From assembly GCA_024642335.1 (NCBI GenBank), contig JAHEBH010000001.1, positions 62,001-126,000 of the forward strand: a stretch of 64,000 bases of DNA, read 5' to 3'. This document shows, one piece after another, positions 1 to 64,000 of the stretch (within the stretch, counting starts at the first letter, position 1; every line of letters starts with the position of its first letter). Under the pieces are notes generated by a model. It was not told where the DNA came from. It searched no databases and was given only the letters and a program-made list of their open reading frames with translations. This DNA is from Erythrobacter sp. (GTDB lineage Bacteria; Pseudomonadota; Alphaproteobacteria; Sphingomonadales; Sphingomonadaceae). Made by a program: the position numbers and the translations under genes.

Positions 1-1302
1 GAAACATTGCCAGATGTCGGCGGCATTGAGCTCGCGTCCCAGATCATCGGCCATGGATTGCACGTGGCGCGAAAAGTCCGCCTGCAGCTTCTTGGGCAGT
101 TTCAGGCCCTGGTCCTGCTCGAGAACCCAGGCAAAGCCGCCTTTTCCGCTCTGCGAATTGACGCGGATCACCGCCTCGTAACTGCGGCCCAGATCGGCGG
201 GGTCGATCGGCAAGTAAGGCACGCGCCACAGCTCGTCATTGCGCTGTTCCTGCGCTTCGAAGCCCTTCTTGATCGCATCCTGGTGGCTGCCCGAAAAAGC
301 GGTGAACACCAGTTCGCCGCCATAGGGATGGCGCGGATGGACGGGCAGCTGGTTGCAATATTCGACGGTTTCAATGACCTTGTCGATATCGCTGAAATCA
401 AGGCCCGGATCGACGCCCTGCGTGTACATGTTCATGGCCACGGTCACGAGGCAGCAATTGCCGGTGCGCTCGCCATTGCCGAACAGGCAGCCTTCCACGC
501 GGTCTGCTCCTGCCATCATGCCCAGTTCGGCCGCCGCGACACCCGTACCCCGGTCGTTGTGCGTGTGCAGGCTGATCGCGGCCTTCTCGCGGCCAGGCAG
601 ATTGCGACAGAAATACTCGATCTGGTCGGCATAGATATTGGGCGTTGCCGCCTCCACCGTTGCCGGCAGGTTGAGGATGATAGGGTTCTCGACGCTAGGC
701 TGGAGAACCTCCATCACCGCCTCGCAAACCTCCAGGCTGAAATCGAGCTCGGCGGTGGAGAAAGTCTCAGGCGAATATTCGAACTGCCATCTGGTGTTCG
801 GACGCTTTGCCGCCTCGTCACGCAGCAGCTTGGCGCCATTCACGGCAATCTGCTTCACATCCGCCTTGTCCATGCGGAACACGATCTCGCGCCATGCGGG
901 GCTGACAGCATTGTAGAGGTGGACGATCGCGGAATGCGCACCTTCGAGGCTTTCGAAACTGCGCTTGATCAGGTCTTCGCGCGATTGGGTCAGGACCTGC
1001 ACTACAACATCCCCGGGGATGCGCCCGGACCGGACGAGGTTGCTGATGAAGTCGAATTCGGTCTGCCCCGCGCTGGGAAAGCCGACTTCGATCTCCTTCA
1101 CGCCCACTTCCACCAGCAGGTCGAAGAAACGGGTCTTCTTTACACCGTCCATTGGATCGATGATCGACTGGTTGCCATCGCGCAAATCGGTGGAGAGCCA
1201 GCGGGGCGGGGCGGTAATGGTGCGCGTCGGCCATTGCCGGTCGGGCAAATCGACCTGCGGGAATGGCTGGTATTTTCGGCTCGGTTCTTTGAGCATTGGC
1301 AT
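1..1302 (-). CDS. leuA: 2-isopropylmalate synthase, type 2 (3' end beyond window)
   Basis: This enzyme condenses acetyl-CoA with 2-oxoisovalerate, the first committed step of leucine synthesis. The gene is missing from the ORF track because its stop lies outside the window; 434 codons are visible of roughly 555 expected for type-2 LeuA. The N-terminus reads [15 protein letters not shown] and is followed by the active-site stretch [16 protein letters not shown] near residue 38. The metal-binding SLHTHND motif is near residue 250. The catalytic TIM barrel is therefore complete and only the C-terminal leucine-sensing domain is cut. The ATG is preceded by AAGGG with a 9-base gap. A leucine-rich leader peptide and hairpin lie upstream. 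The long plus-strand ORF over this gene is an antisense shadow. Confidence 0.96.
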
Positions 1303-1376
1303 GGCTATAAGCCCTTATCGCTTGTGCGCGGCGCGGCAAGAGGCGCGCTGCATTTTCTTCTGAGGTCTTGAAGTTC

Positions 1377-1429
1377 CCTTAGGCGGGATGCCCATGCGTC
1401 ACGCGCAGGGCGGGGTGCACGCCTAAGGG
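1377..1429 (-). promoter_or_regulatory. leuA leader hairpin, candidate attenuator
   Basis: A perfect 10-bp inverted repeat (CCCTTAGGCG / CGCCTAAGGG) closes over a second GC-rich stem in the leuA leader RNA. The 5' arm contains the TAG stop of the leader peptide, so a ribosome stalled on the preceding Leu codons would cover it. No U-run follows the hairpin. If this is attenuation, termination may be Rho-dependent, or control may be on translation: CCCTTA in the 5' arm could also pair with TAAGGG at the leuA ribosome binding site. The structure is seen in sequence; the mechanism is inferred. Confidence 0.6.
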
Positions 1430-1482
1430 CGTGTAAGTCGAAGCAGCGATAGGAGCTCACGACGGTTCATGGTCATCAGCAT
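1423..1482 (-). CDS. Leucine-rich leader peptide of leuA
   Basis: This is a 19-codon ORF, too short for the track, reading MLMTMNRRELLSLLRLTRP. An internal ATG gives a 17-residue form starting MTMN. Five of seven consecutive codons near the end encode leucine (CTC, CTA, CTG, CTT, CTT). Its stop codon lies in the 5' arm of a strong hairpin, about 120 bases upstream of leuA on the same strand. Position and composition match classic amino-acid attenuation leader peptides. The Shine-Dalgarno is weak (GGTAAG), which tempers confidence. Confidence 0.65.
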   Translation of the reverse strand: MLMTMNRRELLSLLRLTRP

Positions 1483-1522
1483 ATGCGCATAAGCTTACCA
1501 AATGTCTAGGCCCACAAACGCA

Positions 1523-1554
1523 GGAAGCGCGCGACCGCACGGCCGCGCGCTTCC
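1523..1554 (-). terminator. Hairpin terminator after the YceI gene
   Basis: An 11-bp perfect stem (GGAAGCGCGCG / CGCGCGCTTCC) with a 10-base loop begins 24 bases beyond the stop of the YceI gene. It is followed on the minus strand by the T-containing stretch TGCGTTTGTG. It most likely separates the YceI transcript from leuA, so a leuA promoter would have to lie close to the leader peptide or overlap this hairpin. Confidence 0.55.
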
Positions 1555-1578
1555 AGAGCGAGTAAGGATTCGGGGATC

Positions 1579-2226
1579 CTATTGCTTTTCGAATGCCACG
1601 GTAATGTAGAGGTCTACATTATCGGCAATGCCGAACGGCACGCCAAAGCCCATGTTCCATTCGGAGCGGGTGATGGTGGTGGTTCCGTGGAAACCCAGCG
1701 TTTCCTTCCGGCTCATCATGTTGGTGCCCATGCCGGCCAGTTCGGCCTGGATGATCACTTCCTTGGTCACGCCGTTGAAGGTCAGGTCACCCGTTATATG
1801 GGCGGTCCTTTCTCCGGTTGAGTGGATCGAGGTGGACACGAAATGCGCAGCGGCCGGATTGGGGCCGAAGAAGTCGGGTGCGCCGCCGTCCTGGCCCGGG
1901 CGCAGCAAATGGTCACGCAGGCCAGCACTGGGGACCATCACCGATGCCAGCGGAATGGTTGCTTCCAGCGACGAGTTGGGAAGGTTGTCCTTATCGAGGT
2001 TCAAGGTCGCGTCAACGTCGCCAAGCAGGCCGTAATAGTCGTTGAAACCGAGGTGATTGACCCCGAATGCCACCATCGAGTGCGAAGCATCGGTCTTGTA
2101 GGTGCCGGAGCTTGCCGCGCCGGGATCGAGCGCTGGTGCAGGCGGGCCGCCCTGGGCGTGAAGTGCGCCAACTGACAAGGTGGCGATGCCGGCCGCAGTG
2201 GCGACGGCGAGAATGGTTTTGCGCAT
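1579..2226 (-). CDS. YceI family periplasmic protein
   Basis: A 215-residue secreted protein of the YceI lipocalin-like family, which binds isoprenoid-type lipids in characterised members. Residues 1-24 form a signal peptide ending in LHAQ. The mature part shows family motifs: YKTDASHSMVAFGVNHLGF near residue 43, the LTFNGVTKEV strand near residue 148, and a SEWNMGFGVP stretch near the C-terminus. The start is supported by GGAGGATCC upstream. It stands alone between ilvC and leuA. No neighbouring cytochrome b561, a frequent partner of YceI proteins, is visible. The ligand is unknown. Confidence 0.88.
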   Translation of the reverse strand: MRKTILAVATAAGIATLSVGALHAQGGPPAPALDPGAASSGTYKTDASHSMVAFGVNHLGFNDYYGLLGDVDATLNLDKDNLPNSSLEATIPLASVMVPSAGLRDHLLRPGQDGGAPDFFGPNPAAAHFVSTSIHSTGERTAHITGDLTFNGVTKEVIIQAELAGMGTNMMSRKETLGFHGTTTITRSEWNMGFGVPFGIADNVDLYITVAFEKQ

Positions 2227-2344
2227 ATTAGGGATCCTCCAGGTGGAATTGTCTGCTGCTCAATCTGGCAATGCCGCCTGCCAATGTCCACCGGGAAAGG
2301 TCGCGCGAAATGCCCATTGGGGCATGTTTTGTGTCGCGAATTGT

Positions 2345-2372
2345 CGCAGGCCGCCCGGGTTGGCGGCCTGCG
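2345..2372 (-). terminator. Hairpin just after ilvC
   Basis: An 11-bp perfect inverted repeat (CGCAGGCCGCC / GGCGGCCTGCG) with a 6-base loop starts 8 bases past the ilvC stop. There is no clear U-run afterwards. It may be an imperfect intrinsic terminator or a 3'-end stabilising hairpin for the ilvBNC transcript. Confidence 0.5.
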
Positions 2373-2380
2373 AAAAGAAC

Positions 2381-3490
<1,110 letters not shown>

Positions 3491-3514
3491 CTACGAAAAA
3501 TTCCTATTTTCTGT

Positions 3515-4030
3515 TCAAGCTGCTTCCGGCCCGCGCATCATTCCGACGATGCCGGTGCGGCCGACTTCGACCAGTCCAAGCTCACGCATCAGGGCGATGA
3601 AGCTGTCGATCTTGTCCGGCGGGCCGGTTATCTCGAAGATGAAGCTCCCGGTGGTGGTATCGACCGGGCGAGCGCGGAAGATATCCGCCAGCCGCAAGGC
3701 CTCGACCCGCTTTTCGCCCGTGCCGGACACCTTCACCAGCGCCAACTCGCGCTCCACATGCGGGCCGGCCTGCGTCAGGTCCACCACGCGGTGAACCGGA
3801 ACGAGCCGGTCGAGCTGCGCCTCGATCTGGTCGATCACGGTGGGCGGACCACCGGTGACGATGGTGATGCGGCTGACCGAGTGGTTTTCCGAAATATCGG
3901 CAACCGTCAGGCTGTCGATATTGTAACCGCGCGCGGTGAACAGGCCGGTGATCTTGGCCAGAATCCCCGGCTCGTTATCAACGACGATGGTCAGCACATG
4001 CCGTTCGGATTCACGATGCTGTATCTTCAT
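3515..4030 (-). CDS. ilvN: Acetolactate synthase regulatory (small) subunit
   Basis: A 171-residue regulatory subunit that binds the catalytic IlvB and confers feedback inhibition by branched-chain amino acids. The N-terminal ACT domain begins at about residue 8 (HVLTIVVDNEPGILAKITGLF), and the C-terminal small-subunit domain contains GPPDKIDSFIALMRELG. The track starts at a GTG one codon earlier. The ATG at 4030 overlaps the ilvB stop as TGATG, which implies translational coupling and fits equimolar synthesis with IlvB. Confidence 0.96.
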   Translation of the reverse strand: MKIQHRESERHVLTIVVDNEPGILAKITGLFTARGYNIDSLTVADISENHSVSRITIVTGGPPTVIDQIEAQLDRLVPVHRVVDLTQAGPHVERELALVKVSGTGEKRVEALRLADIFRARPVDTTTGSFIFEITGPPDKIDSFIALMRELGLVEVGRTGIVGMMRGPEAA

Positions 4031-5778
4031 CACACCAGTGCCTTCGCTTCATCTTCCATGGTTCCGGCGACCTGATCGCCGTAGAGCAGCATTTCGGTAT
4101 GCGCTGCGCCGCTGGGGATCATCGGGAAGCAATTGGCTTCCTTCGACACCTGGCAATCGACCATCACCGGCCCGTCATGCTCGATCATTGCCATGATGCC
4201 TGCGTCGAGATCCGCTTCATCACTGATGCGAATACCCTTCCAGCCATAGGCTTCGGCGAGTTTCACGAAATCGGGCAGGCTGTCCGAATAGGAATTCGAG
4301 TAGCGGCTTTCATAGGTCAGTTCCTGCCACTGGCGGACCATGCCCATGTATTCGTTGTTGAGGATGAACACTTTCACCGGCAGGCGGAACTGGCTGGCGG
4401 TGCCGAGTTCCTGGATATTCATCTGGATCGATGCCTCGCCGGCAATGTCGATCACCAGGTCATCAGGATTGCCCATTTGCGCGCCGATGGCGGCGGGCAG
4501 GCCGTAACCCATCGTGCCGAGCCCGCCCGAGGTGAGCCAGCGATTGGGCGCGGTGAAGCCGAAATATTGCGCAGCCCACATCTGGTGCTGGCCCACTTCG
4601 GTGGTGATGATGGGGTTACGATCCCTGGTCAGTGCGAACAGGCGTTCGACGGCCAGTTGCGGCATGATCGTATCGCCTCGGGCAGGGTAGGCAAGGCTTT
4701 CGCGCGCCTTCCAGCCAGCGATACGGGCTTTCCATTCGCCCAGATCGGCGGCGGGGCGCTTGCCCCAAGCTTCGATCAGTTGCTCCAGCACGGTGGCGCA
4801 ATCGCCAACAACGCCGAGATCGACCGGAACCACCTTGTTGATGCTGGCACGATCGATATCGATGTGGATCTTCTTCGAACCTGGTGAGAAGGCATCGAGA
4901 CGGCCCGTAACACGGTCATCGAAACGCGCGCCGATGTTCACCATCACGTCACACTGGTTCATCGCCAGATTGGCTTCATAGGTGCCGTGCATGCCCAGCA
5001 TCCCCAGCCAATCGGGATGATCGGAGGGGAATGCACCCAGGCCCATGAGCGTGGATGTGACGGGCGCGCCAGTGAGTTCCTGTAGCTTGCGCAGCAATTC
5101 GGTCGCCTTGGGGCCAGAATTGATCACGCCGCCGCCAGTATAGAAGATGGGCGCCCTTGCGTTGGCGATCATCTCGATGGCCTGGGCAATCTCGTCAGCG
5201 GCTGCAACGGTACGCGGCTTGTAGCGCAACGGGCGCTGCGCCTGTCCGTCCTGCAGCATTGCCGTGGCAACCTGAACATTCTTGGGAATGTCGATCACGA
5301 CCGGGCCAGGACGACCGGTGGTGGCGATCTCGAATGCTTCCTCGATCGTCGCCTGCAGTTCGGCAGGGTCCTTCACCAGATAGTTGTGCTTGGTGCAGTG
5401 CCGGGTGAGGCCAACGGTATCGGCTTCCTGGAAGGCGTCGGTGCCGATCAGGTTGGTGGCAACCTGCCCGGTGATGACAACGAGCGGGATGGAATCGAGA
5501 AAGGCATCGGCAATGCCGGTGATGGCATTGGTCGCACCAGGACCCGAGGTGACAAGCACCACGCCGGGCTTGCCTGTCGACCGGGCATAGCCCTCCGCCG
5601 CATGGGCTGCGCCAGCTTCATGCCGCACAAGGATGTGGCGGATGCGGTCGTCCGAAAACAGCTCGTCATAGATGGGAAGCACCGCACCGCCGGGATAGCC
5701 GAAGACGTGTTCGACACCCAGTCTCACCAGTGTTTCGCACAATATCGCAGCGCCGCTGCGTTCCTCACTCACATTCAT
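4030..5778 (-). CDS. ilvB: Acetolactate synthase catalytic (large) subunit, biosynthetic type
   Basis: This thiamine-diphosphate and FAD enzyme makes acetolactate or acetohydroxybutyrate from pyruvate. It is 582 residues from the chosen start [10 protein letters not shown], which has GGGAG five bases upstream; the 26 extra track codons do not look like protein from this family. Domain order is normal: N-terminal Pyr domain with the catalytic Glu ([18 protein letters not shown]), central FAD domain, and C-terminal PP domain with the ThDP motif [15 protein letters not shown]. It is the first gene of ilvBNC, with a consensus-like -35 box and a strong leader hairpin upstream. Confidence 0.97.
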
Positions 5779-5815
5779 TCTCCCGGAATTGGCCGGATCG
5801 GTCTTGGAAATGACT

Positions 5816-5843
5816 GGCCCGACACGATTGCTCGTGCCGGGCC
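5816..5843 (-). promoter_or_regulatory. Stable hairpin in the ilvB leader
   Basis: A 12-bp stem (GGCCCGGCACGA / TCGTGTCGGGCC in transcript sense, one G-U pair) with a 4-base loop lies about 40 bases upstream of the ilvB ATG. No U-run follows and no branched-chain-rich leader peptide is visible between it and the promoter. It may be an attenuator-like or mRNA-stability element. The structure is clear; the role is inferred. Confidence 0.45.
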
Positions 5844-5877
5844 TTTCCTCTCCCAAGGAATTTCACTACTGGGCGCC

Positions 5878-5906
5878 CTGCTATGAGACAGGAAATGTCT
5901 TGTCAA
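5878..5906 (-). promoter_or_regulatory. Putative ilvB promoter with internal dyad
   Basis: A perfect -35 box TTGACA begins 3 bases after the miaA stop. It is followed by a 17-base spacer and a weak -10, TAGCAG. The spacer carries a dyad, AGACA-N5-TGTCT (5886-5900), placed where a repressor could block RNA polymerase. The match is visible; use as a promoter and operator is inferred. Confidence 0.5.
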
Positions 5907-5909
5907 CCC

Positions 5910-6857
5910 CTATAATGAGAATAATGTTTCAAACTGTGATCTAATTGAGCAATTTTCTGGCTCCAATCGTGGCCAATCTTGCGGGGGCTGGTGCCGAAGC
6001 CAGGTGTATTGCCGCTTGGCGTAGTTCCGTGTCGCTTGCTGGGCAGAGGAAATTGCTTGCCCGCGCGTGATTTCGCCTCGCAAAAGAGCCGCAATCTCGG
6101 GAACGCCAATAGCGCGCATTACCGGAAGGTCGGGCGAGAGGTTGCGCGCGAGGAGGAGTTCGACCTCTTCCACTGCCCCGTGTTCGAGCATGGTCGCGAA
6201 GCGCCTGTCACACCGTTCATAGAGACGCTCACGCTCCGGTAGCAGGACCAGCGGGGCGAGGGTGATGTCATCGGCAATTCCGCCTTCGAGGCGGGCCTGC
6301 CAATGTGAGAGCGGTTTGCCTGTCGATCGCACCACTTCCAACGCACGCGCGATCCTTTGCGTGTCGCCCGGTGCCAATTGTTCGGCACGTCCCGGGTCTT
6401 CGGCCTGCAAGGCAGCATAGGCTTGCTCGACGGGAAGGGCGCGGACCTCTTCGCGGATGGCCGGATCGATTTCGGGTATCGGCGCGATGCCTTCCAGCAA
6501 GGTGCGGATGTAGAGGCCCGTCCCGCCGACAAGGATGGGGATTGCACCAGCGGCATGCGCTTCTGCAATCTCGTGCCTGGCCGCTGTTGCCCAATCGGCG
6601 GCAGAGCATGCCTGCGCACCGTCCCAGGATCCGAACAGGCAATGCGGCACGCCGCGCAATTCTTCCTCGGTCGGGCGCGCACTTAACACGGTGAGATCGG
6701 CGTAGACCTGTGCGCTGTCGGCATTGATTACGACAGCACTCTTGCCCGCCTCCTGCAGCTCCAATGCCAGCCTGACAGCGAGATCGCTCTTGCCGCTGGC
6801 GGTTGGCCCTGCGATGAGCGCCACCGGATTCGCCCCAGGAGTTGTTCCCTTGCTCAT
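5910..6857 (-). CDS. miaA: tRNA dimethylallyltransferase
   Basis: MiaA adds the dimethylallyl group to A37 of tRNAs reading UNN codons. The protein is 315 residues with the P-loop [11 protein letters not shown] at residues 13-23, the NADSAQVY substrate motif, VGGTGLYI, and a tRNA-binding C-terminal region ([17 protein letters not shown]). The track ORF runs about 100 codons further upstream, antisense to serB, and was cut back to the ATG at 6857 (MSKGTTPG). That start overlaps the 5' end of the divergent serB by 8 bases, so each promoter must lie inside the other gene. Confidence 0.95.
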
Positions 6858-7731
6858 TGCCCGCCTGATAGCAGACCCATCGGATCTGGAAACACGCCTC
6901 GATGCAGCGAGCGCTGCGCTGGCTGATGCGGGCCTGCCGTTGGCCGATGCGCATTTGCTCGATGCCAGCTCAGATGTGCTGCAGCTGGAGCTGCCCGGTG
7001 ATGACATGGCTGTGCTGCGCAAGGTGATCGATGCGCATTTCACGCCCAGCGATGCAATCATAGCGCGCGATGAAATTCGCGTTCCGCAGCTCTTCGTCTC
7101 AGATATGGATTCGACCATGATCGGGCAGGAGTGCATCGATGAGCTGGCCGATTTCGCCAACCTGAAGCCTCAAATCGCCGCAATTACTGAGCGTGCCATG
7201 CAGGGCGAACTCGATTTCGAAAGTGCTCTGCGCGAACGGGTCATGCTGTTGCGGAACCTATCCGAGGGCGCGATCTTTGAATGTCTCGACACGCGTATCA
7301 AGCCGATGGCAGGTGCAAAGACCCTGGTCGAGACGCTCAAGAGCAAGGGCTGTCGGACCGTTCTGGTCACGGGCGGCTTCCACCATTTTGCCGATCCCAT
7401 CGCCGCGCAACTTGGCTTTGAGCGTGTTGTCGGCAACCGTCTGGAGGTCACTAATGGTGCCCTCACCGGCGGTCTTGTTGGGGGGATTACCGACAGCGGC
7501 GTGAAGAAGACAGTTCTTCTGGAAGAGGCGGATGAACTGGGCGAGGGCATCGTAACCCTCGCAACCGGAGATGGCGCAAACGATATCCCGATGCTGCAGG
7601 AGGCGACTTACGGGGTGGCCTATCATGCCAAGCCCAAGGCTCGCGACGCGGCCAATGGCTGGATCGACCGCGGCGACCTGACGGTGCTGCTGAAGCTGTT
7701 CGGAATTCCAGAGACTGAGTGGGTTTCCTAG
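6850..7731 (+). CDS. serB: Phosphoserine phosphatase
   Basis: SerB releases serine from phosphoserine, the last step of serine synthesis. It is an HAD-superfamily enzyme with the nucleophile motif [15 protein letters not shown] near residue 85 and motif [12 protein letters not shown] near residue 240, preceded by an ACT-like N-terminal region. I place the start at TTG 6850 (LIARLIADP) because AGGAG lies 8 bases upstream and the length (293 residues) suits sphingomonad SerB. The 42 extra track codons would be antisense to miaA. Its TAG stop shares the palindrome CTAG with the convergent neighbour. Confidence 0.94.
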
Positions 7732-8315
7732 CCCGGATTCTTCAACCTGCTCGATTTGCGCCAGGCAGCAATGCGCAAAAGCAGGGCAAGGATGGCAATG
7801 GCGGTATAGATTCCGGCAATCGGAAAATGTTCCGGCTCGGTGACCTTGCCGATGTAGGTTGCGGCAAAGATCAGCCACAGGATGTGGATGCCCAAGCTGT
7901 GCAAACGTTTCCAGTTCTTGCCGAGGGTGCGGTAGCCCCACTGATTGGAAGTCAGCGCCATCGCATAGATCACCACATACACCAGGAATCCCGGCAGAAG
8001 GCCGGATATTGGGGGCCACTCGGGGAGCGAATTGAGGAAGTTGAGCAAGGCAATCAGGTGGACGCTGTGCGTAGTCGCGAATGACAAGCCCCAATATTTG
8101 CGGCTCCTCAACAGTTTGCGGGTGAACTCGCCGGGCCATAGCTTTGCCAGCGAGGACGCCGAATAAGTTACAATCAAGAACGGGAAACCGACCTGGGCTG
8201 TGAACCGGGAGGCCATCCGCCAGGCTTCGGTCGCATCGGTCGACGCCTGCAAGCCTGCCATGGTTGCAACCATCGCTACGATCGCGGCCAACGCAATTGG
8301 CCAATATTTCGGCAT
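7728..8315 (-). CDS. Ferric-reductase-like transmembrane protein (MsrQ-like fold)
   Basis: A 195-residue integral membrane protein with about five or six hydrophobic helices. It carries histidines in helices typical of haem b ligands: FATTHSVHLIALL and RLHSLGIHILWLIF. This resembles the ferric-reductase-like domain of MsrQ and YedZ proteins. MsrQ usually sits beside msrP, which is absent here, so the electron acceptor is unknown. The ATG at 8315 has GGAGG 7 bases upstream; the track starts one codon earlier at TTG. It converges on serB, sharing a CTAG at the two stops. Confidence 0.72.
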   Translation of the reverse strand: MPKYWPIALAAIVAMVATMAGLQASTDATEAWRMASRFTAQVGFPFLIVTYSASSLAKLWPGEFTRKLLRSRKYWGLSFATTHSVHLIALLNFLNSLPEWPPISGLLPGFLVYVVIYAMALTSNQWGYRTLGKNWKRLHSLGIHILWLIFAATYIGKVTEPEHFPIAGIYTAIAILALLLRIAAWRKSSRLKNPG

Positions 8316-8360
8316 CAAGTTTCCTCCCCAAACCCTCAGTTTGGAAGGATTATCACTGTC

Positions 8361-10595
8361 TTAACCTTCCATCCAGTCCCGGAAGAACGACAGGTTTGCC
8401 TCACGCAGGTCTGGCAGGGAAACGCCAAACAGGTTGTCACCCTTGACGGTCCCGATGCGGCGGACGCCGCTGGAAGCAGTGTCTTCGTCGCGCGTACCCT
8501 TGGCGAGTTGTTGCTGGAAGGCTTCCACGTCTGAGACTGTAACGAGATAGTACCCTTGATCCTCGCCGAACCACCAGCGAGTTGGGGCATATTCGCCGGG
8601 CGTTTCCACCTCTGCACCCAGATTGCCGGCCAGTGCCATTTCAGCGAGTGCCACGGCCATGCCGCCGTCGGAGACGTCGTGAACGGAATTAACAAGCCCG
8701 GCCTCGATAAGTTCACGGATAAATTCGCCCGAGTTCTTCTCGAGCGTCAGGTCGACGGGCGGGGCATTGCCTTCCTCGCGCCCGTGGATTTCGCGCAGCC
8801 ACAGCGACTGGCCCAGATGGCCGCGCGTATGGTCGGGGGTCGCCCAGGGTTCGGAGCCGATCAGGTAGATGGCATCGCCTTCCGCCTTGAACGCGGTGGT
8901 GGCCATCTTGTCGTAATCAGCAAGGATGCCAACGCCGCCGATCGCCGGGGTGGGCAGAATTGCGGAACCGCCACCGGTTGCCTTGCTCTCATTATAAAGG
9001 CTGACATTGCCCGACACGATCGGGAAATCGAGCACGCGGCAGGCATTGCCCATGCCTTCGAGGCAATGGACGAACTGGCTCATGATCTCGGGGCGCTGCG
9101 GATTGGCGAAATTGAGGCAGTTGGTCACCGCCAACGGCTTGCCGCCGACTGCACAAATGTTGCGATAAGCCTCTGCAATTGCCTGCTTTCCGCCTTCATA
9201 GGGATTGGCATAGCAATAGCGCGGCGTGCAATCGGTGCTGATTGCCAGAGCCTTCTTCGTACCATGTACGCGGACCACCGCCGCATCGCCGCCCGTCTGG
9301 AGCGTATCGGCCATCACCTGGCTGTCATACTGCTCGTAGATCCACTTGCGGCTTGCCAGATCGGGGCAGGCCATCAGCTTGAGCAAATCTGCGCCGATAT
9401 CCTTGCTTTCCGGAACATCGGTGAGGGGCTTGATCCCGGCCCACGCCTTGTATTCGTCCTGGCTGATATGGGGCCGGTCATATTCGGGCGCATCAGCTGC
9501 AAGCGGACCGAGCGGTATATCGCAAACGACCTCGCCATTGAACTCGAGGATCATGTGCCTGGTGTCGGTCACTTCGCCGATCACCGCGAAATCAAGCTCC
9601 CACTTCCTGAAAATAGCCGCAGCCATCTCTTCCTTGCCGGGCTTCAGGACCATGAGCATGCGCTCCTGGCTTTCGCTCAGCATCATCTCGTAAGGCGTCA
9701 TGCCTTCCTCGCGGCAGGGCACCTTGTTCATGTCGAGGCGGATGCCCGTCTCGCCATTGGTGGCCATTTCAACGCTGGAGGAGGTGAGGCCAGCCGCGCC
9801 CATGTCCTGGATCGCGACGATGGCATCGGTGGCCATAAGCTCCAGACAGGCCTCGATCAGCAGCTTTTCCGTGAAGGGATCGCCCACTTGCACGGTGGGG
9901 CGCTTGGCATCGGCATCTTCGCCGAAATCCGCGCTGGCCATCGTGGCGCCATGAATGCCGTCACGCCCGGTCTTGGAGCCGACATAGACGATCGGATTGC
10001 CGACACCCGTTGCCGCCGAATAGAATATCTTGTCCGTATCGGCGATACCCACGGTCATGGCGTTGACGAGGATGTTTCCGTCATAGGCCTTGTGGAAATT
10101 GGTCTCGCCGCCAACGGTCGGCACGCCCACGCAATTGCCATATCCGCCGATGCCCGCGACCACGCCCTGCACAAGGTGCTTCATCTTCGGGTGGTCAGGG
10201 CGGCCAAAACGCAGCGCATTCATGTTTGCCACCGGACGCGCGCCCATGGTGAAGACGTCGCGCAAGATACCGCCGACGCCCGTCGCAGCGCCCTGATAGG
10301 GCTCGATATAGCTGGGGTGGTTGTGGCTCTCCATCTTGAAGATACAGGCCTGCCCGTCGCCGATATCGATGACGCCGGCGTTCTCGCCCGGGCCGCAGAT
10401 CACCCAGGGCGCCTCTGTCGGAAGCTTCTTCAGGTGCAGGCGTGATGACTTGTAGGAGCAGTGCTCGGACCACATGACCGAGAAAATGCCCAGCTCGACC
10501 AGATTGGGCTCGCGGCCCAACGCGTGCAGCACACGCTCGTATTCTTCGGGACTGAGGCCGTGCGCCTCTACGACATCAGGAGTAATTTCGGACAT
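8361..10595 (-). CDS. purL: Phosphoribosylformylglycinamidine synthase subunit PurL
   Basis: PurL converts FGAR and glutamine-derived ammonia to FGAM in purine synthesis. At 744 residues it is the small form that works with separate PurS and PurQ, which are not in this window. The N-terminus has the family stretch [17 protein letters not shown], followed by [17 protein letters not shown] and the ATP-binding [11 protein letters not shown] region; a second AIRS-like half contains [11 protein letters not shown]. The track ORF begins 8 codons early; [15 protein letters not shown] is the family-like start. It diverges from xseB. Confidence 0.97.
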
Positions 10596-10679
10596 GACAG
10601 CGCCCTTAGCGGGCAACAATCAGAGTCGCTAGCCCCACTGTGCTTGACCGCGCGCGATGTCCCCGCCAAACCGTGCGAC

Positions 10680-10928
10680 ATGGACCAAGAGGCCTCCAAA
10701 CTGGACGAAATGACCTTCGAGGATGCACTGCGCGCGCTCGAAGACGTGGTGCGCAGGCTCGAAAGCGGTGAAGTGCCGCTCGACGAATCGATTTCGCTCT
10801 ATGAACGCGGCGAAGCCTTGCGCCGCCATTGCCAGGCACGGCTCGATGCAGCACAGGCACGGATCGAGAAGATCGTCGCCGGACCGGACGGCAAACCTGC
10901 CGGCACCACGCCTTTCGACGCCGGGTAA
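10680..10928 (+). CDS. xseB: Exodeoxyribonuclease VII small subunit
   Basis: XseB is the small helical subunit of exonuclease VII, which degrades single-stranded DNA together with XseA (not in window). The 82-residue length and the stretch FEDALRALEDVVRRLESGEV, then LDESISLYERGEAL, are diagnostic. The track ORF begins 73 codons upstream inside purL antisense; the start used is MDQEASKLDEM. No good ribosome binding site is seen. It is 6 bases upstream of ispA, the usual pairing in proteobacteria. Confidence 0.93.
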   Translation: MDQEASKLDEMTFEDALRALEDVVRRLESGEVPLDESISLYERGEALRRHCQARLDAAQARIEKIVAGPDGKPAGTTPFDAG

Positions 10929-10934
10929 GCAGCG

Positions 10935-11840
10935 ATGGGACTGGTCCTTGCCGACGATCTGCTGGGCCGCGGCCTCCACCGCATACAGCGTGAGGTGGAT
11001 GCGGCATTCGATGCAATCCTTCCCGTTCCCGAAGATGCGCGTGCGCCGCTGGTGGAGGCGATGCGCTATGCCACCATCGGTGGCGGCAAGCGGGTGAGGC
11101 CGTTCCTTGTGGTAACCGTGGCGGAAATGTATGGCGCCTCGCGCCAGGCGGCCGTGCGGGCAGGCTGTGCGATAGAGGCGATTCATGCCTATTCGCTGAT
11201 TCACGACGATCTGCCCTGCATGGACGATGACGATCTGAGGCATGGCAAGCCCACGCTGCACAAGGCCTTCGACGAGGCGATTGCCGTGCTGGCCGGGGAT
11301 TCGCTCCACGCCCTGGCGTTCGAGCTGCTGACCAGCCAGGAACTGAGCCCGGACCCCTTTATCCGCTCGGAACTCGTCGCCACGCTTGCAACGGCCAGCG
11401 GACACATGGGCATGGCAGGTGGGCAGATGATGGACATGGCCGCCGAGAAGGAAGATTTCGACCTCCATTCAGTCACCAGATTGCAGCAGCTCAAGACAGG
11501 TGCCCTGCTTACCGCGGCCGTGGAAATGGGCGCCGTCCTTGGCAAGGTACCCGAAGAGGCGCGCGGCCATTTACGCAATTATGCGCGCGATATAGGCCTG
11601 GCCTTCCAGATTGCCGACGATCTGCTCGATTGCGAGGGGGATGAGGAAAAGGCGGGCAAGGCCCTGCGCAAGGATGCAGAGCAGGGCAAAGCCACTTTTG
11701 TTTCGTTGATGGGTGCCGCCAAGGCTCGCGAACAGGCGCGGGCATTGTCAGAACAGGCGATCGGCCACCTCGCGCAGCATGGCGATGAGGCGAACCTCTT
11801 GCGCCGCCTGGCCAGCTTTATTGTCGAGAGGGAAATGTGA
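10935..11840 (+). CDS. ispA: Farnesyl diphosphate synthase (short-chain polyprenyl synthase)
   Basis: This enzyme condenses IPP with DMAPP and GPP to make farnesyl diphosphate for quinones, undecaprenol and carotenoids. It has 301 residues. The first aspartate-rich motif is DDLPCMDDDD at residues 91-100, with the two-residue insert typical of bacterial FPP synthases. The second is DDLLD near residue 231. GGGKRVRP near residue 50 binds IPP. It follows xseB closely and overlaps coaD by one base (TGATG). Product chain length is inferred from family type. Confidence 0.93.
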   Translation: MGLVLADDLLGRGLHRIQREVDAAFDAILPVPEDARAPLVEAMRYATIGGGKRVRPFLVVTVAEMYGASRQAAVRAGCAIEAIHAYSLIHDDLPCMDDDDLRHGKPTLHKAFDEAIAVLAGDSLHALAFELLTSQELSPDPFIRSELVATLATASGHMGMAGGQMMDMAAEKEDFDLHSVTRLQQLKTGALLTAAVEMGAVLGKVPEEARGHLRNYARDIGLAFQIADDLLDCEGDEEKAGKALRKDAEQGKATFVSLMGAAKAREQARALSEQAIGHLAQHGDEANLLRRLASFIVEREM

Positions 11841-12352
11841 TGACCGAGCGCATCGGCCTCTATCCCGGAACCTTCGATCCCTTCACGCTGGGCCATGCCG
11901 ATATCATGCGGCGCGGTGCGAAAATGGTGGACCGGCTGGTTGTGGGCGTAACTACCAACCCCAGCAAGGATCCTCTTTTCACGCCCGCAGAACGCATGGA
12001 AATGGTCGCCAGCGAAGCCAGGCGGCTCGGGATCGACAATGTCGAGATCAAGGGCTTCAACGCCCTCCTGATGGATGTGGCCGAACGCGAAGGGGCCAGT
12101 ATGATCATTCGCGGCCTGCGCGCCGTGGCCGATTTCGAATACGAGTATCAGATGGCGGGCATGAACCAGCAGCTTAACGCCGGGATCGAGACTGTCTTCC
12201 TCATGGCAGACATTTCGCTTCAGCCGATTGCCTCGAAACTGGTGAAGGAAATTGCTTTTTATGGCGGGGACATCTCGCGCTTTGTCAGCCCACAGATCTG
12301 CGAGCTGGTCGCCGCCAGGGTCGATCAGATCGGTCGCAAGGGTGATAAATGA
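11840..12352 (+). CDS. coaD: Phosphopantetheine adenylyltransferase
   Basis: CoaD transfers AMP from ATP to 4'-phosphopantetheine, the penultimate step of CoA synthesis. It has 170 residues with the nucleotidyltransferase motif YPGTFDPFTLGHADI at the N-terminus and the C-terminal signature ADISLQPIASKLVKEIA. The ATG at 11840 overlaps the ispA stop; AGAGGG precedes it. The track's GTG start is one codon earlier. It belongs to the xseB-ispA-coaD run. Confidence 0.96.
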   Translation: MTERIGLYPGTFDPFTLGHADIMRRGAKMVDRLVVGVTTNPSKDPLFTPAERMEMVASEARRLGIDNVEIKGFNALLMDVAEREGASMIIRGLRAVADFEYEYQMAGMNQQLNAGIETVFLMADISLQPIASKLVKEIAFYGGDISRFVSPQICELVAARVDQIGRKGDK

Positions 12353-12447
12353 GCCTGTGGGCGGCGCATTCCATGTTCATTGAACTGTCAGCAGCAACCC
12401 CCTAGGGCTTGAGCCAGATTTTCATGCGGGACCATTCGATTCAGATC

Positions 12448-13128
12448 ATGCAAAAAATTCTTGTCCGTCTTCTTGCCGTCCTGGCCGGGGCTACGATCGC
12501 CTTTTCCGCAGCCGCGCAGGAAGCAGAGGAGGCTGCGCCGCAGGCTCCGCGCCGTATTCCCATTGCCGCCAATTTCAACGTGAATGAGGACCTGGAGAAT
12601 ATCCTGCTGCTCGACCTGTCGAACGGATCGCGCGTCACCATCCGCCTCGTCCCCGAATGGGGGCCGAGCCATGTCGAACGGATCAAGACGCTGACGCGCT
12701 CCGGCTTTTATGACGGCGTAATCTTTCACCGCGTGATCGACGGTTTCATGGCGCAGACGGGTGATCCCACCGGCACTGGGCAGGGCGGATCGACGCTTCC
12801 CGACCTGACCGAGGAATTCAACGGTTTCCCGCATGTGCGCGGTTCGGTCTCCATGGCGCGCGCGCAGGACGAGAACAGCGCAAACAGCCAGTTTTTCATC
12901 ATCTTCTACCCCCGTTTTGCGCTGGACCGGAACTACACCAATTTCGGCCGCGTGATCGCCGGCATGGATGGTGTGGACGCCATCGAACGCGGCGAGCCAC
13001 CGGAAAACCCCACCCGCATCCTGCAAGCCAGCATCGCTGCCGATGGCAAGTCGCAGATGATGCCCGATGCGCCGGTTGAAGAGCAGGAATTCTCCGTCGA
13101 TATGCTCAATAACTCCAGCAGCGATTAA
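12448..13128 (+). CDS. Exported cyclophilin-type peptidylprolyl isomerase
   Basis: A prolyl cis-trans isomerase of the cyclophilin family. The signature [19 protein letters not shown], followed by [19 protein letters not shown], is clear. The first 24 residues from MQKILVRLL form a signal peptide ending AAAQ, so it should act in the periplasm. An in-frame ATG at 12424 ([11 protein letters not shown]) is an alternative start, but the shorter form gives a cleaner signal peptide. Neither start has a good ribosome binding site. The coaD-cyclophilin-queA order is common in alphaproteobacteria. Confidence 0.92.
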
Positions 13129-13172
13129 CCGGGGCATTTGAGCTGCGCCATATTGCGGCTAAAGGCGCGCCC

Positions 13173-14210
13173 ATGCGCGTTGACCTTTTCGATTTCGAAC
13201 TTCCGCCAGAACGGATTGCCTTGCGTCCAGTGCGGCCACGCGATGCTGCGCGCATGCTGGTGGTGCGCGGCGAAGGTGCATTCGAGGATCGGGGCGTGCG
13301 CGATTTGCCGCAATTGCTGCGCGCGGGCGACGTGCTGGTATTCAACGATACCCGCGTGATTCCCGCACAGCTGGAAGGGCGGCGCGGAAAAGCGCGCATC
13401 GGCGTCACCCTGCACAAGCGTGTCGACCTGAGGCGCTGGCAGGCCTTCATCCGCAACGCCAAAAGGGTGAAGGAGGGCGATCTCCTCGAATTTGCTGCCG
13501 ATGTGACCGCCATTGCCGCGCAGCGCCACGATGACGGCAGCTTCACGCTGGCATTCGCGGGCGATGAGCCTGTCGAGGTGCTGCTGGAGCGGGCAGGGCG
13601 CATGCCCCTGCCGCCCTATATCGCCGGCAAGCGCGAGACGGACGAAGCCGACCGGCAGGATTACCAGACGATCTTCGCGCGCGAGGAAGGGGCCGTGGCG
13701 GCGCCCACGGCCTCCCTCCATTTTACGCCCGAATTGCTGCAGGCGATCGATGAAGCTGGGATCCTCCGCAAGACGCTGACCCTCCATGTCGGCGCGGGCA
13801 CATTCCTGCCGGTGAAGGTCGAGGACACCAAAGATCACCGCATGCATGCAGAGTTCGGCAGGATCGATGCGGAGACCGCCGAAGCACTCAACAAAGCGCG
13901 CGCAGCGGGCGGGCGGATCATAGCTGCAGGCACCACCGCGCTTCGCCTGCTGGAGAGCGCTGCGGACGAGGATGGAACGATCAGACCCTTCGAAGGTGAT
14001 ACCTCGATCTTCATAACGCCCGGATACCGCTTCAAGGCAGTGGACGGATTGATGACCAACTTCCACCTGCCAAAGTCCACGTTGTTCATGCTGGTGTGCG
14101 CGCTGATGGGCCGCGAGCGCATGCAGGCGGCCTATGCACATGCGATCGAGCATGGGTACAGGTTCTATAGTTACGGTGATTCGTCGCTACTTTTGCCAGG
14201 CGAGGAATAA
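13173..14210 (+). CDS. queA: S-adenosylmethionine:tRNA ribosyltransferase-isomerase
   Basis: QueA transfers and rearranges the ribosyl group of AdoMet onto preQ1-tRNA, making epoxyqueuosine at position 34. The protein is 345 residues and starts [17 protein letters not shown]. Typical blocks include [28 protein letters not shown] and [17 protein letters not shown]. It is 44 bases after the cyclophilin gene. The companion transglycosylase tgt lies 2.7 kb downstream on the same strand, separated by an ABC transporter and a DUF481 gene. Confidence 0.96.
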
Positions 14211-14250
14211 GTTCACTTGTAAAACCGGTTGTCGAGGCCATCATCATCAG

Positions 14251-15213
14251 ATGGTCACTCAAATCACCGATCCGATTCTGGACATTCGCGGTCTGCTAAA
14301 GACTTATGCCAATGGTCCCACCGCTCTTGCCGGTGTGGACCTGCAAATCCGCAAGGGCGAAATCTTTGCCCTGCTTGGGCCCAACGGCGCCGGCAAGACG
14401 ACGTTGATCGGCGCCGTCTGCGGGCTGGTGAACCCGTCCGGAGGCACGATCGAGGCGTTCGGGCTGGATATCCGCAAACACTGGCGAGAGGTGCGGCAGC
14501 GTATCGGGCTGGTGCCGCAGGAACTCAGCTTTGACATGTTCGACAAGGTGATCCGGCAGGTGCGCTATTCTCGCGGCATGTTCGGCTGCGCGCCGGATGA
14601 GGGAAAGATCGAGGAAGTGCTCAAGGCACTCTCGCTATGGGACAAGCGCGACGAACCGATCCGCAAGCTTTCCGGCGGCATGAAGCGCCGCGTGATGATT
14701 GCCAAGGCGCTGAGCCATGAACCGGACCTGCTGTTCCTTGATGAGCCGACGGCGGGCGTGGACGTGGAATTGCGGCGCGACATGTGGAAACAGATCGGCG
14801 CGCTGCGCGAGCGGGGTACCACCATCATTCTCACCACCCATTACATCGAGGAAGCCGAGGAAATGGCTGACCGTGTGGGCGTGATCAACAAGGGGCAGAT
14901 CCTGCTGACCGATGACAAGACCGCAATCATGGCAAAGCTGGGCCGCACCGAAGCGGTGTTCGAACTGGCTGAGCCCATGACCGAGCTTCCCGCCGCGCTG
15001 GCCACTTATCCGGTGGCGCTGGAGGATGCGGGGCGCAAGCTCGTCTATCGCGGGGGTGACGGCACCGGGAAGGGCAAACGGGAGGTAGCCGAACTTGCAC
15101 AGGACCTGACGCGCAACGGGATCGGCTATACCGGCCTCGACGCGCATGAATCCTCGCTTGAGGACATTTTCGTCGGCCTTGTGAAACAGGGCGAGAAGGA
15201 GATGGCAGCATGA
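14251..15213 (+). CDS. ABC-2 type transporter ATP-binding protein
   Basis: The ATPase subunit of an ABC exporter, similar to YadG and the NodI/DrrA group. Walker A is GPNGAGKTT near residue 47, the signature is LSGGMKRRV, Walker B is LLFLDEPTAG, and the switch His is in LTTHYIEEAEEMADRVG. About 90 C-terminal residues follow the ATPase core. The start is MVTQITDPILDIRG; the 39 extra track codons run back over the queA 3' end. Its stop overlaps the permease start (ATGA). The substrate is not indicated. Confidence 0.93.
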   Translation: MVTQITDPILDIRGLLKTYANGPTALAGVDLQIRKGEIFALLGPNGAGKTTLIGAVCGLVNPSGGTIEAFGLDIRKHWREVRQRIGLVPQELSFDMFDKVIRQVRYSRGMFGCAPDEGKIEEVLKALSLWDKRDEPIRKLSGGMKRRVMIAKALSHEPDLLFLDEPTAGVDVELRRDMWKQIGALRERGTTIILTTHYIEEAEEMADRVGVINKGQILLTDDKTAIMAKLGRTEAVFELAEPMTELPAALATYPVALEDAGRKLVYRGGDGTGKGKREVAELAQDLTRNGIGYTGLDAHESSLEDIFVGLVKQGEKEMAA

Positions 15214-15977
15214 ACATGCGCGGCGCCATCGCCATCCTCAAGAACGAGTTGATGCGCTTCTTCCGGACAGTTTTCGGATCGATCCTGTCTCCGGTCCTGA
15301 CGACTTCTCTATACATCGTGGTATTCGGCGCAGCGATTGGCGGGCGTATGGACCCCTCGCAATTCGGCGGAACATCCTACGGCGCATTCATCGTGCCGGG
15401 CCTGATCATGCTGACCCTGCTTTCGGAGAGTACCTCCAACGCCAGTTTCGGAATCTACATGCCCAAGTTCACCGGCGGAATTTACGAGCTGCTTTCTGCA
15501 CCGGTTGGCGTTGCTGAAACGATCATCGGCTTTGTCGGTGCAGCGGCCATGAAATCCCTGATCATCGCGGCGATCATCCTTGTGACCGCGCGGGTATTCG
15601 TCGATTATTCGATTGCGCATCCGGTGCTGGCCGTGGGCTATATTGTGCTGGTGGCCGCCTCCTTCGCGCTGTTCGGCTTCATCCTGGGCTTGTGGGCTGA
15701 TGGATTCGAGAAGCTGCAGATCGTCCCCATGCTGATCCTGATGCCGCTGACATTCCTTGGCGGCACGTTCTACTCGGTCCAGATGCTGGCGGAGCCGTGG
15801 AGCACCGTGGCGCAGTTCAATCCGATCTTCTACCTGATCAACGGCCTGCGCTGGACCTTCACCGGATCGTCCGACGTTCCCATCGGCCTGGCCTTCGGAT
15901 TCACTCTGGCATTTCTCGTCCTGTGTGTCGGAGTCATCGCATGGATTTTCAAGACAGGCTGGCGATTGCGCGAATGA
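15210..15977 (+). CDS. ABC-2 type transporter permease
   Basis: A 255-residue inner-membrane permease of the ABC-2 family (YadH and NodJ-like) with about six hydrophobic segments. The family signature region near residue 190 reads LTFLGGTFYSVQMLAEPW, followed by FNPIFYLINGLRWTF. It overlaps the ATPase gene by 4 bases, so the pair is almost certainly one transporter. The cargo is unknown; drugs, polysaccharides or lipids are typical for relatives. The outer-membrane DUF481 gene follows 18 bases later, probably on the same transcript. Confidence 0.93.
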   Translation: MNMRGAIAILKNELMRFFRTVFGSILSPVLTTSLYIVVFGAAIGGRMDPSQFGGTSYGAFIVPGLIMLTLLSESTSNASFGIYMPKFTGGIYELLSAPVGVAETIIGFVGAAAMKSLIIAAIILVTARVFVDYSIAHPVLAVGYIVLVAASFALFGFILGLWADGFEKLQIVPMLILMPLTFLGGTFYSVQMLAEPWSTVAQFNPIFYLINGLRWTFTGSSDVPIGLAFGFTLAFLVLCVGVIAWIFKTGWRLRE

Positions 15978-15995
15978 CGCGCTAGCTGGGCGGGC

Positions 15996-16940
15996 ATGAG
16001 GATTTCCTATCTGATTTGCCCGCTTGCGATGCTCGCTGCTGCCCCTGCGCATGCAGAACTGCCCGAACCGGTACGGGCCATGATCGAGGCCGCGATTGCG
16101 ACAGGCGATACCGATACCGTCAGCGCAGTCGTAGAGGTGGCCCGCACAACCAATCCCGACGATACGGCAGAAATTGATGCGCTGCTGGACGCGTACATGA
16201 ACGAACAGGCTGCGCTCGCGGCCGCCGAGGAACAGGCGGAGGTGACGGCGATCCGCGAGGCTGGATTGCTCGACAACTGGAGTGGGCGAGGGGAGATCGG
16301 TGCCTTCCAGTCATCCGGCAACACCGACAGTATGGGTTTGACCGCGCAAGTAGCGCTCGCACGCGAAGGTATCGCCTGGAAGCACAATCTCAGGTTCGCC
16401 GCGGATTATCGGCGCAACAACGGGGCAACGGACCGTGAGCAGTTCACCGCTGCCTATGAGCCGCATTACAAGATCAGCGACCGCCTGTTCGTCTATGGCC
16501 TTGCGCAATTCGAGCGTGACCGTCTCCAGGGCTATACCGGTCGTTATGCCGTGTCGGGCGGCCTGGGTTATCGCGTGATAGATGGTGAGAGCCTTCGCCT
16601 TGCGATCAAGGCCGGTCCGGCGTGGCGGGTCTCGGAGCTCGTAAACGGGTTTTCCGAAAGCAGCATTGCCGCGCTTGCGGGACTCGATTTCGACTGGACT
16701 GTTACCGATCGTATCAAGCTCACGCAGGATGCCAATGCTGTTGCCGATGCGGGCGGCAGTGCATTTGCCATTATCGATTCCAACAATACCAGCATCAATC
16801 TGGTCACCGGACTGGAAGGCAAAATCAATGATCGCCTGACCACGCGCCTGTCCTATACGGTGGAATATGACAGCAAACCGCCCGCCGGCTCCGTTTCCAC
16901 CGATACGCTCACACGGTTCACGTTCGTCTATGGCTTCTGA
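15996..16940 (+). CDS. DUF481 family outer-membrane protein
   Basis: A 314-residue protein with a signal peptide (residues 1-20, ending APAHA). A charged helical stretch rich in Ala and Glu spans about residues 25-85. The C-terminal DUF481 beta-barrel domain begins at [20 protein letters not shown]. The last residue is Phe in a terminal FVYGF, as expected for Bam-inserted barrels. Relatives are called YdiY or salt-induced outer-membrane protein; the function is unclear. The 3' end overlaps the tgt start by 11 bases. Confidence 0.85.
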
Positions 16941-18063
16941 CAAGCCTCGCTTTGCCTTCACGGTAAAGGCCAGGGATGGCCGTGCGCGCATGGGCGAGAT
17001 CGCCATGAAGCGCGGGACGATCCGCACGCCGGCGTTCATGCCGGTGGGAACTGCCGCCACGGTCAAGGCGATGAAACCGGAGAGTGTGCGAGCCACAGGC
17101 GCGGACATCATCCTTGGTAACACATACCACCTGATGCTGCGCCCCGGCGCTGAACGGGTTGCCAAGCTGGGCGGGCTGCACAAGTTCATGAACTGGCAAC
17201 GCCCGATCCTGACCGATAGCGGCGGCTACCAGGTGATGAGCCTGTCCGAATTGCGCAAGCTCACCGAGGAGGGTGTCGAGTTCAAGAGCCACATCGATGG
17301 TTCGCGGCACATGCTCACCCCCGAACGCAGCATGGAAATCCAGCGCATGCTCGGCTCGGATATCGTGATGGCCTTCGATGAATGTCCGCGCGCCGACCGC
17401 CCGCGGGACGAGATCGCCGCCAGCATGGAGCTTTCCATGCGCTGGGCGCAGAGGAGCCGCGAAGGCTTCGACAGCGATGGCGAGCATGCTGCCCGCTCTG
17501 CGCTGTTCGGCATCCAGCAGGGCTGCCTGGACGAGGGCCTGCGGCTACAATCGGCACAAGCCCTGCGCGAGATCGGTTTCGATGGCTACGCCATCGGCGG
17601 GCTGGCAGTGGGCGAGGGACAGGAGGCGATGTTCGCCACGCTCGACTTCGCGCCCGGCATGTTGCCCGAAGATGCTCCGCGCTACCTGATGGGGGTGGGC
17701 AAGCCCGACGACCTTGTCGGTGCGGTCGAGCGCGGGGTGGACATGTTCGATTGCGTGCTACCGACAAGATCGGGACGCAACGGGCAGGCCTTCACATGGA
17801 ACGGCCCGCTTAACCTGCGCAATGCCCGCCATGCCGAGGATACCGGCCCGCTGGACGAGCGCTGCCATTGCCCGACCTGCGCCAGCTATAGCCGCGCCTA
17901 TTTGCACCACTTGCAGAAGTCCGGCGAAATCCTGGGCGCAATGCTGGTGACCGAGCACAACCTCAGCTTTTACCAGCAACTGATGCAGGCCATGCGCGAT
18001 GCGATTGCCGAAGCACGGTTTGCGGCGTTTGCCAGTGAATTTCGGCGGGATTACCTGGGGTAG
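16930..18063 (+). CDS. tgt: tRNA-guanine transglycosylase
   Basis: Tgt swaps guanine-34 for preQ1 in tRNAs with GUN anticodons, the entry step of queuosine modification. It has 377 residues from [12 protein letters not shown]. The base-binding [16 protein letters not shown], the catalytic MAFDECPRA region, the nucleophile [13 protein letters not shown] and the zinc site CHCPTC with a distal His are all present. The start lies inside the end of the DUF481 gene; the track's earlier start would lengthen that overlap needlessly. It works with queA upstream. Confidence 0.97.
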
Positions 18064-18145
18064 CGGGTAGGCTCGGCAAACGGCGGCTCGCGATCCATTC
18101 GCAAGCATGGGCGACTTTGCGCTGGAACCCGTATATAACCGGGTC

Positions 18146-20395
18146 ATGAGCGCGCACTCCGAACATGGGGGGACAGGTCATCCGGACACCGGCTGTCACC
18201 ACGGCCATCATCACGGCGGACACGACGATGCACCGCAGGATGGACGGTACGACCTCGTTCCATCGGGCTACGCAGGTGCCGTTTATACCTGCCCGATGCA
18301 TCCGCAGGTGCGCCAAACGGCCGCTGGTTCGTGCCCGATATGCGGCATGGCGCTCGAACTCGAATCCCCTGCCCAGGCGGAGGTAGGCCCCAATCCCGAG
18401 CTGGTCGATTTCACCCGCCGTTTCTGGATCGGTGCAGTGCTGACTTTGCCCGTTATGCTTATGGCTATGGGCCCGATGATCGGCCTTGGTGCAATCCGCG
18501 ATGCGCTTGGGCAGGGAAGGGCGCAATGGTTCGAACTGATGCTGGCAACCCCGGTGGTGCTGTGGTGTGGCTGGCCTTTCCTCGAACGGGGCTGGAAGTC
18601 GTTCCTTTCGTGGAACCTCAACATGTTCTCGCTCATCGCAATGGGTGTCATGGCCGCCTGGCTGTTCAGCGTTACTGCCGTTGTGGCACCGGAAATCTTC
18701 CCGCCCGGGTTTCGCGACATGCACGGAAATGTCCCGGTCTATTTCGAGGCTGCGGCGGTCATCGTCGTCCTCGTTCTTCTCGGCCAGGTCTTGGAGCTGC
18801 GCGCGCGCGAAGGAACCGGCAAGGCGATCCGCGCATTGCTCGATCTCGCTGCCAAGACTGCACGGGTTATTCGCAAGGACGGGAGCGAGGAGGAGATCCC
18901 GCTCGAACATATCCATGTCGGGGACCGCTTGCGCGTGCGCCCGGGTGAAAAGGTGCCTGTCGATGGTGAAGTGATCGAAGGCCATTCGTCGGTCGATGAA
19001 AGCATGATCACGGGCGAACCTGTTCCGGTCGAAAAGGCCAAGGGCGATCGGGTGACCGGCGCGACGATCAATGGCACGGGCAGCCTGGTGATCGAGGCGC
19101 AGCGCGTTGGTGCGGACACCATGCTGAGCCAGATCGTCGAAATGGTTGCCAAGGCCCAGCGTTCCCGTGCACCGATCCAGAAATATGCCGACAAGGTGGC
19201 AGGCTGGTTCGTCCCGGTCGTGATTGGCATCGCCGTGCTCGCCTTCATCGCCTGGGCGCTGGTCGGCCCGTCTCCCTCGCTTTCCTATGCATTGATCGCA
19301 GCGGTTTCAGTCCTGATCATCGCCTGTCCCTGCGCGTTGGGGCTGGCCACCCCGATGTCGATCATGACCGCGACCGGGCGCGGTGCGCAATCGGGTGTGC
19401 TGATCAAGAATGCCGAAGCGCTCGAACGTTTCGAGACCATAGATACACTTATCGTCGACAAGACCGGCACTTTGACCGAAGGCAAGCCCCGCCTCATGGC
19501 AGTGTTGCCAGAAAGAAGCTTTGCCGAAGATGAACTGTTGCGCCTTGCCGCGACGCTTGAACGCGGGTCAGAACACCCACTGGCAGAAGCCATCGTCAAT
19601 GGCGCCGATGAACGCGGTGTTGGGCTGGGGAATGCCGAAAACTTCGAAGCGGTCACCGGTAAAGGCGTGACGGGTGAAATCGATGGTAGAAAGGTGGCTC
19701 TCGGTAATGCGGCCCTGATGGATGATCTTGGGCTCAATGCTGCCGGACTGGCCGACACTGCCAATGCGCGCCGCGATGAGGGCGAGACGGTAATGTTTGT
19801 CGCGGTCGACGGTGTGTTGGCAGGCATGGTCAGCGTTGCTGATCCGGTCAAGCAGACCACGCCTGGCGCCTTGAAGGAACTCCACAGACTGGGATTCCGG
19901 ATCATCATGGCGACTGGCGACAATGAGCGGACTGCCAAGGCAGTCGCAGCCAGGCTCGGCATCGACGAGATCAGGGCGGATGTCCTGCCCGAGGACAAGG
20001 CGCGCATCATCCGCGAGTTGCAGCAAGAGGGCCGCAAGGTTGCCATGGCGGGAGACGGCGTCAACGACGCTCCCGCTCTCGCCCAAGCCGATGTCGGAAT
20101 TGCCATGGGAACGGGCGCAGATGTCGCCATCGAGAGCGCAGGGTTGACGCTGGTCAGGGGCAATCTCGACGGTATCGTCCGTGCTCGAAGACTGACCCAT
20201 GCAGCAATGCGCAATATTCGCCAGAACCTGTTCTTCGCACTCGTCTACAATGCCCTTGGCGTGCCGATTGCGGCAGGAGTTCTCTATCCCGTCATGGGCA
20301 TATTGATCAGCCCGATGTTTGCGGCCTTCGCCATGAGCGCCTCTTCGATCTCGGTCGTGTCCAATTCGCTACGCCTGCGCGCAATCAACATCTGA
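18146..20395 (+). CDS. Copper-translocating P1B-type ATPase
   Basis: A 749-residue metal-exporting ATPase, probably for Cu(I). The N-terminus is His-rich (residues 1-25, with a [11 protein letters not shown] run), followed by a heavy-metal-binding domain YTCPMHPQV...SCPICGMAL. The transmembrane metal motif is [12 protein letters not shown], the phosphorylation site DKTGTLTEG, the ATP-site HP dipeptide [10 protein letters not shown] and the hinge [10 protein letters not shown]. This N-terminal domain replaces the usual CxxC domain of CopA and resembles silver/copper pumps from sphingomonads. The start MSAHSEHGG is chosen over an ATG at 18107. No CueR-like operator is recognised, and it stands alone. 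Confidence 0.92.
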
Positions 20396-20412
20396 CGCAC
20401 TTCACCAATTGC

Positions 20413-20445
20413 AAAAAAAGGGGCGGCCCCGCAGGACCGCCCTTT
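20413..20445 (-). terminator. rpsD intrinsic terminator
   Basis: A GC-rich stem of 9 bp with one bulged G (CCGCCCTTT against AAAGGGGCGG) is followed on the minus strand by a run of seven T. It lies 22 bases after the rpsD stop, between two convergent genes. It is a textbook Rho-independent terminator for rpsD and may weakly serve the copper ATPase transcript in the other direction. Confidence 0.85.
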
Positions 20446-20467
20446 CTGAATTCCGTATTGAACCGGA

Positions 20468-21082
20468 TTAACGCGAGTAGAACTCGACCACAAGGTTCGG
20501 TTCCATGGTCACGGGGTAGGGAACCTCGTCCAGCGTGGGAACGCGGGCATAGGTAACCTTGTCGGTGCCATCGGGAACAACATACTCGGGAATGTCACGC
20601 TCGGCCAGGCTCTGCGCCTCGATGACCAGCGCCATTTCCTTGGCCTTGTCACCCAGCGAGATCACGTCATCGACATTGATGCGGCGGCTGGCGATGTTGC
20701 ACTTCACACCGTTCACGCGGATGTGGCCGTGTGAAACGATCTGACGCGCGGAGAACACGGTCGGTGCGAATTTGGCGCGATAGACGATCATGTCCAGGCG
20801 GCGTTCGAGCAGGCCGATCAGGTTCTGGCCGGTATCACCCTTCATGGCAGCCGCGTCCTTGTAGGTACGCTTGAACTGCTTTTCGGTCACGTCGCCGTAA
20901 TAGCCCTTCAGCTTCTGCTTGGCGCGCAGCTGCAGGCCGAAGTCAGAGATCTTGCTCTTGCGGCGCTGGCCGTGCTGGCCGGGGCCATAGGAACGCTTGT
21001 TGACCGGGGAACCCGGGCGACCCCAGATGTTTTCGCCCATCCGGCGGTCGAGCTTATGCTTGGCGCTGGTGCGCTTCGTCAT
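20468..21082 (-). CDS. rpsD: 30S ribosomal protein S4
   Basis: S4 nucleates 16S rRNA folding in the small subunit. The protein has 204 residues, starting [23 protein letters not shown] and containing the S4 RNA-binding domain ([15 protein letters not shown], then [12 protein letters not shown]). The ATG is preceded by GGAGAAG. The track's 19 additional codons come from the leader. Here it is a single-gene transcript rather than part of the alpha operon, with its own promoter-like sequence and terminator. Confidence 0.98.
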
Positions 21083-21101
21083 GGTCTTCTCCAATTTGCG
21101 T

Positions 21102-21120
21102 CGCCATCCCAATGATGGCG
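21102..21120 (-). promoter_or_regulatory. Hairpin in the rpsD leader
   Basis: A 7-bp stem (CGCCATC / GATGGCG, 5-base loop) lies 20 bases upstream of the rpsD ATG inside an untranslated leader estimated at 145 bases. Such a leader is long for an otherwise compact region. S4 autoregulates its own synthesis in other bacteria, so a control role is possible but not demonstrated. Confidence 0.3.
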
Positions 21121-21234
21121 CTCGAACCCGGCATCGCACCGCCCTGGCATTTTCCAGGACGCGGCCACCGCTTCACCGGGGTGCGGGGCCAATCGAAAGA
21201 CTGCCTAAAAATAGTCAGACGAAGTGAAGGCGCG

Positions 21235-21262
21235 CGTTTACTTGCTCACCTTCGAAAGTCAA
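21235..21262 (-). promoter_or_regulatory. Putative rpsD promoter
   Basis: A -35 box TTGACT, a 16-base spacer and -10 TAAACG precede rpsD, about 20 bases from the end of the upstream gene. The same -35 and spacing occur before the GatB/YqeY-dnaG-rpoD operon at 35344-35371, which supports a shared housekeeping sigma consensus. Confidence 0.45.
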
Positions 21263-21281
21263 GCCGTTGCGAAGGGTAAGA

Positions 21282-21611
21282 TCAGCACCCGCCTCCGAAT
21301 GAGCACGCCTGGTTCTTGTTGGCGTTGCGCATCACCTGGTCCTGGCCGCGCCGGGTTTCCTGGGCGAGGCGATTCCATTCCGCTCGCGTCATGCAAACAC
21401 GCGTGACCCGGGTACGTGAACCGAGCACCGGCTCGGTGCGGCAGGTCACTTCCTGCAGGCGGGCTTCCTCTTCGCTCAATTCCACCTGTTGCTCTGCCTG
21501 GCTGTTGGGTTGCTGCTGTGCCTGCTCCTGCGCCGTTTCGCGATCCTGCGCAAAAACGGCCGTGCCAAGGGTAATTGCTGCTGCGCATGCGAAAAACTTA
21601 ATGGATTTCAT
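21282..21611 (-). CDS. Small secreted protein, paralogue A
   Basis: A 109-residue protein of unknown function with a signal peptide (MKSIKFFACAAAITLGTAVFAQ). The mature part begins Gln/Glu-rich and then has the stretch CRTEPVLGSRTRVTRVCMTR followed by AEWNRL; the two cysteines there could form a disulphide. A third Cys lies at the FGGGC C-terminus. The track start is 25 codons too early; this ATG has GGGAGAAC upstream. It is a tandem paralogue of the next gene upstream and shares its leader sequence and length exactly. Confidence 0.82.
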   Translation of the reverse strand: MKSIKFFACAAAITLGTAVFAQDRETAQEQAQQQPNSQAEQQVELSEEEARLQEVTCRTEPVLGSRTRVTRVCMTRAEWNRLAQETRRGQDQVMRNANKNQACSFGGGC

Positions 21612-21645
21612 AATGTTCTCCCAAGAACTTGAAGCGGAAATGCCC

Positions 21646-21975
21646 CTAGCAACCGCCGAATTGGTCGCCTCTGCACTCGACACCACCCGAGGCTGTACGT
21701 GTCATCTTATTGACTTCATCACGGGTCCGCGCCTGGATATCGTTCCACTCGTTGCGGGTCAGGCAGGTGCGTGTGCGGCGGGTAAGAGAGCCGGTAACGC
21801 GTTCAGTCCGGCAGACGACTTCGTTGCCGTAGTCATCCTCTTCGTCCTGCGCCTGTTGCTCACCCTCCTGCGAGGCCTGCGGCTCGGCAGGTTGCTGCTG
21901 GTCCGCATCCTGCGCAAGCGCTGCGGTGCCAAGGGCGATTGCTGCGACACAAGCCAGGAATTTGATGGATTTCAT
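21646..21975 (-). CDS. Small secreted protein, paralogue B
   Basis: A 109-residue secreted protein (signal peptide MKSIKFLACVAAIALGTAALAQ) with a Gln/Glu/Asp-rich linker. Its core motif, CRTERVTGSLTRRTRTCLTR followed by NEW, matches paralogue A residue by residue at the conserved positions. It also ends FGGC. GGGAGAAG precedes the ATG. Only 34 bases separate it from paralogue A, so the pair is likely co-transcribed after trmJ. Both look like products of a recent tandem duplication. Function unknown. Confidence 0.82.
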   Translation of the reverse strand: MKSIKFLACVAAIALGTAALAQDADQQQPAEPQASQEGEQQAQDEEDDYGNEVVCRTERVTGSLTRRTRTCLTRNEWNDIQARTRDEVNKMTRTASGGVECRGDQFGGC

Positions 21976-22033
21976 GATCTTCTCCCAAGAAAGCGGGGAG
22001 GGGATTATCACGAAACGGCAGCGAGCATAGTAA

Positions 22034-22756
22034 TCATTTGTCGCATTTTTGCAGGGTGCTCAGCACTCCCCGCAGGGTTCTCACCTCCTGAGAATTCCAG
22101 CCCGGCCGCGTCAGGACAGACCGCAGTGTCCGCTTGGTCGCCTCCATGCGGTCTTCGGGAAAGAAATATCCCTTGGGCTCGAGCATTCCCTCCAGATGTC
22201 CGATCAGGCCGTCAAGCTCCTCCTGGCGGGCGGGCGGGGGAATGGCCTCGATCGTCGGCATCGCGAGCTCGCAGTGCTTGGAATACTCATAAGCGCAAAG
22301 GATTACCGCCTGCGCCAGGTTGAGAGAGCCGAATTCGGGGTTTATCGGTACGGTCAGGATCTTGCGGGCCAGCGCCACATCCTCCGACTCCAGACCCGAT
22401 GCCTCGCGCCCGAACATGATGGCGCTGCGGCCGGGCTGGACGGCGATTTCCCGCGCCGCCTGTTCCGGCGTGACGACTTCCTTTGTCATGCCACGCTTCC
22501 TGACGGTGGAGGCATAGACATGGGTACAATCGGCAAGGGCTTCGGCGGCCGTGTCAAAGACTTCGGCCCTGTCCAGCACCACATCAGCACCGGCAGCGGC
22601 AGGACCTGCGGAGGGATTGGGCCATCCGTCGCGAGGTGCAACGATGCGCATCTCGGTGAGGCCGAAATTGAGCATGGCCCGCGCCGCCTTGCCGATATTC
22701 TCGCCCAATTGCGGGCGCACGAGCACGATTACTGGGGGCCTAGTCTGCGCCGACAT
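22034..22756 (-). CDS. trmJ: tRNA (cytidine/uridine-2'-O-)methyltransferase
   Basis: A SPOUT-family methyltransferase that methylates the 2'-OH of position 32 in tRNA. It has 240 residues. The knotted AdoMet-binding site is seen in [40 protein letters not shown] being the family signature. The N-terminus reads [20 protein letters not shown]. It overlaps the end of nrdR by 17 bases; AGGTCC lies upstream of the ATG. It is the last core gene of the rpiB-glyA-nrdR-trmJ run. Confidence 0.9.
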
Positions 22757-23201
22757 CGCGGACCTGGCTGGCGAAATCCTCGAAATCCTTGGCTTCGCTG
22801 AAATCGCGATAGACCGATGCGAAGCGGATATAGGCCACGGAATCGATCTGACGCAGCCCGTCCATCACCATTTCGCCGATCCGCTCGGAAGGGACTTCGC
22901 TTTCGCCGGCTGTTTCAACCTGCCGCTGGATGCCGGAGACGAGCTGGTCGATCCGTTCCTGCTCAACGCCGCGCTTGCGGCAGGCGAGGGAGACGCTCTG
23001 CTCGATCTTCAGGCGGTCGAAGGTCTCGCGCTTGCCGCCATTCTTGATCACGGAGACATCGCGCAATTGCACGCGCTCGAATGTGGTGAAGCGTGCTCCG
23101 CAACTTTCGCACTGCCGACGGCGGCGGATGGAGGTGTTGTCCTCCGTCGGCCGGGAATCCTTTACCTGGCTCTCTTCATGGGCACAGAAGGGGCAGCGCA
23201 T
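22740..23201 (-). CDS. nrdR: Transcriptional repressor NrdR
   Basis: NrdR represses ribonucleotide reductase genes in response to (d)ATP. The 153-residue protein has a zinc ribbon ([19 protein letters not shown], then CESCG) and an ATP-cone domain starting [19 protein letters not shown]. The C-terminus [19 protein letters not shown] is standard. It sits downstream of glyA and a small membrane protein gene, a common arrangement in alphaproteobacteria. I found no NrdR-box pair in this window, so its targets lie elsewhere. Confidence 0.97.
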
Positions 23202-23218
23202 GGGGTGTCAGCAGGTTC

Positions 23219-23440
23219 TCAAGGACGAACGCGCTTGTAGATCATGAAAGCGGCGCCCGCAGCGAGGCCGATGGGCCAGGTGACAACCGGCAGGAGGCCG
23301 CCAGCAAGGGCGCCAAGGGCAGCGCCGGTCAGTACCGGCCTGGTTGAAGGGTGCGCCAAGCCTTCGCGCCCCATCTCCTTGATTTCTTGAACGGCATCGA
23401 CGAGAATCTTGTTGTCGATCGGGTCTTTCTGGTCGTTCAT
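23219..23440 (-). CDS. Small membrane protein between glyA and nrdR
   Basis: A 73-residue protein starting MNDQKDPIDNKILVDAVQEI. It has a polar N-terminal half and a C-terminal Gly/Ala-rich hydrophobic hairpin (LTGAALGALAGGLLPVVTWP, then a second hydrophobic stretch) ending in KRVRP. The ATG lies 5 bases after the glyA stop with GGGAGG overlapping the glyA end, so translation is probably coupled. No family is recognised; the hairpin resembles small bacterial inner-membrane proteins. Confidence 0.75.
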   Translation of the reverse strand: MNDQKDPIDNKILVDAVQEIKEMGREGLAHPSTRPVLTGAALGALAGGLLPVVTWPIGLAAGAAFMIYKRVRP

Positions 23441-23445
23441 TCTAG

Positions 23446-24753
23446 TTACCTCCCGGGATAGACTGGGAATGCCTCGCACAATTCGGAAACCTGGCGGCGG
23501 ACGCGCTCTTCGACCTGAGCGTCGCCTTCCGCGCCGTTGCGGCTCAAGCCATCAACCACTTCGGCGATCAGCTGTCCCACCTTGCGGAACTCGGCGGGAC
23601 CAAAGCCGCGCGTGGTGCCTGCCGGTGTGCCCAGGCGGACACCTGAAGTGACGAAGGGCGAGGCGGGGTCGAAAGGAATGGCGTTCTTGTTGCAAGTAAG
23701 GAAGGCGCGATCGAGGCCTTTTTCTGCCGCCTTGCCGCTCACGCTTTTTGGCGTCAGGTCGACCAGCATCAGGTGGTTGTCCGTACCGCCCGACACGATG
23801 TTGAGCCCGCTTTCCTCAAGGCTCGATGCCAGTGCCTTGGCGTTCTCCACGATGGAGGCGGCATAGGTCTTGAACTCGGGGCGCAGCGCCTCGCCAAAGG
23901 CCACCGCCTTGGCGGCGATGATATGCACCAGCGGGCCGCCCTGCATGCCGGGAAAAACCGCCATGTTGAGCGGCTTTGTCAGCGCCTCGTCGTTCCACAG
24001 GATCACACCCGAACGCGGGCCGCGCAGGCTCTTGTGCGTGGTGGTGGTCACGATATGGGCATGGGGGAAGGGGTGCGGATGAACGCCGCCAGCAACCAGC
24101 CCCGAGAAATGCGACATGTCTGCCAGCAAGTAGGCACCGACTTCGTCCGCAATTTCGCGGAAAGCCTTGAAGTCCCAGTGGCGCGGATAGGCCGTGGCGC
24201 CGGAAATGATCAGCTTGGGCTTGTGCTCCAACGCCAGCTTGCGGACCTGGTCCATGTCGATGCGGCTGTCTTCGCGGCGCACCCCATAGGGCACGGCATT
24301 GAACCACTTGCCGCTCATGTTGACAGGCGATCCGTGGGTCAGGTGACCGCCGCTGGCCAGGTCAAGGCCCATGAAGGTATCGCCGGGATTGAGCAGGGCG
24401 AGGAACACCGCCTGGTTCATCTGCGAGCCCGAATTGGGCTGCACATTGGCGAAATTGCAGCCGAACAGTTTCTTGGCGCGTTCGATGGCGAGCGTTTCAA
24501 CTTCGTCGGCATAATCGCAGCCGCCGTAATAACGCTTGCCCGGATAGCCTTCGGCATATTTGTTGGTGAAGACGCTGCCCGTTGCCTCAAGCACGGCGGG
24601 GCTGGCGATGTTCTCGCTCGCGATCAGTTCGATCCGGTCCCGCTGGCGACCCAGCTCGCGGCCGATAATGGCGCAAACTTCCGGGTCGGCTTCGGCCAGA
24701 GTGTCCTGCCAGAAGCGGTTCAGTGGTTGGGACTGTTGGGTGATCGTGCTCAT
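23446..24753 (-). CDS. glyA: Serine hydroxymethyltransferase
   Basis: This PLP enzyme converts serine and tetrahydrofolate to glycine and methylene-THF. It has 435 residues with the PLP-lysine motif [15 protein letters not shown], the N-terminal [16 protein letters not shown] and YPGKRYYGG. The start ATG overlaps the rpiB stop by 4 bases (ATGA). Upstream rpiB and downstream nrdR and trmJ form one tight run, linking one-carbon supply with nucleotide control. No glycine riboswitch is seen. Confidence 0.98.
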
Positions 24754-25202
24754 ACTTGCATTTCCACAGGGGGATTGGTCAGTTTGCCGATGCGGCGCGC
24801 GTGGCGATCACCACTGCCGGTTTCGGTCTCTATGAAAGCTTTCAGGCAGGCCTTGGCCATTTCAAGCCCGATGATGCGCTCACCCAGGGCAAGGATATTG
24901 GCGTCATTGTGATCGCGTGCCAGCTGTGCCGAGAAGGGCTCCGTTACAACCGCGCAGCGAATGGCCGGATGGCGATTGGCGGCAATCGAAATGCCGATAC
25001 CGGTGCCGCACAAGGCAACACCGCGCTCTGCCTTGCCCGCAGCCACATATTCGGCAAGGGCATAGCCATAATCCGGATAATCGACGGATTCCCTGCTGTC
25101 GGCACCAAGATCGGTGACCTCATGCCCGGACTCCCGGAGCCAGTCAGCAAGGGCTGCTTTCATGTCGATCGCGGCATGATCGGAGGCGATTGCTATCTTC
25201 AT
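24750..25202 (-). CDS. rpiB: Ribose-5-phosphate isomerase B
   Basis: RpiB interconverts ribose-5-phosphate and ribulose-5-phosphate. It has 150 residues, starting [11 protein letters not shown], with the catalytic stretch [20 protein letters not shown] and the phosphate-binding C-terminal part HARRIGKL. An ATG four codons earlier is an alternative start. It is first in the rpiB-glyA-nrdR-trmJ run, so any promoter should lie in the 120 bases between it and the PQQ dehydrogenase gene. Confidence 0.95.
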
Positions 25203-25323
25203 GCCTGCGCACATAGTGACTGCACGCCGTGGATGCTACCGCAAAAGGGCGTTCTCCCCGTCGAATTACTTCGGCGGGGTCAAGATGGACAATCAACGCT
25301 GGCGGTGTGCTTCCAGGCCGGCT

Positions 25324-27195
25324 TCACTCGAGGCCGTAGACGAGCAGCATATTGCCCGGAATCTTGTCCAGGAACGCATATCCCGAACTGATCAGCAGCA
25401 TGCCATTGTGAAGGATCGGTGCGGCACCGCCGCTCATCGATCCACCGTGGCCCAACGCGCCGTTGACGCTCTCGTAGGCGCGGTCGGTATCGATATCCCA
25501 CAATATGTCTCCGGTTGCCGCGTCCAGAATGCGGAAATGGGCATCGACACTGCCTGCCAGAACCAGATCGGGTGTGACGGTGATGGCAGCCGAATAACCC
25601 GGCTCGCACAGCGCCTTGCCGTTGCAGACATCGGTTGCCGGGCTGCTCCAGAGAACATCGCCCGTTGCCACGTCCAGCGCGTATATTCCTGGACGACCCG
25701 GTGAGCCATAATCCGCGCCATTATTGGCATCGTTGACCGGCACGAACAGCCGCCCGCCTTCGGCCGCGATTCCGAAATGGATGCCGCCCAGTTCCCCGCC
25801 ACGGCCCACGCGGGTTTGCCAGACCACCTCGCCGGTATCGGGGTCCAGCGCGTGGGCCACGCCCGATTTCTGCCCAGCCAGAAGGTAGGTCCGTCCGTCG
25901 CTACCCTCAGCGAGAATTGTCGCCGCGCCAAAATCCGCATCCGGCCCGGCATCCTCGGGACAGTTGGGGCCACTCGCGCCGCCCCAACAAGCCACGTTCC
26001 AGCTGTCATTTTCCTCCAGCTGCCGGCTCCAGCGGATGGCCCCGCTGGCCATGTCGAGCGCAACGATGGCGCTGCTATGCGGTGAGGAAGGCTGGGAATA
26101 GTTGTTGCCGGTGGCGAGATAGAGCAGCCCGCGTTCACGATCGGCCAACGGTGATGCCCAGACGGGAACGCCCGACGGGCCTCGCTGCAAAGTTCCCTGT
26201 GAATTGGTGCCCTGCGGTTGCGGCTCGTCCACCAGCCAGCTGCGCCAACGTTCCTCCCCCGTGCGTGCATCGAGCGCCAGCAGTGATCCGCGGAATGTGC
26301 AACATTCATATCCGGGGAAGGCCGCGCTTCCTTCTTCGCTCGAGGATATGGGTACGAACAGAGTGTCGCCCGACAGGGTGGCGGGGCCGGTCAGCAAGGT
26401 TGCCGGATGGTCGTAGACCCGGCGGGTCCAAACCTCCTCGCCAGTAGCGGCGTCGATGGCGTAAGTGTTGCCCAGATTATCGCCGAAATAGGCCAGCGGG
26501 CGGGCATCGCTGTCACCCGCTTCCCACGGGCTGACGGTCACGCCTGAACGGATGCCCGATTTCGCGCGATAGGCCCACCGCGCGCAGCCGCTTTCTGCGT
26601 CCAGCGCGTAGACCGTGCCGTTTGTACCACCCAGATAGATCGCACCCCCGGCGATTGCGGGTTGGGCGCGTGTCTCGATCGCATCGGGCACGGCAAAAGC
26701 CCAACGCAGGGTAAGCCGGGGAAGTTCAGCAGCTGTTAGGCCTGCCTTGTCGGCAGGTACGGAGTGGCTGTTGGACGCATCAAGGCCCCAACCATGAAAC
26801 GCGGGCGGACGGTTGCGGTCGAAAGTGGATGACCCCGGCGCGCACATCAGCACCGGAATGGCAGGAGCAGTGCTGCCGAGTGCACGTCCGGATACGGCCT
26901 GCGCAACTGCAGCCCGTTGAGCGTCAGAGAGGCTGGCAGCCTGCTGCTGCATGCGCCCGTCGACCAGTGCTCGCAAAACCACCTCCGGCGAAAGGGTGGA
27001 AAGCGCCGCGCGGCTTGGAGCGTGCGATCCGGCGTTTTCATGGCAGGCAGCGCAGTTTTGCCCGTAAATTGCTTCGCCTTGTGCAAGCCAGTCTGCGCCC
27101 GATGCGCCGGTTGTCTGCTGCGCAGACACAGGAGAGGCCGAAAGAAGCATGGCCGCGCAGGCGCCCAGGACAACCCAAATCTTGCGCATTTCCAT
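25324..27195 (-). CDS. Cytochrome c / PQQ-type dehydrogenase (PVA-dehydrogenase-like)
   Basis: A secreted quinohaemoprotein of about 623 residues. After a signal peptide (ending SPVSAQ) there is a cytochrome-c domain with haem motif CAACH. A beta-propeller follows, with seven DxxTGxxxW-type repeats (for example AIDAATGEEVWTRRV and ALDPDTGEVVWQTRV). Adjacent cysteines in YECCTF recall the vicinal disulphide of PQQ alcohol dehydrogenases. The fusion order, haem then propeller, matches polyvinyl-alcohol-dehydrogenase-like proteins. Substrate unknown. Two in-frame ATGs (27195, 27189) follow GGAGG; the first is used. No pqq synthesis genes are nearby. Confidence 0.82.
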   Translation of the reverse strand: MEMRKIWVVLGACAAMLLSASPVSAQQTTGASGADWLAQGEAIYGQNCAACHENAGSHAPSRAALSTLSPEVVLRALVDGRMQQQAASLSDAQRAAVAQAVSGRALGSTAPAIPVLMCAPGSSTFDRNRPPAFHGWGLDASNSHSVPADKAGLTAAELPRLTLRWAFAVPDAIETRAQPAIAGGAIYLGGTNGTVYALDAESGCARWAYRAKSGIRSGVTVSPWEAGDSDARPLAYFGDNLGNTYAIDAATGEEVWTRRVYDHPATLLTGPATLSGDTLFVPISSSEEGSAAFPGYECCTFRGSLLALDARTGEERWRSWLVDEPQPQGTNSQGTLQRGPSGVPVWASPLADRERGLLYLATGNNYSQPSSPHSSAIVALDMASGAIRWSRQLEENDSWNVACWGGASGPNCPEDAGPDADFGAATILAEGSDGRTYLLAGQKSGVAHALDPDTGEVVWQTRVGRGGELGGIHFGIAAEGGRLFVPVNDANNGADYGSPGRPGIYALDVATGDVLWSSPATDVCNGKALCEPGYSAAITVTPDLVLAGSVDAHFRILDAATGDILWDIDTDRAYESVNGALGHGGSMSGGAAPILHNGMLLISSGYAFLDKIPGNMLLVYGLE

Positions 27196-27239
27196 CAGGC
27201 CTCCAAGAATGCTCATACTGCTTTCATTCCCCAAAATTC

Positions 27240-27263
27240 GCCGGAAAACTTCTTGTTTCCGGC
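27240..27263. promoter_or_regulatory. Inverted repeat between divergent genes
   Basis: A perfect 8-bp inverted repeat (GCCGGAAA / TTTCCGGC) with an 8-base loop sits in the 92-base gap between the divergent PQQ dehydrogenase and NTF2-like genes. It could be an operator controlling both, or a leader hairpin of either. No adjacent regulator gene is present. Confidence 0.35.
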
Positions 27264-27287
27264 ATTGGCACCTGTAGCCTCGCGGCC

Positions 27288-27722
27288 ATGACAGAAGCCG
27301 ACTACCACCGCTACATCGCTGCCTTCAACTCGCGGGATTACGATGCGCTCGAGACGTTCTTTGCCGACGACTTCGTGCTGGAGAATGCCGGATTTGCCGT
27401 GCGCGGCAAGCCCGCCTTTCGTGCCTTCTACGCCTTTTTCCACGAATTCTGCCGTGAGGAGGTGGAGCTCAGGGAGTTCTTTCCGGGCCATGGTGAGGGA
27501 AGGAGCGGCTTCGTCACCAATGTCGTGATCCACTTCACCGGGCTGAAGGAGCTGTCCCAGAAGGAACTCGATGCGCGCGGATACCCGGGGATGACCCCCG
27601 TTCCGGTGGGCGTGAGCGTGTCGGTGGAGTTCTACATCCACTACATCCTTGGAGACGACGGATTGATACGGCACATCAAGGGTGCGGTGTGGGTGCCGGA
27701 AGCACCCACAAGCCGGCCCTAG
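27288..27722 (+). CDS. SnoaL/NTF2-like domain protein
   Basis: A 144-residue cytosolic protein of the nuclear transport factor 2-like superfamily. It begins with the typical MTEADYHRYIAAFNSRDYDALETFFADDFVLEN. The cone-shaped fold of this family serves as isomerase, hydrolase or binding protein, and the function here cannot be told. The track ORF extends 153 codons upstream over the dehydrogenase gene and was cut. Its TAG stop shares CTAG with the convergent neighbour. Confidence 0.8.
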   Translation: MTEADYHRYIAAFNSRDYDALETFFADDFVLENAGFAVRGKPAFRAFYAFFHEFCREEVELREFFPGHGEGRSGFVTNVVIHFTGLKELSQKELDARGYPGMTPVPVGVSVSVEFYIHYILGDDGLIRHIKGAVWVPEAPTSRP

Positions 27723-28615
27723 TAGATCCGCGGCACCCGTTCTTCCGAAGGCCATCCGCGAGACCTGCCGATGGGCAGGAAATCGAAGAAGGCATTGACC
27801 GCATGGATCGAGCCGCCCCAGATCTTGAAGGCTTCGAAAGTCACCAGCACGTTGCCCGGGCCGTATGAGTCCGTGTAGCCGAAGTTCATCCACAGCAGCA
27901 CGGTGCCGTTCTCCTCATCGACAGCGACAACGCTTGGGATGAGGCCGGGGTGGACCATGATGCGCTGTTCATACAGGCCGCAGACTGCGCCGAAGCAGCC
28001 CTGGCCAGCGGTGATGACGCCGTTCTCCACGCGATAGACTTCGGGTGAAAAGGGCGTGTTGGAGTCAGTGAAATTGCCGACGCGCAGGCCTTCGGCATAG
28101 CTCAAGGCGATATCGATCATGTCCTCTCGCGACATGCGCATTCCATCGGGAACGGGCGTGTCCATGCCGCGAACCGGTTCACCCAGAACGGCGGGCTGAA
28201 AGGGTGAATCGGGCGTGATGCGCGCAACGATCGTCTCGATGTTGCTGATCTTGCCACCATCAACGTGAAGCGCGACCGACATCAGCACGGGAGTATCGCC
28301 TTCCATGAAATGGATGTGTGCCGCGGCAACCTGGCGCGCAGTGTCGAGATAGTCGTGACGGAAGCTTTCCTGTCCGGTGATTGTCTTCCACGCGCCTTCG
28401 CCCATCGGCACGGCGCGGCCGCCCTCGGTGTATTCGGCATTGTCGGCAAGCGGGAGCAGGCCCTGGTCATGCGCCAGCACAGCCTCGGCATATTGCGTGA
28501 CGAGATTGCCCAGACAGGCGCGGTTACAATCCTGTGCAGCGGCCTGTGACGGACTGACTGCGAGTGAAAGCAATACCAGCAAGCTTCCCGCAAAGGCCTT
28601 GATGCGAAACATCAT
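27719..28615 (-). CDS. Secreted protein of unknown function, NTF2-like
   Basis: A 298-residue exported protein with a signal peptide (residues 1-28, ending AAAQ). The mature N-terminus has DCNRACLGNLVTQYAEAVLAHD, a helix followed by GGRAVPMGEGAW; this pattern recalls secreted NTF2-like proteins frequent in sphingomonads and fungi. Two Cys in GCFGAVCGLYE could pair. Two consecutive ATGs follow GGGAGG. Its neighbours are an NTF2-like gene, a quinoprotein dehydrogenase and an MFS transporter, which suggests a role in breakdown of an external compound, but this is inference only. Confidence 0.72.
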   Translation of the reverse strand: MMFRIKAFAGSLLVLLSLAVSPSQAAAQDCNRACLGNLVTQYAEAVLAHDQGLLPLADNAEYTEGGRAVPMGEGAWKTITGQESFRHDYLDTARQVAAAHIHFMEGDTPVLMSVALHVDGGKISNIETIVARITPDSPFQPAVLGEPVRGMDTPVPDGMRMSREDMIDIALSYAEGLRVGNFTDSNTPFSPEVYRVENGVITAGQGCFGAVCGLYEQRIMVHPGLIPSVVAVDEENGTVLLWMNFGYTDSYGPGNVLVTFEAFKIWGGSIHAVNAFFDFLPIGRSRGWPSEERVPRIY

Positions 28616-28710
28616 ATTCTACTCCCTCCCATCATCTTCTCATTCTTTGCATAGCGCAGCGCGCACCGATTTCCGATAGCTGGCGGCGCAAATACCTGCC
28701 TGCAAATCTC

Positions 28711-29976
28711 CTAGGCAGGTTGTGCCCGGGCAACCAGCTTCGGGGCCGTTTCCCTGAGGCCCAGTGTAACGAGGCACAGCAGGACGCAGACAACGGCAAG
28801 GAACCAGGGCAGTATCGACAGGCCGAATTCGTCTGCAAACATGCCGATAACTATCGGCATTGCGCCTGCGCCCAGCATTTCCCCCACGGCAGCGTTGAAT
28901 CCCATCGCGGTCGCCTTGAGATGAGCAGGGGCGGACTCGCCGGGGACGACCACCATGATGAGGATGCCTGTCCCCATTGCGCCAGTTCCCGCAAGGATCG
29001 TACCGGCAAAGACCAAAGGCAGCGCTCCATCGCTTAGGGCAAGCAGCAGCACGCCAGCTGCACCGATCGCATATCCAGCGATGATCGCCGCCTTGCGCCC
29101 GACACGGTCCGACAACATGGGGAAGAGAAAACCGGTGCCAATGCCCACAGCTGCCTGAGAGGTCAGGATAACCCCCATCATCTCGTTGCTGAGGCCCAGG
29201 ACATTGACGAGATAGAGCGGCATGAATCCGAGGAATCCCGCAAAGAAGGTCATGTTGAGCGTGGCAATGGACATGGTGAAGCGGATGTTGCGGAGTTTGA
29301 GCAGGGGGCCGACGCTCCCCTTGGGCCTATCCGCCTTCGCAATGCTTTGCGGAGGATTGCGAACGAACATCCAGATCAGGCTCGCCATGATCAGGCCGGG
29401 GATGCCCGCGATCCAGAAGGCCTCACGCCAGCCATAAAGCGCGCCTATCCCTACGATGATGATTGGCCCGAGCATGGGGATGGCGTTGATCCCGACGGTC
29501 GAAAGCACGCCGATGGCCAGGCCGCGCCGCTCGGGCGAGACTTCGGAGCTGACAATATGCGTGCTGAGCGGCGGCAGTCCGCCTTCAGCGAGGCCCATCA
29601 GCGCCCTTGCGGCGAGCAGGGTCAGGAATCCGAGCGCAAGGCCGGAACTGATTGATGAGAGCGAGAAGATCACCGTCGCCACGATCAGCAGCATCTTGCT
29701 CTTGCCGGTGATATCGGCGAGCCGGTTGAGCCCGAAGCTCGACAGCGCCCATGTCGCTGCCAGCACGCCGGTGATCATGCCGATCTGCGTATTGCTGAGC
29801 CCGAATTCGGGCTGGATCATCGGCGCGAGCAGGTTGAAGGCGTTCCGGTCAAGGAAGACGATCCCCATGTTCACGCCCAGCAGGCCGACCAGCAATGTCT
29901 GATAGCGCGGACTGGCGAGTCCGGCCTTGTCCGTGGCCGCTTGTGAAGCGTCTCCCACTGAATTCATGGCCCTCAT
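28711..29976 (-). CDS. MFS transporter
   Basis: A 421-residue major facilitator superfamily protein with 12 predicted membrane segments. It shows the MFS motif after helix 2 (FGLNRLADITGKSKMLL) and an equivalent in the second half (FLFPMLSDRVGRKAAIIAGY). The FLDRNAFNLLAPMI stretch in helix 1 resembles anion:cation symporters of organic acids. The ATG at 29976 or the one at 29967 may be the start; both follow purine-rich sequence. The substrate is unknown, plausibly a carboxylate given the family feel. Confidence 0.87.
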   Translation of the reverse strand: MRAMNSVGDASQAATDKAGLASPRYQTLLVGLLGVNMGIVFLDRNAFNLLAPMIQPEFGLSNTQIGMITGVLAATWALSSFGLNRLADITGKSKMLLIVATVIFSLSSISSGLALGFLTLLAARALMGLAEGGLPPLSTHIVSSEVSPERRGLAIGVLSTVGINAIPMLGPIIIVGIGALYGWREAFWIAGIPGLIMASLIWMFVRNPPQSIAKADRPKGSVGPLLKLRNIRFTMSIATLNMTFFAGFLGFMPLYLVNVLGLSNEMMGVILTSQAAVGIGTGFLFPMLSDRVGRKAAIIAGYAIGAAGVLLLALSDGALPLVFAGTILAGTGAMGTGILIMVVVPGESAPAHLKATAMGFNAAVGEMLGAGAMPIVIGMFADEFGLSILPWFLAVVCVLLCLVTLGLRETAPKLVARAQPA

Positions 29977-30122
29977 CCCCCCGCCATGCGCCGCGAGGAT
30001 ACGCGGCAAGGCATGTATATCAGGGGATTGGCATGGAGCACGGAATTTTTGTGCCGCCTGCCATACATCACACTTCGGCCCGGGCGAGGCTCTTCTATTG
30101 GCAAGTCACCACGTCTAACAAA

Positions 30123-30695
30123 TCAGGAGTTTCCAGGCTTGGATTCCCGGCGGGACAGCAATTCCATCAACTCCTCACGCAATTCGCCCTGGAGCTGTGG
30201 AACCTTGGCCATATATTCGTTGATATAGGACTGGTTGGCGGCAGCGAACGCCGGATGGGCAGTTGTGGCGGAGGACTTGGCGAGAAATCCATATCCTTGA
30301 GGTGAAGACACGAAGGCGTGGAAGGCCTGCAATTCATCGAGCGAGTATATGTCCGCGTAAGCCAGTGCGAGCCCATCCATGATGGGTCCCATATGACTTG
30401 CCAGTGTGTCCATCCCGATATCGATAGCACGCTGTTGGAAGCGCTGGACCAGCGACTGGATTTCCGCATCCTCTGCCAGCTGCGGTTGGGCAACGTTCAA
30501 CTGGGAAATCAGTTGCTGCATTACACCGCCGAAAAGTTCCATGCGCGATTCTTGGGGAAAACCTCTTTCGACGATCTCGCGGGCGAGTTGGTGACGTTGT
30601 TCGACGGCCTCATCGGCTACTTGCTGGGCATAAACTGTTGTTGGAACGGAAAGGCACAACAGCGGCACCGCCAGGACGCAGGCAATTGACTTCAT
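30123..30695 (-). CDS. DUF2059 family exported protein
   Basis: A 190-residue protein with a signal peptide (MKSIACVLAVPLLCLSVPTTVYAQ) and a helical mature domain. The stretch YSLDELQAFHAFVSSPQG near residue 130 is characteristic of DUF2059 proteins. The track ORF started 17 codons early; this ATG has GGGGGA 7 bases upstream. The function of the family is unknown. It lies between rpoD and the MFS gene, all on the minus strand. Confidence 0.8.
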   Translation of the reverse strand: MKSIACVLAVPLLCLSVPTTVYAQQVADEAVEQRHQLAREIVERGFPQESRMELFGGVMQQLISQLNVAQPQLAEDAEIQSLVQRFQQRAIDIGMDTLASHMGPIMDGLALAYADIYSLDELQAFHAFVSSPQGYGFLAKSSATTAHPAFAAANQSYINEYMAKVPQLQGELREELMELLSRRESKPGNS

Positions 30696-30847
30696 TGATA
30701 ATCCCCCAAGATCAAATTCAGCCGGATCTTTCTCGCAGCCTTTCACAAAGCCGACAAGTTACAATGCTCCCGTTGGGATGAGACCCGCCTCGGTGGTGCC
30801 AGAAAGCTCCGTTATCCCTTCGTGAGTCGACGGGACAGGAGGTTCTC

Positions 30848-32887
<2,040 letters not shown>

Positions 32888-32894
32888 AGAATCT

Positions 32895-34781
32895 CTAATC
32901 CGTTTCCTGTTCACCACCGGCGCGCTTGGCGCCAGCAGGAGAATGTCCGTCTATCGCCGCCGAAGCGGCACGTTTGCGTGCCATTTGCCCGAGTCGCGAC
33001 TCGATTTCCAGCTTTCGTTTGCGCAAGCGTTGCTGCTCGGCAAAAGCGCCTTCAGGATCGTTCTCGAAACGGGCAGTGGCTGCTGCGATTGCCGCCTCCA
33101 ATTCCGGCCTTTCGACCAAGAGGGAAATCGCCTCGGCCAGATCCTCCCTCGCGTCGCCCGGATCGGAACCTTCCATCAGGAAGGAGAAACGGGTTTTATC
33201 CGGCGGCGGCGGCAGGATGCCTGCAGCAGATATGGGCGAAATTGCGCCGGGTTCAAGTCCCTGCGCCACCTCAAGCAGATAATCCACAACCGGAGCGGCC
33301 TCGGGGATTGCGGCGGAGAGGCGCAGCAGCTTCTCCGCATGCTGGTCTATCTGGTCGGGAAAGCGCCCCAGTCCGGCGAGCACCGCCTGCGCCAGCATGT
33401 CGCGAAAAGTGCCGCTGGTCGCGCGGCGCAATCGCTCGGTCATTTGTGGGGTATGCGCGGTCCGCGCGGGAGTTGCAGGTCTTCCGGCTTGCCATTGCCC
33501 GCGCTGGAACTCTCTCTTGGGAAAGGCGAAACCGGAGTATCGATCAAGCAGGTCACGGCGATAGAGAGAACGGATATCCTGGTTCTCGATCGCATCGACA
33601 TGCGCCAGCAGGCGTTCCTTCAGGCCCGCCTTGTCCTCGGGCGAGGAAAGGGGCAGGGCATCGCGCTCATGCTCCCAGATCAGGTCGAGCATGGGTTTGG
33701 GATTGGCGAGCAGCTTCTCCATCGCCTGCGCGCCCTGCTGGCGGACGAGGTCATCGGGATCGAGGCCGGACGGGAGCTGCACGATCTGCAGTGACTTTCC
33801 CGGACGCAACATGGGCAGCGCGCGGCCTATTGCCTTCATCGCGGCGCGCTGGCCCGCCGCATCGCCATCAAAACACAGCACCGGCTTGTCCACCATACGC
33901 CAAAGCAGCTCTATCTGGTTTTCGGTCAGCGCCGTGCCCATGGGCGCGGCAACATCTTCGAAACCCGCCGCCGCCAGCGCGATCACATCCATGTAGCCTT
34001 CGACCACCACGATGCGGTCCGTCTTGCGACTGGCAGGCCCGGCGCGGTGGATGTTGTAGAGAGTGCGCCCCTTGTCGAACAGCGGCGTATCGGGCGAGTT
34101 GAGATATTTCGCCGCACCATCGCGGTCCTGAAGGATGCGCCCGCCGAATGCGATCACCCTTTCGCGCGCGTCCTGGATGGGAAGCATCAGCCGGCCGCGG
34201 AAGCGGTCGTAGGTCGGCTTGTCATCGACCGCGATCAGCAGGCCGGCCTCGACCAGCATGCTTTCATCGAACTGTGAAAGAGCGCTCTTGAGCGCCGTGC
34301 GCTGGTCAGGCGCATAGCCGAAGCCGAAGCGTTCGATCGTGCGCTGGTTGAAGCCACGCTTTTCGAGGTAGGCCCGCGCATCCGCACCTGCGGGCGAAGC
34401 GAGATTGGCGACGAACCAGTTCTGCGCCGCCAGCATCACATCGTGCAATCCGGCGCGCTGTTCGGCGCGTTCGGCCTCACGCGGATCGGGGCGGGGGACC
34501 TCCATTCCCGCTTCCGCCGCCAGTTCCTTCACCGCGTCCATGAAGGACAGGCCGCGCTGGTCGGTCATCCAGCTGATGATATCGCCATGCGCCTGGCAGC
34601 CGAAGCAATGGTAGAAGCCCTTCTGGTCATTGACCGTGAAGCTGGGCGTCTTCTCGTTATGAAACGGGCAACAGGCCTTCCATTCGCGCCCAGCGCGCTG
34701 GAGCTTGGTCGTCCGCATGATCACGCTGGAGAGCGTGACGCGGGACCTCAATTCGTCCAGCCATTGGGGTGAAAGTGACAT
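32895..34781 (-). CDS. dnaG: DNA primase
   Basis: DnaG makes RNA primers for replication. It has 628 residues: an N-terminal CHC2 zinc domain ([12 protein letters not shown], then FGCQAHGD), a RNA-polymerase domain and a TOPRIM domain with [11 protein letters not shown], the acidic DGDAAGQRA and GLDPDDLVR, and a C-terminal helicase-binding region. It lies between the GatB/YqeY gene and rpoD, the macromolecular-synthesis operon layout but without rpsU. Confidence 0.97.
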
Positions 34782-34858
34782 AGGGATGCCAGCCTACACA
34801 TGCAGGCGATTCGCGGCGAGGCCGGCTCATCGCTTTTCGGGACAAGCCTGTGGGTGGA

Positions 34859-35311
34859 TCAGCTCAAAGCAGCCTTCACCATACCGCTGGCCTTGGACAT
34901 GTCGAGCAGCGCGCCGTGGCGACTTTTCAGTTCTGCCATCACCTTGCCCATGTCCTTTATGCCTTCAGCGCCAATATCGGCTTTCACCGCGGCGATGGCG
35001 GCGGTCATTTCTTCCTCGGACATCTGCTGCGGCAGGAATTCCTCGATCACGGCAAGCTCGCCCTGTTCCTGTTCGGCCAGTTCGGTGCGGCCCCCCTGCT
35101 GGTACATCTCGATCGATTCGCGGCGTTGCTTGGCCATTTTCTGGAGCACGTCGATCACCAGATCATCGTCATTCTCGGGAGCCTTGCCGGTGCGCAGTTC
35201 GATGTCGCGGTCCTTGATCTTGGCCCCGATCAGACGCAGCGCGGCGGTGCGCGGCTTGTCGCCCGCCTTCATGGCGGCGATGGTTTCACTCTTGATGGTG
35301 TCGCGGAGCAT
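34859..35311 (-). CDS. GatB/YqeY domain protein
   Basis: A 150-residue protein of the YqeY family, related to the C-terminal tRNA-binding tail of amidotransferase GatB. It starts MLRDTIKSETIAAMKAG; the 33 upstream track codons are intergenic. Typical blocks are LRLIGAKIKDRDIELR and the C-terminal GKVMAELKSRHGALLDM. The function is not firmly established; a link to tRNA is assumed from the domain. It precedes dnaG by 77 bases and probably heads the same transcript. Confidence 0.9.
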   Translation of the reverse strand: MLRDTIKSETIAAMKAGDKPRTAALRLIGAKIKDRDIELRTGKAPENDDDLVIDVLQKMAKQRRESIEMYQQGGRTELAEQEQGELAVIEEFLPQQMSEEEMTAAIAAVKADIGAEGIKDMGKVMAELKSRHGALLDMSKASGMVKAALS

Positions 35312-35343
35312 TGTGCTGACTTTCCTGTGGATGTTTTGCCGCT

Positions 35344-35371
35344 GCGATAGGGAAACGCTGGCTTGAGTCAA
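35344..35371 (-). promoter_or_regulatory. Putative promoter of the GatB/YqeY-dnaG-rpoD operon
   Basis: TTGACT, a 16-base spacer and TATCGC lie upstream of the GatB/YqeY gene. The -35 and spacing match the putative rpsD promoter in this window. The gap to the start codon is about 30 bases. Confidence 0.5.
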
Positions 35372-35390
35372 ATAATGTGGGTTTCGCGCC

Positions 35391-35419
35391 TTGACGCGGG
35401 GGCAGGGCATGTCTAGCCG
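35391..35419 (+). promoter_or_regulatory. Putative carA promoter
   Basis: TTGACG with a 17-base spacer to a weak TAGCCG precedes carA by about 50 bases, diverging from the operon promoter at 35344-35371. Only the -35 is convincing. Confidence 0.3.
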
Positions 35420-35467
35420 CCAGCACTTAGCAACATCGCCGGTCTAACTTTCCACGGGAGCCAAAAA

Positions 35468-36649
35468 ATGGCCTTTTCCGCCTCTTCGTCTGCGCAACCA
35501 AAAGACGCGACGGGGGTATTGGTTCTGGCCGACGGTACGGTGGTCTGGGGCAAGGGTTTTGGCGCGACCGGCAGCCAGGTGGGCGAGGTGTGCTTCAACA
35601 CTTCGATGACCGGTTACCAGGAGGTGATGACCGATCCCTCCTACGCGGCGCAGATCGTCACCTTCACCTTCCCGCATATCGGCAATGTCGGCACCAATGC
35701 AGAGGATGTGGAGAGCGCGGTGGAAAGCGCAGTCGGCTGCATCGTGCGCGAGGAAGTGACGCACAGCTCCAACTTCCGTGCGGAGCAGGAATTCGTCGAT
35801 TGGATGAAGGCGCATGACAAGATCGGCCTTTCGGGTATCGACACCCGCGCGCTGACCCGCCGCATTCGCAAGACGGGCGCACCCAATGCGGTGATCGCGC
35901 ATGATCCCACCGGTAAGTTCGATATCGATGCGCTGCTGCAGCGCGCGCAGGAATGGCCGGGGCTGGAAGGCATGGACCTCGCCCAGGTGGTCACGCGTGA
36001 CCAGCGCGAGGACTGGACCGGTGGCTATTGGCAATTGGGGCATGGTTATGGCTCCTCAGATGGGCAAGACCGCCCCCACGTCGTCGCCATCGATTACGGC
36101 GCGAAGGACAATATCTTCCGCAACCTCGTGCGGGCAGGGGCCAAGGTCACCGTCGTTCCCGCCAAGACCCCGCTCGAGGAAATCCTCGCGCTGAATCCTG
36201 CTGGCGTGTTCCTTTCCAACGGTCCCGGCGATCCGGCGGCGACGGGCGAATATGCCGTGCCGGTGATCAAGGGCCTGCTCGATCGCGACATGCCGATGTT
36301 CGGCATTTGCCTTGGCCACCAGATGCTCGCGCTGGCGGCGGGGGCCAAGACGGTGAAGATGTTCCAGGGCCACCGCGGCGCCAACCACCCCGTCCAGCGT
36401 GTCGGCGGCGTGTGGGACGAGACCGAGGGCCTGGTCGAGATCACCAGCATGAACCACGGCTTCGCGGTCGATGCGGCCACGCTGCCCGACAATGTGGTCG
36501 AAACGCACAAATCGCTCTTCGACGGCAGCAATTGCGGCATTTCGATCAGCGGCAAGAAGGCTTTCGGTGTGCAATACCACCCCGAAGCCAGCCCCGGCCC
36601 GCAGGACAGCTTCTACCTGTTCGAGAAGTTCGTGGGGATGTTGGGGTGA
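35468..36649 (+). CDS. carA: Carbamoyl-phosphate synthase small subunit
   Basis: CarA is the glutamine amidotransferase subunit feeding ammonia to CarB for arginine and pyrimidine synthesis. It has 393 residues. The N-terminal CPSase small-chain domain contains EVCFNTSMTGYQEVMTDPSY. The class I glutaminase domain has the nucleophile Cys in MFGICLGHQML and the catalytic His/Glu in VQYHPEASPGP. GGGAG precedes the ATG. Its TGA stop overlaps the GTG of the next ORF, and carB begins 1 kb further on, an unusual separation. Confidence 0.97.
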   Translation: MAFSASSSAQPKDATGVLVLADGTVVWGKGFGATGSQVGEVCFNTSMTGYQEVMTDPSYAAQIVTFTFPHIGNVGTNAEDVESAVESAVGCIVREEVTHSSNFRAEQEFVDWMKAHDKIGLSGIDTRALTRRIRKTGAPNAVIAHDPTGKFDIDALLQRAQEWPGLEGMDLAQVVTRDQREDWTGGYWQLGHGYGSSDGQDRPHVVAIDYGAKDNIFRNLVRAGAKVTVVPAKTPLEEILALNPAGVFLSNGPGDPAATGEYAVPVIKGLLDRDMPMFGICLGHQMLALAAGAKTVKMFQGHRGANHPVQRVGGVWDETEGLVEITSMNHGFAVDAATLPDNVVETHKSLFDGSNCGISISGKKAFGVQYHPEASPGPQDSFYLFEKFVGMLG

Positions 36650-37092
36650 GGCGTCAGCGTCTCATCTGGTTTGCATTGGGAGCATTGACGTCAGGCGCAT
36701 TTAGCGTGGCTGCTACGCTTCTGGTCAGCGAGGAATCGCCTTCTGACCAGACGGTCTCAACGCTTGTACTACGGGAACCTGGTGGTTGGAGTTGGGAAAA
36801 CGACGAAACGCACACTTCAATCGCTTATGCGGAGGAAACAGCGCCACAAGGCGCACCGGTAGCTGGAGAAATCGCAAGCGAATGTGGTGTTCAATTCTTC
36901 TGGATCGAGAACCCGGCTGCTGAAGACGCTGACTATACGAACGTCGAGATTCCGTTGGTAGGACAGAATTTCGGGGCGTTGGAGTGCATATTCGCAAGAA
37001 CTGAGGAGTCGGAAGTAGAATCTTGGTTTTCGACCCGTTCAGTCCCGCAAAACAGCGAAGAGATTTCATTCTTCTACGGGGAGGATCGATGA
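36646..37092 (+). CDS. Orphan membrane-anchored protein inside the car operon
   Basis: A 148-residue ORF starting at GTG within GTGA, which overlaps the carA stop, so it is probably translated by coupling. Residues 5-25 form a single hydrophobic segment (LIWFALGALTSGAFSVAATL), an uncleaved anchor or signal peptide. The mature part is acidic, with two Cys (SECGVQF and LECIFAR). Codon usage is visibly AT-richer and less biased than carA and carB, suggesting acquisition. The track joins it to a shadow frame inside carA, which I removed. No family recognised. Confidence 0.6.
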   Translation: MRRQRLIWFALGALTSGAFSVAATLLVSEESPSDQTVSTLVLREPGGWSWENDETHTSIAYAEETAPQGAPVAGEIASECGVQFFWIENPAAEDADYTNVEIPLVGQNFGALECIFARTEESEVESWFSTRSVPQNSEEISFFYGEDR

Positions 37093-37175
37093 GGCCCAAA
37101 CGTACTGACATCTCCTCGGTCCTCGCGAACACCCTTCCCCTTGGGGAAGGGTTGGGGATGGGGGTTCGGCGGTGA
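37089..37175 (+). pseudogene. Vestigial second carB start (28 codons)
   Basis: ATG with GGGGAGG just upstream opens a frame reading MRPKRTDISSVL, closely matching [11 protein letters not shown] at the true carB start 570 bases downstream. Of ten aligned codons, four are identical, four differ only by synonymous changes and two change the residue (S/Q, V/I). Homology stops at CTCG, where palindromic-repeat sequence takes over and ends the frame at TGA. This looks like the remnant of a different carB allele, interrupted by the repeat element. Confidence 0.65.
37132..37162 (-). repeat. Palindromic repeat R1
   Basis: CCCTTCCCC-TT-GGGGAAGGG is a 9-bp-arm palindrome followed by TTGGGGATGGG. In reverse complement it reads CCCATCCCCAA plus the palindrome, the same layout as R2 and R3, so R1 is the inverted copy. 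It abuts the vestigial carB start. Confidence 0.8.
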
Positions 37176-37206
37176 TGGCCGGGTGCTTCATGGCGGGTGT
37201 TGTACA

Positions 37207-37240
37207 CCCATCCCCCGGCCCCTTCCCTTCAGGGAAGGGG
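37207..37240 (+). repeat. Palindromic repeat R2
   Basis: CCCATCCCCCGG leads into a 10-bp-arm palindrome (CCCCTTCCCT-TC-AGGGAAGGGG). It ends three bases before the DUF559 stop codon. With R1 it forms an inverted pair around 44 bases; with R3 a direct pair around the DUF559 gene. Confidence 0.85.
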
Positions 37241-37243
37241 GGG

Positions 37244-37579
37244 TTATTGGTTGCGGGCGAGGGTGATTTCTTCGGCGATGCGCGTCAGAACGCCATCCGT
37301 GTTTGCCAGCACATCGTAGTTCCAGAAGCGGATGACACGGTAGCCGTGGGCTTCGATGATTTCGGTTCGAACAGCGTCGGCGGAATTGTCCGCATGCTGC
37401 CCGCCGTCCAGTTCGATAGCGAGGCGCAAGCTGCGGCAAGCAAAGTCCGCAATAAAGTCGCCGATCGGGTGTTGCCGGGTGAACTTTGCGCCGCACAACT
37501 GACTCGCGCGCAGGTGCGACCACAGCCGCTTTTCCGCGTCAGTCGGATTGCCCCGCAACTCGCGCGCGAGGCTGGTCAA
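37244..37579 (-). CDS. DUF559 protein (Vsr/PD-(D/E)XK nuclease-like fold)
   Basis: A protein of about 111 residues in the DUF559 family, which shares the very-short-patch-repair endonuclease fold. The putative metal site is spread over IGDFIADFACRSLRLAIELD and GGQHAD, and the C-terminal RVIRFWNYDVLANTDGVL is typical. No ATG is available. I choose TTG 37579 (TSLARELRGN) with AGGAAAG upstream; the track start at 37627 lies in the repeat and would translate repeat sequence. It is opposite to car genes and bracketed by palindromes R2 and R3. Activity is unproven. Confidence 0.8.
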   Translation of the reverse strand: MTSLARELRGNPTDAEKRLWSHLRASQLCGAKFTRQHPIGDFIADFACRSLRLAIELDGGQHADNSADAVRTEIIEAHGYRVIRFWNYDVLANTDGVLTRIAEEITLARNQ

Positions 37580-37603
37580 TCGCTTTCCTGCCAATGCCGT
37601 AAA

Positions 37604-37636
37604 CCCATCCCCAACCCCTTCCCTCAAGGGAAGGGG
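37604..37636 (+). repeat. Palindromic repeat R3
   Basis: CCCATCCCCAA followed by CCCCTTCCCT-CA-AGGGAAGGGG, a 10-bp-arm palindrome almost identical to R2 and in the same orientation. It lies at the 5' side of the DUF559 gene and 24 bases before the carB ATG. Confidence 0.85.
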
Positions 37637-37660
37637 CTTTCAGTAGCGAAGTTGAGCTAG

Positions 37661-40600
37661 ATGCCCAAGCGTACAGACATTCAATCCATTCTCGTAATCG
37701 GCGCCGGTCCGATCATCATCGGCCAGGCGTGCGAGTTCGACTATTCGGGCACGCAGGCGATCAAGGCGCTGAAGGAGGATGGCTACCGCGTCATCCTGGT
37801 GAACAGCAATCCGGCCACGATCATGACCGATCCGGAATTCGCCGACGCGACCTATGTCGAGCCGATCACGCCCGATATTGTCGCCAAGATCATCGAGAAG
37901 GAACGCCCCGATGCGCTGCTGCCCACCATGGGCGGGCAGACCGCGCTCAACTGCGCGCTCAAGCTGGAGGAGATGGGCGTCCTCGAGAAGTTCGGCGTGG
38001 AGATGATCGGCGCCAAGGCCGATGCCATCGACAAGGCCGAAAACCGCCAGCGCTTCCGCGCGGCAATGGACAAGATCGGGCTGGAAAGCGCGCGCAGCGG
38101 CGTGGCGCATACGGTGGATGAAGCTTTTGCCGTGCTCGAACGAACCGGGCTGCCTGCCATCATCCGTCCCAGCTTCACGCTTGGCGGCACCGGCGGCGGC
38201 GTCGCCTATAACAAGTCCGAATTCGAAGCCATCGTCCGCACCGGCCTCGACGCCAGCCCCACCACCGAGGTGCTGATCGAGGAAAGCCTGCTGGGCTGGA
38301 AGGAGTACGAGATGGAGGTCGTGCGCGACAAGCACGACAATGCCATCATCATCTGCTCGATCGAGAATGTCGATCCGATGGGCGTGCATACGGGCGATTC
38401 CATCACCGTCGCCCCCGCACTGACGCTGACCGACAAGGAATACCAGATCATGCGCACCGCCAGCATCAATGTGCTGCGCGAAATCGGCGTGGAAACAGGC
38501 GGTTCGAACGTACAGTTCGCAGTCAATCCCAGGGATGGCCGCCTGATCGTGATCGAGATGAACCCGCGCGTGTCGCGGTCCTCGGCGCTCGCCTCAAAGG
38601 CCACCGGCTTCCCCATCGCCAAGGTCGCCGCCAAGCTGGCCGTGGGCTACACGCTGGACGAGATCACCAATGAGATTACCGGCGCAACCCCGGCTTCGTT
38701 CGAGCCGACCATCGATTACGTGGTCACCAAGATCCCGCGCTTCGCGTTCGAGAAGTTCAAGGGCGCCAAGGTCGAGCTGTCCACCGCGATGAAATCGGTG
38801 GGCGAGGTCATGGCCATCGGGCGGAACATCAAGGAATCGATGCAGAAGGCGCTGCGCGGCCTCGAAACAGGCCTCGACGGCTTCAACCGCGTGGTCGAGC
38901 TGGAAGGCAAGGGCAGGGACGAGATCACCGCGGCGCTCTCACGCGCAACGCCCGATCGCCTGCTGATGATTGCGCAGGCCTTCCGCGAAGGCTTCACCAT
39001 GGAAGAAATCCAGGCGATCACCCATTTCGACCCGTGGTTCCTGCGCCAGATCGAAGAGATCATCGCCGAGGAAAAGCGCATCTCTGACGAAGGCCTGCCG
39101 GGCGATGCCGCGGGCATGCGCCGCCTCAAGGCGATGGGTTTCTCCGACAAGCGCCTCGCCACGCTGGCCGTGCGCTCGGTGCATGTCGCAGGCGGGCTGG
39201 GCGAAACGCAAGCCAAGCGTTCGGGCCTGCTGCACGATGCGCTGCGCGCGATGGCCGGCGCCACATCCGAACAGGAAGTGCGCGAATTGCGCCACAGGCT
39301 GGGCGTCTTCCCCGTATACAAGCGTATCGACAGCTGCGCCGCCGAGTTCGAGGCGATCACGCCATACATGTATTCGACCTATGAGGCGCCGACCTTCGGC
39401 ACGCCAGAGGATGAGGCTGACCCGTCAGACCGCAAGAAGGTGGTCATCCTCGGTGGTGGTCCCAACCGCATCGGGCAGGGTATCGAATTCGATTATTGCT
39501 GCGTCCACGCCTGTTTCGCGCTGGCCGAGGCGGGTTTCGAGACCATCATGATTAACTGCAACCCGGAGACGGTTTCGACCGACTATGACACTTCCGATCG
39601 CCTCTACTTCGAGCCGCTGACCGAGGAGGACGTGCTGGAAATCCTGCGCGTCGAAATGTCGAAGGGCGAATTGCTGGGCGTGATCGTGCAGTTTGGTGGC
39701 CAGACGCCGCTCAAACTGGCCAATGCGCTGGAAGAGAACGGCATTCCCATCCTCGGCACCTCGCCCGATGCGATCGACCTTGCCGAAGATCGTGAACGTT
39801 TCGCCAAACTGGTCAACCAGCTGGAACTTAAGCAGCCCGCCAACGGCATCGCCCGCAGCCGTGACGAGGCCGCCGCCGTGGCTGCGCGCATCGGCTATCC
39901 TGTTTTGCTGCGTCCATCCTATGTCCTGGGTGGCCGCGCCATGGAGATCGTCGACAGCGAGGCGCAGCTCGATAACTATATCGCCACCGCGGTGAACGTA
40001 TCCGGCGACAGTCCCGTGCTGGTTGACCAGTATTTGCGCGATGCCATCGAATGCGATGTCGACGTGCTGTGCGATGGCGAGGAAGTGCGCGTCGCGGGCG
40101 TGATGCAGCATATCGAGGAAGCCGGGGTCCATTCGGGCGACAGCGCCTGTACCCTGCCGCCCTACAGCCTGCCCGCCGAGATCATTGCCGAGATGGAACG
40201 CCAGGGCGAGGCACTGGCCAAGGCTCTGGGCGTGCTGGGACTGATGAACGTGCAATTCGCGGTAAAAGATGGCGAGGTCTACCTGATCGAGGTGAACCCG
40301 CGCGCCAGCCGCACCGTGCCATTCGTGGCCAAGGCCATTGGCCAGCCGGTCGCCAAGATCGCCAGCAGGATCATGGCTGGCGAGAAACTGGCCGATTTCC
40401 CGCCCTTCAAGCGAGAATTCGATTACATGGCGGTGAAGGAAGCCGTCTTCCCCTTCGCCCGCTTCCCCGGTTCGGATCCCGTCCTCTCACCGGAAATGAA
40501 GTCCACCGGCGAAGTCATGGGTATCGACCGGGAATTTCCCTATGCCTACATCAAGTCGCAGATCGGCAGCGGCACCAATTTGCCCGAAGGCGGCACGCTG

Positions 40601-40984
40601 TTCGTCTCGGTCAAGGACAGTGACAAGCCGCAGGTGCTGGAGGCCGTGAAGCAGCTGATCGACCATGGCTTCAAGGTCGTCGCGACGGGGGGCACGGAAC
40701 GGTACCTGAGCGACGCCGGACTGCCAGTCGAACGCGTCAACAAGGTGGCCGAAGGGCGCCCGCATATCGTCGACAAGATCGTGGACGGGGAGATTGCGCT
40801 GATCTTCAACACCACGGAAGGCTGGCAGAGCCACAAGGACAGCCAATCCATCCGTGCATCGGCCATCACCCAGAAGGTTCCTTACTATACCACGGCCGCC
40901 GCTTCGGCCGCCGCTGCAAAGGCGATTATCACCGTAAAGGCGGCCGATCTTGAAGTTCGTTCATTACAGGACTATTATAGCTGA
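37661..40984 (+). CDS. carB: Carbamoyl-phosphate synthase large subunit
   Basis: CarB makes carbamoyl phosphate from bicarbonate, ammonia and two ATP. It has 1107 residues with two duplicated ATP-grasp halves ([20 protein letters not shown] and [20 protein letters not shown]), an oligomerisation domain between them, and a C-terminal MGS-like allosteric domain ([15 protein letters not shown]). The ATG follows repeat R3 by 24 bases and has only a poor ribosome binding site (GAAG, GAG), in contrast to the vestigial start upstream with GGGGAGG. Confidence 0.98.
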
Positions 40985-41084
40985 CGAACGAATAAGCTTT
41001 CCCGACAATTGAACGCCTTCCCAAAGCCTACCTTCGGGCGGGCAGGGCTTCTTTGACGGGATTTGAGGGAAAGACAGGGAAGAC

Positions 41085-41552
41085 ATGGAAAAATTTCCCA
41101 TGCTGGCGGAAGGCTATGAAAAGCTGACCGCGGATCTGAAGACCTTGAGGGCAGAGCGGCCGCGCATCGTCGACGCGATCGAGGAAGCGCGCGCGCACGG
41201 CGATCTTTCGGAAAACGCGGAATATCACGCGGCGAAGGAACGCCAGGGCCATGTCGAGGCACAGATCGCCGAGCTGGAAGACAAGGTCACACGCGCCCAG
41301 ATCATCGACCCCACCACGCTTTCGGGCGACCGGATCGTATTCGGAGCCACCGTCACCGTGCTGGACGAGGACGACAAGCCCTTCCGCTACCAGATCGTGG
41401 GCCAGGCGGAGAGCGATGCCAAGAACGGCCGCATCTCCTACGATTCCCCGCTCGGCCGCGCCCTGATCGGCAAATCGGTAGGCGAGGAAGTGGAAGTAAC
41501 CGTGCCTTCGGGTGACAGGTTCTACCTCGTCGAGAAGGTCGAATTCATCTGA
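41085..41552 (+). CDS. greA: Transcription elongation factor GreA
   Basis: GreA stimulates transcript cleavage by backtracked RNA polymerase. It has 155 residues: an N-terminal coiled coil ([22 protein letters not shown]) whose tip has the acidic [13 protein letters not shown] motif, and a C-terminal FKBP-like domain ([23 protein letters not shown]). AGGGAAG precedes the ATG. The carA-carB-greA order is typical for the order and likely one transcript. Confidence 0.97.
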
Positions 41553-41658
41553 TCGCAACCGGCATCCTCGGCACATGTCGAGGCTTTTATGCTCGACAGT
41601 TTCAGACGCTGAATTAGAACCGTCCCGCCAAGCCTCTTAGGCCGGCAGGGGGGAAACT

Positions 41659-43203
41659 ATGCGCGACCAGAATAGCTCGGACCGAGCTGGACATCTAATA
41701 GGGCATCCGATTGGCAGTGTTAGTCGGCGCACCTTCATCGGCGCGACTGGTGGCATGGCCGCCGCCACCGTGATGCCAGGCTGTACGACTTCGCAAGCAG
41801 ACCGAAGTGAGCTTTACTACCAGTCGATATCCCAGGTGGCTGCGCTGCTCCGGTCTGGTGAACTCTCTCCGGTTGAACTTACGCGTATCATGCTGGAGCG
41901 GATCGATGCGATCGACGGCAAGCTCAAGGCCTTTGCCACGATCACACCGGAATTGGCCTTGGCCGCCGCGCGCAAGGCGGAGGACGAAATCCGGTCAGGA
42001 ATCTATCGGGGAATCCTGCACGGCATTCCTGTCGCCTATAAGGACCTGTTCTACACGAAGGGCGTGAGGACGATGGGCGGCCTGGCCATCAATCGAGACT
42101 TCGTTCCCGACTATGATGCCACAGTCGTTGCGCGCCTGGCAGACGCTGGCGTGGTTCCGTTGGGTAAGTTGAACATGACTGAAGGAGCATTTGTCACCTA
42201 TGCTCCTGGCTTCGATATACCGATCAACCCTTGGAACGAGAGCTACTGGACGGGAGTTTCGTCCAGTGGATCTGGCGTGGCGGTTGCTGCGGGCTTGTGT
42301 TTCGCGGCACTTGGTAGCGACACGGCAGGGTCGATCCGCTGGCCGGCGATGGCAAACGGCGTTGTCGGCCTGAAACCGACATATGGCAGGGTCAGCCGTT
42401 ATGGCGTCATGACAATGAGTGAATCGCTGGACCATGTCGGCCCGTTTGCGCGTTCGGTCGAAGACGCTGCTGCGATGTTGCAAGCAATTGCCGGACAGGA
42501 TGAAAATGATTCAACGGCCTTAGCTCTACCATCAACTGACTTCTCGGATGCAGTCTCAGGGGATATCCGTGGGATGAAGATCGGGTTCGACCCAAATTAT
42601 GGAATAGATGAGTTCGGTTCGGGTTTGGCAGAGGCGATTTTGGTTGCAGTTGCGCAGATGGAAGCACTGGGTGCGGAAATAGTTGAGGTCAACCTTGGTG
42701 CGAACCATGAACTGATCGAAGAGACGCTGGATGCGCTTGGACGCGAAGTATACCAGTCACATGCACAGAGTTTCCCCTCACGAGCCAACGAATACGGCGA
42801 AATGTTTGCCGGTTTCCTCGCAGGAGCCCAGTCAATCTCTGACGAGACTTATGCGAAGGGAGTGGAGCAGCGTCGCATGCTCAATCTGGCATTTGAGGGC
42901 GAACTCGCGAAGGCAGATGTTGTTGTGGCCCCGACCGGAGTATCGTTCCCGGTGACGCAGGATCAATTGCGTGGAGCCGCCCCGGTAGTTGGTGATTATC
43001 TCTCTCAAACGCCTCTTTGGGCCACCGTGCCTGCGAATTTCGCCGGTACGCCGTCGCTCACACTTCCATGCGGCATGTCGCCAGAAGGCATTCCATATGG
43101 TATGCAATTGCTAGGGCAGCGGGTATCGGAAGCCTCGTTGATTAAGGCTGGCCATGCCTATGAAACCAGCACCGATTGGCACAGGCTGCATCCAGCAATC
43201 TAA
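41659..43203 (+). CDS. Tat-exported amidase-signature family protein
   Basis: A 514-residue amidohydrolase of the amidase-signature family. A twin-arginine signal, [11 protein letters not shown], is followed by a hydrophobic stretch and a possible lipobox (VMPGC). Catalytic features are the Lys in VAYKDLFYT, the Ser-rich [14 protein letters not shown] and the [12 protein letters not shown] strand. The substrate is unknown; homologues include amide and carbamate hydrolases. Base composition is somewhat AT-richer than greA and eno, consistent with acquisition. It stands alone, ending flush with the convergent DUF4170 gene. Confidence 0.88.
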
Positions 43204-43431
43204 TCAAGCCCCCGGCAATTCCGGCTCGAGCAGCTTGTGCAGGTGGACGATGACATATTTCATCTCCGCATCGTCTACCGTGCGCTGGGCCCAGCCGCGC
43301 CATGCTTCTTCAGCGGCGGCATAAGAGGGATAGAAGCCGACCACATGAATGTCCTTCAGGTCCTGGAATTCGGTGCCCTGCGGGTCCACGACCTTGCCGC
43401 CCATGACCATGTGAAGGAGCTGTTTATCCAT
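43204..43431 (-). CDS. DUF4170 family protein
   Basis: A 75-residue cytoplasmic protein of the small alphaproteobacterial DUF4170 family, recognised from MVMGGKVVDPQGTEFQDL and GFYPSYAAAEEAWRGWAQRTVDDA. The C-terminus YVIVHLHKLLEPE is typical. The function is unknown. The stop is directly adjacent to the amidase stop on the other strand. Confidence 0.8.
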   Translation of the reverse strand: MDKQLLHMVMGGKVVDPQGTEFQDLKDIHVVGFYPSYAAAEEAWRGWAQRTVDDAEMKYVIVHLHKLLEPELPGA

Positions 43432-43516
43432 AACTGGACCTTTCCGGAAAATCTGCGGTGCGTTGCGGCGTTCTTAGGCGAATCGCCGTGTGCTGCAAGT
43501 GCGAAGGAGGCGAGTC

Positions 43517-44023
43517 TCAGTCTTTGCGCATGGAGCGGGCAAGAGTCTTGCCCAGATTGCGTGCGGTGATCCGCGCCGTATCGCTGGCGTTGTCGAGCTT
43601 GTAGGCTGCATCGCGCTTCACCTTGCGCGCTTTGTCGCCCAGTGCATCGTTGACGTCTTCCAGTCTGTCGACGCCGGTCTGCCGGATGTCGGCGGTCGAT
43701 TCCATCAGGTGCTCGGCGAAAGAGCTGACGGCTTCACTGCCCAGCGTCGCCAACCCAATGGCCTTCTTTCCCGCATAGCGGCCGGCCTTGCGGGTGGGAG
43801 AGTTCTTGAACAGGGCGCTGATGAGCACGCCCAGTGCAATGCCGCCTGCCACCGTGGCAACGGGATGCTTGCGGGCGAAGGCGGTGAATTCATCCTTTAC
43901 AGCCACGGCCTGTTCACCGATCTGCTCGAGTAGTGACGGCTCGCGCCTGGCATCATTGCGCGTCTGCGCAGCGGAAATACGCTCCTTGATGGCCTGGCGT
44001 TTTGCTTCTGTCGTGTCACTCAT
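43517..44023 (-). CDS. YqjD/DUF883-like membrane protein
   Basis: A 168-residue protein starting MSDTTEAKRQAIKERISAAQ. It is mostly amphipathic helix with one hydrophobic segment (VATVAGGIALGVLISALF near residue 60), preceded by FARKHP, a pattern seen in YqjD/ElaB-type ribosome-associated membrane proteins. A Lys-rich helical tail follows. The track ORF start 165 codons upstream is a shadow of the next gene in another frame. It overlaps that gene by 8 bases and is last of a four-gene operon. Confidence 0.7.
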   Translation of the reverse strand: MSDTTEAKRQAIKERISAAQTRNDARREPSLLEQIGEQAVAVKDEFTAFARKHPVATVAGGIALGVLISALFKNSPTRKAGRYAGKKAIGLATLGSEAVSSFAEHLMESTADIRQTGVDRLEDVNDALGDKARKVKRDAAYKLDNASDTARITARNLGKTLARSMRKD

Positions 44024-44405
44024 CGCTTGCTCCGGTGGCATCGTCTGATGCCGTTGCTTCTGTTTCCTCCATTTCGGAACTGGCTTCCGCTTCCGCAAGA
44101 GCCTCTTCCGCTTCGGCGAAAAAACCTTCGACCGCATCCATGATCGGCTTGCGGAACAGCAATGCGGCCATTCCGGCGAGACCCAGCGCCACGGCACCGC
44201 CAAGTTTGCCCTTGCTGTCGCCTGCCATGTCCAGTGCGCCATCTCCGAGCGTGCGGGCGAGGTCCTTCCCGCCCTCCAGCAGGCGCGCGGCGAGGCCCTG
44301 ATCGCCTTCCTCGCCCTTGATGATGGCGATATCGGTCTCGACATTGGCGCGCGCCGCATCACGCATGGCGCGATCTTCGGCAAGGCGTTGTTTGAGCGGT
44401 GACAC
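44016..44405 (-). CDS. Hypothetical protein, third gene of the envelope-stress operon
   Basis: A 129-residue protein with a Gly/Ala-rich hydrophobic stretch (LGGAVALGLAGMAALLF near residue 67) and an acidic Glu/Ala tail. The start appears to be GTG 44405 (SPLKQRLAEDRAMRD), separated from the previous stop by 3 bases; an internal ATG (MRDAARANVE) is an alternative. No family is recognised. Its place between holin-X-like and YqjD-like genes suggests a membrane partner. Confidence 0.65.
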   Translation of the reverse strand: MSPLKQRLAEDRAMRDAARANVETDIAIIKGEEGDQGLAARLLEGGKDLARTLGDGALDMAGDSKGKLGGAVALGLAGMAALLFRKPIMDAVEGFFAEAEEALAEAEASSEMEETEATASDDATGASDE

Positions 44406-44408
44406 CGG

Positions 44409-44822
44409 TCAGCTGCCCTCATCCGCATCGTCGTGGATGGCGGCCAACATGTCTCTCCAGGCGTTTCTCGCAATCCGCAGCAACAGGAGGACGGCCAGCA
44501 GCATGGCTCCGGCGACAACCGCTGTTGCGCCCCAGGCGGTCAGGTGCGGGGTAAGGGCAATGATCAGTCCGACGGCAAGCACTATCACGGCAAAGCTGGC
44601 CACAAGCACAGCCGCGAGTCCCATGCCGATGGCCCGCTTGATGCAGGCACCGACAAAGCCAGCGCGTGTCTTCTGATATGTCAGTTCCGCGTCAAAATAG
44701 GTGCGCGCGTCATGAACTAGGTCCTCTATGTCATCGACCAGCGAACGCTGCGCTCCGGGCGCATCTTCAGCGCCCGAAGGATCAGGCCGGGTGCCGGGCG
44801 TTTCCTCCCGCTCCAGGCTCAA
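44409..44822 (-). CDS. Holin-X-like (phage holin superfamily III) membrane protein
   Basis: A 137-residue protein with two adjacent hydrophobic helices (LAAVLVASFAVIVLAVGLII and AVVAGAMLLAVLLLL) after an N-terminal amphipathic region (DDIEDLVHDARTYFDAELTYQK). That pattern matches the chromosomal family annotated as putative holin-X, common beside YqjD-like genes and not a prophage marker. The start is probably TTG with CAGGTAG upstream, 6 bases after the previous stop. Confidence 0.72.
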   Translation of the reverse strand: MSLEREETPGTRPDPSGAEDAPGAQRSLVDDIEDLVHDARTYFDAELTYQKTRAGFVGACIKRAIGMGLAAVLVASFAVIVLAVGLIIALTPHLTAWGATAVVAGAMLLAVLLLLRIARNAWRDMLAAIHDDADEGS

Positions 44823-44828
44823 GACAGT

Positions 44829-45332
44829 CTACCTGCGGAACAGGCGTGAAAGCATGAAGCCGACAAGAGCCGCAATACCAAGCGACTTGCCGGGATTGTT
44901 GCGGACATATTCGCGCGCACCTTCACCAAGTTCCTCCACGCTCTTTTCCTGAAGCGTGTTAGCAGTGTTCTGCATGGAACGCGACGCGCTGCGGGCGTAA
45001 TCGCCATATTTCTGCCCGAACTTTTCATCTATCGAGGATGCATTCTCATCCACCACGCGGCTGAGATTGCCCAATGCCTCACCGGCCTTGTTCTTGCCGG
45101 TCGTTGCCAATTCACCGGCCTTGACCTTTGCGTCGCCTGCCCAGTCTTCACCGACGGCACGGGCATCACCGGCATAGGTGGAAGCCCTTTCACGTGCCTC
45201 GGTGGTGAGCGCGGCGGCACCAGCCTTCGCCTCGTCAAGCGCGGCGTTGAAGCGTGATTTCGCTTCAGCGGTGTTGGAAGGCGCATCGGCCTTTGCCTTG
45301 GTGGTTTGTGATTTGGTGGTCTTGCCAGCCAT
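44829..45332 (-). CDS. DUF883/YqjD-like stress protein
   Basis: A 167-residue, Lys/Ala-rich, mainly helical protein ending in a C-terminal membrane segment preceded by YVRNNPGKSLGIAALVGFML, the DUF883 signature, and RLFRR. The N-terminus (MAGKTTKSQTTKAKADAP) resembles a histone-like basic tail. DUF883 proteins associate with ribosomes or the envelope in stationary phase. It heads the four-gene minus-strand operon, diverging from eno. Confidence 0.8.
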   Translation of the reverse strand: MAGKTTKSQTTKAKADAPSNTAEAKSRFNAALDEAKAGAAALTTEARERASTYAGDARAVGEDWAGDAKVKAGELATTGKNKAGEALGNLSRVVDENASSIDEKFGQKYGDYARSASRSMQNTANTLQEKSVEELGEGAREYVRNNPGKSLGIAALVGFMLSRLFRR

Positions 45333-45467
45333 GGTTCTACCCTTTTCCTTGCCTTTGCGAGGATTATCCCCGCGGATTCCGGGCCAGCGTGCAATGCTGG
45401 ACCCGATAATATTCCAACGCGGCTTGCGCCGGCATCTTCCCCGGCATAGGAGGCCGCATACACCTGA

Positions 45468-46805
<1,338 letters not shown>

Positions 46806-46869
46806 GGCGGCGAAATACTCCTAGCGACTCATCGCGTCCGGCCTCGAGAGCACTGATCGGCCCTCGGTT

Positions 46870-47358
46870 TCAGCCGGGTGGTAAATCGCTGTTGAAGATG
46901 TCCGCCGCAGCTTTCCATTCGCCGTCGATCTTCCGCCAGACGACAACGTATTTGCCGGTGTCGGTCTGGGTGCTTCCGTCGGGTGCGACTGCCAGTGCAT
47001 AGGTCCCACGATCGAGGGCCATGTCGCCCGAGGCTGCCACGACGATTTGCTCCGGAACGATCGTCAGATCGAAGCCGGGCGTTGCCAGCAGCGATGTCCA
47101 AGTTTGCTGGATCGCCTCAGGTCCTATGCCAATAGCGGCGTTGGGCGGCATCACCGCGCCGTCTGCAGTGTACAGCGCTGCAATGCCCGCGGCATCATTG
47201 GCTTTCATGAGCTGGTGCCAACGGTCGACCTGCCCGCGGATTGCCTGCTCCTCGGCGCTGGTGTCGACAGTGGCGACTTCGGTAGCAGGCTGCTCGCTTG
47301 CCTGGCATGCAGGAACCAGCATAGCGATTGCGGAAAGTAACAAGAGCGAACTTTTCAT
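46870..47358 (-). CDS. NTF2-like lipoprotein (YybH/DUF4440-like)
   Basis: A 162-residue exported protein with a lipoprotein signal (MKSSLLLLSAIAMLVPAC). The mature domain is NTF2-like: QVDRWHQLMKANDAAGIAAL followed by YTADGAVMPP, ending KYVVVWRKIDGEWKAAADIF. This is the pattern of DUF4440/YybH proteins, some of which are ketosteroid isomerase-like. The ATG at 47358 has a near-perfect AAGGAGGTG upstream; the track start is 11 codons early. The physiological role is unknown. Confidence 0.8.
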   Translation of the reverse strand: MKSSLLLLSAIAMLVPACQASEQPATEVATVDTSAEEQAIRGQVDRWHQLMKANDAAGIAALYTADGAVMPPNAAIGIGPEAIQQTWTSLLATPGFDLTIVPEQIVVAASGDMALDRGTYALAVAPDGSTQTDTGKYVVVWRKIDGEWKAAADIFNSDLPPG

Positions 47359-47607
47359 AAGCACCTCCTTCGCTGAGTCAGCACATACCACCTGCAGCGG
47401 ATTTCATACAAGTTGGAAGATTTAAGAACCCCGCTTACGCGCGACACAATAATTCCTACACAAAGTGACCAATCTGCTGTGATTAGGGTGAAATTTCTTG
47501 CTAAGCCCAAAGCGATTCAGCGCGCGCGCAGTGGCCGTCCCCGTCCCTTCTGAAGCGCGTGCAAACCCGTCGCAAGGTCGTTGCAGATGGAACTCCGGGA
47601 AGCGGCC

Positions 47608-48564
47608 TCAGTTGCTCGCTTCAGTCAAGCTCGCCACCTGATCGTCGCTCAATTTCAGCGTCGCGCCTTCGATGAGCGGCGGCAATTGCTCGAGCGAGCG
47701 AGCGCTGGCGATCGGAGCGGCAATGCCGGGTTGGACATTGAGCCAGGCGAGCGCGATTGCGGGCAGGCTGGCACCGGTTTCCGCGGCCACCTTGTCCATG
47801 GCAGCGAGGACCGGCGGACCGACTTCGGCATAGTCCTTCACGCGTTGGGTGCGGTTACCCTTCTCGAAATCCTCTGGCTTGCGGTATTTGCCGGTGAGGT
47901 AGCCCGACGCGAGGCCGAAGAAGGGAAGCATGGCAATTCCGCGCGAGGTACAGAGCTGCTGCAATTCCGGGCCATAGGCTTTGCGAGAAACAAGATTATA
48001 TTCGTTCTGCAAAGCGGTGAAAGGCTCGGCTCCGGTGGCGTCGGCCGCTGCGAGCGCGGCAGACAGCCGCTCGGCAGTGAAGTTGGAAGCACCAAGCGAG
48101 CGAACCTTGCCGGCTTTCACTGTCGCGTCGAAAGCCGCAACGATTGCGCCAATCTCCAGTTCCTCGAAATCGCGATGGGCGTAATAGAGATCGAGATAAT
48201 CGGTCTGGAGGCGGTCAAGCGAAGCCCCAAGCGACTTCATGATCTCATCAGGCTGATAGAGATCAGGATCGCCAGCGGAGCCGGGTGCAAGTGGCTTCCT
48301 GGTGCTGAGCATTCCGGTCTTGGTGTGGATGCGCATTTCGCCACGAACACCGCGCGCGGCCATCCATTCTCCGATCACAGTCTCGGATTCGCCCCCTTTG
48401 TGTCCAGGGATCCACGCGGAATATACGTCTGCCGTATCGATCATGCGGCCGCCAGCTTCGTAAAAGGCATCGAGCACGGCGAAGGCCTCGTCGCCCTTGA
48501 CCGTCCAGCCAAACACATTGCCGCCGAGGACTAGAGGAATGCCTGCTATTGCTGGATGGCTCAT
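47608..48564 (-). CDS. Aldo/keto reductase
   Basis: A 318-residue NADPH-dependent oxidoreductase of the AKR superfamily (YghZ/Tas-like group). The catalytic tetrad is visible as Asp and Tyr in [11 protein letters not shown], Lys in IHTKTGML and His in [16 protein letters not shown]. Its ATG overlaps the ribH stop by 4 bases, so it is the third gene of ribBX-ribH-akr. The substrate is unknown; a link to flavin supply is only positional. Confidence 0.92.
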
Positions 48565-48980
48565 GCGAACTTCTCCTGAATCGCGAGCAGGGCCATCGCG
48601 GCTTCGGCGGCGCCTGCCCCCTTGTTGCCCTGCGCTGGGTCGGCTCGATAGAACGCCTGTGCTTCATTCTCTGTGGTGAGGATGCCGTTGCCGATGGCTA
48701 TGCCGTCCATCGTCAGCGCCATAATGCCGCGCGCGCTTTCTCCGGCGACGATTTCGAAGTGGTAGGTCTCGCCGCGGATCACCACGCCCAGCGCGACAAA
48801 GCCTTCAAAGCGCCCGCTCTCTGCAGCGGTGGCGATGGCGCCCGGAACTTCCAGTGCGCCGGGAACGGTGAGTACGTCCACCTCATGTCCGGCAGCTTCC
48901 AGCGCCCCTTTCGCACCGGCGATCAGCATATCGTTGAGGTGGGCGTAGAAGCGGGCTTCGACGATCAGGAAACGGGCCAT
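48561..48980 (-). CDS. ribH: 6,7-dimethyl-8-ribityllumazine synthase
   Basis: RibH condenses the RibB product with the pyrimidine intermediate to give lumazine, the riboflavin precursor. It has 139 residues. The substrate site shows [11 protein letters not shown] and [18 protein letters not shown]; the C-terminus [14 protein letters not shown] is normal. The ATG overlaps the ribBX stop as TGATG; the track's TTG is one codon earlier. It uses the product of the gene directly upstream. Confidence 0.96.
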
Positions 48981-50290
48981 CAATTCTGTCCTTCGCAGGT
49001 AATCGGCCGCTCGCCGACGATGGAGAGGCCATAGCCCTCCAGGCCAACAAGCGAATGCCTGGTATTGGTGAGCAGTACCATGTCGCGCACGCCAAGTTCA
49101 GCGAGGATCTGTGCACCAACGCCGTAATCGCGCTGTTCGGGCGGGTCGTCGTCTGCGGGGCCAGCGGAGGCGGGGCCCTTCTTCTGCATCAGGATAGCGC
49201 GTGAGGCATAGTCGGGCAGGGGGCGATTGATCAGCACGACAACGCCCGCACCTTCCTTTCCAATGGTGCGCATCGCACCTTCCAGAAGGCCGTTGCGGCT
49301 GGTCGCCTGGGCAAAGATATCGTCGAACAGAGACATCGCGTGCATGCGCACCAGCGTCGGCCTGGCAGGATCGATATGGCCTTTGACCAGCGCCATGGTC
49401 TCACCCTTGGTGGCCTTGTTCCAGAAACTGATCGCGCGCCAGTCTCCGCCCCAATGGCTCTCGAAACGCGTTTCCTCGCGTTGTTCGACGAGATGGTCGT
49501 GCTGGCGGCGATAGGCGATCAGATCGCGGATAGTCCCGATCTTGAGGCCGTGCTTGCGGCCGAACCGGATCAGGTCTTCAAGGCGGGCCATCGACCCGTC
49601 CTCGTTCATGATTTCGCAGATCACGCCTGCGGGGTTGAGCCCGGCAAGCCGTGAGATGTCCACTGCTGCTTCGGTGTGGCCTGCACGGACAAGCACACCG
49701 CCCTCGCGGGCCACCAGCGGGAAGACATGCCCCGGGGTCACGATGTCGTCCGCACCCTTGGATGCATCGGTGGCGACGGAGATGGTGCGCGCGCGGTCTG
49801 CCGCACTGATGCCGGTGGTAACGCCCTCGCGCGCTTCGATCGCCACGGTAAAGGCTGTCTCATGGCGGGTGCGGTTCTTCTGGCTCATCAAATCGAGGCC
49901 AAGCGCTTCGACCCGTGCCTTGGTGAGCGCAAGGCAGATCAGTCCGCGACCATGCATGGCCATGAAATTGATCGCATCTGGTGTCGCCATTTGAGCGGGG
50001 ACGATCAGGTCACCCTCATTCTCCCGGTCCTCGTCATCGACGAGGATGAACATGCGGCCATTGCGCGCCTCATCGATGATCTGTTCGATCCCTACAAGCA
50101 CTGGTGTGTCGTCATTTTCGGTGAGGAAACGCTCCAGCTTGCCCAATGTCTCGGTAGTAGGGTTCCAGCTCGCCTCGGTGCAATCACGCAATGTGTTCAC
50201 ATGCAGGCCCGCAGCTCGCGCCAGCCCAGCGCGGGTCATCTTGCCCTCGTCGATGAATTCGCGAACGCGATTTTTGGTTTCTTCGAACAT
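48980..50290 (-). CDS. RibBX-type DHBP synthase with N-terminal HTH domain
   Basis: About 436 residues. The RibB half is intact: [20 protein letters not shown] near residue 80 and [16 protein letters not shown] near residue 208, so it should make dihydroxybutanone phosphate. The C-terminal RibA-like half lacks the three zinc Cys of GTP cyclohydrolase II; the only Cys there is near the end (TCEGQN). This is the degenerate RibBX arrangement, so ribA must lie elsewhere. Unusually, residues 1-60 form an XRE-like HTH ([19 protein letters not shown], then LGKLERFL). The start is [11 protein letters not shown]; an ATG at 50302 is possible. Confidence 0.9.
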
Positions 50291-50303
50291 GGATATCCGC
50301 ATA

Positions 50304-50321
50304 ATCACATTTAAATGTGAT
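50304..50321. promoter_or_regulatory. 18-bp perfect palindrome upstream of ribBX
   Basis: ATCACATTTAAATGTGAT is fully self-complementary and lies 14 bases upstream of the ribBX ATG, in the 118-base gap shared with the divergent flavin reductase. It is a good operator candidate, possibly for the HTH domain of RibBX itself. A single TCACA half-site recurs about 15 bases further upstream. No FMN riboswitch is present. Confidence 0.6.
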
Positions 50322-50408
50322 AACAAGCATAGAAATCACACCGGATTGTTCCCATGTTCCGACTTGCACCTTTCACATCGGCACCGCATTGGGAGCATTG
50401 GAGAATTG

Positions 50409-50918
50409 GTGACCGATTCAGTGCAGGAAAAATCCGAACTTCTTGATGTCTTCCGCAATGCCATGCGGCATGTGTCGGCGACAGTCTATGCGGTGACAAC
50501 CAGCCATCGTGGGCAGCGCTATGGAATATTGGCCACTGCCGTAAACTCGGTGAGTTTCGACCCGCCCTCGCTGCTCGCCTGCATCAATCGGGATGCCTCT
50601 GTGCACGATCCTCTCGTGCAAGAGGGGAAGTTTTGCGTGAATGTACTCGCCCAAGCCAATCGCGATGTCGCCGAGCATTTCATGATCCCGACCGCGCCCG
50701 ATCGCTTTTCGGTCGGGAACTGGATGGATGTCGCGGGCGCCCCCGTTCTGGAAAGTGCGCAATCGAGTTTCGTATGCCGCTTGGCCGCAATCCACCAGTT
50801 CGGCACGCACAGCATCGTGATCGGTGAACTGCTGGAGGCCCGGCATCGCATGGATGCGGCACCGCTCACCTATTTCGACCGCGGCTATCTCGATATTGCC
50901 GGCGCGACAGAGCATTAG
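50409..50918 (+). CDS. Flavin reductase family protein
   Basis: A 169-residue FMN-binding NAD(P)H:flavin oxidoreductase of the HpaC/NtaB type. Signature stretches are HVSATVYAVTTSHRGQRYGI, AVNSVSFDPPSLLACIN and FCVNVLAQANRDVAEHF. No ATG is suitable; GTG 50409 with GGAGA upstream is chosen, TTG one codon earlier being an alternative. It diverges from ribBX and shares the palindrome-containing gap, linking flavin synthesis and use. The partner monooxygenase is not in the window. Confidence 0.87.
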   Translation: MTDSVQEKSELLDVFRNAMRHVSATVYAVTTSHRGQRYGILATAVNSVSFDPPSLLACINRDASVHDPLVQEGKFCVNVLAQANRDVAEHFMIPTAPDRFSVGNWMDVAGAPVLESAQSSFVCRLAAIHQFGTHSIVIGELLEARHRMDAAPLTYFDRGYLDIAGATEH

Positions 50919-50950
50919 GCCATGATTGAAACAGGGGTTATGATTTGAAC

Positions 50951-51949
50951 ATGCGATACCTCGTCACCGGTGCGGCGGGCTTTATTGGCGCAGCAGTTTC
51001 CGATGCCCTCATGGTGCGCGGGGACGAGGTTATCGGCATCGATAACCTCAACGACTATTATCCGGTTTCTCTAAAGATGGCGCGCCGCGACCGCTTGGCG
51101 CACCTTCATCCGGCGCGCTTCACCTTTGAACGGGTTGATTTTGCGGACCATCGCGCTTTGGCCGCGGCATTGGATGGTCAGCACTTCGACCGCATCGTCC
51201 ATCTCGGCGCGCAGCCCGGTGTGCGCTATTCGCTGGAGAACCCGCGCGCCTATATCGAGGCCAATGTGATGGGCCACCTCAACCTGCTCGAACTGGCGAG
51301 GGACAGGCAGATCGATCACATGGTCTATGCCAGCTCCAGCTCGGTCTATGGCAACGCGTCGAAAGTGCCCTTCTCGGTGGACGACCGGGTGGACCATCCC
51401 GTCTCGCTCTACGCCGCCACCAAGAAGTCCGACGAGCTGATGAGCGAGACCTACGCCCATCTCTACAATATCCCGCAAACAGGACTGCGCTTCTTCACCG
51501 TCTATGGCCCGTGGGGCCGCCCCGACATGATGGTGTGGAACTTCACCGCCAGGATCCTGGCGGGAGAGCCGATCCCCGTGTTCAACGAGGGCGAGGTCTG
51601 GCGCGACTACACCTTTATAGACGACATCGTGTCGGGCGTTGTCGCCTCGCTGGACCATCCTCCGGCCAATGACGGTTCGGCCAAGCCCGGCGGGAGCACC
51701 AAAGCACACACCATCTACAACATCGGCAACCATCGCTGTGAAAAGCTGCTCGACGTGATCCGCGTGCTCGAAGATGCATGCGGTAGGAAAGCGGAAATGC
51801 AGATGCTGCCAATGCAACCCGGCGACGTGTTGCGCACCTTTGCCGATATCGACGCAATCCAGCGCGACCTGGGTTATCAGCCGACAACGTCGGTCGACGT
51901 CGGCATTCCCCGCTTTGTCGAATGGTACCGCAAGTATCACACGCTATGA
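50951..51949 (+). CDS. NAD-dependent UDP-glucuronate 4-epimerase-like protein
   Basis: A 332-residue extended short-chain dehydrogenase. The NAD motif is GAAGFIG near residue 7; the catalytic YxxxK is in SLYAATKKSDELMSE, and SSSSVYG precedes it. DNLNDYYPVSLKMARRDRL and GVRYSLENPRAYIEAN mark the UDP-glucuronate 4-epimerase (LspL/CapI) group, which makes UDP-galacturonate for capsule or LPS. The track start TTG 50945 has better spacing from AGGGG; ATG 50951 is used for protein reasons. It converges on the next gene with a 6-base overlap. Confidence 0.9.
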   Translation: MRYLVTGAAGFIGAAVSDALMVRGDEVIGIDNLNDYYPVSLKMARRDRLAHLHPARFTFERVDFADHRALAAALDGQHFDRIVHLGAQPGVRYSLENPRAYIEANVMGHLNLLELARDRQIDHMVYASSSSVYGNASKVPFSVDDRVDHPVSLYAATKKSDELMSETYAHLYNIPQTGLRFFTVYGPWGRPDMMVWNFTARILAGEPIPVFNEGEVWRDYTFIDDIVSGVVASLDHPPANDGSAKPGGSTKAHTIYNIGNHRCEKLLDVIRVLEDACGRKAEMQMLPMQPGDVLRTFADIDAIQRDLGYQPTTSVDVGIPRFVEWYRKYHTL

Positions 51950-53104
51950 TGCGCGCGGCGCCAGCACCTGCGGGCCGATTTCGCCGGTGCTGGTGAGGCC
52001 CAGCATACCCATTGTACGGCGGGTCTCGTCCTGCAGCATGTCGAGCGCGCGCGCGACACCGCGTTCACCAGCCACGCCAAGTCCGTAGAGCGTAGCACGG
52101 CCAAGCATCACGCCGTCCGCACCCAGGGCGAGTGCCTTCACCACGTCGCTCCCGCGCCTGACGCCGCTGTCGAACAGCACGCTCATCCTCCCGCCTACAC
52201 GATCAACAATGGCGGGCAGGGCATCGATCGCCGCAATCGAATGATCGAGCGACCTGGCGCCGTGATTGGATACAAGCACCCCGTCAGCCCCGATATTCAA
52301 TGCCATCTCCGCATCATCGGGGTGCAACATGCCTTTCAGCACCAGTCTGCCTGGCCATTTGGCGCGCAAGAGTTTGATCGCTTCCCAGTCCAGGTCGCTC
52401 TGCTTGAACAAGGTACCGGGTTTGGAACCCTTCATGATGCTGCTCTTGAGGTAAGGAGGCAGATTGCCTTGGCCCGGCATGGCTCCTCCCAATGCATAAC
52501 GCCCCATGACACCCAGCAGCCATCGGGGGTGCATCATGACATCGAGCATGTTGTTCTTGTTGAGCGCGAAGGGCATCCCATAGCCATTGCGGAAGAGATA
52601 TTCGCGATTGGGCATCACCGGCAGGTCGAGCGTCACGAACAATGTCTCGCAACCGACGGCACGAGCACGCTCAAGCACGGTATAGGACAGCGGCTTGTCT
52701 TCCCACATATAGAGCTGGAACCACAGCGTACCGCCTGCCTTGGCAATCTCCTCCACATCCATCGTGCTGGCGCTGGAAATGGTGAAGGGGATGCCCGCCT
52801 TCGCGGCAGCACGCGCCAGATGCACATCGCCGCGATGCCAGATCAAGCCTGCCGCTCCCGTCGGAGCGATGGCGAAGGGTGCGGAGCTTGAGGCACCCAG
52901 AATGTCATGGCGGGTGTCGATATTCTCGACATTGCGGGCCACTCTGGGAATGAAGGCGAGGGCATCAAGAGCAGCGCGATTGCGCGCCATGCCAGTTTCA
53001 TCCTCGACCCCGCGCTCGAGATATTCCCACACGCCCCGTGGAAGCCGCCTGCGTGCCTTTGCGCGCAGGTCGGCGATATTCCAGCAGCCGAGTTCGTCGG
53101 CCAT
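51944..53104 (-). CDS. FMN-dependent alpha-hydroxy acid dehydrogenase (LldD-like)
   Basis: A 386-residue TIM-barrel flavoprotein of the lactate/mandelate/glycolate oxidase family. FMN binding is seen in IAPTGAAGL and VLFDSGVRRGSDVVKALALG, and the catalytic His/Arg in LVSNHGARSLD. The substrate is probably lactate or another 2-hydroxy acid, with electrons going to quinone. The start MADELGCWNIADLRAKA was chosen over a track start 28 codons upstream. The upstream SDR gene lies 5 bases away, so they form a pair. Confidence 0.9.
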   Translation of the reverse strand: MADELGCWNIADLRAKARRRLPRGVWEYLERGVEDETGMARNRAALDALAFIPRVARNVENIDTRHDILGASSSAPFAIAPTGAAGLIWHRGDVHLARAAAKAGIPFTISSASTMDVEEIAKAGGTLWFQLYMWEDKPLSYTVLERARAVGCETLFVTLDLPVMPNREYLFRNGYGMPFALNKNNMLDVMMHPRWLLGVMGRYALGGAMPGQGNLPPYLKSSIMKGSKPGTLFKQSDLDWEAIKLLRAKWPGRLVLKGMLHPDDAEMALNIGADGVLVSNHGARSLDHSIAAIDALPAIVDRVGGRMSVLFDSGVRRGSDVVKALALGADGVMLGRATLYGLGVAGERGVARALDMLQDETRRTMGMLGLTSTGEIGPQVLAPRAS

Positions 53105-53109
53105 GCGGT

Positions 53110-53841
53110 TTATCCGCGGCCGAGGAAGGGCAGCTTGTTCTGCACCATCAGCGCTTCGTAGAAATTGATGTAATCGGGCATGTCGCACATGTGGATGATG
53201 ATGCCTGCCGCCTCTTCCGGCGTGGCCGCGAAATTGTCCGGCAATTTCACCGAACCCGGCATGATCTCGGTGGCGACGATACCCGGATGGAAAATCGACA
53301 CGGCGATATTGTCATCACGACCATCCAGCGCCAGCGCATGGGTAAGGCCCGAAAGGCCGAACTTGCTGGCGGTGTAGGACGGGCACTCATTGCGCGGCAC
53401 CTTGGCTGAAATCGACCCGACGTTGACGATGCGTCCGTGCCCGCCCTTCTTGAAGATCGGCCATGCGTGCTTGGAGCACAGGAAGGCGCTGGTAAGGTTG
53501 GTGCCGATCACCTTGTTCCAGTGGTCGAGCGAAGTCTCGTGAACGGGCGTGTTCTCGGCGATTCCGGCGTTATTGATCAGCACATCCACCGTGCCAAAAC
53601 GGGCGACCGCTTCGGCAAACAGGTTCGCCACCGCATGCTCGTCAGTCACATCGGTCGCCACGGCCAGCGCTTCGCCGCCCATGCCCTCGATCTTTGCGAC
53701 CAGCGATGTCAGGCGCTCGACGCGGCGGGCAGCCAGAACCACCTTCGCGCCCTTTTCGACAAAGCCCAGCGCGCAAGCCTCACCAATGCCCGAACTCGCC
53801 CCGGTAACAACGGCGACACGATCTTCAAGGATACTCACCAC
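53110..53841 (-). CDS. Short-chain dehydrogenase/reductase
   Basis: A 243-residue classical SDR. The cofactor motif is TGASSGIGEA near residue 14, NNAG near residue 91, and catalytic Ser and Tyr-x3-Lys in NVGSIS and YTASKFG. It starts at GTG with GGGAGAG upstream (a second GTG follows). It is 5 bases upstream of the LldD-like gene, so both probably act on related hydroxy or keto acids. Substrate unknown. Confidence 0.92.
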   Translation of the reverse strand: MVSILEDRVAVVTGASSGIGEACALGFVEKGAKVVLAARRVERLTSLVAKIEGMGGEALAVATDVTDEHAVANLFAEAVARFGTVDVLINNAGIAENTPVHETSLDHWNKVIGTNLTSAFLCSKHAWPIFKKGGHGRIVNVGSISAKVPRNECPSYTASKFGLSGLTHALALDGRDDNIAVSIFHPGIVATEIMPGSVKLPDNFAATPEEAAGIIIHMCDMPDYINFYEALMVQNKLPFLGRG

Positions 53842-54087
53842 ATTCTCTCCCTAGCTTGGTGCACCTCGCCATCCCTGCGCAGAGACGCGGCAAAAGGCAA
53901 CGGAATGTAACACAGAAGCGCGGTGTTTTGTCTGTGACCTTCCGGCGGAAAGCCAGCGATTGCGCGGTTTTTGAGCGCATATTCGAGGAAAGAGTGTGAC
54001 CTTTGGTGAACGGGCATGTGGAGGCGCACTTTCGCTTTGCTTTGCGCATGGACTAGACCGAGCGAGACTGTGTAGGAAAGTGGCGGA

Positions 54088-54101
54088 TCGTTCATGAACG
54101 A
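54088..54101. promoter_or_regulatory. 14-bp palindrome upstream of a small membrane protein gene
   Basis: TCGTTCATGAACGA is perfectly self-complementary and ends a few bases before the GGGAGG ribosome binding site of the 54118 gene. It may be an operator in the 276-base gap after the SDR start. No regulator is adjacent. Confidence 0.3.
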
Positions 54102-54117
54102 GCGGGAGGTTTAGGCG

Positions 54118-54339
54118 ATGGCAAGAGGAAACCTCAAAGGCCCTCTGGGTCCGTTGATGCTTGCACTATTGTTGGGGGTGGCAGCCTTCATGCTCTACGC
54201 CGTCAACAACCCCGAAATGGCCGTTTGGTTCGACCGCCCCGAAGGTTTCTATGACAACACCTTCGAAAAGGTTGGCATGGCGCTGCTGTTCGCCATTGCC
54301 GTGTCTGCGTTGGTCGCGGCTATATCCCGCAAACCGTAG
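54118..54339 (+). CDS. Small two-helix membrane protein
   Basis: A 73-residue protein with two hydrophobic helices (LGPLMLALLLGVAAFMLYAV and VGMALLFAIAVSALVAAI) joined by a polar loop containing WFDRPEGFYDN. The start is backed by GGGAGG with 8-base spacing. No family is recognised. A palindrome lies just upstream, and a 340-base stretch without genes follows. Confidence 0.6.
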   Translation: MARGNLKGPLGPLMLALLLGVAAFMLYAVNNPEMAVWFDRPEGFYDNTFEKVGMALLFAIAVSALVAAISRKP

Positions 54340-54682
54340 GCGCAGATAAAATGGGTCCAGCCTGGGGCAGGGAACCATCAGCCTGCTGGTGAACCGGCGC
54401 GGGGCCTCGTTCTCCGATATGGGGCACGGATAGCTCAACAAATAGCGCGTTGGCCGACATCCCCCAAATCCTCATGCGCCAACTCCATCTGGATGAACTT
54501 CGGCGGCCTGCGCAGGCAATCATTTCGGTTTGCCAATAGTTCTCCCGCCGCTCAGGGGTCCCCGAAAAACAACAATTTGCAGGCCGATTTGCCAGCAAGG
54601 AACCCGAACGGCGGCATGGCCTTTTGGACATCTTGAGCCATGAGAGGCCGTCGGCGATGCTGTACTGAAGGAGACTTCACCA
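54340..54682. other. Gene-free stretch
   Basis: No ORF here has both plausible protein character and a ribosome binding site; the overlapping minus-strand ORFs in the track look random. No RNA gene, repeat or clear terminator was recognised. The last bases hold the ribosome binding site (AAGGAG) of the short ORF that follows. Confidence 0.5.
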
Positions 54683-54784
54683 ATGTCGATATGTTTTAAG
54701 TCCAAGCGCTTAACGCTTGCCGCTGCTTTTGCGATCATCGCCCATCTAGCAATGGTATCAGTTTCGAACTTTGTGGCAGTTTAG
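54683..54784 (+). CDS. 33-residue membrane or signal-like peptide upstream of SOUL gene
   Basis: A short ORF below the track cutoff, starting MSICFKSKRLTLAAAFAI. A basic N-terminus (KSKR) is followed by a hydrophobic Ala/Ile-rich helix running nearly to the stop, so it is either a one-helix membrane peptide or a signal-peptide remnant. AAGGAG stands 9 bases before the ATG. Its stop is 4 bases before the SOUL gene ATG, suggesting translational coupling. It could also be a small leader; no homologue is known to me. Confidence 0.5.
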   Translation: MSICFKSKRLTLAAAFAIIAHLAMVSVSNFVAV

Positions 54785-54788
54785 GGGA

Positions 54789-55418
54789 ATGAAAATCTAC
54801 TGGATCATACTGGCAGCGGTTGGGGCTGTCTTTCTTGGAGCGGTTATCTGGAGTGCGGTGGCAAGCAATGTCGAAACACCGGACTATGAAGTGCTCAGCA
54901 AGAGCGGGGATATCGAGATCCGCCATTATGTTCCAACGATTGTCGCTCAAGTCACTGTTGAGGGAGATCGCGCCGAAGCGATCAATCGCGGCTTTGGGAT
55001 CATCGCGGCCTACATTTTCGGCTCCAATCTGACTTCGGATGAGGTTGCGATGACTGCGCCAGTCACCCAGCAATCGAGTGAAAATATCGCCATGACCGCG
55101 CCGGTCATTCAGCAATCCGAGGGCGCGGCGTGGAACGTGCGTTTTGTAATGCCAGCAGAGTACTCAATGGAGACTCTGCCAAAGCCGGCCAACCCGGAAG
55201 TGAAGCTGATTGAGGTGCCCGCAAAACGTTTTGCGGCCATTCGTTTTTCGGGATTCGCCGGTCAGAATTCGCTCGACCAGCACACGGCGCAACTGCAGGG
55301 CCATATCGCAGAGCAGGGTCTTGTTGCTCTGCGCGCACCTGAATATGCCTTTTACAATGCCCCTTGGACACTTCCTTTCATGCGACGAAATGAAGTCATG
55401 ATTGAACTAGAAACGTAG
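54789..55418 (+). CDS. SOUL family haem-binding protein
   Basis: A 209-residue protein with an N-terminal membrane segment (IYWIILAAVGAVFLGAVIWS) and a SOUL/HBP domain. Family blocks are YEVLSKSGDIEIRHYVPTIV, NRGFGIIAAYIFG and VAMTAPVTQQ, the last repeated as IAMTAPVIQQ. The C-terminal AFYNAPWTLPFMRRNEVMIEL is typical. SOUL proteins bind haem or tetrapyrroles; the bacterial role is unclear. The domain should face the periplasm, anchored to the membrane. Confidence 0.88.
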   Translation: MKIYWIILAAVGAVFLGAVIWSAVASNVETPDYEVLSKSGDIEIRHYVPTIVAQVTVEGDRAEAINRGFGIIAAYIFGSNLTSDEVAMTAPVTQQSSENIAMTAPVIQQSEGAAWNVRFVMPAEYSMETLPKPANPEVKLIEVPAKRFAAIRFSGFAGQNSLDQHTAQLQGHIAEQGLVALRAPEYAFYNAPWTLPFMRRNEVMIELET

Positions 55419-55639
55419 CTGGCAGCCTGAAGGAGCGACCAGCCAGATTGGTCCGATAAAGATGGCTCAACTGGAAGGTCACGCACCTGAACCTGCGAGC
55501 TGCACGGCAGCTTTCCGCCCGATATCAGACATTCGCAATCGCCCTGCAGGCGCCGTCAAGGAATGTGTTGAGAGGCAATCGCCAAGCATACTCACGCCAA
55601 CGCATCGGATGAGCAAGTTGTTCGATTGTAGTGGGGGAA

Positions 55640-55715
<76 letters not shown>

Positions 55716-55803
55716 ATTCCGGTCATTCCGGGGGCCCGGTGAAGCGCTCTGCGAATCACGGGGAGGCGCCCATATAGCGGATGTTTCGGCGGTGAAAAGG
55801 GGT

Positions 55804-56922
55804 TCAGTTGCTCGCCGCGCCGGATTGCTTGTTCCAGCGGTCCACCATCATCAGCGTGCCGATGCAGATCATGTTGGTCATCATCGATGATCCGCCGTGG
55901 CTCACGAAGGGCAGGGGGATGCCGACAACCGGGGCAAGGCCCATGACCATCATCAGATTGATCGCGACATAGAAGAAGATGGTGGCCGTGATGCCTCCGG
56001 CCAGAAGGCGGGAGAACCGGTCGGTCGCATCGAGGGCGACATTGGTTCCCCAGCGCAGGACGATGCCGAAGACCAGCAGCACGAAGATGCCGCCGACCAG
56101 CCCCCATTCCTCGGCCATGGTGGCAAAGACAAAGTCCGTATGCGGTTCGGGGAGATAATCCAGATGGCTCTGCGATCCCTGGCCGAAACCCTTGCCGTCG
56201 ATTCCTCCCGAGCCGATGGCGATTTTCGACTGGGTGATGTGGTAGCCTGCGCCCAGCGGATCGCTTTCGGGATCGAGGAAGGTCGTTACACGGCGTTGCT
56301 GGTAGTCCTTGAGCGCGAAGAAATAGGCGAGCGGAACCATCACCAGCGCAGCGATGCCGCCACCGGCAAACCAGCTTGCCGGAAGCCCTGCCAGGAACAG
56401 CACGACCGCTCCGCCAAAAACGATCGCCAGCGCGGTTCCCAGGTCGGGCTGGAGCAGCACCATTGCCATGGGCAGCACCATCAGAGCTCCTGGAGGAACA
56501 AGCGCGCGCCAGCTGCCGATCATCCCCACAGGCAGAGTGTGGAAATAGCTTGCGAGCACCAGCACGATGGCAGGCTTCATCAATTCCGATGGCTGCAACC
56601 GCAGGAAGCCGAACTCCAGCCAACGCTGGCTGCCCCCGCCGATCTGCCCGATGATTTCCACGCCCAGCAGGAGGACAAGGACCACGCCATAGGCCGGATA
56701 AGCACCCCACAGGACAAGGTGGCGGGGGATGCGGGACATGACCAACGCCAATGTCAAAAACACGCCAAAGCGGATCAGGTGCGAAGTGGCATATGTATCG
56801 AAATCCCCGCCGGCTGCCGAATGCAGGACAGCTGCTCCGAACAGCACCAGCGCAAACAGAGGCAGCAGCATCCCCCACGGGATCTGGGCAAGAGGTGCGG
56901 GCAAGGTCACCGCGCGCTTCAC
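55804..56922 (-). CDS. rodA: Rod-shape peptidoglycan glycosyltransferase RodA
   Basis: RodA is the SEDS-family polymerase that elongates glycan strands with PBP2. It has 372 residues and about ten membrane helices. Signature stretches are GGGSQRWLEFGFLRLQPSEL, LLQPDLGTAL, and PEPHTDFVFATMAEEWG. The start is GTG, overlapping the mrdA stop as GTGA. It is the last gene of mreB-mreC-mreD-mrdA-rodA. Confidence 0.96.
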   Translation of the reverse strand: MKRAVTLPAPLAQIPWGMLLPLFALVLFGAAVLHSAAGGDFDTYATSHLIRFGVFLTLALVMSRIPRHLVLWGAYPAYGVVLVLLLGVEIIGQIGGGSQRWLEFGFLRLQPSELMKPAIVLVLASYFHTLPVGMIGSWRALVPPGALMVLPMAMVLLQPDLGTALAIVFGGAVVLFLAGLPASWFAGGGIAALVMVPLAYFFALKDYQQRRVTTFLDPESDPLGAGYHITQSKIAIGSGGIDGKGFGQGSQSHLDYLPEPHTDFVFATMAEEWGLVGGIFVLLVFGIVLRWGTNVALDATDRFSRLLAGGITATIFFYVAINLMMVMGLAPVVGIPLPFVSHGGSSMMTNMICIGTLMMVDRWNKQSGAASN

Positions 56923-58922
56923 GTCTGCACCTCTTCGCTGCGCGGGACGATGGCGTCGGTAATCGCCCGTTCGGGCCCGGTCGACGCAGCTCTCGCTTCC
57001 GCGTCGACCTCTGCCGCAAGGCGCACCGAATCGGGCGGGGGAGGCAGGTCAACGCCCGCCGCCGTAGCATAGGCGGCATAGCGGGCGCTGAGCCGCTGTT
57101 GCGCCGTGCCGCCCCACTGCGTTTCCAGTTGATGCAAAGCATCAAGGCCCTTCTGGGGATCGAACAGGAAAGTCATCACGTCGCGTGCGATCGGATAGGC
57201 CGAGCCGGAACCCCCGCCGTGCTCGATCACGACCGCGCCGGCATAGCGGGGACTGTCAACCGGAGCGAAGAATACAAATAGTCCGTGGTCGCGATACTTC
57301 CACGGCCCCGACCTGCCATCGGATATGCTGAGCGAGACGACCTGCGCAGTACCGGTCTTGCCGGCCAGCTCGATCCCTTCCAGCGGCAGGCGTGCGCGCC
57401 GAGCCGTACCGGGGCCGTTGACGACATCGCTCATGCCCTGGCGGATAAAGCCGATCTGTTCAGGATTGAAATTCATCGATGCGAACGGCGGATGGCCGTC
57501 CTGCTTGATCAGGCGCGGCTGCACGATCTGCCCAGTCGCCAAGCGGGCGGACATGACGGCCAGCTGCAGGGGACTGGCGAGATAATACCCCTGGCCGATC
57601 GCGGCGTTCACCGTATCGTAGTTCTGCCATTCCCTGCCGTATTTGCGCATCTTCCACGCCGCATCGGGGACTGTGCCAAAGAACTGGCTGGCAACGGGCA
57701 GATCGAATTCCTGCCCCATGCCGACCGTACGCGCGAAAGCGGCAACGGCATCGAAACCGACCCGCTGGGCAAAGTGATAGAAATAGGTGTCGCAGCTCTG
57801 ATGGATGGCCCTGTTCATGTTGGTGACGCCATGCGTCGAATGGCAACGGAAAAAGCGGTTTCCGACCCTCAACCCGCCCGCACACACCACGGTTTCCTCG
57901 GGATCGATTCCCGCCTTGAGAAATGCCATCGCATGCATGGGCTTGACGGTCGATCCCGGCGGGTAAAGCCCCTTCAGCACCTTGTTGCGCAAGGGGACGC
58001 GCTCGTCATCGCTCAGCATGGCATATTCGACACGGCCGATGCCGGCAGAAAAGCTGTTGGGATCGAAGCTGGGCATTGATGCCATGCACAGCAGGTCGCC
58101 CGATTGGCAGTCCATCACCACCACGGAGCCGGATTCAAGCCCGATGCGCCGTGCCGCATAATCCTGCAATGGGCCATCGATGGTGAGGGTGACCGCGTCA
58201 CCTTGTACATCCTCGCGCGTTTCGAGGTCGCGGATGATCTTGCCCGATGCCGTCGCTTCCACCCGGCGCGCACCGGGCTCCCCGCGCAATTGTTGTTCGA
58301 ACTGCTTTTCCAGCCCGTCCTTGCCCATTTTGAAGCCCGGTGTCACCAGCAGCGGAACCGGCTCCAGCTCATATTCCTCGCGGCTGGCCGTGCCTACATA
58401 ACCGATCAGGTGGCCTACGGATGGTCCGGTCGGGTAGTATCGCGAGTAGCCTCTCTGCGGGACAACGCCCGGTAGCTCGGGCAGACGGACGCTGACGGCA
58501 GCAAACTCTTCATAATCGACCCCGCTGGCCACCTGGACCGCACTGAAGCCGGCGGCCCCGTTCAGCTTGTCCTGAAGGTCCTGCTTTTCGGCCTCGGAAA
58601 AACTGAGTAGGTCGCCCAGCATGCCCACGGTGCGTTCGACGCCTTCGACCCTGTCGGGGATGATATCGATCCGGAATTCCGCGCGGTTGGAGGCAAGGGG
58701 TGAGCCGTTGCGATCGAGTATCCAGCCCCTGCGCGGCGGGATGAGAGACAGGTTGACGCGGTTGCTTTCGGCTTCGGTACGATAGCGTTCATTTTCAGCG
58801 ACCGCGATATAGCCCATCCGGGCCGCCAGCAGCAGGCCGATCCCCCCTTGAACCGCGCCTACGATGAAAATGCGGCGATTGAAACGATCATGAAGTGCAT
58901 TGGAATTGGGCGACTTCTCCAT
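56919..58922 (-). CDS. mrdA: Penicillin-binding protein 2
   Basis: PBP2 is the transpeptidase of the elongasome. It has 667 residues: one N-terminal membrane helix, a dimerisation/pedestal domain, and the transpeptidase domain with SxxK in YPPGSTVKPM, SxN-like Ser in HQSCDTYFYH and KTG in ELAGKTGTAQ. A Pro-rich C-terminal tail (LPPPPDSVRL) extends past the catalytic domain. The gap to mreD is 3 bases. All catalytic residues are present. Confidence 0.97.
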   Translation of the reverse strand: MEKSPNSNALHDRFNRRIFIVGAVQGGIGLLLAARMGYIAVAENERYRTEAESNRVNLSLIPPRRGWILDRNGSPLASNRAEFRIDIIPDRVEGVERTVGMLGDLLSFSEAEKQDLQDKLNGAAGFSAVQVASGVDYEEFAAVSVRLPELPGVVPQRGYSRYYPTGPSVGHLIGYVGTASREEYELEPVPLLVTPGFKMGKDGLEKQFEQQLRGEPGARRVEATASGKIIRDLETREDVQGDAVTLTIDGPLQDYAARRIGLESGSVVVMDCQSGDLLCMASMPSFDPNSFSAGIGRVEYAMLSDDERVPLRNKVLKGLYPPGSTVKPMHAMAFLKAGIDPEETVVCAGGLRVGNRFFRCHSTHGVTNMNRAIHQSCDTYFYHFAQRVGFDAVAAFARTVGMGQEFDLPVASQFFGTVPDAAWKMRKYGREWQNYDTVNAAIGQGYYLASPLQLAVMSARLATGQIVQPRLIKQDGHPPFASMNFNPEQIGFIRQGMSDVVNGPGTARRARLPLEGIELAGKTGTAQVVSLSISDGRSGPWKYRDHGLFVFFAPVDSPRYAGAVVIEHGGGSGSAYPIARDVMTFLFDPQKGLDALHQLETQWGGTAQQRLSARYAAYATAAGVDLPPPPDSVRLAAEVDAEARAASTGPERAITDAIVPRSEEVQT

Positions 58923-58925
58923 GCT

Positions 58926-59480
58926 TCACCTGATGCGCCTGACACGCAGCAAACGCAATCGGTCGAGCAAGGAAACGAGACTGACGACAAGTGGGAACAG
59001 CATGATCGACAGCAGGATTTGCGGAAGGCTGAAACCTGCCCGCATCAAGCCGAGATCGGCACCTGCGAGAAGGGCCGAAGCCAGCAGGAAGATGGTCAGG
59101 AACAGGCTTGCCACCAGCCAGTTCTGCCAGAAACCACGCCACGGAAAACGCAATTCCAGCAAGTCATAGGCAATCAGGGCAAGCGAATAGAGCAGTATTC
59201 CGCTGCCGAAGGGCTGACCGGAAAATAGATCATCGAACAACCCGAGCGGAAACCCTGCCCAGAGGGGGAGCAAACCCGGGCGCAGGCTGCGCCAGGCCAT
59301 CATCACAAGGAAACCGAGCGGCGGAATGACCGGAACTGCAGCGATGATCGGAAGCATCGGCGACATCGACCCCAGCAGGATGGTGAACCACGGAAGACCA
59401 TTGGCCAGAAGCGGCGAGTGGTCCCTGTTGATTGTCTTGCCAAACGCATCGCGGCGAATGTTGGGGTTGGCGAGTTCCAT
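58926..59480 (-). CDS. mreD: Rod shape-determining protein MreD
   Basis: MreD is a small integral membrane protein of the elongasome. It has 184 residues with five or six hydrophobic segments, including VIPPLGFLVMMAWRSLRPGL and the conserved PLWAGFPLGLFDDLFSGQP. The ATG overlaps the mreC stop as TGATG; the track GTG is one codon earlier. Position between mreC and mrdA confirms the call despite low sequence conservation. Confidence 0.9.
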   Translation of the reverse strand: MELANPNIRRDAFGKTINRDHSPLLANGLPWFTILLGSMSPMLPIIAAVPVIPPLGFLVMMAWRSLRPGLLPLWAGFPLGLFDDLFSGQPFGSGILLYSLALIAYDLLELRFPWRGFWQNWLVASLFLTIFLLASALLAGADLGLMRAGFSLPQILLSIMLFPLVVSLVSLLDRLRLLRVRRIR

Positions 59481-60373
59481 CACTCTGTCACGCCTTCAGA
59501 CGCCGCCAGTTCGGTCGCCCGATCGATCAATTCCCGCTGCCAGATGGGCTCCACGATGACCACGTCGGTCGCAGCAGGGTTGCTGAGCAATTGGGCGATA
59601 GCGCCGTCCTCGGTGATCTGCGTGACCGTAGCAACTGCAACACCGGGGCGGAACATGCCTCCTGCACCGGAAGTTACGAAGACATCGCCAACTTCCAGTG
59701 GATTGATGCCCAGGTTGATCAACCGGATACGCAGCGAACCATCTGCCCGACCTTCGGCGAAGGCCACGACATCGTCGGTCGCCCGGCGCACGGGTACCAT
59801 GCTCTCCGGATCGGTCAGGAGTATCACCCGCGCGGTTCTATTCCCGACCTCCAGCACGCGCCCGACCAGGCCCATGGGGGAGGTGACCGGCATGCCGTTG
59901 GTCACACCATCCGAAGAGCCGGCCGAGAGATAGGCAAACCTGCGCGTGCTGGATGATGTCGAGCCGATAAGGCGGGCGATGGCGACCGGCTGCACCTCAC
60001 CCACAGTCAGGTTGAGAATTCCCTTGAGCCGCGCATTTTCCTGGCGCAGCGCCTCGGCCTCCACCAATCGCACGCGGGCGATGGCGATCTCGCGCTCAAG
60101 CTCCGCATTCTTGCTGCCGGCAGCGTAATAACCGGCAATCGATTCCAGTACATTGCGGCCCTGTGTGCGCCCGAGCGCACCTGCTTCACCTGCGGGAGAG
60201 GCAAGATCGCTGGCCATGGAACGCAGGCCCTGGAACGTCGCCGGACTGAAGAGGGAGATGGCAAGAAGGACCGCACCGATCAGGGCTCCGCTACCCGCAA
60301 CAACATAGCCAGCAAACAGCCCGAGCTGTGCCCGCTTGTTGGAACCCGATCTGTGTGCATCCGGCGGTGCCAT
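59480..60373 (-). CDS. mreC: Rod shape-determining protein MreC
   Basis: MreC is the periplasmic scaffold linking MreB to the PBP2-RodA synthase. It has 297 residues: a short cytoplasmic tail, one membrane helix (GSGALIGAVLLAISLF), a coiled coil (LEREIAIARVRLVEAEAL), and a beta-barrel domain with SDGVTNGMPVTSPMGLVGRV and RATDDVVAFAEG. It lies 33 bases after mreB. Confidence 0.95.
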   Translation of the reverse strand: MAPPDAHRSGSNKRAQLGLFAGYVVAGSGALIGAVLLAISLFSPATFQGLRSMASDLASPAGEAGALGRTQGRNVLESIAGYYAAGSKNAELEREIAIARVRLVEAEALRQENARLKGILNLTVGEVQPVAIARLIGSTSSSTRRFAYLSAGSSDGVTNGMPVTSPMGLVGRVLEVGNRTARVILLTDPESMVPVRRATDDVVAFAEGRADGSLRIRLINLGINPLEVGDVFVTSGAGGMFRPGVAVATVTQITEDGAIAQLLSNPAATDVVIVEPIWQRELIDRATELAASEGVTE

Positions 60374-60406
60374 AACCGCCTCATCCTCCCTGTCTTTGCT
60401 CCATCA

Positions 60407-61510
<1,104 letters not shown>

Positions 61511-61636
61511 TTATGTGCTGGAAGAGCTGCTGTGTAGCGCGAAGCTGCATGAAAGGCCAAAATTATTGTGTCGAAAAGCACAAGGTTTTGCACCGCTCGC
61601 CTCGAATTTTTCGCAGGTGATCGCTAGTCTGGCAAA

Positions 61637-63442
61637 ATGCCGCAAATTCGACGCCTGCCAGAGACGCTTATCAACCGCATTGCAGCGGGCGAAGTGGTCG
61701 AGCGGCCGGCATCCGCATTGAAGGAACTGATCGAGAATTCGATCGATGCCGGTGCCACGCGCATTGCAGTTTCGCTTGTCGATGGTGGCCTCGGCCGGAT
61801 CGAGGTGACCGATGACGGCTGCGGCATGTCGCCGGAGGAGATGGAACTGGCGCTGGAGCGGCATGCGACCTCCAAGCTGCCGGACGACGCCATCGAACTG
61901 GTAGCCACGCTGGGCTTTCGCGGCGAAGCGCTGCCGAGCATTGCCAGCGTGGCGCGGCTAACGCTTGAAAGCCGCCAGCGAGGAGAGGCGCAGGGTTGGC
62001 GCAGGGTGATCGACCATGGCCAATTGGCCGAGGAAGTACCCGCCGCACTCCCGCCAGGAACACGTGTTCGCATGGAGCAGCTCTTCGCGAAGGTTCCCGC
62101 GCGGCGGAAGTTCCTGCGCACTTCTCGAAGCGAGTATGCGGCCTGCCTCGATGTGGTCAGGCGGCTGGCGATGGCGCGGCCGGATATCGGATTCAGCCTC
62201 GAACATGGTGAGCGCAAGATCCTCTCGCTGCAGGCCGGACAGGGGATTGAAGAACGCGTGGCCCAGATCGTCGCCCGCGAACTGGCGGACAACGCAGTGT
62301 CGATCGACCAGGAGCGCGGCGAGCTGCGGCTGACCGGCATCGCCGGGCTGCCCACATACAATCGCGGCGTGGCGGACCACCAGTACCTCTTCGTCAACGG
62401 CAGACCGGTGAAGGACCGGTTGCTGGCGGGTGCCGTTCGCGGTGCCTATGCCGACATGCTGGCGCGCGATCGCCATGCAGTGTTGGCCCTATTCCTCTCG
62501 ATCCCGCACGAAGATGTCGATGTGAACGTCCACCCGGCGAAGACAGAAGTGCGCTTCCGCGATGCCGCTGGTGTGCGCGGGTTTATTGTTTCGGCCCTGC
62601 GCGCATCGCTGGCAACGGGCGACAGGCGCAGCGCGCAGGCCCCCGATAGCGGCGCAATGGGCAGGTGGCAGGCGGAACCCGTCGGTCGAGAAGATGCGCG
62701 CGAAACAATGCGCTCGATCTTCACCGGAAGGGACTGGAGCGCACCTGCTGCACGTGTCCAGTCACCGGTCTCGCCGTGGCGCAACGATGGCAGCGGTGTC
62801 TCGGCACTTCCGCATGGGCGTGCTGAACCGGCCGAAGCAATTTCCGCAGACGCGCTGCAGTATCCGCTCGGGATTGCTCGCGGGCAGGTCGCCAACACCT
62901 ATATCGTCGCCGAGGCCGAAGATGGCCTGGTGATCGTGGACCAGCATGCCGCGCATGAGCGGATCGTGCTCGAGCGACTGCGCACGGCAGGGGCAGGGGA
63001 CAAGGTGGCGGCGAGCCAGGCATTGCTGATGCCCGATGTCGTCGAACTGGACGAACCTGCCTGCGACCGGCTGGAGGAACAGATCGACCACTTTGCATCG
63101 CTGGGGCTGGTGATCGAACGCTTCGGCCCCAACGCCATGCTCGTCCGTGCGCTTCCCGCTTCGCTGAAGGGCGGCGATCCCGAAGCCCTGCTGACCGACC
63201 TTGCAGACGACCTTGCCAAGCATGGCGACAGCCTGCTGCTGGGCGAGAAGATCGAACATGTTCTCGCCACCATGGCCTGCCACGGCTCGGTGCGGGCAGG
63301 GCGGGCGCTCAACGTCGCCGAAATGAATGCCCTGCTGCGCGAAATGGAGGCGACGCCGCGATCGGGCCAGTGCAACCACGGCCGGCCGACATGGGTGAAA
63401 CTGTCCATGGAAGACGTCGAGAAACTGTTCGGCAGGCATTGA
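61637..63442 (+). CDS. mutL: DNA mismatch repair protein MutL
   Basis: MutL couples mismatch recognition to strand excision. It has 601 residues. The N-terminal GHKL ATPase shows LKELIENSIDAGATRI, DDGCGMS and TLGFRGEALPSIA. The C-terminal domain carries DQHAAHERIVLE, fitting the DQHA-x2-E-x4-E metal site of endonuclease-active MutL. This agrees with MutH being absent from alphaproteobacteria. It stands alone at the start of a plus-strand run. Confidence 0.97.
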   Translation: MPQIRRLPETLINRIAAGEVVERPASALKELIENSIDAGATRIAVSLVDGGLGRIEVTDDGCGMSPEEMELALERHATSKLPDDAIELVATLGFRGEALPSIASVARLTLESRQRGEAQGWRRVIDHGQLAEEVPAALPPGTRVRMEQLFAKVPARRKFLRTSRSEYAACLDVVRRLAMARPDIGFSLEHGERKILSLQAGQGIEERVAQIVARELADNAVSIDQERGELRLTGIAGLPTYNRGVADHQYLFVNGRPVKDRLLAGAVRGAYADMLARDRHAVLALFLSIPHEDVDVNVHPAKTEVRFRDAAGVRGFIVSALRASLATGDRRSAQAPDSGAMGRWQAEPVGREDARETMRSIFTGRDWSAPAARVQSPVSPWRNDGSGVSALPHGRAEPAEAISADALQYPLGIARGQVANTYIVAEAEDGLVIVDQHAAHERIVLERLRTAGAGDKVAASQALLMPDVVELDEPACDRLEEQIDHFASLGLVIERFGPNAMLVRALPASLKGGDPEALLTDLADDLAKHGDSLLLGEKIEHVLATMACHGSVRAGRALNVAEMNALLREMEATPRSGQCNHGRPTWVKLSMEDVEKLFGRH

Positions 63443-63448
63443 CGCGCA

Positions 63449-64000
63449 GTGCCATCTGCATCTCCGAATCCGCTCCTGTACCTTTCGCGCCGCCAGCTGT
63501 TGGCCGGATCAGCCAGCCTGCTTGCCTGTTCCTGTACGCATGCGCCGCGCGCGCCATCCGAAACCGAAATCATCGCGAGAACCGCCGCGCAGGAGTGGGC
63601 AGCGCGGCCTGACATCGTGTCCTATGAAATCCCCGGTGTCAGCGCGCCGCATTATGCCGAAGCCTGTACCGCGCTGGCTGTAGCGCGTCTTGCAAGGGCG
63701 TTGAATGACCCCTCTCTGCTCGATCTGGTTCGGCAGCGCTGGCGGCAGGCGTCAACGATGCCGAACACGCTCAACCACGTGGACGCGAACCTGATCGGCA
63801 TCTGGGCGATGGCAACCGGTGAGGCCGAGAACATGGCCTTAGGAATCTCGATGGCCGATGCCCAATGGGAATCGGTTGGCGAAGACGGTTTGACCACGCA
63901 GGCCCGCTACTGGATCGACGATGTCTACATGATTGGTGCGCTGCAAACCGAAGCTTATCGCTTGGCGGGAGAGGTGCGCTTCATCGATCGAGCTGCGCTC
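63449..64000 (+). CDS. GH88/GH105-like exported hydrolase (3' end beyond window)
   Basis: A partial ORF of 184 codons, absent from the track because it runs off the window. It starts at GTG 63449, 6 bases after the mutL stop. The N-terminus has a twin-arginine-like LSRRQLLAGSASLLACSC with a lipobox, so the product is probably a membrane lipoprotein. ARYWIDDVYMIGALQTEAYR and FIDRAAL resemble the (alpha/alpha)6 barrel of unsaturated glucuronyl/rhamnogalacturonyl hydrolases. The catalytic Asp would be in WIDDVYM. Family call is moderate because only the first half is visible. Confidence 0.65.
   Translation, partial: MPSASPNPLLYLSRRQLLAGSASLLACSCTHAPRAPSETEIIARTAAQEWAARPDIVSYEIPGVSAPHYAEACTALAVARLARALNDPSLLDLVRQRWRQASTMPNTLNHVDANLIGIWAMATGEAENMALGISMADAQWESVGEDGLTTQARYWIDDVYMIGALQTEAYRLAGEVRFIDRAAL

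Follow-up and report, generated by a model that had tools for sequence, protein, structure and literature searches.

A probable leucine-responsive translational attenuator upstream of leuA in Sphingomonadaceae

Introduction

In its textbook form, amino-acid attenuation in proteobacteria works by transcription termination. The locus described here raises the question of what control a leucine-rich leader peptide could exert over leuA when the stem around its stop codon is not followed by the U-run of a terminator. The window analysed is a stretch of 64,000 nucleotides from Erythrobacter sp. (contig JAHEBH010000001.1, positions 62,001 to 126,000); coordinates are those of the window, and the features described lie on its minus strand. 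An earlier note, made from the sequence of the window, had proposed a leucine attenuator in which the 5′ arm of this stem pairs either with its 3′ arm or with the leuA ribosome binding site (RBS). We have compared leuA leaders from Sphingomonadaceae and other Alphaproteobacteria, and examined how they fold.

Results

Leader ORF and promoter

The window begins within leuA (1–1302), of which it holds the N-terminal 434 residues before the gene runs off the window start. The gene encodes a 2-isopropylmalate synthase of the NCBIfam TIGR00970 type, its ATG is at 1302–1300, and a leucine-rich ORF ends 120 nt upstream of it. The same strand carries, further upstream, yceI (1579–2226), ilvC, ilvH and ilvB; we note that a YceI-family gene thus lies between ilvC and leuA. 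The gap between yceI and leuA contains a strong hairpin, a promoter-like TAGACA-17-CATATG, and the leucine-rich ORF with its stop codon inside a stem. The hairpin (1523–1554), read from the sequence as GGAAGCGCGCG..CGCGCGCUUCC followed by UGCGUUUGUG with a weak U-tract, is likely to be a terminator, which would separate the ilvB-ilvH-ilvC-yceI genes from leuA.

The leader frame has ATG codons at 1482, 1476 and 1470 and a TAG stop at 1425–1423, and its translation is MLMTMNRRELLSLLRLTRP. It includes Leu-Leu-Ser-Leu-Leu-Arg-Leu, the five leucines in seven codons that the earlier note had pointed out. That note gave the peptide 17–19 codons, which now seems too long: the promoter position and the starts used in relatives make a leader of 15 codons, MNRRELLSLLRLTRP (1423–1470), the likely reading. 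The third ATG is favored because neither of the other two lies beyond the point where the transcript is expected to start, so that both are probably upstream of it, and because many relatives have only the third.

The predicted −35 box is TAGACA (1503–1508), located 17 nt upstream of the predicted −10 box CATATG (1480–1485), with which the promoter-like pair ends at 1480; TGGACA, TTTACA or TAGACA is the counterpart of the −35 box in many relatives. The starts that would give 17 or 19 codons (1476 and 1482) overlap or abut the −10 box. Transcription is expected to start 0–4 nt upstream of the leader ATG, which would give a near-leaderless mRNA. In 97 of 142 relatives the −10 box ends 6–9 nt upstream of the leader ATG, a Shine-Dalgarno (SD) core precedes only 5 of the 142 leader ORFs, and the base directly upstream of the leader ATG is C in most leaders; on these grounds we predict that the leader ORF is leaderless.

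Conservation in Sphingomonadaceae

We assembled 144 non-redundant leuA leaders from Sphingomonadaceae, drawing on 80 named leuA loci (from Altererythrobacter, Alteraurantiacibacter, Aurantiacibacter, Croceibacterium, Erythrobacter, Qipengyuania, Novosphingobium, Sphingomonas and others) as well as on more genomes from the order. The leader ORF and the stem are present in all 144: 142 were identified by script, and two in which the core is changed (L141 and L182) by eye. Most of the leader peptides end in LRL(T/I/M)RP or LRL(T/I/M)RPWA. We note that L106, a Novosphingobium-like leuA and leader, comes from a record named ‘Actinobacteria bacterium 21-64-8’, which is probably a mislabelled metagenome assembly.

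Within the 2.66-Mb genome, CTNCGACTTA occurs once. A covariance model of the leader and stem finds one place in this genome, at 5e-13, where there is also a weak antisense match; the training set of the model included the window. In almost every other family member matched, the model gives one match per genome, which lies upstream of leuA where this was checked. The unique occurrence of CTNCGACTTA, the recurrence in 144 of 144 leaders and the single place found by the model mean that the leader and stem are not there by chance. No match was found in Rfam at the gathering score, with nothing relevant at E values up to 10, and none was found in the plasmid search. The leucine codons and the stem are thus both conserved in close relatives, one of the points on which the earlier note had made its proposal depend, and a leucine leader-peptide regulator of leuA is accordingly supported as a prediction.

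The stem around the stop codon

The sequence CCCTTAGGCG (1429–1420), which includes the TAG, is perfectly complementary over 10 bp to CGCCTAAGGG (1385–1376). We refer to this stem as P2, with 5′ arm CCCUUAGGCG (1420–1429) and 3′ arm CGCCUAAGGG (1376–1385). A perfect 10-bp stem holding the leader stop codon had been described before, correctly except for its extent: it reaches 1376, one base further. An alignment of 49 diverse leaders has 97.5% of P2 cells paired. Changes on both sides occur at 5 of the 10 pairs, in 29 cells as compared to 9.2 in shuffles (0/500), and slid registers score far lower. RNAalifold, unaided, gives the P2 helix with 8 of its 10 pairs. At the UAG/UGG position the pair is either A-U or G-C, and is formed in 141 of the 142 leaders, as compared to 75% in shuffles. 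A local hairpin, CACGCC-CUUA-GGCGUG, is another possible fold of the 5′-arm region (1418–1433); it would compete with P2 and has some covariation, at its two outer pairs.

As had already been noticed, no U-run follows the stem in the window, where the sequence is AACTTCAAGA (AACUUCAA in the terminator test). At least five T within the eight bases after the stem are found in only 5 of 142 leaders, so that an intrinsic terminator is unlikely and is not a feature of the family.

Pairing of the leucine codons with the leuA RBS

A second pairing, P1, is predicted between the run of leucine codons, GAGCUCCUAUCGCU (1445–1458), and AGCGAUAAGGGCUU (1309–1322), which includes the leuA SD sequence AAGGG (1316–1312). 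The register of P1 shifts between species, and fixed-register column covariation, tried on one subset, was uninformative. We therefore used an energy-based test, in which the duplex energy of each leader with its own partner is compared to that with partners swapped between species. Over the 142 leaders the energy is −12.8 kcal/mol for own partners, −10.8 kcal/mol for swapped partners and −10.5 kcal/mol for composition-matched shuffles. The z score for own versus swapped partners is −9.8 with 115 representatives, −7.5 with 74 and −5.8 with 33 mutually dissimilar leaders (0/5000 permutations), and own pairing is still better when only the ten nearest relatives serve as swap partners (p = 1e-4). 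The signal peaks at the leucine codons on the leader side (z −7.4) and at −30 to −5 from leuA on the other side (z −8.1), and vanishes inside leuA. Examples with differing RBS sequences are UGCUGAACCUU with AAGGUUCAGC in L076, and AGCUUCUUCUCGG with CCGAGGAAGC in L191. In 25% of leaders P1 is no better than with a shuffled RBS, and the P1 signal is consequently a property of the set. Overall, the covariation analysis of Sphingomonadales leuA leaders that the earlier note had called for shows that P2 covaries and P1 co-evolves.

In the window, P1 is formed by GAGCUC-C-UAUCGCU (1458–1445) with AGCGAUA-A-GGGCUU (1322–1309), at −19.7 kcal/mol. In the folding ensemble the leuA RBS bases pair with the leader with a probability near 1, and P2 is compatible with P1 (−65.3 vs. 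−66.0 kcal/mol). When the bases that a ribosome at CUU would cover are masked, the unpaired fraction of the window's RBS goes up from 0.13 in the free RNA to 0.59, while the family mean changes only modestly, from 0.41 to 0.50. In the same model, a ribosome at the stop codon likewise opens the leuA RBS, and the off state must therefore need release of the ribosome.

The CGA-CUU-A core and other Alphaproteobacteria

Within the leader, an in-frame CGA-CUU-A (1434–1440) is nearly invariant among the 142 Sphingomonadaceae leaders. It is kept at the nucleotide level, down to the wobble positions and the base that opens the following codon. Among 102 other alphaproteobacteria, CGACTTA is found on the sense strand upstream of leuA in 62, compared to 1 for the complement and 4 for the reversed word. 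No pairing partner that would account for the core across the class was found. The exact heptamer is more conserved than leucine sensing, or the mechanism proposed below, needs. CGA is decoded by an anticodon with inosine, and GC-rich genomes use CUU infrequently; our guess is that CGA-CUU-A is a codon context prone to stalling. The idea that CGACUUA is a globally avoided word was rejected: it occurs 37 times in the genome, its rarity arises from base and codon composition, and its count in the window agrees with the Markov expectation. A programmed +1 frameshift at CUU-A was rejected by eye, relatives having CGACUAA, a stop in that frame. In the window the +1 frame from CUU-A runs almost to leuA.

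Among the non-sphingomonad alphaproteobacteria (L145–L171, L212–L286), many have tandem CGACUUA leader ORFs upstream of leuA; the distal ORF (M..LRLTxPxL) is near −300 and the proximal ORF (..LRLIGGRRA) near −120. In these other alphaproteobacteria the proximal leucine codons pair with the leuA RBS (z −4.7, the best of several windows tested), the segment 3′ of the motif pairs with −70 to −40 (z −6.5) as the counterpart of P2, and the distal leucine codons pair with a region 60–90 nt upstream of the proximal motif (z −3.6), all of these values being only suggestive because several windows were tried. Between the distal leader and the leuA RBS there was no pairing signal. A cascade from the distal to the proximal leader is possible from these sequences; if it exists, the distal leader would control translation of the proximal leader, which would in turn control leuA.

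The leader and stem are also found upstream of a non-orthologous, bacterial-type leuA (M..IRIFDTTLRDGEQSPG), in three Sphingomonadaceae (L295–L297) and in two other families of the same order (L298 and L299). P1 is not individually significant in these five leaders. Their position before a non-orthologous leuA links the element with leucine synthesis and not with a single gene lineage: at these loci it has outlived the enzyme replacement or moved with it. A tentative extension is that the element is a class-wide alphaproteobacterial leucine switch, in which the invariant CGA-CUU-A sets the stall, the tandem cascade is ancestral, and the switch follows leucine synthesis despite replacement of leuA. 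We regard this as possible, while being more inclined to doubt it than to accept it.

Discussion

We consider it probable that the element is a leucine-responsive translational attenuator of leuA. The conserved leader ORF, the covarying P2, the co-evolving P1 and the absence of a U-run come from comparison and folding, and form the basis of this proposal; to them we add, by inference, that ribosomes stall, that the transcript is leaderless, which way control runs, and that P2 serves as the bridge holding P1 together. The leuA mRNA would start at or beside the AUG of the 15-codon leader ORF. When leucine is ample, the leader would be translated and ribosomes would leave at the UAG. The freed RNA would then fold: P2 would form around the stop codon, the leucine-codon run (1458–1445) would pair with the leuA RBS (1322–1309) as P1, and leuA translation would be off; P2, as the bridge for P1, would stabilize this off state. 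When leucine is scarce, the ribosome would wait at a leucine codon, probably the conserved CUU that follows CGA, where it would cover the 5′ strand of P1 and part of the 5′ arm of P2, and leave the leuA RBS free. The points against the proposal are the quarter of leaders with weak P1, the modest mean opening of the RBS, the opening of the RBS in the model by a ribosome at the stop codon as well, the lack of significance of P1 before the bacterial-type leuA, the excess conservation of CGACUUA, and the mutational evidence from the actinobacterial LEU element discussed below.

The same leader and stem could be read as classical transcription attenuation, with the 10-bp stem as an intrinsic terminator that acts when the leader ribosome does not stall. 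A leader peptide and a GC-rich stem over its stop codon are the usual anatomy of an attenuator, a few sphingomonads have UUUU after the stem, and in L147, from outside the family, a similar stem is closely followed by AUUUUU. We note that a true terminator version may therefore exist in another order. The rarity of U-runs (5 of 142), a loop of about 34 nt, which is long for a terminator, and the failure to find a co-varying antiterminator, while the RBS pairing does co-vary, make termination an unlikely explanation. The lack of a U-run would suit Rho-dependent control, in which, when no ribosome is stalled, Rho would load on the untranslated stretch from the stem to leuA and end transcription ahead of the gene or inside it. 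The C-rich unstructured stretches that follow P2 in many species would also suit such control. This model does not predict the co-evolution of the leucine codons with the RBS, and we judge it quite improbable; Rho control could also act downstream of P1. The earlier suggestion that control might be translational is supported, and translation is probably the level at which leuA is controlled.

The switch that the earlier note itself proposed, with the 3′ arm and the leuA SD sequence as alternative partners of the 5′ arm of P2, has the right letters in the window: CCCUUA in the arm is indeed complementary to UAAGGG (1317–1312) in the RBS. The computed duplex of −18.3 kcal/mol is similar in strength to the −19.7 kcal/mol of the leucine-codon pairing, so that only comparison between species separates the two. 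That comparison goes against the 5′ arm, which shows no family-wide co-evolution with the RBS (z about 0), and only 3 of 142 leaders have UAAGGG in their RBS; what the RBS pairs with is instead the leucine-codon run (z −7 to −8). We therefore see little prospect for the 5′-arm switch, and consider it highly unlikely. Equally hard to credit is a site for a protein or small RNA, made up of P2 and CGACUUA with the peptide being secondary, as proposed for the actinobacterial LEU element. It would explain why conservation of CGACUUA and CGCCC exceeds what the codons require, but not why, across the class, the heptamer stays in frame as CGA-CUU within a leucine-rich ORF that has a start codon and whose stop tends to fall at one of a few positions.

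The translational attenuator that we favor has the sensing codons themselves as the anti-SD sequence, in a large family, with a core found across Alphaproteobacteria. As proposed, it is a translation switch that would respond to leucine with no need of a protein regulator. It adds to the known leaders a structured element and a 15-codon gene that are absent from Rfam, and the constancy of CGACUUA makes the bearing of codon context on stalling a concrete question. In the open literature we found no description of it from sphingomonads; the 2004 survey of proteobacterial attenuators (Vitreschak et al., FEMS) lay outside this scope, and a prior alphaproteobacterial prediction is possible.

Comparison with known systems

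The enterobacterial leu leader (Rfam Leu_leader) also has a leucine-rich leader peptide upstream of leu genes, which senses charged tRNA-Leu. It and other transcription attenuators end in an intrinsic terminator, whereas here there is no U-run and no Rfam match. The element has the clustered-leucine leader ORF directly upstream of leu genes that is one mark of a classical attenuator, without the terminator and U-run; and by co-evolution and folding it has the pairing of leader codons or adjacent RNA with the controlled RBS that is one mark of a translational attenuator, the other being a ribosome stall under amino-acid scarcity that increases translation of the gene.

In the alphaproteobacterium Sinorhizobium meliloti, trpL has been mapped as a leaderless leader ORF (PMC7298713, PMC10117765). 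Like the leader as predicted here, it is a short ORF with which the transcript opens, ahead of an amino-acid gene, but it differs in that it concerns tryptophan, works by transcription termination and releases the sRNA rnTrpL (PMC7298713, PMC10117765). Mycobacterial polycysteine ORFs, which are leaderless and attenuate the downstream gene (Canestrari et al., 2020, as cited in PMC13236596), are likewise short and rich in the sensed amino acid, according to that citing account, but the amino acid is cysteine and the genes are different.

Of the known designs, the actinobacterial LEU element comes nearest. In it, as far as the sections of the description used here go, a run of leucine codons pairs with the leuA SD sequence as the base stem and there is no terminator (Seliverstov et al., 2005, PMC1262725). 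In those sections its inner part is a pseudoknot, in contrast to the simple P2 stem around the stop codon found here, and CGACUUA is not mentioned (PMC1262725); the likeness drawn here is one of design. Its authors there favored a protein-binding site over stalling at leucine codons, on mutational evidence (PMC1262725). The sphingomonad leaders give a testable case for this disputed design.
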